Source of the DNA: Onthophagus taurus
Taxonomy: Eukaryota > Arthropoda > Insecta > Coleoptera > Scarabaeidae
Direction: 5' to 3'
Length of the DNA stretch: 64,000 nt
Assembly: GCF_036711975.1 (NCBI RefSeq)
Contig: NC_091970.1
Coordinates: 3,851,501-3,915,500 of the forward strand
Notes under the pieces: generated by a model
What the model saw: only the letters and a program-made list of their open reading frames with translations
Databases searched by the model: none
What the model was told of the DNA's origin: nothing
Program-made: the position numbers and the translations under genes
Shown: one piece after another, positions 1 to 64,000 of the stretch
Layout: every line of letters begins with the position of its first letter
Numbering within the stretch: position 1 is the stretch's first letter

Positions 1-402
1 GTTCGAGTGAATTCTGTCGAAATTTTGACGCAAAATGATAAGGAATTTAAGAATAATTTGCAGGGGAGTATTCAGTCTTTAACGGGGTTGTTAAAAACGA
101 AGCGGAGGGCCTCGAAGCGGATGTCGCAATACAACGAGCAATTAAATCAAGTTAAATTGGAGGAGGTTCAAGAAGCCATCGGGAAATTGTCCGATGACGT
201 TTATAATTTTTCGGGAGATAATTACAGAAAACGATACGATGAACTCGATGAGGAGATGACCAATATCTTCCTAAAAATACAAAATTTAGAGGTCGATGCA
301 TCGATGAGGGATTACTTAATAAGGCAAATTCAAAGTCACAAGAAAATGTTGCAACAAAAACTTCAAGATATCACTTTTGTTAAGCGAGGAACCGAAGTTT
401 AA
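1..402 (+). CDS. C-terminal part of a BAG-like coiled-coil protein (partial, runs off left edge)
   Basis: The frame is already open at base 1 (V-R-V-N...), so this is the 3' end of a gene that begins left of the window; the GTG at 7 is not a start. About 133 residues are visible, all helical and charged. The last 75 residues have the rhythm of a BAG domain, the Hsp70 nucleotide-exchange module: helix, then FSGDNYRKRYDELDEEM, then a helix with LIRQIQSHKKMLQQKL. Stop at 400-402, with a poly(A) signal AATAAA at 430-435. It converges with the next gene on the minus strand. Its last codons and 3' UTR are duplicated about 870 bp downstream (see findings). BAG assignment is by pattern only; a generic coiled coil is the alternative. 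Confidence 0.6.
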   Translation, partial: VRVNSVEILTQNDKEFKNNLQGSIQSLTGLLKTKRRASKRMSQYNEQLNQVKLEEVQEAIGKLSDDVYNFSGDNYRKRYDELDEEMTNIFLKIQNLEVDASMRDYLIRQIQSHKKMLQQKLQDITFVKRGTEV

Positions 403-493
403 TTTAATTAATTAATAATTCTTTAAAATAATAAAGTTTAATTCTGTTTAATTCTTAAAAATTTATATTTAAATTAACGTTTTTAATAAAAAT

Positions 494-570
494 CTAGGGC
501 ATGTAAGTTACTAAATTTAAGTTGGTGAAATTTTTTTGACGTTGAATTGACGTCAATTCAATTCATAAAT
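494..570 (+). repeat. Dispersed repeat, copy 1
   Basis: The segment starting CTAGGGCATGTAAGTTACTA and ending ACGTCAATTCAATTCATAAA matches 1085-1160 closely and 32328-32390 more loosely. Sequences further downstream (around 779-815 and 1158-1190, sharing a GAGGTTA..AAGGAACAT core) also match, so copies 1 and 2 may be parts of a longer duplication. No coding capacity. Confidence 0.5.
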
Positions 571-1084
571 AACAATCACGATTTTATTGAAATAATTTAT
601 TAAAGTTGAAGAAAATTGATTTGAAATGCAACATTTTGAAGTTTTAAAGGTATGTTTAGGCTAAATTATAACAAATTAATCAAAATAGCAAATAAATCTA
701 TTCAATTTGAAGTTTATTAAAAGTGATGTTAAGGAAAAAATTGCTTTCTCTAAAACGATTGGAATTTAAGAACTGAAATTTTTCGAGGTTATTAAGGAAC
801 ATTTCTGATTAGATAACACAAAATTAAATTCTCCCGGATGATGCTTTTTTCATAAAAAATTTAAAATTCTCAATGTGAAATTGACATTTGTTGACAATCG
901 AATTAATGACATTTCATCCAAAATCTGATCCAAAACGGATTATAATTAAAAATTAAAACATTTGAAACGCTGGTGTTTAAATGACGCAATATTAGAGATT
1001 AAGAAAAGTCTTATTCCATAATAAAATTTTGTAGGTACATAGTTTAATTATTTACAATAAATTTAGTGACATTTGAATATTAAT

Positions 1085-1160
1085 CTAGGGGATTTAATTT
1101 ACTAAATTTAGATTGGTGAAAATTTTTCGACATTTCTTAACGTCAATTCAATTCATAAAA
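1085..1160 (+). repeat. Dispersed repeat, copy 2
   Basis: Begins CTAGGGGATTTAATTTACTA and ends with the same ACGTCAATTCAATTCATAAA tail as the copy at 494-570. It lies just before the duplicated 3' end of the first gene. Too short and diverged to assign to a known transposon family by eye. Confidence 0.5.
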
Positions 1161-1284
1161 CTTTTTGAGGTTACAAAGGAACATGTGAAGTTAAGTCGTA
1201 CCAAATCATATTAAAAATTACTTCACTTCAAAATATCACTTTTATTAATCGAGGAACCGAAATTTAATCAATTTAATAAATTAA

Positions 1285-2082
1285 TTAATAATTCTTTAAA
1301 ATACACTCTTTAATTAACAAAATCGATTTTTCTTTCAACATCATTTTTAAATCATCCTCACAACCGTTTAAATTCTCGAGATTATCTAAAATCGCTTCAA
1401 TTTCTTTTTGAGATTCATAAACATCCTTGTTCTCTTCAATAAAACGTTCGATATCACTCAATCTCTCTTGCAATTCGTTAATTTCTTTTGTGTCACTCGC
1501 CGCGTTGATTCTCTCGAATTCCCCAAGATTATTTTTGGGGCAATTTTCCTTAGCCAGATGGAAACACGCCTTTAATTTGCAATAAACCTCCCGCCTTTTA
1601 TCGATCACATCCGGGCGTAAACTCGTTTCGATCATCGCCAAATCGAATTTAAATTGTTCCAAAATGTTCATCATAGATAAATCGGTGTTGTTCACAATTA
1701 ATTTTTGAGTGCCCCTCAATTTATCTTCTAATATCGTTAAATTGTCGATTAAATCTTCGTGTAAGTGCTTTATTGTTGGATCATTTTGAGTATTACTTTT
1801 TGAATTGAAACTTCTTCGAAAACTCGTTCGAATTAATCGCCGCTTTAAATCTTCGAGACCATCGGGAAATTTCAATTTTAATTCGTTTATTAATAATTTA
1901 TCACTTGGAATATTTTCATCGATTAATTTTAATTCATTTTTAGATTCGTCTTCATTAAAAATGGTCAAATTTGATTCTGTAAGTTTAATTTCTTCAAAAT
2001 TTTCATCACAAAATTTATTCAAAACAACATCTTTAATTTTTTCTTCATTAACCTCACTTTTCTTACCACAACAAATCCCCAT
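1285..2082 (-). CDS. Predicted N-myristoylated BAG-like protein, 265 aa
   Basis: Single-exon frame starting MGICCGKKSEV. Gly2 followed by Cys4/Cys5 and basic residues is the classic N-myristoylation plus palmitoylation signature, so membrane anchoring is likely. Residues about 105-180 (HLHEDLIDNLTILEDKLR to YCKLKACFHLAKEN) and about 205-262 form amphipathic helical units with BAG-like spacing. The ATG at 2082 is preceded by an in-frame-poor AT-rich leader and is the only start that gives the myristoylation motif. TTTATT at 1241-1246 is a minus-strand poly(A) signal 40 nt past the stop. It converges with the partial gene at 1-402. The myristoyl site is read directly; the BAG relationship is inferred and no exact family member is recognised. 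Confidence 0.7.
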   Translation of the reverse strand: MGICCGKKSEVNEEKIKDVVLNKFCDENFEEIKLTESNLTIFNEDESKNELKLIDENIPSDKLLINELKLKFPDGLEDLKRRLIRTSFRRSFNSKSNTQNDPTIKHLHEDLIDNLTILEDKLRGTQKLIVNNTDLSMMNILEQFKFDLAMIETSLRPDVIDKRREVYCKLKACFHLAKENCPKNNLGEFERINAASDTKEINELQERLSDIERFIEENKDVYESQKEIEAILDNLENLNGCEDDLKMMLKEKSILLIKECILKNY

Positions 2083-3229
2083 TTTCTCATTATATTTACG
2101 CGATCATTTCTTCATAACTTAACTGCACAAACACGCTCAAATAAAGACGAACGAAGCGAAACTTGGTGTTTGCACCCAACATAGATTAACTTCGATGACG
2201 TCATCTGAAGTTGATACCGAGTTCTTTCAACGATAACAAAAATACAAATTCTAAAACACAAAGAAGTGAGTCATCAAGAATTAATTTTTGGATTATCAAA
2301 AATTGTCGAAAATAATATTTAAAGAAATCAATTTTTAAATAATTTATTTATAATTTTGGAATCTCCGCGAAATTTCCTTTAAAATGAGTACAAACTCGAC
2401 ATATTCAATTTTTTAAAATAACCGAAATGTCAATATCAACTTTAATTTTGATGTATTCTTAATCGTTATGAAAAGTGCTTTAAAATGAGTACAAACTCGA
2501 TAGGGTTATTTCAAAAAACAAGCGAGATATCGTTTTTAATTTACGTTGCAAACTTCACGTTATTAATTTTTTTTTAATTTCTTGCATCTAAGTTGTTTTT
2601 TAAGATAACCCTTTCGAGTTTTGGTTCATTCTAAACAATTTTTCATACCAAATAAGAAAACATCAAAATTAAAATTGACATTGACAACCGGAAGTTGGCA
2701 TCTTGCTTGTTTTTAATGTTAAACATGTCATGTTTGTACTCATTTTAAAGCATTTTTAATGAAGATTTCGCATTTTTTAAATTCTGATAAACATTTAAGT
2801 ACAATAAAATGCTTTTAAATTAAATTTTGTTTAATTAAGAAGTCATACTTTAAAATTAAAGTTATCAACACCATTCTATTTGCGTAACAACACTATCTAT
2901 TGTACTGGATGGTTTGGTCAAATTTTTTTTCTTATCTTTGCTGCTTATCAAGTGTACAATACGACTTGATAACGAGGACACGATTTTAATAATAATTGTG
3001 TCTCAGGTTGTAATCCAGATTATTACAACTTTACGTTAGGTCGAGCAGGTAAGTTTATAAATCTTATTACCAAAAAAAAACAGATAATAAAAATATCAAG
3101 CCTAATTCATTCTCAATCCGAAATCAAGTCATAAAAGATAATTTCGAATCGATAAAGTATCGCGTTTTTATTTAAATATTTAAATTAAAGTTGACGTCAT
3201 TTTAACGTTGTTTTTTTGTTAGACTCGTT
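2083..3229. other. Intergenic; contains a foldback element and 5' UTR exon of next gene
   Basis: Divergent promoter space between the two MGxxC-type genes. It contains the foldback repeat at 2358-2775. A noncoding first exon of the 3230-4837 gene ends at 3048 (GAGCAG then GTAAGT), and its intron runs 3049-3222, ending TTTGTTAG. Confidence 0.55.
2358..2775. repeat. Foldback (long inverted repeat) element
   Basis: The left arm (about 2358-2522) and right arm (about 2591-2775) are imperfect reverse complements over about 165-185 nt, with a loop of about 68 nt. Shared landmarks in both arms, in order, are CTTTAAAATGAGTACAAAC, TCAATTTTAATTTTGATGT-like, TTATGAAAA and GGGTTAT..AAAAAACAA. TTTAAAATGAGTACAAACTC also occurs twice within the left arm itself. 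There is no coding capacity. It is a MITE-like foldback, or could give a hairpin transcript. Confidence 0.7.
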
Positions 3230-4837
3230 ATGGGATGTTTATCATCGAAATCGGAGAACATTACGGTTCTTCCAAAAGGAGCTTTACCGCAAAAAGCGCC
3301 TGAAGGTTACCGAAAAAAAAATCAGTATCCTATTCCTGTTGTTCTACCCCCATCTAGGATTAATTCAGTAATAGAAGAAAAGGAGAACAAGGTTCCTGAA
3401 ATTACCGTAGACGAACATAAAAGTAAAACTGAAGATGAAATAACCGAAAATCTTAGTAAAAGAACGTTTTCTGTTGAAAATGTTGATGTAAAGAACGAAG
3501 AAATTAATGCAGAATCTAAAAAAGAAGATATCACAACGTTCGAGGAAGATAAAGATCAAAATGAAACGATTACCGCATCTACAAAAAGTGAGGAAACTTC
3601 AAATATGATGGAAAAGAAAGAAGAAATACTTGAAATTGTTGATAAATCTGATGTGGTCGAGGAGATAATTGAAGAAAACAAAGAAAAAGTTGTGGATGAA
3701 ATTCAAGTTGAAGCAGAAATTGAAAGAAAACAAAATGAAAGCAAAGAAGAAGTTGAAAAAGAAGTCGAAGAAGAAACCAACGCACCAGAAATGATTGCGA
3801 GAAAGTTGGTAATTGATGAAAATGTTTCAAAATCTTTAGATGATAAAGAAATTATTGAAACAGAGAGGGTGGTGGAAAATACTTCCGATGGAGTTGAGAA
3901 AGATTTAAATGAAGAACAAATTATAGATGTAGAGAAGAGAGAGGAAGAAATTAAAGAAGATAGCGAAGGAATTAAAGAAGAAAGTGAAGAGGTTAAAGAG
4001 AAAAATGAAAAAATTAAAGAAAATTCTGAAATTAATGGAAGTTACGAAGAAAATAAAGAAAACAAAAAAAATATTGCAGAAATTACCGAAAAAACTTCAA
4101 ATGAAGAACAAATTATTGATGTAGAGAAGAGAGAAGAAAAAATTAAAGAAGATAGCGAAGGAATTAATGAGGAAAATGTTGAGGTTAAAGAGAAAAATGA
4201 AGAAATTAAAGAAAATTCTGAAATTAATGGAATTTCCGTAGAAAATAAAGAACAAAATGAAGAAATTAAAGCAAATGTTGATGAAATTACCGAAAAAACG
4301 GAAGAAAATGAAGAGAAAAATGAGGAAATTAAAGAAAACACAGAAATTAATGCAAGTTCCGAAGAAAATAAAGAACAAAATAAAAAAATTAAAGAAAATG
4401 TTGAGGAAATTACCGAGAAAACTGAAGAAACTGAAGAGAAAATTAAAGAAAATACTGAAATTAATAGAGGTTCCGAAGAAAATAAAGAAGAAAATGAAGA
4501 AATTACAGATAATGTTGCAGAAATTACCGAAAAAACTGAAGAAAATGAAGAGAAAAACGAAGAAATTAAAGAGAAAAACGAAGAAATTAAAGAAAATACT
4601 AAAGAAAACACACAAATACAAGAAAATGAAGTAAAATTGAATGGATTTGTTGATAAAAAAAAAGATGAAGACATTATAAACGATGTTAACGGTGAAACTG
4701 TCGAAAAATTATCGACAAAGCCCGAAGAAATCGTAGAAACTCAAAAAGAAGAAATTGAAACTGTCAAAAATGTAGAAAGTGACATTGACAGCCAGCAAAA
4801 TAATGTTGTAAATAATGGAATTTCAATAACTAATTAA
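3230..4837 (+). CDS. Predicted N-myristoylated acidic repeat protein, 535 aa
   Basis: Starts MGCLSSKSE: Gly2, Cys3, Ser5/Ser6 and Lys7 fit N-myristoylation plus palmitoylation. A proline-rich 40-residue head (ALPQKAPEGYRKKNQYPIPVV) is followed by about 480 residues of very acidic, Glu/Lys-rich helix. Residues about 225-465 carry repeats of roughly 30-40 residues built on EEIKEN.EIN.SSEENKEQN and EEITEKTEE. The coding exon begins at 3223 after an intron (donor 3049, acceptor TTAG), and AATAAA lies at 4953-4958. No enzymatic domain is visible. It resembles membrane-anchored acidic scaffolds of the GAP43/BASP1/AKAP type only in style. It sits among BAG-like genes but has no BAG-like segment I can see. 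Function unknown. Confidence 0.75.
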   Translation: MGCLSSKSENITVLPKGALPQKAPEGYRKKNQYPIPVVLPPSRINSVIEEKENKVPEITVDEHKSKTEDEITENLSKRTFSVENVDVKNEEINAESKKEDITTFEEDKDQNETITASTKSEETSNMMEKKEEILEIVDKSDVVEEIIEENKEKVVDEIQVEAEIERKQNESKEEVEKEVEEETNAPEMIARKLVIDENVSKSLDDKEIIETERVVENTSDGVEKDLNEEQIIDVEKREEEIKEDSEGIKEESEEVKEKNEKIKENSEINGSYEENKENKKNIAEITEKTSNEEQIIDVEKREEKIKEDSEGINEENVEVKEKNEEIKENSEINGISVENKEQNEEIKANVDEITEKTEENEEKNEEIKENTEINASSEENKEQNKKIKENVEEITEKTEETEEKIKENTEINRGSEENKEENEEITDNVAEITEKTEENEEKNEEIKEKNEEIKENTKENTQIQENEVKLNGFVDKKKDEDIINDVNGETVEKLSTKPEEIVETQKEEIETVKNVESDIDSQQNNVVNNGISITN

Positions 4838-5953
4838 AGTGGATCATCAAATATTAATAATAAGTAGAGATACGGTATTGTTTCTGTATTAACAATAACA
4901 AATTTTGATTAGTTTAAAAATCAAATTGATTTGATTGTGATAAAACTAAAACAATAAAATTTAAGAAAAAAAACTCAAATAATGAATCTTTTCTTGATAT
5001 CTTATCTAAAAATATCCAAAAATTTTATTTCTGGCACAATAAGGATGGTATTTATAAATTTTTTTCTAAATTTATCCAATTTTAATCCCTCCACATAACC
5101 TATACTTTGGTTATCAACGATGACAAAGAAATGGTACCAACTTAAAATTAAATAAAAACATTACAACCGTAAAATAAAACTAAATAATTATTTCAATTCT
5201 TTTTCTTTTGTTATTATGAATAATTTAAAAAAAAACTTACCAAAAATCATTTTTTTTTGGTTAACTTAACCTATCATCAATGAAGACTATAAACCATGAA
5301 AATTTTAGAAAAGCCCACAATAATCCTCTAGAATCCATCGAGGGAACCCAAAAAAATACGAAAACCTCAAAAACTAATTGATATTTATCGTATTTTAACC
5401 CAATTTTAACAACAATTCACTGTTTACATAAAAACGCGTTGATATAAACAAACGAGAGCGCCATCTATTATTAAGTAGCCACAATACAAAGAAAACCATA
5501 AAATTTTTAAATTATTAATAAAATTAACTTTTTTACTTTTAATTTATTATTAATAACATTCTAATCAAATTATTTTTATAATCGAATTAATAATGGAATA
5601 TAAAACATTAAATCGTCGATTTTAAACCAGCAAAAGCTTCCGCCAACACGCAAAAAGAAAGAAAAGATACTTTTTCTTATTATCGCAACCAAACACCACT
5701 GTGGTATTAATAAATCATTAATTAACATGATTAATATTAATAAATCGTATAAAAACTCACCACTTTTACAGAAGAAATTCACCCACAAAAGAAATCGTAC
5801 ACACTTTTAAGGTTATGTTTCTTATACTGTTCTTATACTCAATCATACGTTTTTACAACGTGATATTAGCAACAAAATTTTCTCAACAACATCATTATGA
5901 ATTAAATTAATATTTATTAATTTATTTACTTATTAATCAATTTGATAACATTT
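4838..5953. other. Intergenic, convergent 3' ends
   Basis: AT-rich, no convincing gene. It holds the poly(A) signal at 4953-4958, a CTCF-like GCGCCATCTA at 5458-5467, and minus-strand poly(A) candidates TTTATT at 5913-5918 and 5921-5926 for the next gene. Confidence 0.5.
5458..5467 (-). promoter_or_regulatory. CTCF-like core motif
   Basis: GCGCCATCTA, i.e. TAGATGGCGC on the minus strand, matches the core of the conserved CTCF consensus (CCASYAGRKGGCRS). It lies between convergent genes. Protein binding is inferred. Confidence 0.4.
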
Positions 5954-7783
5954 CTACTTTACATTTTTATCTTCGAGTAAATTATAAGCTTGAATCAATA
6001 AATTAAAAACCTCTTGTCGTACCGGAGCAGTTTCCGGCATCAATTGAATACGAATTTCTGAAAATTCATCCTGATACTTGTTTAGTTCGTTAAAAATCAA
6101 ATCGTAATTCAATATTTCGGCCTCTTCGATATCAGAAACCATTTGTTCGAGCATAATTTTTAATCTTTCTAACTTTAAATACGGTGATTCCGTTGATGTT
6201 TCACTTGCAAAATCTAAACTGCTACATTCTGACACTAAACTTCCGCGAGGACCTTCTTCATTCTCTCTTTCCCGTTCAAGATTTTCGTTTTCATCGAAAT
6301 TCGCGTCATCATCTTTCTTTTCTATCCAATTCAATCCGTGTTTTCCTGCTTCAATGATTTTCTCAGCTTCACTGAACATTTGCACAACGTCTAAGCGAGT
6401 AGTTATAAATTCGTCTTCTTGCACAAATCGAATATTAATGTATTTAACTTTAAGTTTTAAAAGTTTTTTCTCGGATTTTTCGTAAAAATCATAACCTTTC
6501 TTTAACTCTTTCTCCGGGGATCGCAGAGTGGATAATAACTGATTCAATTTCGTTTGAAGTTCTTTGATCTTTTTTACACTATTCTCGTTTAAATTCTTTT
6601 TGGGTTCCGATTTTTCGGGTTGCTGAAAACTTATTTCAGAACTCGTCGACGTTTTATGACTTTTATTACCTAAAGAAGATAATTTTCCTTTAAGCGATTT
6701 TAAATATTCCAATTCCTCGTCGCGTTTTAAATCGTACGGGTGTTCTTGAAAATCTTCCGGTGGCAAAATTAAATCTTCATTTTCTAAAATTAACGTGGAA
6801 TCATAAAACACATCATCATCTAGTTTTGATGTTGACGGTTTTTGGTCATTTTGAAATGGATATGAATTGTTTGGTTCTTCTCGATGATGAATTAGATTGT
6901 CATGAGTGGTATCATGTTCGTTTAATGTTTCTGTTGATTTAAAATGATTCATTACCTTTGTTAATCGACTTTTAAGATCGTTGATGTTTGTTGGTTCATT
7001 TTCTTCTTGATTTTTAATTGGTACATGTTCAAAACTATATTGGCGCTTTAATTTAGGTGTTTCGACCGGTTCTTGAGAAGAATTTTTTAACCCCAAACTA
7101 AGTTTGGTTAATTTTTCCAGGCTAAATTGGCGTTTTAACCTTAAAGGATCTTTTTGGTTTAAATCTTTACTTTTCGATTCAACCTTTTTTTGATGTTTTT
7201 CAACTTTAGATTTTTCCTTTTCGAGGTTATGTTTGTTTTTAAGATAATTTTTATATTCCCTAATCTTTAATTCTAAATTTTTTTTGTTTTCCGATAATTT
7301 GGGTTGCTTTTTGGTATCGATTTTATCCAAAATGTCTTCAATTAACTTTCCATAACTATCCTCGATAGTTTTCTTATCACCAAGGATTTTTTCAAGATTT
7401 TTTTGAAGAATTTCCAAGGTACTTTCAACAATAACTAACAAGGAATCATGTAATTTCTTCTCAATAATTAATACTTCAGTTTGTGTTGTTGTCGATTTCG
7501 TTTCAATCAATTTTTTTATTGGAAGATGAGGTTCCTGTGGTAAAACAGAACGATTTCTGTCAGTTAATAAACGAGGTTGATTTCTTTCGTTCAATTCATT
7601 CCTAATTGGTGCAATTCTTTTAGGAAGTGTTGAATCTTTTTGTTGAGGTCCTTTTTTATTGGAATTTTTTTGGTTTATTGTACTACTTGAACTATTTGAC
7701 CCCGTTGAAGTCGGTCTCCTTCTTTGGGGTTGTTGCGATTGAGATATTTTCCTGTGGCGTGGCCTGGTTGTTAATAAATCCAT
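5954..7783 (-). CDS. Large BAG-like repeat protein, 609 aa
   Basis: One long exon. The basic/Ser-rich head (residues 1-90, with poly-Ser and Gln/Arg tracts) is probably disordered. Helical units that look like divergent BAG domains lie at about 105-185 (LLVIVESTLEILQKNLEKIL...), 405-485 (VKKIKELQTKLNQLL...) and 540-605 (LERLKIMLEQMVSDIEEAE to VFNLLIQAYNLLED). Between them is a charged linker with a repeated peptide, LKRQFSLEKL and LKRQYSFEHV (about 215-250), resembling basophilic-kinase phosphosites (R-x-S). The start ATG at 7783 has an AT-rich leader; no upstream exon is needed. Possible homology to starvin/Samui co-chaperones is inferred from helix pattern and neighbours only. Confidence 0.7.
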   Translation of the reverse strand: MDLLTTRPRHRKISQSQQPQRRRPTSTGSNSSSSTINQKNSNKKGPQQKDSTLPKRIAPIRNELNERNQPRLLTDRNRSVLPQEPHLPIKKLIETKSTTTQTEVLIIEKKLHDSLLVIVESTLEILQKNLEKILGDKKTIEDSYGKLIEDILDKIDTKKQPKLSENKKNLELKIREYKNYLKNKHNLEKEKSKVEKHQKKVESKSKDLNQKDPLRLKRQFSLEKLTKLSLGLKNSSQEPVETPKLKRQYSFEHVPIKNQEENEPTNINDLKSRLTKVMNHFKSTETLNEHDTTHDNLIHHREEPNNSYPFQNDQKPSTSKLDDDVFYDSTLILENEDLILPPEDFQEHPYDLKRDEELEYLKSLKGKLSSLGNKSHKTSTSSEISFQQPEKSEPKKNLNENSVKKIKELQTKLNQLLSTLRSPEKELKKGYDFYEKSEKKLLKLKVKYINIRFVQEDEFITTRLDVVQMFSEAEKIIEAGKHGLNWIEKKDDDANFDENENLERERENEEGPRGSLVSECSSLDFASETSTESPYLKLERLKIMLEQMVSDIEEAEILNYDLIFNELNKYQDEFSEIRIQLMPETAPVRQEVFNLLIQAYNLLEDKNVK

Positions 7784-9746
7784 TTTATGTAAGCAGAAAT
7801 CCTTTTAAGTAAATAAAATTATCTAAAAAAAGGAAATGAGTCATTTAGAAAAGGGTGTTAATGTATTTATATTGTTAAAATCAAGTTAAATTTAGATAAT
7901 GTCATGTGATGATGATAAATGGCAAATGCAACTTTCCTAACTACTTTATTATTTAAAAATTACTCACATTGTTTAGTCGTTTTTATATCTTATTATTATG
8001 AAAACTTGGGTTAAATGTTACACTTGTTATGTTCGTTGTAGTCATAAAGCAATTCCCTGCGAAACCCAGATAGCTTTTGATAAGATAACAGCATTTGAGA
8101 TTAAAATTAAAATAGGGCAAGGTGTTTTTAAATTTGTTTTAGATTAAATAGTTATACAAGAGACTTCTTTACAAATTTGTGAAGTGAATTTCAAATTTAA
8201 TAATTACACGTAATTAATTTCCAGTTCTTTAATATAAAGTACAATTAATTATATAAGATAAAAATTAAATTATTATTTAATGAAAACAAGAAATGTCAAA
8301 ATAAACGTCAAAACATTTTATTTTTAGGTTATGTTACCTGTCAATAATTTGTAACGTAAAAAATATTCCAATAATCTTTTTGTCATCATAATCCTCCGGA
8401 TTTTTCTGATAAATATAATAAATTTCATGTAAACTCCGTAACACGTAATATTATACATTTTCTTTTACACCTTGCTACTTAAAGCTTTCTTGGAGCTTTT
8501 TGGAGCTTTTTTATTTTTAGCGCCATCTATTTGAGCTAATCCGACTAAATTTGATAAATGTCAAAGTGCTTTTAACATTTTTAACTTCACAAAGATAAAA
8601 TAAAATTGAATTTGGGATTGAAACGGCTTTATATGACGAAACGATCCAATTAAGAATCGTCAATAACCTTTCCCAACATTTTGTATAGGTCATTGATCCC
8701 TACCTGAACCCCAACATTGTTTACCGAAAGTTCATTGACCCTACTAAATGTAACACAAACATTTTTATGGTTCAAATTATCGTTTTTAATACATTTTAGG
8801 TTTTAACGTGGATTATTTTTATAAAAAATAACATTAATTTGTGTACTAACAATAAGTTTAAATTATCGTTGATAGCGCCATCTGTACGTGATATAATAAG
8901 ACTGAAATATAAAAATCGGGTTTCAATTACGAGATTAATTACACCAAATAAGTTATTTAAACAATTAATTTTAAGTGATTGTAAAATTGTGTGTTAATTA
9001 ATTTTTTAATAAATAATAAATATTTTTAGGCAAAATTAACCGCCGAATTTAAGTTAGCCATCTAGCGTTATTTGTACTAATTAGCTTTGGTTACTTCTGT
9101 GTGTTAAATATGTCTGTTGTTCTAATTAACTTTTTAATAATTTAATAATAATAATTTATTTATCGTTTCATTTACTTTAATTTTTATTGTGTTATTTAAG
9201 TTGTAATTTTGTTAAATATTAATTAGTATCACCCAAAGATGTTTGGGTGGTACTAATTAACAAAAACAAGATTCAAGAAGTATATTTAAAGAAAATGATT
9301 ACAAAATAAGCTTTAGTACATACTTGGTTTATTTCATAAATAAAATTGTTTGATAAATTAATATGTTGCTTTATATATGGTAAAATGCTGAATGATGAAT
9401 GTAATCATAGATAATGTAACTAAAAAAAATAAACTAATCACACTAATTAATTTGATGAAAACTAATACCATTAAGCCTTTAAAAATATAAATTGATTGTC
9501 TGTACAACAAAAAATTGGTCCAGTATTGATTGTTTAAACGTTTTTATCGTTCCGATAATATCTTATCAATCAAATAATTTGTCAGGGGAAGATCAATATT
9601 GATGAAGCAAGAACTCCCTCAGCACCAACTACACTTTAACTTAATCCTTGATAATTTACGAGAGTCACTAAAACCATTAATTTATAATGTTCTAAACCGC
9701 ATCTAAACTAGGCGAAATCTAAAATTTAATTAAAGAATCACCGAAA
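7784..9746. other. Divergent intergenic region with CTCF-like motifs
   Basis: About 2 kb between divergently transcribed genes and no open frame of interest. CTCF-like cores occur at 8520-8529 and 8875-8884, with a related GCCATCTAGCG at about 9057-9067. The rest is AT-rich and featureless to the eye. Confidence 0.5.
8520..8529 (-). promoter_or_regulatory. CTCF-like core motif
   Basis: GCGCCATCTA. A second copy, GCGCCATCTG, lies 346 bp downstream at 8875-8884 in the same orientation, in the shared upstream region of two divergent BAG-like genes. Confidence 0.4.
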
Positions 9747-10920
9747 ATGTTAAGGTAAGATTAATTTTAATTGTTTTAAAACTCAAAGATAACAAAAAGT
9801 AATCATTTTTTTCTATCGGAAATCCGAATTAATTGACAATTTTGATTGTAGAAATATATTTAGACAAAGCATTTCGATTCCACAACAAAAAGAAGCTTCA
9901 ACACAATGCGAAGGGGACGCAACACAAACATCGCTTTTGTGGACTCAAACCGAAAACATTTTTGGACTTATCGAATCTTACATCGAACAATTTTTAAGTG
10001 ACGATTCAAATCAAATAGCAAACATAAAACATTACGAGGAACGTTTAAATCTTTTTTATCAACTTTTAGGAACGGTAATTGTTGAAAAAGAATCCGAACA
10101 ATTTCAAAGAAAAATCGAAATCGATTTAAAATTGGCTCAATGTAGATACAAAGTGGAGCGATCGAAAGGATTGACCGCATCTAAAACATTAACGAAGGGT
10201 GTAAACGAAGAATTAGGTTACGTTTTAAACGTTTTGGAGAATTTTAAACGCACAAAAGTCGAATTTACCAAAGAAAATTTTTTAATTTTAAACCGAGTCA
10301 AAGATATTTTGGATGATTTAACCGAAAATCGAAACGAAATCGATCGACAATTTTCATTTTCACAACAAACCGAATTAAGTATTCTTCATAAATTAAAGAC
10401 GATTCAATCATTTTGGAAAACGATTTACAACAACCTCCAACCATCGATAAGCAAAGAATGCAGAGAGAACATCCAAATCATTCTCCAATCATTAAACATC
10501 GAAATCGTTTTAAAATTGAAGGAATTACACGTCGATGCGGATGATATTGAGCCGGTTTCTATAAATACAATCATTTCAAATGAGTTATTATCGATTGATA
10601 ATGATGACGAGGACGAAGATTTGCAGCCGTTTAAAGACCCAGCAAGGATGCACACTTTCGATACTTTACAGATTGCGAGAAAAACTGTGAAATTAAAGAA
10701 TAATATCGCCGAATTAATCCGGGAATTGGAAGGAAATGATATCAGTAAATATGAGAGGTTAAAGAAAATGTTGGATAAATGTCAAGATGGTTTCGAAGAG
10801 ATCGAAAGTCACCACAACACCGATTTAATCGCTTTAAGAACTGAAACTTTCAATAAATTACTTGCAGCATCAAAAATGACTAATGATTTGTACGAAAAGA
10901 AATTATTATCGAAGAATTAA
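9747..10920 (+). CDS. BAG-like repeat protein, about 358 aa (two exons)
   Basis: Predicted join(9747..9754, 9852..10920). The first exon is only ATG-TTA-AG before GTAAGA; the 97-nt intron ends GATTGTAG, giving MLRNIFRQSISIPQQK and then the long frame. The long frame has no ATG near its 5' end, which is why the mini-exon is needed. The whole protein is helical. Repeated three-helix units lie at about 35-115, 130-200, 205-255 and 280-350, the last ending in an LRTETFNKLLAASKMTNDLYEK segment that parallels VRQEVFNLLIQAYNLLED of the 5954-7783 gene. AATAAA at 10930-10935. BAG-like co-chaperone is a working label only. Confidence 0.7.
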
Positions 10921-11508
10921 TTAAAAAAGAATAAATATTTGTGTGATTAATTTTTAAGTTTTATTGTAAAGCGGGGCCAAAGTTAGTGTTGTGTTCTTAA
11001 GAAAAATTTATTATAATATTTGTGTTGTAAAGTCTATTATTACGTTCAATTAGATAAGATAACGAAAAAATGATATTGATCTCGTTTACAAAAAGGTGCC
11101 GTTTTACTATTGATTCAGCAAAGGTACACGGTGTAATTATAGTCGAGGTCGTTATAAAACAATTATAATTGTAGAAAAACCTTAATTACTTTCGATATCG
11201 ATGGAGTCAAGAAAAAAATTAATTTTGGAGTAATACAAAATCAAAAAATCGTAAGTAGTCGTTTTAAAGGTTATCTCAATTTGATAACGGAAAAAATTAT
11301 CCCCAAAATTAAAAGCTTAATCATTTTAATATTTCATTTTGCTCGGTTCCAATCAAAATAACCAAAAATTAAAGTTATTAAAACCCAAAGATAGCAGGGT
11401 ATCGTCACAATTTTTTTATTACGGCCTTGTTTATCACGAGATAACATTCCAATGATAGTTTTTCGCTTTGAAAACAGTGAGTAATTAAACTTTTATTTTA
11501 GAAAAAGA
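10921..11508. other. Intergenic plus 5' UTR of next gene
   Basis: Contains poly(A) signal 10930-10935. A likely leader intron of the next gene runs from GTAAGTAGTC at 11251 to TTTTAG at 11501. Nothing else recognised. Confidence 0.45.
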
Positions 11509-13378
11509 ATGAGTATTTTAAAAAAGTTTCTTGCTTCGAATTTAACAAGATACGAAGAGCAACAGAAACGACGTTACAAGAAATACCTCAAAATACAAAA
11601 ATCGAACGCAAAAGAAACACCAAAAACCGAGGCTGAGTTGTACGAAGATTACATCGAACGCCAAAAATCATTGAGATTGAGCAAACAAAAAGCACCTCTC
11701 CCAAGAGAAGAAATCATTTTTAAAGAACCCAATTCAGGCTTAAATTTAGGCCCAGCTCCAGCTCTTTTAGAAGCCACAAACAACTTCGTCGTTGTTGATT
11801 CGATTTTACCCGAAGATGAATCAAAAAAGGCTTCAATTGAATGTAACATTTACGAGGAAATTGCCCACCCCCCAATTCCAGTTCGAAGGAAACCCAGGAA
11901 ATCGTTTGAAACCTCACAATCTTATTACGAAGAAGAAAAACCACCTCAAGAAGCGATTGAGAAGCATCAATCGATTGAAATTGGAAGAGTATCAATGTCC
12001 ACTGATTCAGACTTGTACTACGATTGCATCAGCAACCAAACCGATTTTAACGAAGAATTCCAATTTAACGACATAAAATGGGAGTACCCCGAAGAAACGA
12101 AACCAAAAGGTGTTAATTTAATGACTTTGAATGAAGAGATTAATAATGCTTGGAGGGGAAGTTCGAATCAAAACGGTACCAACCTAAAATTTTTAAATAT
12201 AAATTTTAATTAAATTATTTTTAGGTTATACAGTAGAAAACATGCAAATTCAAAACGAAATTTGGAGTCCTCAAGAATTAACAATAAAGGAATCTAATTT
12301 TGAACCAAATCAAGATATTAAATTTGAAAATTACGATTATGACGATGATGTCTTTATGTCCTCCGATAACGAAACGACAACGGAATTAATCCAATCGTTT
12401 AACGATTTCGCTGTAATCGGTACAAAAGAAGTTGAGAGTGAACCAAAATTATTAGTTTCTAAAGAAAAAATTAAACTCAATCAATTAACGAATTATTTCG
12501 ATCCGGACGAAAACGAAGGAACAATACTCGATAATGAAAAAAAATCTTTTTCTTCAACATCTTCGCCCAGCTCAACGTCTTCATCGTCATCTGAAGGTGA
12601 TGTTTTTGAAAAGAAACCTGATCGAAAAGTTAATTTTGATTTTGCAAACTCTTTTTGTACAACGTACGAACGTCCAAGACAACTTTCTTCTTACTCGGAT
12701 GATTCGGCGGAAGACGAAAACCAAGTTTTACAGCCCCTTTATTTTAACGACGAGTATTATAACCAAAAAGACCACGTTTATAAAAATTTTGGTATCGAAA
12801 ATAAAACAATTTTATCCCCGATTTATGAAAACATCAACGAAAACAATCAATCGATGGATTTAGTTTTATTAAGTTGCCAAAACGGTTATCACCACGAAAG
12901 TGAAATTAATGAAACAGAAGATGATGAAGAACTAGATCAATTTAGTGAGGAAGATTCGTTGGAGTTTGATATAAATCGTGATAAAAGATTCCAAGAGTAT
13001 TACGATAACATCGGTGATTTTAATGGAAAAACGGATAAGAATACAAAAGAAGATTTATTTTCAATTCCAAAAATCGAAAATGAATTGGATAGAATTAAAC
13101 AAACGGGCGATGATGTAAACGTACAAATCGATAAAATTCATTTAGTTCTAAACAAAATCAGCGAGCAAATCGATTATTTAGAATCAAAAGACGACGAACA
13201 ATACACACCTTTATTAAAATTATTGTTGCTTTGTATGAAAATATTGGGAAATTTAAATTGTAACTTCGACGAGGAGACTTTAAAATCGCAAAAAATCAAC
13301 ATGGAGTATATCAGGAAATGTATAACAACTCTAAAAGAAAAACAACAACCTAAAAATACGCTGGATGATTACATCTGA
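11509..13378 (+). CDS. BAG-like acidic protein, about 606 aa (two exons)
   Basis: Predicted join(11509..12175, 12225..13378). The 49-nt intron (GTACCA...TTTTTAG) joins the two open frames in phase (AAC-G/GT-TAT), and both flanks stay open across it, so this is one gene rather than two. The N-terminus is basic and helical (MSILKKFLASNLTRYEEQQK). The middle is acidic and Ser-rich, with a Ser/Pro/Thr run near residue 325-340. The C-terminal about 100 residues (IENELDRIKQTGDDVNVQI to IRKCITTLKEKQQ) form a BAG-like helical unit. Tyr-rich motifs (YEEIAHPPIPVRRKPRK, DLYYDC) could be SH2/SH3 ligands. AATAAA at 13628-13633. Family function is not established. Confidence 0.7.
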
Positions 13379-13792
13379 TATTTTTTAATTCGCTTTTTAT
13401 AAAATGTACAAAAAATATATTTAATTAAACTTTTTAATTAGTTGTATAAAAAAGGATTTGTATGACTAATTCCTTCCATACTGTAGAATTTATTCCAATT
13501 TTCCTCCATTATTAACGCAGTGGTTATTTAATAATGCAATTTTAGTTTAAATTAATTGTTAGCTTAGTTTCAATTAGTTTATATTGTCAAATGTTAAACA
13601 ACACTGAAAATAAGGAATACCTACCTAAATAAATTGATAATTTTTTCATTTAAATTATTTTGGCTCGTTTCAATAATTTAATAAAAAATTGATTCATCCA
13701 TTGAAATGAATATGGAATTTTATTAAAATTTTTTTAATTTATTTATTTTATTAAACAAAAAGTAATAATATTTTATAGTAATAATTATTTAA

Positions 13793-13802
13793 TAGATGGC
13801 GC
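13793..13802 (+). promoter_or_regulatory. CTCF-like core motif near a putative first exon
   Basis: TAGATGGCGC. About 110 bp downstream, a GTAAGT donor at 13911 follows a T-rich leader, suggesting the motif sits at a promoter. Confidence 0.4.
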
Positions 13803-16800
13803 TTATTGTTTGTTGTTGAAGAAATGTCAAGATCATTTTCGTCTTAATATTTTCCTCATCTAATTTGAGTTAATTTTGTATTATTTTATTCGTTTTTTAA
13901 TGTTTTAAGGTAAGTAGAACACACCAAAATTTATTTGCGATAAGATTCCAACAATTTTAAATTGTATGGTTTCAGTTAGAAAATCAATTAAGATCGTAAC
14001 CTCAAAAACGTAACTGTTATGTTTATTTTGAGACTTTTTATCATTATAATCGTTAACCATCTCAATTAAGATAAGTCTATTCATTGTCTATTTATTTATG
14101 TTGAATGTTTTCGCTTACATACAAAAAGTTTTTCGCATAACCTCAAATTTTTTTTGATGAATTTGGTTACAAATGGGAAAAATGCGGAGAAAAATAGAAA
14201 GGACACAAACAAAAATTATGAAGGTTTAAAAGAAAAATCGATCATTTACAAGAATATTTTATTTTCGTAGATTTCCTAGAAAGGTCAATGTCATTACAAT
14301 TTCGTAGAAGCCGATCACAAAACCTCCTCTCTAATTTAAGAAAATCAATAATCTAATAGGGATTGTTTTGAGGTAATCAAGTCGGTTCATTGGAAGATAA
14401 AATTATTTATCGATGTAAAAAATTTGGGATTGAATTAGATTAAGTAAGATTGAAAAGGAATTTGAAATAGCTCGACGTAAAAATTCGCAAGCTTACCATT
14501 TTTCTAGATATAGAATATTAAAGTTGAAAGGCGGAAGATGAGGATGCCCCACGAACCATCCACCGTCAGGTTTTCTTTGTTGGGAAGGTAATAAAAGCGA
14601 GATACGTATTGGGTAACTTTATCTCAACGAATTCACTGAATATGCATAAGATAAAACATAAAAAAAATTCACATCCAAGTGAATTAGGTACGTTTAGAAA
14701 TAAATTAAAATGGACTTAAAAATTGCTTACAATTAGATTACAAAGAAAAACTTCATCTTTTATGGAAACTTCTTTGATCAAAACTTTTTCTATGAAAACT
14801 TCATTTATAAAAACTTGTGTTATAACGATCCCATTTTAAACGTGTAGGCGAGAATTGCAATCGGAGCCACCTCCGTTGGCGTTATTACAATAATTTACAC
14901 GTGTAAGTCGTTTCGTGCATGAATTCGTAATGGATCTCGAATGTTTTGATAAATTCTGCTTCCATTGTGGTTGCGTAATTGCTAAAAAGTGGCTTCTCTC
15001 AAAATAAAGAAGAAAAAGTGGTTCGTTTACGAGAAACCGAGGGTTGAAATGGAAAAATCTCATATTATCTAGTGAATAACGAAAACGAATCTCGTAATAA
15101 ATACTGAATCGTGTCCCTTTTGGGACACTGAAAATTACTTTTATAAAATATCTTTTTTCCTAAATTTTTTTTTATTAGAAAACATAACCTCACTTTTTTT
15201 AGACATGTAGTAGAGATTTTTCTTTTAATTAATTTATTATTTTTTGAGAGTGTTAATTATTAAGCAATTTTTGATTTATTTAATGATTGGGATTGAATTT
15301 CCCTATAAATAAACACACAAAATCACTAATTACTGTTACATTCGTTGTAATTATCTCTGGTGTAACATTAATTACTAAGCTGGAAATACGCTTCGAACGC
15401 GGAGATCGATAATCTCATCAACCACATCACATAACTTAAAGAAAAAAGTAAAAATTAATTATTTAACAAATAAAAAAAAAATTTACAATTCTAACCTCAA
15501 CATTTTTTTTTTTTTAACAATAAAATTCCCTGTCAATGTTACTTGGTTACTTTGTTTTCTTGAGATGTAATTTTCAAGATATCTTTGAGGCCGGAAGAAA
15601 AGTTAGGTGTCGGCCACCTTAACGAAGTACCTCAGTATCTAGTTTATTAGAAAAAACTTAATGCATCATAATTATATACAGATATTTCATAGATAACTGC
15701 TGTTACATTTCGTGCTCAAAGCGGCGAACTCCGTGTTTCGAAGTTGTATTTGTACCCAGAAGTTCGAGGACGACCTCCATTGAATTACAAAGTTAACCTC
15801 AAACCCCCTACGAATAGCCACCGCCATAGCTAAGTCAACCAACCACTGCAATTCCCCCGAAATAAGTTAATTTAAATTAAGTTTTGCGTAAAACTTTTCT
15901 CGCCTCTATTTGTTCTTATCGTTTCTTTTTGTTCCTGTGGACGACGTTTTCGTCGTCGTTAACGAAGCCTAATTTTCACCCTTCGAGGATTGATTAAGGC
16001 ACTAATTTCGGGGGTGTAAATTTGGTTTCTGGAAATGGGGGTTGTTTGCTAACTCCTAAGAGCGAGTAAACAATCGATGTAAATTTGATTAAATACCAAA
16101 TCAATCGGGACGAGAACAGTTTTTCCACGTAGAAAAGGTTTGTACATGCATAATTGGAGTAACGAGATGGTTTAATTACCGAAATTATTAACGCTTGTGT
16201 CACCATCTGTGAAAGCGCGGTTTGCGCAATTTACCAAAGTGATGTGCATGCTGAAAACATGCTATACAAGGTATGTTGTATTCCCTTGATATTATCTTCT
16301 CGGTCGCTTTGTTTGGCTCCACTTTAAAGCTGTGAGGGGAAAAATCCAGCACTCGACGTTTGATTTTAACGCTTAATTAAGTTTTAAAAGATAAACATGA
16401 AAAATAAAATTAATTTTCCATGACCCTATACAATTTTTATTGTAAAAAACGGAATGCGCACAAAAAATGTACTTGACAGCGAATGATTAGTTTGGAAAAA
16501 GAGTTACAGAACGAATCGATACGCGAGCCGCAAAGCGAGATAGAACTCGCTTTATGTGTCCGTGGTCTTGTTCCGTATGTTTTCCTGTTCGCAATATAGC
16601 CGGAAACAATTCGACTACGAAACCATTGAAAGTACAATTGTTACGCTACGACCTATTCAATCACCAAGTAAAACGATTGAATAGGAGCGGATATTGAAGA
16701 AACGAACACTTAATTACCCCCTACAAATTAATCTTTTTGAAAATGGTAACTTTTCCATCCGTTTTCGTATTTCATAAATACAAAAATATCTTAGAAATCT

Positions 16801-17920
16801 CATAAAACTGTTCTAGCGGAGAATTGGAACGACCCAAACTTTATCCACTAAAATCACTGAAGCGATATTCAAATGAAACGGAAAATTCGTTCTTCCAAAA
16901 AAAGATTGGAATAAATCTAAAAATTTTTAGATTAATTAACTTAAAATTGACGTTTGTTAAATATAACTTTATTACCAACATAAATCTAGTAATTTTTAAC
17001 AACGATATCTTCCAACCCAGTTTTAGTTTTCATTTTTCCACTTCCGATTTAAAGAACGAACATAAATCTCGATTGTACTCGAACTAGATTCGTAATATAT
17101 TGCACCTTATTGTAACCGGAAGAAAAACTTTTAATTTTGTTTTTTTTATTATTTTCCGGTTTATTTTCCACGATGCAACGTCACATGAAATTATGTAAAT
17201 TCATCTTTCACGTCGTTACATGTTAAAGAATGAATATAAAAGGTGTCTTCTCTCGGGTTATTTCGAAGGCGTTAACTTTAAGTAAAATAAATATCTTTTC
17301 GTGGGTTCTTCTTTAATAAATGGTCCCAATATCGATTTCCACTAAAAACTTTATAAATATAAAGTAACATTACGAGGAAAACTTATCGTAGTAATTTATC
17401 GTTAAAGTTTTCTTGTAAATCCTTCGTTAACATAGTTCTTGGGTAATAATTTACATGTTGGGACATCAACGATATGAAACGTTATTGCGTGTGACAACAA
17501 CACGGTATTGTCCTCCAATTCATAACCCCCGCATATTACAATTTACAAGATCCACCATCCGACGTAAATTCCAATAACATTTATTGATCGTCTCGGTTTG
17601 AATGTAGAAAGGGTTGGATTGTAAAAAAAGTATTTTCAGTTCTCTGAAGAAGTTGCACTGAAATTAGGGTCGTTACATCCTAACGAGACACTTTTTTTTA
17701 TTAAACATTTTCGCGAACACCGTCGAGACGACAAACTTTAAGACATTTTCGTGCTAATTTAAAACTCCGAGTAGTAACAAAATCCTCCCGTTGATACTTG
17801 TAAATGCAAAGTTGGAATTTACTTCAATTTACAAGGTTGAAACGGACTGAATTTAATTTAAATAAATTAAGATCTAAATAAAAATAATAATAAAAGGATA
17901 CGGTTTTATGTTGATGATAG

Positions 17921-17929
17921 AGATGGCGC
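17921..17929 (+). promoter_or_regulatory. CTCF-like core motif
   Basis: AGATGGCGC in an otherwise AT-rich, gene-poor stretch, followed by CTTTTAAACGTCAAC. Binding not demonstrated. Confidence 0.35.
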
Positions 17930-18734
17930 TTTTAAACGTCAACAAAAGTTGGGTTGTGTTGAATTTTTTAATTAATTTGAGTTTTGAGTAATTAATAAAG
18001 TTGTAATTATGTTTTTTTGATTACGTCGTATCCGAATTAATAATAATTTTCATTAATTATAGGTGAATTATTGAAGTAAATTCGGGAATGACGTTTCTTC
18101 ATTGCGTTTTCTTCTTTATCGGCGTTTTATTATAAATTTGGGATTAATTATTTAACAATAAATTATTGTGTTATTTGACAATTAATAAAAAAATTTATGA
18201 TTTAAATAAAATTTCATAATTAAATAATTCAAGTTTTACGTTAAACGTTATTAGATTACTAGACAACCCATTATGCATCTTTTGACATAAGTCATTATAC
18301 TCAAATCGGTTTTTTATGATAAACTTTAATGCATAGAACATAAAGAAAATCCACTCAAGAAGATTAATTCTGATAAACATTTTAACGGGGCAAGTTTATA
18401 GTTCGCTTCTAAAAAATGTAATCAGAATTTTTCCACTTTTAGGGGATGTCTCGAAGATCAATCGAAAGAATAAGAAATTAAGGGTAATTTACGCTTTAAA
18501 ATTAAGGTAATAAATTTGCGAATTAGACAGAACGAATAGAAGAATGCAATTAAAAAAATCCAGGACCGGTTTTTCAGGGAAATGGAAATTGAAGTCAATC
18601 GATTGTGCGATTACGCTTTTACATCCCCAATCGTAATAACAGGGCTTTCCCGATATACATACAATAAAGTAATAATAGGAGCATAAACTAAATCCAATTT
18701 TTTAATGGATTTTTTTAGGGATAAACTCACTTAC

Positions 18735-18850
18735 TTTTTTTCGCGTTCTTTTCGCTGCAATTTCTTCTTTTTGAACGCCTTTTTCACTCGGAGAAGTAGA
18801 AACGCCGCTCGGTCTATGGTTAGAGCTGTGTATTGCTTTTTTTCTTCCAT
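18735..18850 (-). CDS. Orphan first coding exon of an unidentified gene
   Basis: On the minus strand an ATG at 18850 opens a 38-codon frame (MEEKKQYTALTIDRAAFLLL, then a Lys/Arg-rich helix RVKKAFKKKKLQRKEREKK). It ends exactly at a consensus donor, AAAAAA/GTAAGTGAG, in phase 2. The clean donor, the dense coding-like composition and the GC content above its surroundings suggest a real exon. The rest of the gene would lie at lower coordinates, possibly beyond a long intron, and I could not find the next exon. A chance frame is the alternative. Confidence 0.4.
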
Positions 18851-20062
18851 TAAGGATTTTCTTTTTTGTGGTTAAAACTGAAAATGGAATTAATGAGAAC
18901 TATAATTACCCTCGAAAATTACCCCAATTAATTATAGATTAACAAGTTCAACTTCCCCGGGGGTCTAAATGATTTATAAAGGGGAAACAAAAATATCCTT
19001 CGATTCATTTAACTTTAATAAATGTTCAATAATCGATTTTTTGTGAGAATATCTTTCATATTTTTGTGTTTATGTGATTTAAACGAGATTAATAACTTCA
19101 TAAAACTCCCGCTTTCCAAGAAATCTTAATTAATTCACCTTCATGATTTACTCCACCCCGTTTTGCTCAACCCCAAAGGGAATTGTGTGTAGTTTATGAA
19201 ATTCCCCCCCAGTTTATCGTTAAAACGGGGTGCTTAAGCAGATGTTTAGCGCCTCCACCATTTTTGCTACTTAAGATGAAGTTTTTTTTATCGGGTTTTA
19301 CCTCTTTCCGAGAAGAGATGAATTCATTAAAATGTTAATTTCCTGTCTTCCCCCGTTAATTAATAACTCATTTTTGAACTAACCCTTAATTGAGTAAATA
19401 TTGCTTCTTTATGATGGAGGGAATAAAGTATTTTTATTTATTTGTGGTTTTACTCTCCCTTAAAAGGAGTGTCATTTCATTTCCGTTATTACAGAATGAC
19501 GTGCAACCTTAACTCGATAGATAAAAACGTAAGAAATTGCCTTTTTTAATTAAAAAAGTTGTCACAAAATCGATTATTAACTAACTTACAATAAAATTTA
19601 AAAAATGTTTTAATAAAAAACTTTATATTTTTAGAAAACTTTGTATTAAAAAAGAATTTTTTTAACTTACAAAGAAGAAATCCTTTCGAGAAGAAATTGA
19701 AGCGCACTAAAAAGTTTTTTTCACTTAGAAAACGATCAAAATTGAATACGCGATCGCGTGTCTATCCAAGTAGACTTTGAATTAAAAGCTGGAAGTCGTA
19801 AAGCTTTGCGCGCGATCACTTGTAAGAGACTGAAACTGGCAGTACCAAATTTTCTACGCGCAAGACACCCGCAAGTTCGGATGCACCGTTCTCTGTCTAT
19901 GGGGTCGATACAAAAAGGGGGGGTGACACAAATGAAGACGGCCAAAAAACGATAAAAAAACGCAGCTTTTAGACCAAAAATAATCAATTTTTAAACATTC
20001 TTCAACAAAATTCTAAATTAATTCGTTCAAATTCGAAATCCACCAAAAATTCCTTTAAACTA
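18851..20062. other. Intergenic, nothing recognised
   Basis: AT-rich; overlapping open frames on both strands at 19736-19987 coincide with a local GC-richer patch but show no domain, splice sites or signal. Confidence 0.4.
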
Positions 20063-20358
20063 AACAAACTATTACCCTTGTTTTGCTATCTACATTACAA
20101 GCCGATATCTTCGTCGTCTTTAGAGATAACAAAATATTAAATACACCACGAGAAACCCTGATCTTTCCTTCATCTAAAATCGGGTTTTGGCTTGAAGTTT
20201 GATAATTTTGAGGTGTATTTGGAACACGGTGACGTTTTCTATTTTCAATGAAAGAAAGATCAGAGTTTCTCGTGGTGTATTTAATATTGCCCTATCTCTA
20301 AACACGACGAAGAGATCGGCTTTTAAAGTAGATAGAAAAACAAGGGTAATAGTTTGTT
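20063..20358. repeat. Long inverted repeat (foldback / hairpin locus)
   Basis: The left arm (about 20063-20181) and right arm (about 20237-20358) are reverse complements at roughly 90% by eye, with a loop of about 55 nt. Both arms share AACAAACTATTACCCTTGTT, AGCCGAT.TCTTCGTCGT, TTTAGAGATA and AATACACCACGAGAAAC. Differences are scattered substitutions. No coding capacity. It could be a foldback element or a hairpin RNA source. Confidence 0.8.
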
Positions 20359-21527
20359 GCTGTCGTCGCACGGGTTTTAAGTGAACCCAGACACGATGGG
20401 GTTAATTTTAAAAATATCTTATTTCCGGTTATAGGAATAATTTCCGATTTTATTTCATTAAGAAAAAAAAAATGTGTTGGTAATCTTGATTTATGAATGA
20501 CAATCAGAATATAACCTAAAGTTAATATTAATTTAAGTTTTGACACTTCAAAATGTAAATTTTTTTTATTAATTTAATGAAATTAAAGTATAAAAAGTTT
20601 TTTAGCTACGATATCAATTGACGATAAAAGCTATACTCGAACAAGATCATAACTGAATTTATTACTACTTTGACATTTTTTCTTTTTATTTCTTCTATAA
20701 AACTGAAACGAAACGAGACGAGATAAAACAGAAAATTTATTCGATTTGCGTAGAAATGGACTATATCAAAGTGCAGTAAATGGAATAAATGGAAAAAAAT
20801 AGATAAATCTTGTTTTACATCGAACCTTTTTCTTTATATCGAGTAATTTTCTTTACCCCAACTTTATTTTTTCCCCCATTTTATTTCGGTTTCGTTAAAA
20901 TTCCAACCGCGTACGTTGTGATTTTATTTGACGTATTTTTCATAGAAAACGTCCATCGAAACGATAATTTATCGTTCTACGTTACGAATCCGGCGTGGGA
21001 TTCGATTTTCCATTTCACCTTTCCACCCACGCAAACGAAAATGACAAAATGTCTAATGAATCAGTTCCGATGTCAAATTATCTCGCTGCGTTATGCTGAT
21101 ACGCGATATCGATCAGTTTAAAGTGCATTTTAAATTTATACTTTAAAATCATGTTAAATTGGTTGCCTATCTTACAAATTACCTCAAAAAATTGTAAAAC
21201 ATAAAAATCGTTTATTAATTTTATTATTTTATAAAAGAGTAAGTATTAGACAATATGAACACTTTAAAATTACAACACTTAAATATTTCATTGCTACAAA
21301 ATCTAGATTCAATTTTTCTTATATATTATTATAAAAATAGTACATTAAAAACTTATTTTTTGTACAAAAAAACAAACTTTGCATTCTTAACGCTAATAAA
21401 AATTCTTTTTAGATCAATAAAATCTTAATTAAAAGTGATTGCTTGTAAAAGTTGTGAACTCGTTGTAGGACGGATTTCGTTTCGATATAAAAGAAATGGA
21501 CGGATACAAAATCTACGAATGTTAATC
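20359..21527. other. Intergenic / 3' flank of MINPP-like gene
   Basis: No gene recognised. TTTATT at 21211-21216 is a candidate poly(A) signal for the minus-strand gene ending at 21528. The open frame at 20810-21121 has no supporting feature. Confidence 0.4.
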
Positions 21528-24055
21528 TTAAACGATTTGATAAGTGAAGAAAGCTACGACAACGCTTAAAAGTCCTAAAAGAACATGAGATCTTTCTGAG
21601 CCGCTACAATGTCGGCATTGTTCGATGACATCTTGATATTTGCTTCGGATGGTTTCCCAAGAACATAACCCCACCGAGCACTCGGGGATATCAACAGGAT
21701 TCTCGTTCAGGTAAAACATGACTTTGTACATATCTCTTTGCGAAGGATCACACCTAAAATTTATCAAATTAATTTATACTTAAAAAAAAATTCTTTTCCT
21801 TACTCGTATAAAACGGCTACAAAATTAGCAGCGAATGGAGCAATCTCGGAAGTTTTCCAACGTCTCCTTGATTGGGTGTAATAATTTTGAGCACTTAACG
21901 GTGTATAATCCCTGTATAAACCCATCGCAACCAACATGTGTTGGATTGAATCAGCCGTTGCAAAGGTAACGGCAACTTTTTGATGACTACTATAACCATC
22001 GATGGTTTTTTGGAACCGTACGTACATATCTCTTAAATATTGACATCCAGCCATTTTATTTTGTTGCTCATTTCCATATCCATTCCGTAAGAAATCGCGT
22101 AAATCTTCTGCGTATTCCAGTAAATCCAACTGCTTCTTGTTAAACACCGAACACCACGCCGACTCCCTTCTTGGGAAAAACGCCTTTTCTAAACGACACA
22201 TTTCGTACATATCATCGATTACTGAGTCATTTAAAACATATCTGTAACCTAATCTTCGAAAGATGTTTCTTGTTAAATCTTTGTAATCGGGTTTTTGTTT
22301 TAATTGCATTATTTCCGGGTCATCTCCAAACGATCTTGAACTTGAATATTGATTACCTTGATAACCTGATGAAGGATATTGATTTCCTGACGAGTATTGG
22401 TTTGGATATTGATTTCCACTGGAATATTGTGAACCTTGATATTGCCCTGGAGAACCAGAATATTGTCCAGAAGAACTAGAATATTGTCCGGGTGACCCAG
22501 AATATTGTCCAGGTGACCCAGAATATTGTCCGGATGACCCAGAATATTGTCCGGATGACCCAGAATATTGTCCAGACCCTGAATATCCCGCACTTTGATA
22601 TTGACCCCCAGAATATTGGGTTGAATATTGGCTATTATATCCAAAAGATCCACATCCATCTCCTAATTCATCTCGAACGTTGGCATGCACCAAAGCGGAA
22701 TTTTGAAATAACCCCTCAGTAAACTCTTTATAACTATCGTAAATACGATCCATTCTAGAATATTGGAAATAATAATGATTTTCTGAGTATGGTACTCCTA
22801 GAAGTTCCCGAAATTTAGTTTGATATCTCGACACCAAATAACGCATGTCTTCCATTCCTTGTTGAGATAACATAAACGCTGATGAAAAATTAATGGTATC
22901 GTTCCATCTCCAACGTTTCAACAATTCGAAATCTTCGCGACAAAGTCGCCCTTTGCCCGGGTAAGTTCCTTCGACTTCGTAGTTACGCATTATTTCATCT
23001 TGAACTCGACGCAAATTCATTAAACGTTGAATTACGGTTGGATCGGGAAAATTTGCACCCACTTTATTCAAACTCCAAAATTGAACCGGTCTACATTCTA
23101 AAAAAATCAAAAAAAATTAGAATTGTTATAGGTTAGGTAAACTGTCAAAAGAATTTTTTAGGTTAAATTTTTTTTTATTTCGAAGGAGAAATTAAAGAGA
23201 GTTCGTTTTGAAAAACTTTTTTTGAATAACCGTTATATTATTATGATTAATAACGTTTTATTATTTAAAAAATTGGTTTTAATTTTCTTTTTGAGAAGAG
23301 TTAGTGTAGGGTGGTAACAATGAATTTTTTTTTTAATGTAGGTTGCTATCGAATGTTATTGTTGTATTATCAATTATCATAGATAAAATTAAGGTGAGGT
23401 TAATTTAAAAGTCCTAATAGAAGAATTTAAAAATATGATTACGTGGAACTGTGGATGATCCCAAATTTTTTCCATAAGCGAACGTATAAGCAGTTTTTGG
23501 TCCAAATTTCAAATATTGTTGGTGATCCGTTGAATAACAATAATCTTCGCAGCAATCTCCATCATCGATTCGTTCCCCTTGCGGTGCATATCCACCCCTG
23601 TTCCTCCCGTAATCATCATATCTCCCTCCGCTTTGTCCATATCTTCTATCTTGGTTATATCTGTCATAATCCTGTCGGTTTCGGTCATAATCCGGCCTGT
23701 TTCGGTCATAATTATCAGTTCTATTTCGATCGTAAGGGCTGTAGTTGTATCTGTCGCGATCATACGGTTGTTGTGGTTGCCCGTATTGATCCGTCCTGTT
23801 TCGATCATAGTTTAACGGTGTATATTTTTCCCGATCAGTTAATGGATTATACCTGTCTCTATCACGATCATATTGCCGATCCCGGTTGTCGTAGGGTTGT
23901 TGCCGATCACGATCGTATTGTTGTTGCCGATCCCTATCGTATTGACTCGTACTATATGGGGTACGATCGGTGTTATCACCGTAAGGTTTTTGACCGTAAG
24001 GATCATATTGAGCCCATGATGGAGCGATGATTAAAATTAGGATTAGATGGAACAT
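21528..24055 (-). CDS. MINPP1-family (histidine acid phosphatase-like) secreted protein, likely pseudoenzyme
   Basis: Predicted complement(join(21528..21753, 21804..23097, 23443..24055)), 710 aa. The signal peptide MFHLILILIIAPSWA precedes about 130 residues of Tyr/Asp/Arg/Gln repeats (YDRDRQQ, YDRNRTD), then a MINPP1-like body: YLKFGPKTAYTFAYG, CRPVQFWSL, WNDTINFSSAFMLSQQGMED, a DYTPLSAQNY segment and IAPFAANFVAVLYEC. The C-terminal hydrophobic tail after a Ser-rich stretch suggests GPI anchoring. MINPP1 enzymes cleave inositol polyphosphates using RHGxRxP and HAE motifs. Here these read KVGANFP (about 216-222) and TAD (about 585-587), so the nucleophile and acid residues are gone. A Tyr-Ser-Gly-Gln repeat array (about 357-470) interrupts the domain. 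Introns are 50 and 345 nt. Confidence 0.85.
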
Positions 24056-24126
24056 CCTGAAACATTTTAATTTTATTTAAATTGTTTTTAATATTTATTT
24101 AAAGTGTAAAAAGTGCAGTTTAATAA

Positions 24127-24720
24127 AAGTGCTTTTGCGTGAATGGGGTCATACACACTTATTAAATTGAGAGAAAATTTTTATGTCAAACGATATATGC
24201 AAGTATATGCATGAACACAAAGTAAAAGAAATATTTTGATCAATTTTATATTTTGCGTAATTTGAAGTGAAAAATAGCAAATATTCAAACGAAATAATTT
24301 CGCGGCTTTTCTGTGACGTAGGAACCACACTGCCTAAAACAAGTTAAATTGTCCGTTAGATAGCGCTTGCGGTGTGACAGTGTCAAAATAAAACCATGGA
24401 TGTAATAGAGTGTCTCTATTACATCCATGAACAAAACATAATAAACATAACCTACAAACACTCTATCTCCTTTCAATACAACCTAAATGACGTTCATTTC
24501 TTTCTCGCATTTGAGCGGGTAGCAGGGGACGCAAAAGTGAGAATCGTACGTCATCAACGAGGGAATTTTAAAAGCGCAAATGGGTATATAAATTTTTAAT
24601 AATTTTTTTAACAATGACTTTGTTCGTAAATATTAAAAAAAAAAATAACGGCAACTATATTTTTATATAAACTTTCAGAAAATATAATAAAAAAAAAATC
24701 GTGTATGACCCCATTAAAGC
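24127..24720. mobile_element. MITE-like element with TIRs around GGGGTCATACAC
   Basis: AATGGGGTCATACAC at 24142-24156 is mirrored by GTGTATGACCCCATT at about 24701-24715, making terminal inverted repeats of about 15 nt or more around roughly 570 bp. No target duplication is clear. A perfect 16-bp hairpin with a 3-nt loop (CATGGATGTAATAGAG / CTCTATTACATCCATG) sits inside at about 24395-24429. It lies directly upstream of the MINPP-like gene. Confidence 0.5.
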
Positions 24721-25288
24721 TTTTAAATAATTTTTTTTCACCTGGATATTAATTTAATGTTGAGTTGGTTATTTAATTAAAAATCTACAAAAAAAAGCGA
24801 ATTTATTAACGATTAATCATTTTTGGGTGAATTAATAATTTATTTTTGCATTAAATTCCTTGTAAATGACGTAACAAAAACGATTGCGCGGTGACAACGC
24901 CTTCATTGCAACGTTCCTCGGTTGTTTAAAAACAACAGCGCTACGGAATGGGCACACAGAGCTATCTAACGGTGAAGCGGTGAGGTTCGTAGTTAAAATT
25001 TGTTTTTTATGAGATTAGTTTTTGTTTATCTTACTTAATTTTACCAAGGTATGTTGATTAATTTGTTTATATCAATTTGTTGAATGAAACTTTTTGAGTT
25101 AACCGCTTTTAAAAGCACATTTGTCGTAAAAGCGGTTTTGATTCATTTCTATTTTTACGCTGACTGTGTCTCAACTTTCACGTGCTCACTCGCCAATAAC
25201 TTTTCCTCAAGGAGTGTTGCTAAAAGCGGTTTATTCAAAGCGTGTTTAGAATTAAAATGTAAACAATTTGTTTTTAAATTGTTTTAAG
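24721..25288. other. Upstream region and leader intron of first small membrane-protein gene
   Basis: A likely noncoding leader exon (from about 24960) ends at 25048 (ACCAAG then GTATGT), and its intron ends TTTTAAG directly before the ATG at 25289. The open frame 25084-25287 lies inside this intron and is not supported. Confidence 0.4.
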
Positions 25289-25555
25289 ATGGGAAATCCG
25301 GTTTATACCATAATTTGGTTGTTGATTTTAATTTTTATATCATTTTTCGTTGCTGCCTTTTGCGCGGGATGGTACATTTTATTCCATCCATTAAGCGTTT
25401 GTATACCAGCTTGTGGGGTACGTATTTAAAGGCTTTTATTTAACTTTATTTTAATTAATTATTTTTTATAGCAAATTGCTGAAATTTTATTATCAGGGAT
25501 TCAATTTCCGCATTATTGCGCTGAAAAAATGATGCAAGGGGCGGCTTTTCCATAA
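25289..25555 (+). CDS. Small membrane protein, 70 aa (tandem copy 1)
   Basis: Predicted join(25289..25417, 25472..25555). MGNPVYTIIW is followed by a roughly 30-residue hydrophobic helix (LLILIFISFFVAAFCAGWYI), a Cys-containing middle and a conserved-looking tail (EILLSGIQFPHYCAEKMMQG). The 54-nt intron has GTACGT...TTTTATAG and falls after codon 43. The gene 1.3 kb downstream has the same start, helix, intron position and phase (after codon 43) and tail pattern, so the two are paralogues. Gly2 with Asn3 is also compatible with N-myristoylation. It resembles conserved insect single-pass micro-membrane proteins of unknown role. Exon structure is confident because it reproduces in the paralogue. 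Confidence 0.75.
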
Positions 25556-26581
25556 ATTTGATTAATTATTATTAATAATAACGATTCGAAAGTGTTCAAT
25601 GCTTATTTAATTTATAATAATTTTATTAACAAAGTACAAAGGAGTATATTGAATTAAGAACTTAAACATATAAAACCCATTAGACGAATTTAGATAACGA
25701 TTAAAAAAAATACTTTAAAAAGAAAACCGATAAAGACTCATTTTATCAATATTTTTATAACCTGGCCTTAAAAAAATAATAAAGATTAAACAATTTCCGA
25801 AAATGTTTATAAATAAAATAAACAAATTCCCCGTGGTACCATCTATCGGTAATTCGCCGAATTAGACGACGATTAAAATCAAGTCCGTAAAACATTTTAG
25901 GTTAGCCTTTATACAAGTGTAATAAATAGAATTAATTAATGTTTCTAAATAAACCTAATAATTTTGACTTAAATATTAAATTAAATATGTAAATATATAA
26001 TCCCCATCTAGCGTTTTACATGTGAATTAATTTAGTTGTCACTTCTCGCTATGTCAAATTAGAACAATTTTTTCGTTTTAAATTATCAGGTAAGTTTTTG
26101 ATCATTTTCTCATTAATTTCGGGTTTATTTAACGAAATGAATGTGTTTAAAATAAAAATAAATTCAGTTGTAAAGTTAAAAGTTATAAAATATTTTTTGG
26201 GTTATGTTTATGTCACCGTAATGTCATCGATATTTTTCAATTAAAATCAATGTCGTAAACCGTTTTAGGTAAGTATTTAAACTATTGATTAATTAATAAA
26301 TCGACTAACTTAGAAAAATGAATTAATTTATTTTACAAAATATTATTAATAAAGGAAAATTGTAAATCAAATTAATTAAATAAGTAATAACAATAATGGA
26401 TTAATTAAAAAATCGTATCGTATAAGACAATAAATTTAATACGTTTTAATTGAACCCTTCAAATTTAGGTGGCGCTAGTATGAATTTGATATTACAGATT
26501 TTAATACAAACATAAATACTGTCATTAATCAAAAAGTTACTTTTTAATTAAGTATATTATTAATTAAAAACATCCTAATAG
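25556..26581. other. Spacer between tandem small-protein genes
   Basis: Contains a candidate leader exon ending at about 26090 (AATTATCAG then GTAAGTTTTT) and a duplicated block (25873-25902 and 26241-26271: ATTAAAATCAA..GTCGTAAA-like ending TTTTAGGT). A CTCF-like TTAGGTGGCGCTAG lies at 26465-26478, about 100 bp before the next ATG. CCATCTAGCG also occurs near 26006. Confidence 0.45.
26465..26478 (+). promoter_or_regulatory. CTCF-like motif (AGGTGGCGCTA form)
   Basis: TTAGGTGGCGCTAG, which contains the AGGTGGCGC core typical of insect CTCF sites, about 104 bp upstream of the ATG at 26582. Confidence 0.4.
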
Positions 26582-26837
26582 ATGGGAAACGTTTTTTATT
26601 CGATATGCTGGTTCTTTGTCCTCATCCTGTTCTCATTTCCCATCGCGTTTCTTTGCGCACCCTTTTACATTTTCTTTTACATGTTCGCCGCTTGTTGTGA
26701 TTGTTGCACGGTAAGTATCTTATTTAACAGAAATTCGATTAATAATCGAACAATTTTAGCCTTTTACAGATTTTCTTTTAAAAGGGGTACAACTGCCAAA
26801 TATATGCGTAACAAATATGATTGAAGGAAAATGTTAA
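26582..26837 (+). CDS. Small membrane protein, 68 aa (tandem copy 2)
   Basis: Predicted join(26582..26710, 26760..26837). MGNVFYSICW leads into a hydrophobic helix (FFVLILFSFPIAFLCAPFYI) and a Cys-rich patch (CCDCCT). After a 49-nt intron (GTAAGT...CAATTTTAG) the tail is PFTDFLLKGVQLPNICVTNM. Choosing the CAATTTTAG acceptor keeps phase 0 and gives a tail aligning with EILLSGIQFPHYCAEKMM of the gene at 25289; reading straight through the donor gives an unrelated end. Both genes encode 43 codons in exon 1, supporting duplication. Molecular role unknown. Confidence 0.75.
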
Positions 26838-29497
26838 TTTATAAACAAAACTTTAAAGTGTTTTGAATCACGTTTATTTTTGTACCTGAATCACCTGAAC
26901 GATGCGAACACGTCAAGGATATATTTCTAATCGTTTCAAAAAAAATTTAATAAATTCTTTTACTTTAACGCATAGTCCATTTAATTGAACCCAATTGGTT
27001 TAAATGATTCAAATTTCAACGTGCAAGTTTAATGAGTCATTTAACCAGATAAAGGAATTGTATTGCGTTCATGTTATGTATGTGGGAAGGTCAGTTTTGA
27101 TTACTCATTATTTATTATTTTTTTAATTATTATGTATAACGTGGACATCATCGATTCGGAAACACGCGCTTGGTAAGAACGCGCAGGTCAACTCTCTTCG
27201 GAGGTTAACAAACCCAACAGGCCCCGCAATAAGAGCCTTTTATCCCAATAAAATATTCAACTCGCGTGAATAACATTAATATTATCTAATTTGACGTATC
27301 AAAGTTTTGAGGTGTCAAATTTGACGTTTACGAAAAGTAATCAGGGCTGGCAACTTAGTTTTCCCTCCAAATAAAGCGCTTCTAAGAAGCGATTAAAAGA
27401 AAACTTGAACTTTAAAACTGTAATTGAATAAAGAATTAAGTTGTAATCAAGTTTTTTTCGATAATCAATCTTTGTTTTGTTGTTTTAAGCATTAAAATGT
27501 TAATTACCTGTCCCAATAAATCGGAAGCTGTTTTCTCGGGGTTATCTTAACCGGTTAAGATGAAAAGAAAGTTTAAAAAACCACACCCACCACACCTGTA
27601 AAGTTCTTTAACGTTAAAATTTCTTTTAACGGACTCGAACTATGTAGTTTTCTACAAGAACGCGTTCACAGCAGGAATGAGAGTCGCCCAAGTCCACTAG
27701 TTAAACGTAGCCGTAAAATTCTCTTCACGTCAGCAAGTGGTAATCGGCCACCGCAGGATTGCAACTTCTTATGACGTGAACTTCCCTCCTTTTCCTGCTT
27801 CGCAAATAACCCATTCTTTCGAAAGTCACGTATTCTTTCTTTTTATGTAACGGCGATGTTTATGTTTCCTCTCTCTGTGTGGTGTGTTGTATTCCGTGTG
27901 AAGTTTTTTTTAAATCATCCAAGTTTGGATGGAGTTAATTAAGAATACCTTCACGGAGTTAAAAATGAATTATTTCATAACACAATTGGAAAGAAATGTT
28001 TTTAAATGCTAATTGTTGTGTTTAATGATCGTTTCTATTCCGATATGATGAGGAATAAATTTGTTTATCGACCTCGATTTTATTTGATTTGTTTTAATTT
28101 TTAATTCACTAAAGTTTTTGATACATAACCTTTAAACTTTAAAAAAAAATTTTACCCACAAAAACCGGTTTGATCACAACAAATTTTTAACGAAAATAAG
28201 TAAAAGTGGGTTACCCAACTTTCTTTACATATTAATTTATTGATTAAACAATTATTTATAAATAATTAAATTAAATACGTAAATAAAATTCTTTACGTTT
28301 ATTTGACATTTACGTTAAGAAAAAAATTAATATTAAAATTTAATTCGATTAATTACTAAAAAACTGATTTTTATTGTATAAGTTGTTAATAATATTGATT
28401 ATAAATTGATTTAGATTAAATAAATAAGTTGATATTAATAAAATAAATTTGAAAATAAAATCTGGGGGATTTTAACTTTTGACGTTTACACTAACCTTTC
28501 GATAATGGCACGCACCTTTTCGTGGTCTTCACCATAGATAATGTATAGATGTGACATTAGCGTTGAATTTTTGTCGCTCAGCACTAGCGCCACCAAATGC
28601 TTGATTCCATACTAATATCAAATACCGCCAATTTCAAATGTGACATATTTTTATTCTAAAAAAACTTTTCAGATAATTTTTTGATTTTGGGGCAATTAAG
28701 AAGTGTATGTTGTATACTTAAAAATTTTATTTAAATATTGAATGTTGTAAAACAAAAGTACAGTTTTGAACAGTAAAAAACTTAAAACTTATTGTTAGAC
28801 AATAAATCAATCTTAGATAATAAAGAAAAAGTTTTCTAGTTATAAAGTTTTAAACAGAAATAATAATAAATAAAATAATTGAAATTTACAATTACAATAG
28901 TTGGAAATGTTAACAATATCAGAAAAATTCACATTAATTCAAATATGTGCACTGTAATTTGGAATAGACACTTTATGTTCTATTTTGCATTATAATTTAT
29001 GTTGAATAAAGACGTTTATTATTAGTATTAACAGTATTCAATACTCTTATTTAATTTTTTTGTTATTTTTCCTAATTCGTTTCCAATTTGAAACCTTTAT
29101 CACATTCTGACTATCGGTTCATCCTAAAACGTTCATAAAATAAAAATTTAATGTATAAGTACAATTGTTACAACAGTCATATTAAAATTTTAACATTGAT
29201 TTGATGTTATACAAAGGTTAATTGCTGTATATATAAAGATCCAACAAAACTGCTTACAATATGTTACTATGGTATTTTAACTAAGACAGAAATAAAATAA
29301 ATAAAAAGTTATAAGTATAATAAGTATTATAATTATGGTATATTATTATATTATAACATTTATTTAATTATATATAATATATAACATGCTTGTATAAGCC
29401 TGTAGGTACAGACCTATGTATAATGTTTATAATATATAAAATATATACATAAACTCATAATCTCTTATCATACCATCGGCAAAACTAGAACATACTA
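26838..29497. other. AT-rich intergenic region
   Basis: 2.7 kb without a convincing gene. One element stands out: an ACTAGCGCCACC segment at 28584-28595 whose flanks resemble those of the motif at 29978-30018. The 28.7-29.4 kb stretch is extremely AT-rich. Confidence 0.4.
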
Positions 29498-29920
29498 TTA
29501 TTCCTTATTACTATTCCATCCAACATGTTCCTTAGAGAAATGCTTTCCACCATGAACATTTCTGTAAATTCTCATGTCTTCATATTGCCACAATTCTTCC
29601 CATCCACTTAGTTCAATTGACCTTTGAAATATTTGTGGATAGTTTTGGGTTTGGAAATCGGTAAAAAGTTCCACACCGTTCTCTGCATTCATCCGTAGCG
29701 TAATTCCTTCCACTAATTTTCTATTAAAAAAGATGTACCTACATATTTGTCATTTTTAAATTAATTTATAAAAAAAGAAAACTCTTAAATTAAATGTACT
29801 TACCATAGGTAAAACTTCGGAAAATAACATCCTTAATAAAATACATAGTAACAAATTACTTAAAAAACACCGAAAACTTACAAAATTCTTAAACATCAAC
29901 TTACACCAACAAACTGTCAT
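29498..29920 (-). CDS. Small protein of unknown function, about 84 aa
   Basis: Predicted complement(join(29498..29738, 29907..29920)). A 14-nt first coding exon (ATG-ACA-GTT-TGT-TG) joins in phase across a 168-nt intron (GTGTAAGT...ATGTAG) to a frame reading YIFFNRKLVEGITLRMNAEN, FTDFQTQNYPQIFQRSIELS and GWEELWQYEDMRIYRN. The composition looks like a real, soluble protein, and the total is an exact codon multiple. An alternative first exon with a hydrophobic leader (donor just after position 29814) is out of phase. The ATG lies 174 bp from the eIF3b start on the opposite strand, so the two probably share a bidirectional promoter. I do not recognise the family. Confidence 0.5.
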
Positions 29921-29977
29921 TGTCAACAAAACAAAGCTTTCCTAAGTCGCCCCTGAAGTTGGTAACGATATAATGAA

Positions 29978-30018
29978 CACTAGCGCCATCAATGCGTCGG
30001 TTCTATACTAACAATAAC
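29978..30018. promoter_or_regulatory. CTCF-like core in a shared promoter
   Basis: CACTAGCGCCATC at 29979-29991 lies between two divergent start codons (29920 minus, 30095 plus). Its flanks (AATGC...TTCTATACTAA) resemble those of the copy at 28584-28622. Confidence 0.4.
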
Positions 30019-30094
30019 ATTCGTGACTATGTTCACAATGGTTAACCTAGCTCCTATTAAGTGCCAGGGGTATGGTCTTCACCACGCTGTCAAA

Positions 30095-33000
30095 ATGGCG
30101 AAAAAGAAGTTGGAAGAAAAAAGTGGCCCCACGGGCGATCAATCGAAAAATGACGGCGATTTCTCCTCCGCGGATGATGAGCCCAACTTCAGCGACCCCG
30201 ACGATTTTGTCGATAACATTTCCGATGAGGGTGAGTTCCTGAAAAAGTTGGTTAAAGTTTCCCGGTAACTCAACATGGTTACTCACCAATATTTTGAACT
30301 AATTTTCGTTATAAATTAATTATTTATCATAAAATTTTATGTTATATCGATAATTAACTTTATAATGCGGTCGTAATTAATTTTTTAAAAATGTGAGGTT
30401 AGATTTATAATTTTTTTTTTAAATAGATTTATTGGGAGATCTTTTAAAAGAAAAACCAAAAGAAACAGATGGTGTAGAAAGCGTGATTGTCGTGGACGGA
30501 GTCCCGCAAGTAGGTCCGGATCGCATCGAAAAATTAAAATCGGTCATCGCAAAGATTTTTGGAAAATTTGGGAACATAATTAACGATCATTACCCTTTGG
30601 ACGAAGCCGGAAGGACGAAAGGTTACATTTTTTTGGAGTACGCCAACCCGATTCATGCAGCGGAAGCGGTTAAAGTCACCAATAATTACAAATTGGATCG
30701 ACAGCACATCTTTTTGGTCAACTTATTTGTCGATTTCTCCAAGTACGAGTCAATACCAGAAAAATGGGAACCTCCTCTACCTCAGCCATATATGGGACAA
30801 ACCGATCTTCATTATTACCTTTTAGAACCGGACGCATACGATCAATTTTGCGTGGTTAAAGCTGGACCCGCTATGGCACAATCGGTCCAAATTTGGCAAA
30901 ATACTCAGCCGGATCCGACTTTGCTTGAAGATCGAAGCGTAATTAATTTTTATATTTATTAAATTAACCCTGATATTTTTCTTAATCAATTTAAAATTTT
31001 TTGGTTGAGTTATACGCTCAGGGGAAATTATTAAATATTTTATCGATTAAAAATAAATTAATTAATAATTTATTTTACGATGAAATAAAACATGGTATAA
31101 TTCAAGAATCATCATGTGGCTTAAAAATCACCAATTTTTTTTTAATCGACGGGAAATCGCTCAAGTAAGCCGTTACATACAAAAAAAAGTGCGGAAAAGT
31201 CTAAAGCTTACCGAAAAATCACGTCACTTTTTGTGCTAACCATATATTTTCGGGTGAAATACGGTTGTTTCTTAGGTTTTCGACGCACAACGGCTAAAAA
31301 GTCGTTGTTTACCATTTATAAACTAAAGATAACCTAAAATCTATACCTGATGCCAACCATATACGCTGGAAAGAACTTCCAGGTCATAGACAAGCGAAAA
31401 GTATGATAATGTATCCGTCACAAAACAATACTAAAAAGGTTTTATGCCTCAGCAATGGGGATCTAGGAACGCTCTCACGTTACCTGACTGGCCATGCGCC
31501 CCTAAAATACCACCTCTTCCACATTGGACAAGCTGATGATCAAACTTGTCAACATTGCAATGATGAGTCAGAAATGATATACTGTGTAATTGCGTCGCCA
31601 AGGGCCGTCTAAGACACAAAATTTTCGGTAAAGCTCTTTTGACACTTACCGACATAAAGGAACAAGACTTTGGAGCAATACTAAGGTTCATTAAAGACCT
31701 ACATTTGTCCTAAACTTGTGGAGGGCTAAAGTTACTAATTGGTTCTTGTTTTACACTAGAACTAATACAAGACCTAGAACTAGAATCATACATGTTTAGC
31801 CGTCTTGAGAGACGTGGGGCTAAATCCGAATGTTTCTAGTTCTAGTGTTAGTTCTACTTTTAAAAGTCCCTAGATTATCAAAGTACCGCGGTTCATGAAG
31901 CCTTGTTTCGAGCCACAATGGCGGTTTGACAGCTTTTCAGTGCATGTCACCACTTATTTACAAAAATTGCACGTGTAATAATACCGTAAGAATAGCAGTA
32001 AGGAGGGATTTCGACTTTTCAGAATACCATGAGAAAAAGAAAAGAAAGGAAATTGGGCGTAATTTTATCAACAGAACGACAGTTTTAAATTTCTTGCTTG
32101 ACCTTCGTGCCAATATGGCGGCAAACCGCGGTACTTTGATAATCTAGGGACTTTATAAGATATCACTATGTTGAATATTTTTATTGCACTAGAACTAGAA
32201 ACATTCGGGTATAGATTTTGTTCTTGATGATTCAAAATGTTATCTAGATCCTATTTTGTGGTCAATTCTTTATCTATTCCTTTAAATTGACACTTTGGAG
32301 TCAAAATATTTCTCTTCGAACGATTAGGGGATTTTATTTACTACATTTAAGTTGGTAATAAATTTTTTAAAAACGTCAAGTTATGACGTTTAGTTTTTAC
32401 CGTTTAATTTTCGTGATATCACGCCTGAATATAACATTAAACACCACAACAATTAGTTCTACTTTTAGTTTAAGAAATATATACAACAAGCTAACGCTGA
32501 ATAACAGTTAAAACTAGAACTAACACTAGACCTAGAAAGTTTCGAGTTTAGCTGTGCGTCTGAAGACCCGAATATTTCTAGTTCTAGGTCTAGTGTTAGT
32601 TCTAGTATTAACACAGAGTCTGAGATTTGACATACAGTCTATTAAATAAACGACAGGTAGTCAGTCATTATGCATCAAAAGCCTAAGAAGAACAAGGGTA
32701 TTTCATCCGAAAATATACGTTGTAATCTCATCTATTTTAGTGAAAATAACTTTACTTTTAAGTTAATCAGATTGATTTTGTGTGTGGCTATAAAATAAAC
32801 AATTTGTAGGTTAGGTGTTGACTGGTTTAATAGGAAAATGCATGGTTAATATTGCTTGTAACGCCACATCGAAACTTTAATGTAATTTTTCTGTATGTTC
32901 TTCACTTTTCCGCATTTTCTTTTTATTTTTAACGTGCTTTTTTGGGTCATTACATATCAATTAAAAAAATCGTCGATTTTTAAGTGATTTTTAAAGGTTT

Positions 33001-34621
33001 CCTAAAACATTTTTTATTAATTAAATTTAATTTATTTTTTAGCAATGGACCCACACCTACGTGAAATGGTCCCCATTAGGAACATTTTTAGCGACGTTCC
33101 ACCGCCTCGGGATCGGATTATTTGGTGGCCCCAATTTTACACAGTACAAAAAATTTTCGCACGGTTCCGTACAATTCATCGATTTCTCCCCATGCGAGAA
33201 ATACTTAGTTACTTATTCTCCTCAAATCGATAATAACCACCCCGACCAAAAACGGATTATAATTTGGGACATCCGAACGGGACAAGAAAAGCGATCATTT
33301 AACCCCGATGGAGGCTCAGCTTGGCCGATCTTCCGATGGTCCCACGACGACAAATATTTCGCCAAAATGGGAACTGATTTATTATCGATTTATGAAACCC
33401 CCTCGTTTGGGTTGTTAGAAAAGAAATCGTTAAAAATCCCCGGCATTCGCGATTTTAGCTGGTCCCCGACGGATAATACGATTGCTTTTTGGGTGGCTGA
33501 GGACAAAGATGTCCCCGCTAGAGTAACCCTTTTAGATATTCCAAATAAAACTGAGAGTCGTAATAAGAATCTGTTTAACGTTGCCGATTGTAAGATTCAT
33601 TGGCAAAAATCGGGGGATTATCTTTGCGTTAAAGTGGATCGATACTCCAAAGTTCGGAAAGAAAAAACCGAAACTAAATACGCGACGGAAACGAAATATT
33701 CAGGGATGTATTGCAATTTCGAAATATTTCACATGCGTGAAAAACAAATCCCCGTTGACTCCGTTGATTGTAAAGAACCAATCCAAGCTTTCGCTTGGGA
33801 ACCCGTCGGGACAAAATTTGCGTTCATCCACGGCGAATCCCCCAACATCAACGTTAGCTTTTACTCGGTAAAAATCGGGCAAGCTCCTTCGTTACTTAAA
33901 AAGTTCGAAAAACGCGCTTGTAGCCACCTTTTTTGGTCCCCAAATGGCCAATACATCGTTTTAGCTGGATTAGGGCTAAGCGGGGGTGGTTCTTTGGAGT
34001 TCGTCGATACCAACGAATTTTTAGTGATGAACACAACCGATCATTTCCAAATGTCCGATGTGGAGTGGGACCCAACCGGGCGTTACATCGTTACGGGGGT
34101 TTCAGCTTGGAAGTGTTCGGTGGACACGGGTTATTGGATTTGGTCGTTCCAAGGTAAAATTTTGAAACGGATTAATTTGGAGAAATTCGCCCAGTTATTG
34201 TGGAGACCGCGCCCCGCAACGTTACTTAATGAAGAGCAACAAAAAGAAATTAAAAAGAATTTGAAGAAATATTACGCTCAATTTGAAAGTAAGGATCGTA
34301 TGCGGCAATCGAAAGCTTCTAAGGAATTGATCGAGAAGAGGGCTGCTTTGATGGAGAAGTTTAGTAGTTATCGACAAGAAAGGATTAGGGATTATAATAA
34401 ACAAAAACCGAGGAGGTTGGAACTTAGAAATAGTGAGTTAATTTATTTTTATAAACGTCCAATTGTTGTCAAATTCACATTGACTGATTTATAAAATTAA
34501 TTCTTTTTTTTTTCTTTTTTTATTAGATGTAGACACTGACGAATTAGATGCCGATAAAGAAAATGTCGATGAGGAAATCGTTGAATTCTTTGTAAAGGAA
34601 GAAATCATCGTAATAGACTAA
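30095..34621 (+). CDS. eIF3b: Eukaryotic translation initiation factor 3 subunit B
   Basis: Predicted join(30095..30230, 30427..30938, 33043..34432, 34527..34621), 710 aa, close to the fly protein length. eIF3b is a core scaffold of the cytosolic eIF3 complex that loads mRNA on the 40S subunit. MAKKKLEEK is followed by an acidic [16 protein letters not shown] segment, an RRM ([13 protein letters not shown] through [17 protein letters not shown], about 57-140), a beta-propeller ([28 protein letters not shown]-like, [18 protein letters not shown]) and a charged C-terminal helix ending [12 protein letters not shown]. The start was chosen because MAKKK is the family start; in-frame ATGs upstream (30023) are less likely. 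Intron 2 (2104 nt) is filled with mobile-element remnants. Confidence 0.95.
31361..31713 (+). pseudogene. Non-LTR retrotransposon polyprotein fragment (frameshifted)
   Basis: The frame reads [54 protein letters not shown], then continues after a one-base shift near 31590 as [20 protein letters not shown] and a stop at 31713. The LTGH..LKYHL..IG...D.TC..C pattern is the conserved tail, downstream of the RNase H-like part, of insect I/R1/Jockey-type ORF2 proteins. 5' truncation and the frameshift mark it as dead. It is sense-oriented to eIF3b. Confidence 0.75.
31745..31860. repeat. ACTAGAACTA-type palindromic repeat, copy 1
   Basis: ACACTAGAACTAATACAAGA near 31753 and TTTCTAGTTCTAGTGTTAGT near 31833 form an imperfect palindrome with a GC-richer centre (GCCGTCTTGAGAGACGTGGG). 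Related copies are at about 32507-32615, plus a half-copy at about 32184-32212. Confidence 0.55.
31863..32154. mobile_element. MITE with about 31-bp terminal inverted repeats
   Basis: The left end, AAAGTCCCTAGATTATCAAA followed by GTACCGCGGTT, is exactly mirrored by the right end ending GGGACTTT. It is about 292 bp in total. Internal ATGGCGG motifs near both ends add a subterminal inverted repeat. The 74-codon open frame inside is not a gene. The target duplication is unclear (possibly TA or TAA, mutated). Confidence 0.75.
32507..32615. repeat. ACTAGAACTA-type palindromic repeat, copy 2
   Basis: AACTAGAACTAACACTAGAC on the left and GTCTAGTGTTAGTTCTAG on the right are mirror images around a GC-richer core (GTGCGTCTGAAGACCC). 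It is the same family as the copy at 31745-31860. Confidence 0.6.
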
Positions 34622-34969
34622 TAAGTCAATTTTAAGTTAATCATTTCGTTCCCACTTTTTAATATTTGTTGGTTTATTTTTTAAAGAAAAGGTACATTTG
34701 TAAAACTTACGGTTGTCTTAATTTTTTTTGATTAAATGTTAAGGCGACCGCTACTGTATTATATTTATCCAAGGAAAACAATGTTTTTGTTATTATTCCC
34801 CTTACTATAAGATATTGGCAGTTTCACATTGACTTTGTGGATATACTGTATAATTGGACTTTTTGATTATTTAATGTTTAAACGTCAATGTGACTAACTT
34901 CACAAAAATTTATTAATGGTTATTAAGTCAAACAACGTCAAATTTGACATTACTAATAATTCAATTTTT
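34622..34969. other. Convergent 3' flanks
   Basis: 3' UTR of eIF3b and 3' flank of a minus-strand exon; no consensus AATAAA is obvious for eIF3b. Nothing else seen. Confidence 0.4.
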
Positions 34970-35264
34970 TTATTTTAATTTTCTACTTTTAGTTTTATTT
35001 CTATTAACACCAGTCGAAGAAGCCAATGAACGATATAGGTCAGCAACATTCGAATCACTTTTCATTAAAGGAAGAACTTTATATTTGTTAAACATCAAGA
35101 GGTTATGTTGAGTTGCCATATTTGACAATAAAATGGCATTTGAGTTACTTGTCACAGGGCGAAATTTAATAACGTTATCTATTGTGCTACAATAGATCCT
35201 GAGGGTCGCGGTGCAAGGTTGAGTAACAAGATATTGGGTTAAATTAAACCAAATTTTCTTTAAA
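34970..35264 (-). CDS. 3'-terminal exon of an unidentified gene
   Basis: The frame is open from an acceptor-like AATATTAG at 35265-35272 to a stop at 34970, encoding about 97 residues: LKKIWFNLTQYLVTQPCTAT, LRIYCSTIDNVIKFRPVTSN, LLSNMATQHNLLMFNKYKVL and a basic end TKSRKLK. Composition and length look coding, and there is no start at the 5' end, so upstream exons should exist at higher coordinates; I could not identify them. An 84-aa-or-less product starting at an internal Met is the alternative. The family is not recognised. Convergent with eIF3b, 348 bp away. Confidence 0.4.
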
Positions 35265-35995
35265 CTAATATTAAAATTTCTATTTATGTTAAGCTACAGA
35301 ATTGCACCTTCACCTAACCTATAAATCTTTTTAATAATCATTTTTCTCAGACAAATTCTCAAGATATAAAATCTATACAATAAATAACTAACGGAGATAT
35401 GTTTTTATTATGTATCTATAAAGTTAACTTAAATTAATTAATTAGAATAGCTGTGAAGGAAAAAAAACATGATTGTCACTAATTTTAAAAAAATCTAAAA
35501 CTAAACACATTTTGGAAGTAATGTATTCGGAATTAACCTCGTTTGATATGAATCTTACATTTTTTATTATCAACATCGTATCTTTCATTATTTTTTTTTT
35601 TTATAAATGCTTCATCACAGAGTCGTCTCAAACAGAAAGAAAAGCATCATTTTACAGCTAAAACACTCTTTAAAATGATAAAATTGAATTAGGAATCATT
35701 ATTTACAAAATGGCAGTCCATTTTATTTAAAAAAGTTGAGGATTTCTTTTTAAGTCAGCAACGTTATTAAATAAATTAATTTTTTTCTCGAATACTGGAA
35801 TAATTAATGTTTGCAACTTTAATAATAATATTTATACAATTTCTTTTTGTACACAACCATTTCCTTCTTAATTATCTTTTTTAATCAAAATAAAAAATAT
35901 AAATCAATAATAATAAAAACTAATCTCGATTATTATCTACACGTATCACATTTGTAACGTTGCCGACTCTTCATTTTAAGAATTTTCATATAAAC
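35265..35995. other. Intergenic / 3' flank of GALNT gene
   Basis: AT-rich; TTTATT at 35722-35727 is a candidate minus-strand poly(A) signal. May hold missing exons of the preceding gene, none visible. Confidence 0.35.
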
Positions 35996-38900
35996 CTATC
36001 TATCTTTATCCTCTTTATTACTATTATTATTGGCCTGCCACTTAAATTCACTCTTCATAATCCACTGTTGTCCCGGCTCATAATTGCACTTTCTTAAAAC
36101 CGGCAAATTACCATCTTTCTTATTATCTGGCTTCTCCAAACATTGACCTGTATTTTCATGCCGAATCACCCGGTCGATTTCGTCATAAACCCAAGCTTGA
36201 TTTCCACCCATTCCGTGACACCTCACCAATTTAACTGGACCATCTTTCGAGCTTGCATCCAAACAATTATCATCAGACATAATTTGTTGCCGTTTCGTGT
36301 AAGCAAACACTTGATTCCCTCCGAGGTTATGACAATAAGTTATACCCAAATTTTCACCGGATTTTCTACCCATTGTATCCAAACAATTATGAGTTTCCGA
36401 ATTTCTTATCTAAGAAAATAAAATTTGAGGTTATCTTTAATTTAAAACGTCATTTTTTTTGCTATAGGTTAAAAAAAATTTAAGGTTATGTTTTAATTTA
36501 AAACATCAATTTTTTGTTATAGGTGTTAAGTTAGCAAGATCAAAGAGCTGTCAAATTTCTTAACCTAGAAATTTGCCCTTGAACGGTATTAAATAAAAAT
36601 AAAGATTTTAAAAGAATTACTTACATCCCCTAAATAATAATATTCCAACGGCATTTGTGACTCGGGATAAATCGTTTCTAAATACCAACGAAAACTTTTG
36701 CATTGCAGTTGCTTCCGGAGATCTTTCCTCGAGGTTATATCACCAACAGGAACGCTTCGAGCACCTACATTAGAAATTTAATCACTTTTCTTTTATCGTT
36801 TGTGGTTTAATGTGTTGTGGCTTTAATGATTAAGGTTATTGTTAAGTTAATTAGTGAGAATAAATAAAATTAATGTAAAGCAAAAGCGATAACTAAAAGC
36901 TTGCATAAAACCGACTTAAAATTATAAATTAATTGGATAAGAAAATTAAATAAATAATAAAATGAAGTAAATTAATAAATAAAAATATATGTGCGTGTTA
37001 TAATAATTTTTTTAAGAAATTTTTTGACGTTTGACGTAGTCAATTTTTTTGATATTTGAGGTTATGTTAAATTTTTTTGAAGTTTGAGGTTATGCTAAAT
37101 TTTTTCTCAAAAAAATTATTATAATAAAAAAATAATGTTGGGCAATGTTTTATAGTGTGTATAATATAAAAAGTAGAAGAATTAAACCTGGATTAATATT
37201 ATAGTAGAAATGTTTCCACTCATCAAGCCAGACCTCAGCGAGTCGAGCATTGTTATGGTTTACGATTTTGCTCGTACCCCCAGGAAAACTATACGGAGTC
37301 GATTTCCGGAAGACGTGTCCAACATGGGAACAAGTTGCAATCTCCAAAACACCTCCGCACATCCAAACCTGCCCTCAACAATAACCCACAGGTAACGGAA
37401 ACCAAGAAGGAACAAGGATAAAAGAAAAAATAACCTTCGTTCACATCCCAATAACAACAAACATTAATCATACACACTAATAAGAAATCTTAATTTAACT
37501 AATAAGAAGTAAAAGAAAATCCACCCTGCATAAATTAATTTATAAATTAAGTAATTAATCGAGTTATTTCCGAAGCGAAAAGCTACTAATTAAAACCGCT
37601 GAGTTATTTTGTTAGCGAAATCTCGTTTTTATTTTTGTGGTCAAACCTGGGTTCATGGCGTAATAAAATTCGCCCCACTCGTCCATCCAAACCTCGGCAA
37701 CTCGGGCTGCGTTATGCAAAACGATCTTGGAGACCCCTCCGGGGAATGTATATGGACTTTTATCCCTAAATACGTGCCCCACGTGGGAGCACGGAATGAT
37801 TTCTAACGTCCCACCACACTGCCAAACCTTTTTATTCAAAAACCATTTTGAATTTCAATAAAATCAAATTAAAGAAATACACAGGGTGGTTAATTAAACA
37901 AAAATAATTAATTAATCTTCTTAATAAACTCACCCTAAAACTCATTTCTAAATTTTCACCCCCCCAAATATCCATTCCTTCATCATAAGACCCTATTTCA
38001 TAAAAATACTCTTTATCGATTGAAAATAAACCGCCGGCCATCGTTGGAGTTCGCAAAGGAGCTGTTCGATCACCTTCCCTCCGATCCATTTCTCTTTGGG
38101 GTACCCGATACCTAAAAATTAATCCGATTAATAAAAAAAAATCACTATTTCAATCAAAATATTTACCATCGAAAATTTAATTTCCAATTAAACCCACCCC
38201 AAGTCATATCGGAAGCTGTGATATACTCGAAAGTCTCATCAGAGATGACATCGATGATCGGGCAGACAACGGTTTTTCGATTTTCAACGATCCGAGATAA
38301 AAGTGGCTCCAACCAACCTTCCGTACATTCACAATGCGCATCCAAGAACGTTATTACATCACCGGTTACATGTTTTGCACCGAGGAGGCGAGCTCGAATC
38401 AATCCGGAACGCTTTTCAGTTCGATAAACATAAGTTGGTACCGGTAAAGTTGCTACGTAGTCTTCTAATTCTTTTCCGAGATGATCTAAAATTAAAAGGT
38501 AAAAAACGTAGGTTAAAAACGACAGCTCAAATTTATTTTCAGGTTATTTTTAAGTTTAATGAGATATTACTTAATAACAAAAACCTGTAATTAATTTTTA
38601 ATTATTAAATATTGTTTTAATTTTTATCTTTAATCTTATTGATTAAAGATAAAAAGATTAAAATATAAACAGGTTATTTTTAAATTTAACCTAGAAACAG
38701 CGCCATCTACAAAATTACCGCGACACTAATTTGATAAGGAGGGAAATTTAAAAGTTTGTAATCTTAAAGGAAATGTTAAAAGTTAAGAAAGAGAAAACAA
38801 TTTTTTCTTGCGACAAAGAAAACATGGGTGTATACGCCCAGATTGTAACCAAGTAGACGTTTTGCAATCGTTGAATAAATAATGCATAAAGGAGCGAAAC

Positions 38901-40026
38901 GGGATGACCTTGAACTAAAAAACCATGATAAAAAATTCTTTGGGGTTTTTAAATGTAACAACACTATTTATCACACATAACATTCCATGATAACTGAAAA
39001 ATTGTTTAAAAATTTTTACCTCTTTCACTTGCGTCATCGACAAGAATAATTTCTTTCAATAAAGGTCTCGGGGATCGGTTTATGGCACTCCAAACGGTCC
39101 TAAGCAATGTGGACCACGCTTCGTTGTGGAAAACTATCACTATTGATGTGGTCGGTAACAGATTCGGGTACTGTTTCTTTTTACAACTTTACAACAACAT
39201 TATTAATTTATAAATAATTTAAAAAAAATCTTACCCGTCTAATCGAACATCTGTTAACGATCTATTGAGCGAAATCATATCACTAGCAAGTAAATTAAAC
39301 TGATTCAATTTAAATTTTTCCTTCATCAAGGCTTCTTTTTCACTCGGAATGTGAACGGCTTTCCCCATTTCACCCGATTTTCCAACCGCAGCTTGAACTT
39401 TAGGTGCAGGCCTCCATTTTTTCAATAAATTCGGTTTATACGTTCGACTAACGCTGGTTATTCCAATTATTTTTGTTGCGGCAACATGAAAAAGTAATCA
39501 GAAAAAATTAATTAAAAAAACATAAAATAAAAACATGATAACTTATCATTTAATCAATCAATTTGTTAACTTTACAAGGCTAGAAGAAGATATTAATCGG
39601 AATTAATAATTTTTATTGTAAAACTTAAAAGAAAGGTTATGTCAAAAAATTTTTGGTGACGTCAACATTTTTATTTTTACAAAATTAAAACGAAATCAAT
39701 TAATTAAAGAAAAAGAAAGCTTCAAGGTTATAATTAAATCTTAACCCGAAATAAAATCGATTTTCTTACCCAGAACTACTCTCTTCGCTTTCCTGCAACG
39801 AAACAGCATTTCTACCATCAATGTCTCTAATTTCCACGTCTGTTTTCACCAAACCACCCGGTACTAACACGTTAAAATCATCACTTTTCTTATTATTACC
39901 ACTACAATTACCGCCTAAACAGTCCGAGTAAAACGATAACACGACCACGAACACCAGGAACCATACGAGCGATGTAAGTAAAATAACCCTACACGTGTGG
40001 ATACGAAACCCTGCTAAAAGCTTCAT
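35996..40026 (-). CDS. Polypeptide N-acetylgalactosaminyltransferase, GALNT1/pgant5-like
   Basis: Predicted complement of exons 39770..40026, 39235..39447 (acceptor may be 6 nt further out), 39020..39186, 38167..38485, 37934..38111, then either 37647..37827 or 37188..37368, then 36625..36764 and 35996..36409; 622 aa. It is a type II Golgi enzyme that starts mucin-type O-glycosylation by adding GalNAc to Ser/Thr. A short cytosolic tail and one TM ([20 protein letters not shown]) come first. The GT-A domain follows with [27 protein letters not shown], the DxH motif in FLDAHCEC and [14 protein letters not shown]; the C-terminal ricin-type lectin has CLD repeats ([23 protein letters not shown]). 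The closest remembered relative is vertebrate GALNT1/13. The two alternative exons are the notable feature. Confidence 0.92.
37188..37368 (-). other. Mutually exclusive exon 6b of the GALNT gene
   Basis: 181 nt: acceptor GGGCAG, donor GTTTAA. It encodes [20 protein letters not shown], then [20 protein letters not shown] and [20 protein letters not shown]. Same length, phase and homologous sequence as exon 6a. Including both would break the frame because 181 is not a multiple of three. Confidence 0.85.
37647..37827 (-). other. Mutually exclusive exon 6a of the GALNT gene
   Basis: 181 nt: acceptor AAAAAG, donor GTTTGA. It encodes [20 protein letters not shown], then [20 protein letters not shown] and [20 protein letters not shown]. 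This is the substrate-binding edge of the catalytic domain, just after [11 protein letters not shown]. Confidence 0.85.
38700..38709 (-). promoter_or_regulatory. CTCF-like core motif in a GALNT intron
   Basis: GCGCCATCTA within intron 3 of the GALNT gene (38486-39019), the longest intron after the mutually exclusive exon region. Confidence 0.35.
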
Positions 40027-40582
40027 GGTAGCCCCCCCGTTTCTTGTACTTTTCTTATTTTTCTCGCTTCTTAACTAAAAAATGAATTAAATCCGAAGAG
40101 ACGGTTTCATGACACAAAAGTTATTAATTAAAACATGACATACATGTTTATTTACGCGAGATCGATGTAAAACGGATTTATTTTCAGTGTTTGGGGCGAA
40201 AACGCAGCCGTTTTGTCAACATTTTCTGATGTACTGAGTGGAACACGTCGCACTTAAACAGCTGTCAAATTACTGTCAAATTGAAATGATGTGCGCATGC
40301 GTTAACGATTCTTATTTAACCTTCATTACCAGTTTAATAATTAAAAATTTTTTTAAATAAATTATTTTAATCAAAATTAAATTCAAATAACTTATTTTTT
40401 GATAATAAAACTAATTAAATTAAAAAAAAAATTAATTTAATTTAGCGCCATCTATTTTAATAAATCATAACCTAAAAATTAATTGATTATTTATTTATTT
40501 TAATTTAAATTAAAAACAAATACATTTACAATCAAAATATTAATACTTGATTTAAGGTACTATTAGTTTTATTTAACACATT
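40027..40582. other. 5' flank of GALNT and 3' flank of PCNP
   Basis: Contains the GALNT leader and a CTCF-like GCGCCATCTA at 40445-40454. No gene. Confidence 0.45.
40445..40454 (-). promoter_or_regulatory. CTCF-like core motif
   Basis: GCGCCATCTA between the tandem minus-strand PCNP and GALNT genes, about 420 bp upstream of the GALNT start codon. Confidence 0.4.
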
Positions 40583-41192
40583 TTAATCGTCTTTTAAAGC
40601 ATTTTCCATCGCCTCTTTTAGATTCTTCTCGAAAACTTTTTTTGCATCCGAAAATCCTTGTTTGGTTTTTCCAAAACTATTCGGGCCTGAAGACGTTGGG
40701 GTATCCCTAAAAATTTTAATCCAACGTTACTTTACAATCAAAATTAGAAATTAATTTTTACCTTCCGATGTTTCGCATCCTCATTTTAGCTTCGGGGGGC
40801 ATCTCCTCGGGTTCGTCATCGCTGTCCTGGTTAAAAGCGGCGGCGACCGACAATTTTTGTTTCGAGGGGGTCGGTTTTTGCCCACTCAATTTCATCTGGA
40901 TTCCCAAACTTTTTAACCGATGCTTCGCCCCCAATCCAACATTTTCCAATTTGGTGTGGTGCGGTTCATCTCGCCGTGTTGGCGATCGAGATCTCGAACG
41001 ATCCCGGTTTCCGGCGCTTCCTAGTAAAGACTGACAAATTTAAAGATTTTAATTTTATAGCGATTTTTTTATGCATGCATCGTGAAAAACGGAGATTGAG
41101 GTTAGGTCACAATTCGAATTAATTTTTTTTTTTGTGAGAAGTGATTTACCAGATTTTATCGAGGGCGAATCTCTTTCCAAACGTCTACTCAT
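40583..41192 (-). CDS. PCNP: PEST proteolytic signal-containing nuclear protein (PCNP) orthologue
   Basis: Predicted complement(join(40583..40706, 40762..41020, 41150..41192)), 141 aa. The hallmark block LSVAAAFNQDSDDEPEEMPP, EAKMRMRNIGR, DTPTSSGPNSF and QGFSD matches the conserved C-terminal half of PCNP almost residue for residue. The N-terminus (MSRRLERDSPSIKS, then an Arg/Ser-rich GNRDRSRSRSPTRR) is shorter than in vertebrates. PCNP is a small disordered nuclear protein with PEST sequences, linked to ubiquitin ligase NIRF/UHRF2 and cell-cycle control in mammals; insect function is little known. Introns of 55 and 129 nt join in phase. A CTCF-like TAGGTGGCGCTA lies about 100 bp upstream. 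Confidence 0.9.
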
Positions 41193-41290
41193 CGTGTTTA
41201 ATATCTTTTTGGGTCTTTTAGCCCGGTTTTAGTTGTTGTAATAATTGATTTTGTGGTGGTGCAACATTATAGAGGGAATGAGGTTACTCA

Positions 41291-41302
41291 TAGGTGGCGC
41301 TA
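41291..41302 (+). promoter_or_regulatory. CTCF-like motif upstream of PCNP
   Basis: TAGGTGGCGCTA, 99 bp upstream of the PCNP start on the opposite strand, close to the probable transcription start. Confidence 0.4.
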
Positions 41303-42531
41303 AAGCGGAATTGGAGAATTGGGAAGTGAGGTTAGAAATGAAAAATTGTTTATATATTTTTTTTTATTAAAAACATACAATTTGTGTTTATTAATTTTTT
41401 TATAAAATAACTAAATAGTTCTTATAATACTTAAACTACATACAGTAGTGTTTATAAAGTAAATCAAGGGAATACTGTAAAAAATAACGAAAATGTTAAA
41501 TAGATAAAAAAGTGGGGTTAGATTAAAAATAAAATGAAATTAATAGTAATAATTACATTAGAGTAACAATTTATGTCACAAATGCTCTAAAAATTTGTTT
41601 TAGATACAGCTTTACTTAATATACAATATTTATAACCCTATTTTGCGTTTCTTAAAATCTTTCCTTGATAATTCACATTTATATTCACTTCATTCGGAGG
41701 TGAATTAATCAGATCTTCATTTATTAACTGTACAGATCATATATATAATATAAACTTTACACTATTAATAAAGCTAAATTCCTTAGATGGTAATTTTTTT
41801 TTATTTATAGAAAAAACTGGTCAATTATCGATTATCAGGCCTTCGGTGTTTACTAAAACTAAATAATTAAATTAATAATTGGTACCTGTTTAATAATAGG
41901 CCTTTTAATAGATTCGAGTAAACAAATCGTTTTTAAATCTAAATCGGTTACGTAAAAAGCTTGTGATATCACATCGTTTCGACAAATTAAAGAAAGTTTA
42001 GATGTACAAGTCTATTTACACACCTCTTATTTATAAAAATATATTTTCTTGTTAATTTTTTTGTTTTGGGTCAACAAACACAGCCCTATTCTGTTCTAGT
42101 TCATTTAAAATTAAAATATTGAACAAAAAAGAACTTGGTTGACTAAAATAAATTGCACGGGGTTATCTTTACGTAACCGATTCATTCTCATCGTTGCATT
42201 CATTAATTCAAAATAACACAATAACCCAAGAAATAATAAAAATTAAGCGAGATATTAGAAAAGTTTTTATCACATTTTGTTCAAATACAGATTTCTTTTT
42301 CTTTTAAGGGGACACCCTGTATTATTATACATTTTTGTTTCGGTTTATATGGCCACAGAGTAATTAATTTCTTAAAAATACGACACGATTTAATCATTAA
42401 TTTATTTTAATTAAAAGGAATGTTGAAGTATTTTTTAAATTTTGAATAAATCCAAAAAAATAAATCGCATCGTACCTTTTAATAATTTCCTCAACTGAAT
42501 CAAAAAATAAACTTAAAAATTTCTAATATCG
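41303..42531. other. crol 3' UTR and PCNP upstream region
   Basis: The minus-strand crol transcript probably extends to about 41350, with TTTATT at 41363-41368 as its poly(A) signal, giving a roughly 1.2 kb AT-rich 3' UTR. No other feature is seen. Confidence 0.45.
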
Positions 42532-45500
42532 TCAATAACTCGCTAAAACGTTTCCATTCGCTGTTGGTACAACAACGGGGTGAGAATTTTGTGGGTGTAT
42601 GGGCATATTATGTTGTCCCTGCCCGGAATTAGCCATCGTTTGAGTGACCTGTGGTATTTGTAAATTCGCTACGGATGTAACCACGGGGTTATTACCCGTT
42701 TGGGGGTTATTTTGACTCACATTAACCCCTGATTGCCCCGGATTTTCCCCAATATTGTTTTGTCCGTTAATCTCATTCGTATGTTTCCTCATATGACGCA
42801 TCATATTCCCTTTTTCGACGAACGTTTTTCCGCATTCCGAGCACGCAAAGGGACGCTCACCGCTATGCGATCTACGATGCGACACCAAATGTCCTTTACA
42901 CATAAAGTCTTTGTCGCAAAGATCGCATCGGAACGGGCGATCCGCAGTTGGGCCTTTATTATGAGATCGTTGATGAAACAATAAATTCCCTTTCAATGGG
43001 AAACTTTTCCCGCATTCACCGCAAGCGAATGGGCGCTCCCCCGTGTGTGACCTCATATGATTAATTAAATGTTCTTTACGAGTGAAGGGTTTCGAGCACA
43101 CATTACAACAATGCGGGGTCTCCCCTGTGTGTTGTCTCAAATGATTCGTTAAATGTTCTTTTCTTGTGAAAGTTTTTTGACAGAATTCGCATCGATGTGG
43201 TGATTCCCCAGTGTGGATTCTTACATGATTCGTTAAATGTTCCTTCCGAGTAAACGACTTCGAACAAAAATGACAACGATGAGGTGATTCCCCCGTATGT
43301 TGTCTCACGTGATTCGTTAAATGTTCTTTTCTTGTAAACGATTTAGTACACATCGGGCATTTATGTGGTGATTCCCCGGTGTGTTGCCGAACGTGATTCA
43401 CCAAATGATCTTTCCGAGTGAAAGCTTTCGGGCAATAACTACATCGAAATGGAGTTTCACCCGTGTGTTGCCTAACGTGGTTAATTAAATGTTCTTTTCT
43501 TGTAAAACTTTTACTACAATAACCGCAACGATGAGGTGATTCCCCCGTGTGTTGTCTCACGTGATTCAATAAATGCTCTTTTCGTGTAAAAGTCTTGGAA
43601 CAAAAATCGCATCGATGAGGAGTTTCACCGGTATGCCACATAATATGATTCGTAAAGTGTTCTTTTCGAGTAAAACTTTTCCCACAAATTTCACAACGAA
43701 ACGGAGTATCATTCGTGTGCGATCTCATATGATTCGCTAAATGTTCTCGGCGAGTATACTTTTTACCACAAATCGTACAATGATGTGGGGTCTCCCCAGT
43801 ATGCCACATCACGTGATTATTATAATGTTCTTTACGCGTAAACGATTTTTTACAAATCTCGCATCGATGCGGTGTTTCTCCGGTGTGTTTACGCACGTGA
43901 TTCACCATGTGTTCTTTTCGGGTGAACGTTTTCGAACAAAACTGACAACGATATGGAGTTTCACCGGTGTGACAACGTGTGTGATTTTCTAAATGTTCTT
44001 TTCGGGCGAACGCTTTTAAACAAATCGTGCAATTGTATGGTTTTTCCGTTGAGTGCCGTTTCATGTGCCTCTCTAAACTGGCGGAGTTAGCGAAGACATG
44101 GAAACACACCGAGCAAGTAAACATACTTCCGCCCAGGTGGCATTTCCCGTGCCTTGTTAATTCCGCCGCGTTCGTGAAGGCTTTACCGCACACTTGGCAA
44201 GTAAACGGCTTGCGTTCTGCGTGGTAACGTCTGTGCACTATCAGTTGATACCTAAATAATTTAAAAACAAAAAATTAGTAATCGCAAAAAATCATTTTAT
44301 TAATAAAAAATAACAACCCCAAAGAAATGTCAATTTAAATCAACATAACCTCAACAATTTTTTGTAGAAACGTCAATTTAAATCAATAAAACCTCAATTC
44401 AATTTATTATTTTTTTTAATAATTTAATTTAATTAGATAATTTACCTGTATTGAAACATCTTGCCACACAAATCGCAAACCTGACTTGCCGATACAATTG
44501 GTGGACTATCAGTAGCGATGCTACTGGTAGTCGGTTCTTGATCATTTTCGACCAACGTTTTTGGTGTAACTAAAGCAATATTGTTATTTCCGCCCTGTTG
44601 TAAATTAACGTTATGTTGAACGACCGTCGTAGGGGTGGTTGTAATTTCGCCTTGGAGTTTTCCGAAAACCTCGTGATAGGCTAATAATTGATTGATATCT
44701 TCAACGTTAACTTTATACATGTTTTGAACGACTTCGACCCCTAATGTTTTCACTAAGTCTTGTTCTTGTATCCCGGCGATTTTTACGATACTCCCATCGG
44801 CCGTTCTAACGTCCATCGAGCTGCCTTTAATGTCTTGGAGGCCAAATTGGGTGCCTAAAAATTTCGAACAATTCTGAATGTTCTTTTCGTCTTTTATTAT
44901 CATCCCATCTTGCATTTCTTCTGTGTTGTTTTGTTGCGGGTTATTTTCAACTGTATGCACAACATTATCTAAAACCTATTTTTTTAATTAATAAAAAATT
45001 GTGAGATAAATTAATTTATTTTGTTACTTGTTGTACTTGTAAATGATGCATTTGCATGTTGGGATGTTGATTTTGATGTTGCTGCTGTTGGTGTTGCCCC
45101 ATCGATTGATTATTATCGTTAATCGGAGGCATTTCGTTCGTAATCAGATCCTTGTGGTCTTTGTTGTCTTCTATAACAGAGACCAAACTGTTGTTTTGTA
45201 CCTGTACTTGAACCATACCGGATCCTGGCGGGTTAGGCCCCGGCGGTTGGCCGTTCATTTGCTGATGCGATTGATTCATTGATTGCTGCTGCTCCGATGA
45301 TTGTTGCTGTTGTTGTTGTTGTTGCTGATGGGTATTCATTTGATGTCCTTGGGATTGGGCGTCTAAGTGCATAGCGTTCGTGGGGATCGCCAAATTGCTC
45401 ATCGATTGTGATGTGGCTATGCTGACGGGTTGGTGTTGTTGTAATAAAAGTGAATCGGCGTTTATTAAGTTTGTGTGTTGACCCATCATCCCATCCTAAT

Positions 45501-45976
45501 CAATTAAAAAAATAATTAAAAAAAAATTTTTTTATTTAAGGAATGTTGTATTTTACCTGATTAACTTTTCCTTGATTATCAGTCCTAGTAGTTCCGGGAA
45601 GACTATAAACTTGTGGAATTGGCCCCGGTAACAAATTGGTGAGTACCCAATACTTGGCGACATTACTCAAAGTAACTGCACTCAAAGCGGTATTTACACG
45701 TAAGTCCGTAGGCACTGTTGTAGTTGGGGGTGGAGGCCTCTGACTGTTCCCCTTCAACAACCACAAAAGAAATAAAAAAAAACTTTCTCGATCACAAATT
45801 ATTTACCAAAAAGATATCATAACCTAAAAACCCAATTTCATCTTTTACGTCAAAAACAGACAGTTCGGTTATTCACTTGTTTCACCATCTTAATAAATCG
45901 ACTTTGTTATACTTACTTCGGGTTCGTTGGCGGCATTGTGGGCCCCATTCATGGGGTTTTGCGCCTCGGAGTTCAT
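42532..45976 (-). CDS. crol: Crooked legs (crol) C2H2 zinc-finger transcription factor
   Basis: Predicted complement(join(42532..44251, 44446..44975, 45028..45495, 45557..45751, 45917..45976)), 990 aa. Crol is an ecdysone-linked nuclear regulator in flies. Eighteen C2H2 fingers are visible from [20 protein letters not shown] onward, most with the family's repeated TFTRKEH..NH helix and TGE(S/T)PH linkers; finger order and the [20 protein letters not shown] junction match fly crol. Upstream, [20 protein letters not shown] matches the conserved crol N-terminal motif. A Gln-rich exon (45028-45495, runs of up to nine Q) precedes it. The start [13 protein letters not shown] lies in a small 60-nt exon; leader sequence to about 46330 is GC-richer. 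The first two exons are less certain than the fingers. Confidence 0.92.
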
Positions 45977-46716
45977 GTTTCGGTGGGGATCAGCGGGGGG
46001 ACAGTGGGGTCATTTTCCCTGTGCGGGAAACGTGTATTTCAAACCGATTATCACGTGAAAACGCACACTGTCATTGTTCCTGGCACGTTTAGAGGGGACG
46101 CGAGGAGGCCATTACGAAAATCGCACGACGAAATTCGCTTTAAACGGGGCCGGGGGCGCGATTTTCCAAGCGAATTTTACCGCAATCGATAGTTGGGGAC
46201 ATTTTCGGTCGACACGCATCGAAAACGCAACACACCATCACCGGAAAATTCGGAAAATCGACGAAAATACAAACAGCGGGCGCGGGGAGCCTCAAACAAT
46301 AAACAGTGGACGCAAGATGGCGACTGACAGAGAAACGAAACGCGCATCAAATAATTAAAACTAATCCTTTTTAATAATTAATAAGAATTAAAAAAGTTAA
46401 ACAATAAACACCCAAAAGGTATAATTAACAAGAATTAAGCAAAACCATAGTTTTAAAATCGCTAATTTTTGATTCCAAAAATTTGATTTAGTGCGCCATC
46501 TTTTATTATTAACTCAAAACACTCAAAACTTTCTAATTCATTAAAAATATTAATGAAGTATTAATTAAATATGTTATAATTAGTTACTTGATTAATTTCT
46601 AATTAAAATAATAAATAAAAAACGAATTTAATTAAAATCATAAATTTTTTTTAATCCGCTTAAAAGCGTTGCTTAGCAACCCGTGACAACACAAACTTAA
46701 AAATTGCTGTGGAATA
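45977..46716. other. Bidirectional promoter region, crol (-) / IFT140 (+)
   Basis: GC-rich crol leader to about 46330, then AT-rich. CTCF-like GCGCCATCTT at 46493-46502. Open frames at 45877-46358 are composition artefacts of the GC-rich leader. Confidence 0.5.
46493..46502 (-). promoter_or_regulatory. CTCF-like core motif in divergent promoter
   Basis: GCGCCATCTT between head-to-head crol and IFT140, 215 bp before the IFT140 ATG. Confidence 0.4.
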
Positions 46717-49700
46717 ATGACCTTATATTTCGAAAGTCCCGTGAGTTTTCTGGAAAATGGGGCCATATCCACGAGCGGAATTTGGCACCCAAACGCCCCT
46801 TTACTCGCAATCGCCAGTTATTCACAAGAAAAAGGGGGATTCGTTACAATTTTCGATGAACTTGTAAGCATAACCTCTTCAACTTAATTAATATTTCATT
46901 AGTATTTTTTAGGGGGAGCCGTTACAAGACATAATTTTCCCTACGCACCCCGTGTCTCAAGTAACCGCTTTAGCATGGCACCCAGAAAAACGATTACTAA
47001 TAACCGGGTGGGAAAACGGCGAAATAAGAACTTGGACAAACTCGGAGAAAGATTTCGTCACGATAAATGCCCCCCATAAAGTTCCGGTTATGTTAATTGG
47101 GTTTAGCGAGAAAGGAAATCGATTGGTCACTTGTGATTCGGTAGGATTTTAATTTTTTTAATTAATGATTAAAATAAAAAAAAAAATTTTTTTAGTCAGG
47201 AAGTTTGGTTGGTTGGAAAATGGAAGGAAAATCGCAAATAGTAACAGCATTTCATCATGAATTAAAGGAGTGTATAACCCATCTCGCATTTCGTTCGACT
47301 GTAAAAACGTCCGATTTTGATATTGAGGGTTTAGCGAGAGCTGCTGTTAACGGGGATGAACAAGCGTTGGATATTTTTAGTAATTGGCGACCTAAAACGA
47401 CAGCGAGGAAGTTTCGATTACAAAATGGGAATGATAATTTATGTTTTTATGTTGGTACCCAAGAAGGGAGCGTTTATTATATTAACCAATCAGGGGCTTG
47501 TACTGAAGTTTTAAACACAGAAGGGGTCCCGTTGAGTTATGTACTTTATCACCCCGTTCGGGACGTTTTAATAATAATGTTGGAAGGGCTCACGATTGGT
47601 TACTTCAACGTTGACTTGCAAGGTCAATTAACGGAAGTAACAAAAGTGAAATTAAGTGGAAAAACTCAAGGGGTTCGAACGAATCAGGGATTAGTTTGGA
47701 CCGGAAATGGTTCTTTAGCAATTTTAACCGGCGATTTAATGGTTAGAGTTTGGGATATCGACACAAACGATAATTACGTTTTACCCACTACGTTTAAAAC
47801 TTATTCCTTCGAGAAGGATCGTGTAAAACAAATAAACGAAAGCTTCACTTGCTTATCATTCTGCCAAAGTAATCAAACTTTATGCGGAGCCACAAATATT
47901 GGGAGGATTTATTTTTGGGTGAAGAGGCCGTTTAAAAACGAATTTATCGAGAATCCGGAAGATTGTTGGGAATTAACCAACATCACATCGGTGAATGGAA
48001 CGATTAAGCAAATTATGTGGGGCTCGATTAGTTTACGACTCCCCCTTTTAAGCGTTAACGCTGTAACTAAAGTTTATATAATGAAGGAGCAAAGTTTGTG
48101 TTGTTGTTGTAGCGAGAAAATTTGGGCGATTCAAAAAAACGCGAATCAAATCCTTTTAGAAACCGAAGATACTAATTATTTATTAAATTTGGAGGTGCAA
48201 GTAACGGACATAAGTGTGAACGAGAATTATTTAATCGTAACTAATGGGAGAAACGTTTTGGTTTATGAAATTAATTGGAAAGGAGGTGAAATCAACTCGG
48301 GGGTTAAATACAACGAAAAATCGAAAATCTCGATGACTTTATTAAGTAATTTCGTTAAAGATAACGAGGGGGTTTTGGTTTACGATAAATTTGTTGTTAC
48401 TTTATACCCGAATAGTGTTAATATTTACTCGGTTAATGCGAATTTAATTTGTTCGATCCCCACAATTTCTAATGAAGGCGAACCGATCGGTTTTGACGTC
48501 CACAACCAATTCTTAACCGTATTCACAATCGAAGGATATTTAAAAGTGTACGATTTAACGGAGAGGACCCCAAAATTAATCACAACACCTTGCAATTTAT
48601 ACGATCTATGCACCGATTTCGGGGAAATAATCCAGGCGAAGTCAAACAGTGCCGGCACAAAAATCGCTTTAACTTTAGCAGCGTCGAATTTAATCCCCGA
48701 TGGGAAATTGTACATCTTTGATATCGAAAAGGACAAATTAAATTGGTACGATTTTAAAAAACGTAATTCAACCGATTACGAGGATGAAAATGAAGTGGAA
48801 TCGAATCAAATTTGCACGAATCGGATCCCTTTGTCGGTTTATTGGGACCACTCGGACCCGCGATTACTAATTTGTAACGCGAAAAAGTTAAAAACGCCGA
48901 TTTCAAAGAGTTTAATTAATTTGTATGGGAATAAGAATGAGCTCGAAAACGAGGACCATGTTTTAGTGTCGATTTTTTATTCGGAAAGTGGGATTTGTAT
49001 CCACGATATTAAAGCGATTCCTTCCGAGGCTAAGTTATTGGGGTTAAACACCCCTTATATAATTATTTTAAAAAAGATGAGTATTTTAAGGGAGGTTATG
49101 AACGAATTTGTCGGGTTAGAGGGATGTAATAAAACGACTCGCGAGGCCGTTTTAGATTTTAGTTATAATTTGACCTTGGGAAACATGGATGCCGCGTTTA
49201 AGGCGATTAAATTGGTGCATAGCGCCGGGGTTTGGACGAGTTTGGCTCGGATGTGCGTTAAAACGCGCCGATTAGACGTTGCGGGGGTTTGTTTGGGGCA
49301 TATGGGGAACGCGCGAGCTGCGCGTGCTTTAAGACAAGCTTTATCCGATCAAAATTTGGAGTTAGAGGCGAAATTGGCGGTTTTAGCGATCCAATTGGGG
49401 ATGTTGGATGAAGCGGAACAACTTTATATCCAATGCGAACGCTACGATTTATTAAATAAATTATTACAAACCAGGAATAAGATGGAGGAGGCATTGAGTT
49501 TAGCCGAAAAGAAAGACCGGATTCATTTGAGGAACACTCAATATTTATACGGTAAAGAACTCGAATTAAAAGGAAACATTAAAGAGGCTATTACCCATTA
49601 TGAATTAGCTAATACACACCGACAAGACGTTCCGAGGATGTTATTAGATGACCCGGAACGATTAAAAAGTTATATGATGCAAACTAATGATGCAGAAATG

Positions 49701-51262
49701 CTGAAATGGTGGGGCCAAAACATTGAGTCGCAAGGCGATATGGGGAACGCGTTAAAAATTTATGTTAAAGCGGGGGATGTTTATTCGCAAGTTCGCGTTT
49801 TGTGCTTCATGAATGAGGAGGCGAAAGCCGCGGAATTAGCGAGGAGGAGCAACGATAAAGCCGCGTTTTACCACATGGCGCGGCATTATGAGACGATTGG
49901 AAACATAGAAGAAGCCGTATCCTTCTTTATAAAAGCAAACGCCTACAGCAACGCCGTCCGATTATGCAAAGAAAACAATTTAAGCGACGAATTATGGAAC
50001 ATAGGGACCGTATCGACAAATAGAGACAAAATAGAATGTGCTAAACACTTGGAAAGTATAGGATTTTCAGAAAAATCGGCTATTTTATATCACCGAGCTG
50101 GGATGTTACACAAAGCTTTAGATTTAGCGTTTAAAAATAAACAATTTGAAACGTTGCAACAAATCGCCGTTGATTTAGACGCCGAATCCGATCCGGCTTT
50201 AATTAAAAAATGTGCAGAGTATTTCGTGAGTAACCAACAATTCGAAAAAGCCGTTGATTTATTGGCAATCGGAAAAAAATACAAAGAGGCCATCGATTTA
50301 TGCTTAAAATACAACGTCCAACTCACAGAGGATTTAGTCGAGAAATTAACCCCCGAAAAGGATCAAATTCCCGAAGAAACCCGATTAAAAATTTTAGAAA
50401 CTTTAGGAGAGAGCTTACTAGAACAATCCAATTATCATTTAGCCACGAAAAAATTCACGCAAAGCGGAAATAAAGTTTGTATTGAATTAATTAATTTAAC
50501 CCAACTTAATTTATTTTATTTTTTTAGATTAAAGCAATGAAATCGTTATTAAAATCGGGAGACACAGATAAAATAATATTCTTCGCCGGAGTTTCCCGCC
50601 AACGAGAAATCTATATAATGGCAGCGAATTATTTGCAATCACTCGATTGGCAAAATAAACCAGAAATACTTCGCCACATAATCACCTTTTATTCGAAAGG
50701 AAAATCCCCCGATTTATTAGCCAATTTTTACGTGGCGTGCGCCCAAGTTGAAATTGATGAATTTCAAAATTATGAGAAAGCCTTCGGGGCCTTAACAGAA
50801 GCCTCACGGTGCTTAACAAAAGTAACAACTCCACAAGATCCGAATCAATTACGACGAGCCACTGAGATTGTTCAAAATCAATTGACTAATGTGAAAAGAT
50901 TTATCGATATTAAAAAGTTGTTCGATCGGGGGGATTTGCAATCAGCGATGAATCAATGTAGGCAATTATTAGTTACTGGGGGGCCGGATTTGGAGCGTTC
51001 CGTTCGTCGAGGAGACGTTTATGCTCTTATAATACAAATGTGTGTTAAAAACGGAAATTTTAATGAAGCTAAACAATATTTAAATGAATTAAAACAAATC
51101 GTAGGAAATTCCAATGTTTTTATTACTTATTATGTTAATAAAGATGTTATTGAGGACGTTGCTAGAGGATTAGGGGTTTCTGTAGCTACATTAATCCCGC
51201 TTGATAATAAAAACCAAGACGGTGATGATGACGATGATGAAGAAGAAATTGTGGAGGAATAA
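46717..51262 (+). CDS. IFT140: Intraflagellar transport protein 140 (rempA orthologue)
   Basis: Predicted join(46717..46863, 46913..47140, 47196..50474, 50528..51262), 1462 aa, the length of the human protein. IFT140 is a core subunit of the IFT-A complex, driving retrograde transport in cilia; in insects it serves ciliated sensory neurons (fly rempA). The N-terminus MTLYFESPVSFLENG leads into WD40 repeats (VTALAWHPEKRLLITGWENG; FYVGTQEGSVYYINQSG). The C-terminal half is TPR-like helices with diagnostic blocks RMCVKTRRLDVAGVCLGHMG, DEAEQLYIQCERYDLLNKL, DVPRMLLDDPERLKSYM, KAMKSLLKSGDTDKIIFFAG and AANYLQSLDW, and an acidic tail. All introns are 49-55 nt and in phase 0. AATAAA at 51308-51313. 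Confidence 0.96.
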
Positions 51263-51352
51263 TTTTTAATTTTTTATATTTAATTTTTAATTATAATGTA
51301 GTGTTTAAATAAATATTTATGCGAATACAATAAGTAAAAGGTTCTTCATTAA

Positions 51353-51360
51353 CTCAAATT
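51353..51360 (+). repeat. Left 8-bp target-site duplication of P-like element
   Basis: CTCAAATT immediately before the terminal inverted repeat; an identical octamer follows the right end at 54319-54326. Eight-bp duplications are characteristic of the P superfamily. Confidence 0.85.
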
Positions 51361-51484
51361 CACAGAGTATACAGAGGCCGGACTCCGGCTAATAAATTGG
51401 CACTCCTATCTATCCTTGTTCAACTAATGAAAACTTCGTATGATACTTTCTCTCTCACATAAACTGAATCGATGTAGATGGCGC
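51361..51484 (+). repeat. Left terminal inverted repeat of P-like element
   Basis: Begins CACAGAGTATACAGAGGCCG, contains the near-palindrome GCCGGACTCCGGC, and ends ATCGATGTAGATGGCGC, which carries a CTCF-like core. Confidence 0.85.
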
Positions 51485-51506
51485 AATGGTCGCGTTACAG
51501 TAGTAT

Positions 51507-51605
51507 TTAAAGAAACCAATAGATGGCACCATTTATTTCAAAATTTTTAAGTGGTAAACTCGTAGACTTTAAAGAAGGCAATAGATGGCGCCATGTATTT
51601 CAAGT
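51507..51605 (+). repeat. Subterminal direct repeats of P-like element
   Basis: Two copies, about 61 nt apart, of TTTAAAGAA..CAATAGATGGC followed by (A/G)CCAT..ATTTCAA. Their shared core AGATGGC(G/A)CCAT is palindromic in part and echoes the end of the TIR. They may be transposase-binding sites. Confidence 0.6.
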
Positions 51606-51905
51606 CCGTAAATCTGTAAATCCCAGATGCGTCCAGTTCTCCAGGTTCTCCAGTTCTATCAGAACTTGCGTGACTTGTTTATTCAGCCATTTCAACATTT
51701 TTATTTACTTCATCAATCTTTTATCTGTGTCTTGTTTAATTATTGTGCAGTTTTGCCTGTTTAGCGTTTGATTATTACATAGATTTGTTTAGTAGTTTAT
51801 TTGTTTGTATAACTTAGTTTTCATTAGTTTATTGCCATAGTTAGTTATCTTAGAATTAGTTAGTTTTTAAGGCCTAGTAGAGTTTTATAGTAGAATTTAG
51901 TTATA

Positions 51906-52892
51906 ATGGATAGCAATTGCTACATTTGCGGACGTTCGGTAGAGGAAGTGGTTAAATTATTTTCTTTTCCATTAAATATCAATAAGTAAATTTATAAATT
52001 TAAGTTAGATAGATTTTTTGTACTAAATGAAAATTTACTTTGATACTTTAGACAGTGATTATGGAATGAGTGTCTTGGTGTACCAGCAGAAAACACGTAC
52101 TCTAGACGTATGAGAATTTGCAACAATCACTTTACAATGGAAAGCTTTATGTTGAATAGGACCCCCTTGACCTTAAAAAGAGATGCAAAGCCTTTAAGAG
52201 TGATCATGAATGTAAATTCCAATTTCTTACTTCTAATTGCTTCTATTTACTTTTAGAATGAAATTTACAGTTCTAATTACATTTTCTTTATTCAGGAAGC
52301 ACACATTGTAACGAGTGAACCGCTAAGACAGCCTGAACTGGAGCAAAATAATTTAACGGATTCTGTCATAGTAAGTTTTACTTTTATTTTCACTTTATCA
52401 ATAACATTGATAGGATACCATATTATGTTGAGAGCTGTCAGAAACAAATATTAATTAATTTATGTGCACTTTTTACTCAACAAGGTTTTTTTACTTTGTA
52501 ATGTATTTAATAATAATAATATATGTTTATTGATGATGCAACAAAAGTGCAACTAACCAAAAAAAATATATACATATAAGTAAATAAAATCATGAACACT
52601 ATAAAATTATCAACAAAACCGCCGGATTTGTGTATAAAATAACACTTTATTTATTTATAGGAGTTAAATATAACAAAAGACGCTGCCATACCTTCCTCCG
52701 CTACAAATCCAACAACAGAGTCAGTATTTAAGAAGAGCCAGTTTAGTGCAACAATCAAAGAAAAATCACTGCGACGAATTTTAAAGAACAAAGAAAAACA
52801 GATCCGGAGACTTAAAAAGAATTATGAAAATAAAACTACATTACTGAGAGATATGTTAAGCACACCAGAATCTTTTACTCAGGTTTTTAAAG
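51906..52892 (+). pseudogene. THAP-domain transposase N-terminus (broken)
   Basis: Reconstructed exons: 51906-51985, 52052-52211, 52296-52370 and 52661-52892, all with GT-AG borders and matching phase. Exon 1 gives MDSNCYICGRSVEE...LFSFP (C-x2-C of THAP). Exon 2 gives WNECLGVPAENTYSRRMRIC then NNHF (C-x2-H) and a Pro-containing box. Exon 4 gives a Lys/Arg-rich coiled coil (LRRILKNKEKQIRRLKKNYE). An in-frame TGA at 52056-52058, just before the conserved Trp, interrupts the domain if the TTTAG acceptor is used. Downstream transposase exons are missing or unrecognisable. A shifted or unspliced real start of exon 2 could avoid the stop, but no better acceptor is visible. Confidence 0.7.
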
Positions 52893-53394
52893 GTAATAGT
52901 ATTTACTTTCCAATTATTTAATCACGAATTGAGGCAACATGTTTAAGTCTTAGTTGTGATCATAGTTAAAGTAATGTAATCGTGATTAATAATAATAATA
53001 ATAACAATAAGATAAATGACGAACTAAGAACTTAAAATTATGACTAAGACTAATACATGTTACATGAATCTAACATAATACAAGCTGAGTTAAGTAAATG
53101 TGTTGTCAAATTTTAAACACAACATATTTAAACAAAATGCAAGCAACTTTTCCACTGTAATTGTTTGTACAGATAAGAAAATATCCTTCAGAATGCAGGT
53201 CAGGACGCTTCAGCTTTCAGACATTGCTGTTTACTTAAATAAATAGTTTGTTATTTTTTATCAGTTGTCTTTTATAACTTATCATATTTAATAAAATTGC
53301 TTTGTTTTAATTGTTGTCTTGGTCGCTTTGTTACTTTATTCTACTTGCTGAAATATTGTTCCTTTTCGCTTTGTTTTAATTCTCGTCTTGGTCG

Positions 53395-53670
53395 CTATGT
53401 TATACATAATTTATTCTGTTCGCTGAAATATTGTTATAATTGATACGAACAGATACAAATAAAAAGAAATATTACAGTTTATATGAATTCTATGTTATAA
53501 TTTATTCTGTTCGCTGAAATATTGTTCTAATTGATACGAACAGAAACAAATAAAAAGAAATATTACAGTTTATATCAATTCTATGTTATAATTTATTCTG
53601 CTCGCTGAAATATTGTTCTAATTGATACGAACAGAAACAAATAAAAAGAAATATTACAGTTATATATTCC
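53395..53670 (+). repeat. Three tandem copies of a 91-bp unit inside the P-like element
   Basis: Copies begin at about 53395, 53490 and 53581 with CTATGTTATA(ACATA)ATTTATTCTG, and share TGCTCGCTGAAATATTGTTC-like, TTGATACGAACAGA and AAAAAGAAATATTACAGTT. Copy 1 is 4 nt longer. A fourth, partial unit (CTGAAATATTGTTCC) precedes them at about 53347. Confidence 0.75.
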
Positions 53671-53790
53671 ATACAGTTATATAAATAACATTTTATCATT
53701 AATTCTGTCTACTGCTCGTTTTTGCTGTAATACTTTTAATTTTAGTCGCTTTGTAGAATTTTTTTATTCTGGCTGTCTTAAATCTGTTGT

Positions 53791-54132
53791 TTGCAATTGC
53801 AATTTGTATTCCTAAATTTGTCTAGAAATTTATTTGACTTATGGTATGCTAGAGTTTTTCATGGGTTTTCCTCTAGCCTTGAAGCAAATACTTTACCATT
53901 GTACAAAAACGCCCCCATGAGCATGAAAACGATTAAATGTAAATATTTGTCTATAAATATACATAGATTTGTTCTTCTGAAGTTTGTATTTTTATTTAAT
54001 AACATTTTATTAGTTTTTTTTTTAATATCAAGTTCAAAAAGTCACTGTTTTCATCTTAAAACTTGTTCAAGTTTTGAGATGAAAATTTTTGATATTTTGG
54101 AACTTGTTATTAAAAAAAATTTTAAAGAGTAA
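53791..54132 (+). pseudogene. Possible remnant of P-type transposase C-terminal region
   Basis: A 113-codon frame inside the transposon includes LSRNLFDLWYAR...LPLYKNAPMSM, weakly reminiscent of the LFD-x-x-N-(S/A)-R and following proline-containing segment of P/THAP9 transposases. The rest is hydrophobic low-complexity sequence. Evidence is thin. Confidence 0.25.
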
Positions 54133-54194
54133 TGAGATTTATATTCAAACGAGCATTCAAATTCCCGCTCGTATTTATCGATCCACTACACTAC

Positions 54195-54318
54195 CGCCAT
54201 CTACATCGATTCAATTTATGTGAGAGAGAAAATACCATACGAAGTTTAGATTAGTTAAACAAGGATAGATAGGAGTGCCACTTTTATTAGCCGGAGTCCG
54301 GCCTCTGTATACTCTGTG
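54195..54318 (-). repeat. Right terminal inverted repeat of P-like element
   Basis: Reverse complement of the left TIR with scattered substitutions; ends GGCCTCTGTATACTCTGTG, followed directly by CTCAAATT at 54319-54326. Confidence 0.85.
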
Positions 54319-54370
54319 CTCAAATTATATTAAATTTTAATTCAAGGACAATTCTAACCTCAATTATTAT

Positions 54371-54540
54371 TACCAATTTATATTTGTGATATGTGTAATG
54401 AAAAATAAGTTGCAACAAGTTCTAAAACTACATCTTTATAAGATTGGGTGAAATATAACTTGGAATACCTAAAAGGGATAATAAAAATACACATAACCTC
54501 AAAAAAAAAATTTTTAAGTTACTTCATAAATTAACTTAAG
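54371..54540 (-). pseudogene. Decayed copy of a DGK-epsilon exon/intron segment
   Basis: Bases 54371-54540 align with about 55131-55315 of the functional gene, spanning part of exon 6, the intron and the start of exon 5. Shared landmarks are TTCTAAAAC..CATCTTTATAAGATTG, a GAATACCTAAAA-like acceptor region, and ACT(T/C)CATAAATTAACT. Substitutions and indels destroy the frame. Confidence 0.75.
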
Positions 54541-54890
54541 AAAATACGAATTTAATCGTTGAATTATGGAATATTAGAACCGTATCAGGAAATATAGTTA
54601 AAATAAATACTTAGAAAGCATTGGATTAAAAAAAATTAATTTTATATCACCAAATTATTTAAAGTTTTAAATTAAGCATTTAAAAAGAAACAATTTAAAC
54701 TACTACAAATCGCATTCGATTAAGATGCTAAAAGTCCAGTTTTGATCCAGTTTTAATAAAAAAGAAATAGTGGAGGAATAAAATTAAAAAAATTAATTTT
54801 TTGGTTATGTTTTTAATTCTCAATACTTAATAATTAACTATAAAATAGTGTTTAAGTAGATATTTATATGAATAAATAAGTAAATAATAC
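54541..54890 (+). pseudogene. Decayed copy of the IFT140 3' end
   Basis: ATTATGGAA.AT...ACCGTATC, GTATAGGATT-like, TTTATATCACC and AAACAATTT match IFT140 49970-50210. After an internal deletion of about 1 kb, GAAATAGTGGAGGAATAA and the following 3' UTR (GTTTAAGTAGATATTTATATGAATA) match 51245-51345. The frame is lost. Confidence 0.8.
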
Positions 54891-54943
54891 TGTGATATTT
54901 CAATACAAAGCGTTAAAAATTATTGGAAAATACATACTTATAT

Positions 54944-56903
54944 TTATTTGGTTTTATTAACGAGAACTGTCGCTTGATCGACTAAGGATATCTTAAAAAC
55001 AGCAGGCATCTGCTCCCAAGGTTCCCCATCAACTTGAACTGGAGCTTTCGATTTTAAACGAATCTAAATCACATATATTAATTATTAATATTAAAAAAAT
55101 TAATTCTAACCTCAACAATTTTAGCTTGCCCAATTTTATGGGGAGTTGATAAACCAACTTGTAACTGAGCTATATGGAATGAAGAATAAATTCCGACAAC
55201 TTCTAAAACCCCATCTTTATAAGATTGTGGTGAAACATCGCTTAGCATACCTAAAAAAGTAATAAAAATTAACCTAACCTAAAAATTTTTTTTTAATTAC
55301 TCCATAAATTAACTCCTGCGCCCCAAGATTGGATATTAAGCACGACAATTGATTCTAATTCCGGTAATTGCACCAATTTTCCGTCTAAATACAAATCGAC
55401 GCGGTTTTCTATGTTTCGACAATCAGCAGCTACGACTTGTTGAGTTCCAAAGCAAAGATACAACAATTTATTAAAAATTCGATTGCTGAATAAATAAAAT
55501 TTGCTATCTCGGGTTCTATGGAAATCCAAAGCGACCTGGGCGTCGACTCCCACGCTGAAATAGTTATACATGTAAGCGGATTTTGATGGTAAACGGATTC
55601 CTAAGTGACGATATGGGGCTACTTCAACTCGCCATCTTAAAATAAAATAATTAATAATTAAAATTTTTTCTTTTTTAGTATTTACCTATCAAAAGTGTTT
55701 GTTTTTGCATTAGCAATATCTTTCATAATCTTTTCGGTATCAATTTCTGATGAAAGTTGTTTTCCCCAACCTAAAACTCTAGAAAGATCATTTCCAGTGC
55801 CTAAGGGAAGTATGCAAACAACAGGCTGAGGTTCCAAATCCATTCTGTGTATAGAAGATAATAACCATGATACAGTTCCATCACCCCCAGCAACTAATAA
55901 CCGAATTGGTTTGGGTGCCACTAAAATACTCCATTGTAAAGCGGCAGCTGGGGGGCGTTCTGCAAGATCTAAAACTTGGGCCGGATTCAATATTTTGCGA
56001 AATTCAGATAAAACTGCATCTCCGTCATTATTTCCTGATTTACGATTAGCTATAAAATGTATCAATTAAAATTTAAGACGAATTTATTAAATTTTCTTGA
56101 TTTATCACCAACTACAATTAATGGGAACCAATTTTTCCACCCAGGATCTTTAACTCCCCTCAATAATAAGTGTCGGTGAATACTGCTTTTCATCCGAGCC
56201 ACCTGGACACACCACGGGGGTACAATCATGTTTTGAAATGGGCCAAAATCACATTCTTGCGAAATATTTTTAAAACAACTTGTATGAACGGTTCTTTGAC
56301 ACCAACAACATTGATAATCGACCAATCCGGGTTCCATCGAACAATCTTCGTTACAAACGGAACAGACTGCACCCAACGATAAATTTCCTTAAAATAAATT
56401 TAAAACAATTAAGTTAAATGTTGTGTTGATTTATTTACCTTTAACCCAATGATGTAAATGCACATCATTTTTGCTGGTTATAACTTTACATAAAAGCTGT
56501 TTATTAGCTTGCTTAATACAATCAGTATCCGAACAAACTCCGCAACAATCACAATAAACACCAATACCATTTAAAAGCAACGATTCGCATATCGAACAAT
56601 ACCAAGCCTTGGGATTTAAGAAATGCAATAAAAAAGAATTTGACATCAATTCCAAATTACCTTTGATGAAACATTTATAGGTTTCCAATTATGATTTTTA
56701 GTTGCGTCTCTAATTGGTACATTAATATCGTTACCACTAAACCATTTAAAGAAGTAATAGCTGATTACACAAATGAGAAATGTTGAGAAAACGGGTACGA
56801 ATACGCCCCCGTTTGGTACAAAAGTCCCCCCTGTCCACATTATAGCGTTCGGCAGAGGTAATCGTGCCTTATTATTGAATGACCTGGAGGCGGTAAATAA
56901 CAT
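54944..56903 (-). CDS. Dgkepsilon: Diacylglycerol kinase epsilon
   Basis: Predicted complement(join(54944..55063, 55111..55250, 55301..55635, 55686..56049, 56109..56387, 56439..56607, 56661..56903)), 549 aa. It phosphorylates diacylglycerol to phosphatidic acid at ER/plasma membranes. N-terminal TM helix (FVPVFSTFLICVISYYFF), two C1 domains (AWYCSICESLLLNGIGVYCD... and GAVCSVCNEDCSM...CQRTVHTSC), catalytic domain with ANRKSGNNDGDAVL, GGDGTVSWLL and PLGTGNDLSRVLGWG, and accessory domain (NYFSVGVDAQVALDFH; PVQVDGEPWEQMP). The single TM plus two C1 layout is specific to epsilon. All seven exons join in phase. Met at 56903 or 56840 could be the start; the second leaves a shorter head. It is divergent from VPS18. 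Confidence 0.94.
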
Positions 56904-57481
56904 CGGAAGCGGTCATTGCAAAATTACGGTTTATTTATGGGTTAATAAACAGATTTTTTAGTTTAAGGAGTTGGATGTTATCTAAAACGGGTATCGTCTG
57001 TAAAAACATCTTTAATTTTGAATGTTTACAAATTTTGACGTTTCGGTAAAAAAAAATAAATGTCAAGTAATCATTACTACCAACTAATTTTAGAATAATA
57101 AATATATATTTGTAATTTTTTATAATACATTGTTCTGTATTATTAATTAAACCGATTGGTTGAATTAATTTATTCATTTTATTAAAATTTAAAAAACTAA
57201 TTGGTAAGACAACTATAACAACTATAAAAATTAAATATCCTTATATTTTTAAATAAAAAAAAAATTAAGTAAAAACGAACTAACACCCTTTTTTATAGAT
57301 ATATATTAATTTAGTTTCGATTTATTATTGTAAACTTGTTTATTAAATTTAATCAACTTAAATTTCGTGATTGATTCTGTTAAAGTGCCATCTATCGAGA
57401 AAAGAAAGATACCATATCTTTCGCTTTGACTGTGCTTTAACGTTTCTGTCAAGACAGGTTAAAATAAAACAAACAACAAAA
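56904..57481. other. Bidirectional promoter region, DGK-epsilon (-) / VPS18 (+)
   Basis: AT-rich. A CTCF-like variant, GTGCCATCTATCGAG, lies at 57386-57400, about 85 bp before the VPS18 ATG. No gene. Confidence 0.45.
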
Positions 57482-60400
57482 ATGACTTCAATGTTCGATC
57501 AATTCGAGGAGCCCCAATCTCAAGATTTTAAATATGAATCAATTTCAGCGGCAGAATTGGTGATTATAATATATCCCCTTACATTAAAATCTACACTTTC
57601 TCTTTTAGAACGCATTGGGTTACATTCAAATGAGGATTGAGCCAGACGCCCCAATTTTCCAAAAAACCAAGAAAAACCTTTCAATACCCGATAAAGTGAG
57701 TCATGTTGCAGTGGGAAATAAATTTTTATATATTGCAATGACGGCGAGTGGAACTTTATTGAGAATTAACTTAGCTAATAGCCAACAAGAAGAGATATCG
57801 TTGACTCGACATTTAACTGGAAATACCCTTTCAAATTTGTTTCTAGACCCAACTGGAAATCATTTATTTTTGATGTTTATGCCAAATACTCCAACAGATA
57901 GTTCTGAGATGTATTATTTATCAAAAAAATCGAATAAATTAAAGAATACCACGAAATTTCGAGGTTATAAAGTCACCGCAGTTGCTTGGAATCCTTATAA
58001 TGAGTCGGAAATGAGTACGGGTCCTATTTTATTAGGAACTTCGATGGGATTAATTTTTGAAACCGAGTTAGTTTTGGAAGGGGAGAAATTTTTTACTTCT
58101 GGATTTTCATCGGGTATTGAACAATATTGGAGGCAGGTACGATTGTTTAATATTAAAGTTTTTACGTGTTTATTTCATTCTTATTTAAATTAAGCTGCCT
58201 AATTATTTGCCGTTATACGGTAATAAAGAAACGGACGGTTTGGTAAATTTATTTATTTTAGTTACAATAATAAAATAATTCTTTTTTGAATTAGGTTTTC
58301 GATATTGGTCGAGGAACCCTCACCCCAATTTCCGGATTATATTTTTATCAAATCCCATCGATGGATAAATATTTCATATTAGCAGCTACACCTCAACGAT
58401 TATATTATTTCGATGGAAAAGTCAACAAATCCGAGCGGCCCCTTTTACAACAAGTTTTTAATAAATACTTGAACGTACCCGAAGACGAAACTTGTTTTTT
58501 CACCGAATCTAATTTAAAATATTCCCGATTACGATTATGGGGCGACTCGGTGAAGGAAACTCCGATAACTTACGTTTGGATGACTGAAATGGGCCTAAGA
58601 TACGGAAAAGTATAATTTAATTCTTATAACCTCAAAAAAAATTTGACAGTTCGAAATTCTAACCTAACTTTTTTTTATTTTTAGATTTCGCCGTTTTTTT
58701 CAAACGATTCAAAGAAACCAATAAAAGAAATCATCAAAAAACATTCCGATTTCATTAATTTCCCAAAACCAGCTTACGATAATTTATCACAAACAACGGT
58801 GCCTCCATTTAATTTAATAACGACTCAATTTCATGCTTTAATTGCTTACAATGATTCAATAAAAGGGATGTCTTTGTTGAGTAAAGAGCTCGTTTATGAG
58901 GATAATTATAACGAGGCGTTTGGGAAATTGATAAACATTGTGCAAGATCAAGCAACGGGGAACATTTGGGCGATTACGGAACACCAATTATTTAAGTTTA
59001 TAATTACTAAAGAAGAACGACATGTTTGGCAATTTTATTGTGACCAAAAAGAGTTTGATTTGGCGAAAAAGTTCACTAAAAATAACGAAGTTCATTATAA
59101 TCGTGTGTTAATAAAGGAAGCAGAGATGCTGTTCCATGAAAAGAAATTCGTTGAAAGTGCTCAATGTTACTCGGAAACTCAATCGAGTTTCGAAGAGATT
59201 TGTTTAAAATTTTTCCAAGCCGAACAATTGGAGGCGTTAAAAGTTTTTTTGTGTAAAAAATTAGATAAATTAACGATGCACGATCAAGCTCAAATAACGA
59301 TGATTGTTTTGGTAGTTATCGAGTTATTTTTGGAAGAATTAGAAGCGATGCGATTAAAAGGAGAAGAAAAAAAGAACGTTTATCACGATTTACAAAAACA
59401 GTTTGAGTCGTTTTTGGCTTTAAAACAAGTTTCCGAGTGCATTAAAACGAATAAGTCATCAATTTATAATTTAATATCGAGTCATGGTGATCGAGATAAT
59501 TTAAAAAAACTTACGATTGTTAATAAGGATTTTGAACAATTAATTAAGCAAAATATTTATAATAACGATTTTTACGAAGCTTTAAACGTTTTAAAAGGAC
59601 AAAATAATCGCGAACTTTATTACCAATTTACTCCAATTTTAATCCAAGAAGTTCCAGCACCAACCGTAAAAGCCTTAATCGACCAAGGACGCAATTTAAT
59701 CCCCATAAAATTACTCCCAGCTTTCGTCAGCTGCCAAGAATATCAATACACCCACATTATTCGTTATTTAGAATTTTGTAAGGATATTTTAAAAACCAAT
59801 GAAAAAGCTTTACACAATTTATTATTATCGTTATATTCTAAATACGACCCGGATAAATTAATAACTTATTTGGAATCACAAGGAAATAATTCAATGTTGG
59901 TCCAATATGATGTTTATTTTGCGTTGAGGTTATGTCAAGAAAATCCGAACTTAAAGGCAGCTTGTGTTAAGTTATCCGCACTTTTGGGGATGTGGGAGTC
60001 GGCCGTTGATTTAGCGTTAACCATCGATGTCGATAAAGCCAAAGAAATCGCTAATATGGCACCGGAAAATGATGCGGAATTAAGAAAAAAGTTGTGGTTA
60101 AGTATCGCCGAGCATGTCATCAAATCAAAAGAAAACGATGTTATTGATAATAATACACCATCGAAAGACGTTGAAAAGGCCATGAAATTATTACAAGAAT
60201 GCGAATTATTACGAATCGAGGATATTTTACCGTATTTTTCAGATTTTGATACAATCGATCATTTTCGTAGTGCTATTTGTAATTCTTTGAAGGTTAGTTT
60301 TTGTATTAGCTAACTTCACTTTGTTTCGATTTTTTATTTTCGCCACTAGATGGCGCGTTTTTCGATCTAAATTTATTAATTAAATATTTATTTTTAGGAA

Positions 60401-60874
60401 TATAATCAACAAATTCAAGATTTAAAAGATGAAATGGACGAAGCTACAAAAGCGGCTGAATCGATTCGCGAACAAATCCAATCTTTCCGTAATGGTTATA
60501 CGATTATAAACCATCGAGATGTGTGTGACGTTTGTGAAAAAACTTTGATGATGAGAGCTTTTTATGCGTTTCCGTGTCAACATCGTTTCCACACTGATTG
60601 TCTCCTTAAGGAATTGACACCACATTTAGGACCGGCCAGAAAAAATAAGCTATCTGATTTACATAAGCAATTAAACGCGATCAATAACACCCAAACTTTT
60701 GATAATATCAGTACTGGCTCGAGTGGGATTTCGCGAAAAGACGTTTTAAAAGCTGATATCGATAACATTATAGCTTCTGAGTGTCTTTATTGTGGTGAAA
60801 ATATGATTAGAAATATTGATATGCCATTCTTTGATGACAACGAATTCGACAGAATTATTAAAGAATGGGAATAA
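57482..60874 (+). CDS. dor: VPS18 (deep orange), HOPS/CORVET core subunit
   Basis: Predicted join(57482..57559, 57609..58136, 58295..58609, 58685..60292, 60398..60874), 1001 aa, all introns phase 0. VPS18 is a core of the HOPS and CORVET tethers for endosome-lysosome fusion; the fly gene is deep orange. N-terminal propeller (VSHVAVGNKFLYIAMTASGT; TAVAWNPYNES; LRLWGDSVKETPITYVWMTE), clathrin-heavy-chain-like helical repeats (RHVWQFYCDQKEFDLAKKFT; LITYLESQGNNSMLVQYDVY; ALRLCQENPNLKAACVKLSA), a coiled coil, and a C-terminal RING-H2 (CDVCEKTLMMRAFYAFPCQH through CLYCGENMI). AATAAA at 60888-60893. Intron 4 contains the best CTCF-like site of the window. Confidence 0.95.
60343..60356 (+). promoter_or_regulatory. 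Full-length CTCF-like site
   Basis: CCACTAGATGGCGC matches all 14 positions of the CTCF consensus CCASYAGRKGGCRS. It lies inside intron 4 of VPS18. Confidence 0.5.
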
Positions 60875-61164
60875 TAATTATGTAATTAATAAAACACTTA
60901 TTTAGATCGTTTTATTTTATTTGAAGATAACACTCCATATACTTTTTATTGTAAAAAATAAGATTAATTTCAAAAAAGGCAGTTTTTTGTCAGACTTTGA
61001 ATACTCGGTTTTGTTCTTTTTTGGTGGTGTGACTAGTTTTAAACTTAAAACGGCGAATTCATCCCTAATTTTGTACCAAAATCCAGTCTTGCACGCCTTT
61101 GATAGCGCAAATTAACCCTGAAAGCGATAAAAAGTTTTAATCGAGAAAACATAACCTAAAAAAA

Positions 61165-64000
61165 TTACTTTATTTCGTGTTTTTTGATAACCTCGTTTAA
61201 AACTAAGGTTAAAACCGGCGATAAACAACCAAATATTAAAAAACCATGCATTGGGTTGAACCCCAAAGTCTCTGGGAGATCCCCATAAATTGTAAACATA
61301 TTTATAGCCGAATAAATTAATTGGAAAATAGTTCTAAAAAAATTAATTAAATCAATTGAAGAATTTCTTTTGCTTAATTTTACATTATTATAACTGCTCC
61401 TGTCCAAATTAAGTTATGATAAGGTTTCTTTTTAATAAATAAGTGTTGTCGGAAAACAAATCCAGCTGAAATAGGAACTAAAAAATATTAAACATTAATT
61501 ACGTTAAGATAAGGTATTAATAACCAACCTAAATGTAAAACGATGAGTATTAAACTCACATTTTGAGCTTGAATTATTAAAGGGCCAAACTCAAAATCGC
61601 TGTGAATCACAGGGAAAGTTGAATTAGCGTCAAAATGTGGCAAGTAAAACCAAAGACACGTACAATTCTGTATGAAACAGAAATTGTTGCAATTAGTGGC
61701 CACCGTGGCCGCGTAAGTTAAGATAACTATCACAATAAGTAACGTAAATTTACTTCCATAACACCACAAAGCAAAAATAACCACCTAAAAAAGAAAACAA
61801 TACAACATAATCTTAATATATATTTTTTATTTAACTCACATCTTTATTAAAAGCGATTTGATTTTTAGGTTGCGGTTTCTTCATTATATCTTTATCGAAA
61901 GGTGATGCCATTAAACTGACACTTAACAGTGGTACAACGAAGCAAACAAGCCATAAAACTTGCCCGGGCGTTAAAAGAGCCGGCAACATAAAAACGTTGG
62001 TTAAAAGTTGGACAAAACTAATCGTAACGGAACAACACAACCAGAATTGAACGCAATTCCATAAATTTGAAACGAAATGTCGTGATTCCCGGATTAATTG
62101 GTGAATCGGAATCGGTTGTTGTTCGCGTTTCATCGATAAAGAACAAGCGATCGAATTTAATTTTCGCGATAAATCAATCGGTGATGGGACATCTTTCGGA
62201 AGATTTTTTAAATCATACGGAGTGAGTTTTTGACATACTTGAGGGTATAAAGGTTCAACCGAGATGCTAAAAAAAATGGTATTAATTAAAATTAATTTGA
62301 GATGGGTTAATTACCTTGCATCAGCCTGCATAAAAATTCCCATATTTTCATTGCTAGCAGATGAGCCGATTACACAAACAACTTCATCGTAATCTTGCAT
62401 AATTTGAAGCATCTCTCGTGTTACGGAAGCTGTACAATCGGTAAATAAAGATACTAATAAAGGAACGTTGTCTACTTTTTCAATGTGAGGACGTATTTTA
62501 TCAATTCCTCTTGGTAATTTTGCCTAAAAATAAAAATTAATTAAAAAAATATATAAAAAAGATGATTTGAGGTTATGTTTTTGACATAACCTCAAATTTT
62601 TTTAGGTTAATTTTAATTATTTATTAGGAATTAATTTAACTAACCCTATTTGACATATCAAAATTAATTGGGGCACTATGTTCGCTACTATCATTAGTTA
62701 AATGGCTCATTGATTGCCAATCGTGTGGATTTCCTGGATCATGAACACTCTCGTTGCTATTGCACTTATCTTCTTGTCTCAACATCGGAATAATTTCATT
62801 TTCAAATTTAACAACCGTATAATCCGTATTGATAGCTGATGGAGCTGAGAAACTCATCGCTCGAGAAGCTCCGAGGTTGCTAAAAAAATAAATTCACCTC
62901 AAAAATCTCACTTTTTCGTTAAAATTAATTAAAAACATTTAACAAAAAACGAAGCAATCTTCTACAGCAAGCATTCAAAGTAGTACTCCATTCCACCACA
63001 ATTTTTTTTGCCAAAATCTACAATTTTTTCTGTAATAATTTTTTGTGCTTATTTTTTTTGGGTACCTAAGTTTGGTTGAATGAGTCGGTGACCCAAGAGT
63101 GGTGTGAAGTCTTCGGGCGCTTTGAGAGATGCGACGTTTTTCACACATGTAACCGGTGCCTCTTCTAACGGCGACCAATGAAGCATCCGGAAGTCTTTAT
63201 TTTGCGTAACAATACATACAACAGAGAAAGAGTAGAGAAACAAAACAAACAGAAACACAAAAAAGATTTTAGGTTAGCAATTTAATCCATAAAATTCATT
63301 CAAAACATTAAATACACATTTATTAACCCTAACGTTATTATTTCTCACCTAATTCTATCGCTTAATAATGAAATATGGCAATTCCAACCACTCTCCAACC
63401 CCATTTTTTCGCTAAAAACCCTCGATCTAAGCTCATTTTCTTTACTAAAATGAACGAATCGTATACAAGCACGTTCTAATTGCTCAATTAATTGGACCAT
63501 ATCCGATTGTGCTTGATATTGCATGGTGACCATACCAATAAAAACTTGGTTGCATTGCATATCGAAGCAACTCTCCGCATCACACGCTTCCAAAGAAGGG
63601 CTATCATTGTACAACAAGGAATCCGTGCTATAAAATTGAGCTAATGGCGTTTTTATTTTCGGCTCTAACACGTTTTTACTGCAATCCCAATGAACAGGAG
63701 TAGGGCTTCTATGAGTTCTGTATAAATGACGACTATCGCTTGGTAATTCCAAATAAACTTCACTTAATTTATTACTAACTCCTTTAGAAAGTGGTCTAAA
63801 ACGGAAAAAATATTATTTTGATGTTAGTCAATTTAATGTCATTTTAAAAAAAACTTGCCTGTAAGCAAAAGCTGTACAATAAGCTGTTAAACTACTTCGT
63901 TGATAAAAATCTTGTATTTTTTTTCGATCCGCCGGCGTTAAGGGGCATAAATCGTAGCCGTCCCAAAAGTCCACGCACGAATCCAAAATGATATCGGCCG
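61165..64000 (-). CDS. TMEM94-like P-type ATPase-related membrane protein (C-terminal part)
   Basis: Predicted complement of exons 61165..61333, 61384..61477, 61529..61784, 61840..62266, 62315..62523, 62645..62879, probably 63066..63164, 63349..63795 and 63859..64000+ (continues past the right edge). Diagnostic TMEM94 blocks are DFYQRSSLTAYCTAFAYR, GMVTMQYQAQSDMVQLIEQL, ESGWNCHISL, SNRAKLPRGI, NVPLLVSLFTDCTASVTREM and ending LTLVLNEVIKKHEIK. Hydrophobic segments at the C-terminus match the family's final TM bundle. TMEM94 is a P-type ATPase-related ER protein, reported as a Mg2+ transporter in mammals; the fly relative is an essential gene. The intron at 63796-63858 uses a GC donor (CAG/GCAAGT). 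Convergent with VPS18. Confidence 0.88.
63066..63164 (-). other. Probable 99-nt cassette exon of the TMEM94-like gene
   Basis: Acceptor CGCCGTTAG, donor GTACCC; phase 2 in and phase 2 out. The 33 residues (RGTGYMCEKRRISQSARRLH then TTLGSPTHSTKL) fit the Ser-rich linker between NCHISLLSDRI and SNLGASRAMSFS. Skipping it keeps the frame, so it may be alternative. Acceptor context is only moderate. Confidence 0.55.

Follow-up and report, generated by a model that had tools for sequence, protein, structure and literature searches.

Six adjacent genes and their delimited units

The first 13,378 nucleotides of the window, that is, of the whole 64,000-nucleotide stretch of Onthophagus taurus DNA that was analysed, carry six adjacent genes on both strands. 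Their number and coordinates had been proposed in an earlier sequence-only reading and were verified by open reading frames and splice readings. Five of these neighbouring genes are strongly diverged, and one non-member, gene 3, lies inside the cluster. Gene 1 (1..402, plus strand) is cut by the window edge, so that its open frame comprises the 3' part with 133 amino acids. Gene 2 (1285..2082, minus strand) is an open frame of 265 amino acids starting with MGICCGKK, which we take to be an acylation-like N-terminus. Gene 3 (3230..4837, plus strand) is an open frame for a Glu/Lys repeat protein of 535 amino acids with the N-terminus MGCLSSKS, in which no BAG-like unit was seen. Gene 4 (5954..7783, minus strand) is an open frame of 609 amino acids and contains one TQT motif at 7478..7486 on the minus strand, while two further TQT motifs are located in gene 5 at 9922..9951 on the plus strand; judged by motif match, these would be LC8-like.

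Gene 5 is composed of a predicted first coding exon of 8 nucleotides (9747..9754, plus strand; frame-preserving splice reading) and a second exon (9852..10920, plus strand; open frame and splice reading), which together yield a protein of 358 amino acids. In gene 6, the two exons (11509..12175 and 12225..13378, plus strand) likewise follow from a predicted splice reading. The introns of both genes are sequence-only predictions, namely GT..AG joins that were read by eye and preserve the frame. At the given base composition, the chance of an open frame amounts to 7e-6 for the truncated gene 1 and to 8e-10 or less for each of the other six frames tested (single frame, uncorrected in all cases). 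Because open frames are thus very unlikely to occur by chance, genes 1 to 6 look real.

Ten units were delimited in the proteins. Gene 1 contributes the BAG-like unit U1 (157..378, plus strand), and inspection by eye indicates that the end of a preceding unit is perhaps present upstream of it. Gene 2 harbors U2a (1540..1785, minus strand) and the candidate unit U2b (1291..1500, minus strand). In gene 4, the C-terminal unit U4c (5966..6190, minus strand) is accompanied by the candidate internal units U4b (6341..6589, minus strand) and U4a (7232..7471, minus strand). Similarly, gene 5 comprises the C-terminal unit U5d (10657..10899, plus strand) and the candidate internal units U5a (9943..10164, plus strand) and U5b (10186..10416, plus strand). 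A single unit, U6 (13124..13342, plus strand), was delimited in gene 6.

Kinship among the units

The closest relation within the array connects U4c and U5d, which recovered each other by phmmer with E-values of 1.0e-6 and 1.8e-6 among the matches listed for a database of the six proteins, and which reached a shuffle z of 11.4, a score attained in none of 300 shuffles. Judged from these alignments, the C-terminal ends of genes 4 and 5 are homologous, as had been claimed for the paralogous ends. Weaker relations, likewise scored against the six-protein database, link U2a to U4c (E 0.004-0.008, z 5.5) and U5d to U6 (E 0.013-0.026, z 4.0); the latter z was equalled or exceeded by 1.4% of 220 unit-versus-helix comparisons. 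A z of at least 4 was obtained for these three of the 45 unit pairs only, followed by U2a-U4a (2.8) and U4b-U4c (2.6), and as a set the unit pairs lie slightly above the helical background (Mann-Whitney p 0.035). U1 displays no notable pairwise link to the other units (best z 1.8). Moreover, leave-one-out HMMs of the five core units recovered the left-out unit in none of five runs among the 14 best matches listed per run; therefore, the five are not brought together by sequence alone. The all-against-all comparison thus bears out a common origin most clearly for genes 4 and 5, more weakly for the pairs involving genes 2 and 6, and leaves gene 1 unlinked.

The assumption of three or four units per protein was not confirmed. 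Apart from the scarcity of high-scoring pairs, by which the internal part could not be told apart from the helical background, a profile built from the five internal units matched BAG in none of 29 rows, and the internal part of gene 5, including U5a and U5b, was modelled as helices with block-mean pLDDT values of 31-70 and with almost no aligned rows in that region. U2b takes part in no pair at z of at least 4 and has no BAG match; the similarity of U4b is weak and confined to U4c, and U4a, whose best partner is U2a, is also devoid of a BAG match.

Resemblance to BAG domains

Pfam scans covered seven frames (gene 5 without its first exon and gene 6 as two separate frames) and the ten units, and no family exceeded its own cut-off in genes 1 to 6. 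For the BAG family PF02179, the gathering cut-off of 23.4 bits was reached by none of the ten units, the best being U1 with 14.9 bits, and the frame of gene 1 remained below it with 14.1 bits. Below threshold, BAG was listed for one of the seven frames, third among eight families, and for one of the ten units, U1, second of three families after EzrA; the other nine units yielded no BAG row. In a PDB sequence search with gene 1, the best of seven rows was a BAG domain of BAG5 (E 0.11), and the corresponding searches with genes 2, 4 and 5 and with the second-exon frame of gene 6 alone returned no BAG. Searches for relatives of gene 5 in bacterial and archaeal genomes and of gene 4 in viral contigs gave 152 and 11 pattern matches, respectively, none of which was confirmed.

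With the profile of U4c, U5d, U2a and U6, BAG4 took the first two of 26 rows (E 0.0037 and 0.0056). Upon addition of U1 the BAG4 match became weaker, and BAG4, BAG5 and BAG1 occupied five of 44 rows with E-values of 0.019, 0.032, 0.12, 1.6 and 1.8. The two-unit profile of U4c and U5d matched BAG in none of 18 rows, its top row being a coiled coil of the dynein regulatory complex at E 0.0056, and the profile of internal units reached E 0.011 with BUB1 beta. Therefore, E-values near that of BAG4 can apparently arise by chance. In a comparison profile of VPS18/IFT140 helices, BAG was found in none of seven rows.

One might consider gene 1 to be a true BAG gene, related to starvin or BAG5, with genes 2, 4, 5 and 6 representing another family that adjoins it by chance. 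In favor of this, gene 1 alone matches BAG by itself and U1 lacks a notable pairwise link to the other units; nevertheless, the profile without U1 still ranks BAG4 first, as the model of U4c does for BAG, which renders such an arrangement improbable.

With the model of gene 5 as a whole, no clean match to a fold was obtained (best E 0.19), and a BAG domain of BAG5 appeared at rank 45 with a probability of 0.63, the highest among the best 50 rows listed; therefore, one unit was modelled singly. The AlphaFold2 model of this unit, U4c, consists of three helices (pLDDT 89.7). In a Foldseek search against 350,542 PDB chains, BAG3 and BAG4 occupied ranks 1 and 2 with a probability of 1.00, TM values of 0.81 and 0.84, and E-values of 0.15 and 0.23, the former being the best of the search, in which no E-value fell below 0.001. 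BAG domains account for 12 of the best 50 of 162 matches, including BD5 of BAG5 from its Hsp70 complex. U4c, the sole unit searched singly, is accordingly modelled as a three-helix bundle whose nearest structural matches are known BAG domains, and this predicted structure supports a BAG fold at the C-terminus of gene 4. By homology to U4c, the support extends to the C-terminal unit U5d of gene 5, which was itself modelled as three helices within the whole gene 5 model (block-mean pLDDT 75-95, at least 90 in six of nine blocks).

Helix spacing adds to the resemblance: the aromatic residue of helix 2 and the Arg/Gln of helix 3 are 29 residues apart in U4c, U5d and U6, equal to the BAG4 value, whereas in U1 the distance is 24 residues; U2a was anchored by choice. 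The short BAG domains of BAG4/SODD and BAG3 (1m7k, 1m62, 1uk5) are, like the array units, short three-helix bundles, and they provide the best structural and profile matches at a sequence identity to U4c of 14-16%.

The resemblance could alternatively result from convergence among generic three-helix or coiled-coil proteins. Such an origin would accord with the sub-threshold Pfam scores, the leave-one-out failure and the coiled-coil and other chance-level matches at similar E-values, as well as with the fact that the U4c model is also matched by other bundles, among them a designed three-helix bundle at a probability of 0.80 and FliT at up to 0.77. It would further accord with the likeness of U2a to the mite allergens Blo t 5/Der f 21, a family matched at E 0.0019 in Pfam and at E 0.034 in the PDB. 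On the contrary, BAG takes the top two ranks in both the structure and the profile search, and three units share the BAG4 helix spacing. We consider convergence rather unlikely.

Taken together, the sequence-only reading was right in part. Three-helix units are found in the models at the C-termini of genes 4 and 5, the internal part of gene 5 being helical at low confidence; BAG-like spacing applies to U4c, U5d and U6, and not to U1; the BAG relationship is carried by the structure search for U4c, by homology for gene 5 and by agreeing profiles, with no unit above the PF02179 cut-off. Structures other than three-helix bundles, or unrelated coiled coils without mutual similarity, which had been set as the outcome contradicting that reading, were not what emerged for U4c and U5d.

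Hsp70 contacts and a possible origin of the array

In human BAG1, the Hsp70-contact residues are Glu212, Asp222, Arg237 and Gln245, according to PMC6013550. When the units were aligned to these positions with anchors set by eye, U1 was found to keep three of the four (E, R and Q), U2a, U4c and U5d one each, with U5d featuring in addition Glu for Asp, and U6 none. The helix-3 Arg is present in U1, U2a, U4c and U5d. Hence, most units outside gene 1 seem, by their sequences, to have lost the residues that grip Hsp70, which sets them apart from BAG3 and BAG4.

This bears on the possibility that all five proteins are active Hsp70 nucleotide-exchange co-chaperones, each with many working BAG units. 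The BAG fold of U4c and the helix-3 Arg kept in four units would be compatible with it, but three or all four contacts are lost in U2a, U4c, U5d and U6, and the internal units are supported neither by pair scores nor by their profile, so that we regard it as very unlikely. Since the contacts are mostly lost outside gene 1, no unit attains the BAG cut-off of Pfam and further internal units were not borne out, the earlier designation as a co-chaperone family goes too far.

The interpretation we favor, and to which we assign about an even chance, is that diverged genes with a BAG fold make up a local array, duplicated from a BAG5-like ancestor, with gene 1 Hsp70-active and the others serving as scaffolds. 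The array would most likely have grown by duplication from a multi-BAG protein of this type. Having kept Glu, Arg and Gln at the contact positions, gene 1 may retain its action on Hsp70, i.e. its unit would still bind the nucleotide-binding domain and help ADP release. As the contacts appear to have decayed in genes 2, 4, 5 and 6, their bundle would have turned into a protein-binding or scaffold domain, and these BAG-fold genes are probably scaffolds.

BAG5 (1ugo, 3a8y, 2d9d) offers a close parallel. It is the best PDB match of gene 1 and has a multi-BAG architecture, its fifth domain, BD5, being the one that binds Hsp70 (PMC9261338); the function of its four other bundles is given as unknown in PMC4753570. 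The bundles of genes 2, 4, 5 and 6, in the scaffold role proposed, would be comparable with these four domains. BAG5, however, is one protein of five units, whereas here separate genes form an array and internal units are unproven. Starvin and Samui represent the insect BAG proteins. Among the titles and abstract openings listed in literature searches on BAG genes, none dealt with clustered insect BAG genes, which constitutes weak evidence of absence.

Animals usually possess few BAG proteins, which lie scattered. A clustered, strongly diverged set in which one member keeps the Hsp70 contacts and the others lose them would constitute a natural experiment on a co-chaperone domain drifting into a scaffold, and the BAG reading would suggest a function for genes devoid of any above-threshold Pfam family. 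The differing N-termini would place the proteins, by the acylation-like MGxC in gene 2 and by the TQT motifs of LC8 type in genes 4 and 5. A more far-reaching and rather unlikely proposal is that an insect lineage has built up an array of one Hsp70 exchange factor and several scaffolds without Hsp70 grip, the product of gene 2 being tethered to the membrane and those of genes 4 and 5 to LC8/dynein; if true, a co-chaperone fold would have been recruited for non-chaperone assembly.

BAG-like C-terminal units

The six adjacent genes at 1-13378 (genes 1 to 6) had been read from the sequence as including five BAG-like, rapidly diverging members, gene 3, a Glu/Lys repeat protein, being the exception. 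BAG-like ends in adjoining, strongly diverged genes are indeed real, and of the three routes to a BAG identity predicted structure carries most of the weight. The C-terminal unit of gene 4 (U4c), modelled from its sequence and three paralogous rows, is predicted to form three helices at 3-22, 29-45 and 54-74 (mean pLDDT 89.7), and a search of this model against 350,542 PDB chains returned 162 chains at E up to 10. BAG3 ranked first (probability 1.00, TM 0.81 over the query, rmsd 3.3, E 0.15) and BAG4 second (probability 1.00, TM 0.84, rmsd 2.7, E 0.23), the E-values of both being weak. Animal and plant BAG domains constitute 12 of the best 50 of the 162 matches, and the BAG matches include the fifth BAG5 domain (BD5) from its Hsp70 complex; non-BAG bundles match with probabilities as high as 0.77-0.80. 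The C-terminal unit of gene 5 (U5d) also models as three helices (block-mean pLDDT 75-95), and the whole gene 5 model reaches a BAG5 BAG domain only at rank 45, with a probability of 0.63 that is the highest among the best 50 matches.

A profile of U4c, U5d and the units of genes 2 (U2a) and 6 (U6), built without any BAG sequence, places BAG4 at ranks 1 and 2 of 26 matches (E 0.0037 and 0.0056), the alignment spanning almost the whole length. Upon addition of the gene 1 unit (U1), BAG4, BAG5 and BAG1 account for 5 of 44 matches; BAG4 remains on top, though weaker (E 0.019), and BAG1 matches at E 1.6 and 1.8. BAG was absent from the 29 matches to a profile of five candidate internal units, the 7 to a profile of VPS18/IFT140 helices of the window and the 18 to the two-row profile of U4c and U5d. 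Since the top match of the last is a dynein regulatory complex coiled coil (E 0.0056), and the internal units reach BUB1 beta (E 0.011), profile E values of this size are not decisive alone. Searched by itself against the PDB, gene 1 gave a BAG5 BAG domain as the top of 7 matches (E 0.11). In Pfam, BAG stays below threshold for gene 1, which scores 14.1-14.9 bits where the cut-off is 23.4; EzrA outranks it both in the frame (BAG third of 8 families) and in U1 (second of 3).

Relatedness and number of the units

Ten candidate units, delimited by visual inspection guided by the BAG pattern, were compared with one another. By sequence, U4c and U5d are homologous (28% identity, z 11.4; E 1.0e-6 and 1.8e-6 among the matches listed from a six-protein database). 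Weaker pairs are U2a-U4c (z 5.5) and U5d-U6 (z 4.0), against a background maximum of 4.45, obtained when the units were compared with 22 helical segments from the IFT140 and VPS18 frames of the window (220 comparisons); beyond these three, none of the 45 unit pairs attained z 3 or above. Taken together, the pairs lie slightly over background (p 0.035), and leave-one-out profiles recovered the left-out unit in none of five cases among the matches listed. Hence, the presumed kinship is established by sequence for one pair and suggested for a four-gene family (genes 2, 4, 5 and 6), while gene 1 stays unlinked to these in both pair comparisons and leave-one-out profiles. Because the units are mutually similar and the genes adjacent, we infer that the array may have arisen by duplication in place.

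As to the three or four BAG-like units ascribed to some proteins, neither the unit pairs nor the internal-unit profile supported a resemblance of the internal units to BAG or to their C-terminal counterparts. The gene 5 model is helical almost end to end, with a block-mean pLDDT of 31-70 ahead of the last unit, where the alignment is nearly single-row.

Hsp70 contacts and putative roles

Human BAG1 contacts for Hsp70 named in PMC6013550 are Glu212, Asp222, Arg237 and Gln245. These were placed on BAG4 by spacing (E-D 10, R-Q 8) and then on the units, with anchors set by eye; so anchored, U1 carries E, Q, R, Q, keeping three of four, and the corresponding residues are K, E, R, L in U5d, N, S, R, I in U4c, N, A, R, K in U2a and K, G, Q, R in U6. 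U4c, U5d and U6 share with BAG4 a distance of 29 residues between the helix-2 aromatic and the Arg/Gln position of helix 3; in U1 this distance is five residues shorter. The fold appears to be retained, and in four of these five units the Hsp70 grip seems to have been lost. BAG5 offers a precedent, as its fifth domain is described as the Hsp70 binder (PMC9261338) beside four three-helix domains whose function is given as unknown (PMC4753570). Because the Pfam cut-off is missed and most Hsp70 contacts appear lost in the units other than U1, membership of the array in the BAG family falls short of demonstrated.

Gene 1 may still encode a nucleotide-exchange co-chaperone, and genes 2, 4, 5 and 6 likely encode BAG-fold scaffolds positioned by their N-termini. 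Gene 2 starts with MGICC (MGICCGKK, at 2082), which we take to be suggestive of acylation, and TQT motifs at 7478-7486 (gene 4) and 9922-9951 (gene 5), shortly ahead of the first helical part of each protein, resemble LC8 sites.

Gene models and local repeats

The genes lie on both strands (genes 1, 3, 5 and 6 on +, genes 2 and 4 on -), gene 1 being truncated by the left window edge. Two short introns are predicted, of 97 and 49 bases; gene 5 needs a first exon of 8 nt and gene 6 one 49-base intron, and both predicted joins preserve the frame. Open frames of such length are improbable by chance, with probabilities from 7e-6 (truncated gene 1) down to 2e-24 (gene 4), calculated for a single frame from base composition only and uncorrected. 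Pfam places frames near the cluster with IFT140, VPS18, diacylglycerol kinase accessory domains and C2H2 zinc fingers, and G+C content per kb ranges from 22 to 42% across the window; together with the two short introns, these features suggest animal, probably insect, DNA.

Local duplication can be seen next to these genes: a segment covering the final codons of gene 1 and its 3' flank (360-443) is repeated at 1225-1315 (80% identity) and 446-569 at 1042-1159 (78%), both copies sitting between genes 1 and 2 in swapped order. Genes 2 and 3 stand head to head (2082, 3230), both with an acylation-like MG..C start (MGICCGKK, MGCLSSKS), and between them lies an imperfect palindrome of 575 bases (2276-2850; 64%, E 7e-55) that looks like a hairpin or MITE-type element. 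Gene 3 contains nested Glu/Lys-rich tandem repeats at 3907-4628, with periods including 21, 60, 114, 123 and 192 bases. Farther along, the frame at 21800-24076 matches histidine phosphatase branch 2 in its last part (residues 287-438), preceded by Gln/Tyr/Ser/Gly repeats, and a frame rich in Arg/Asp/Tyr repeats lies nearby.
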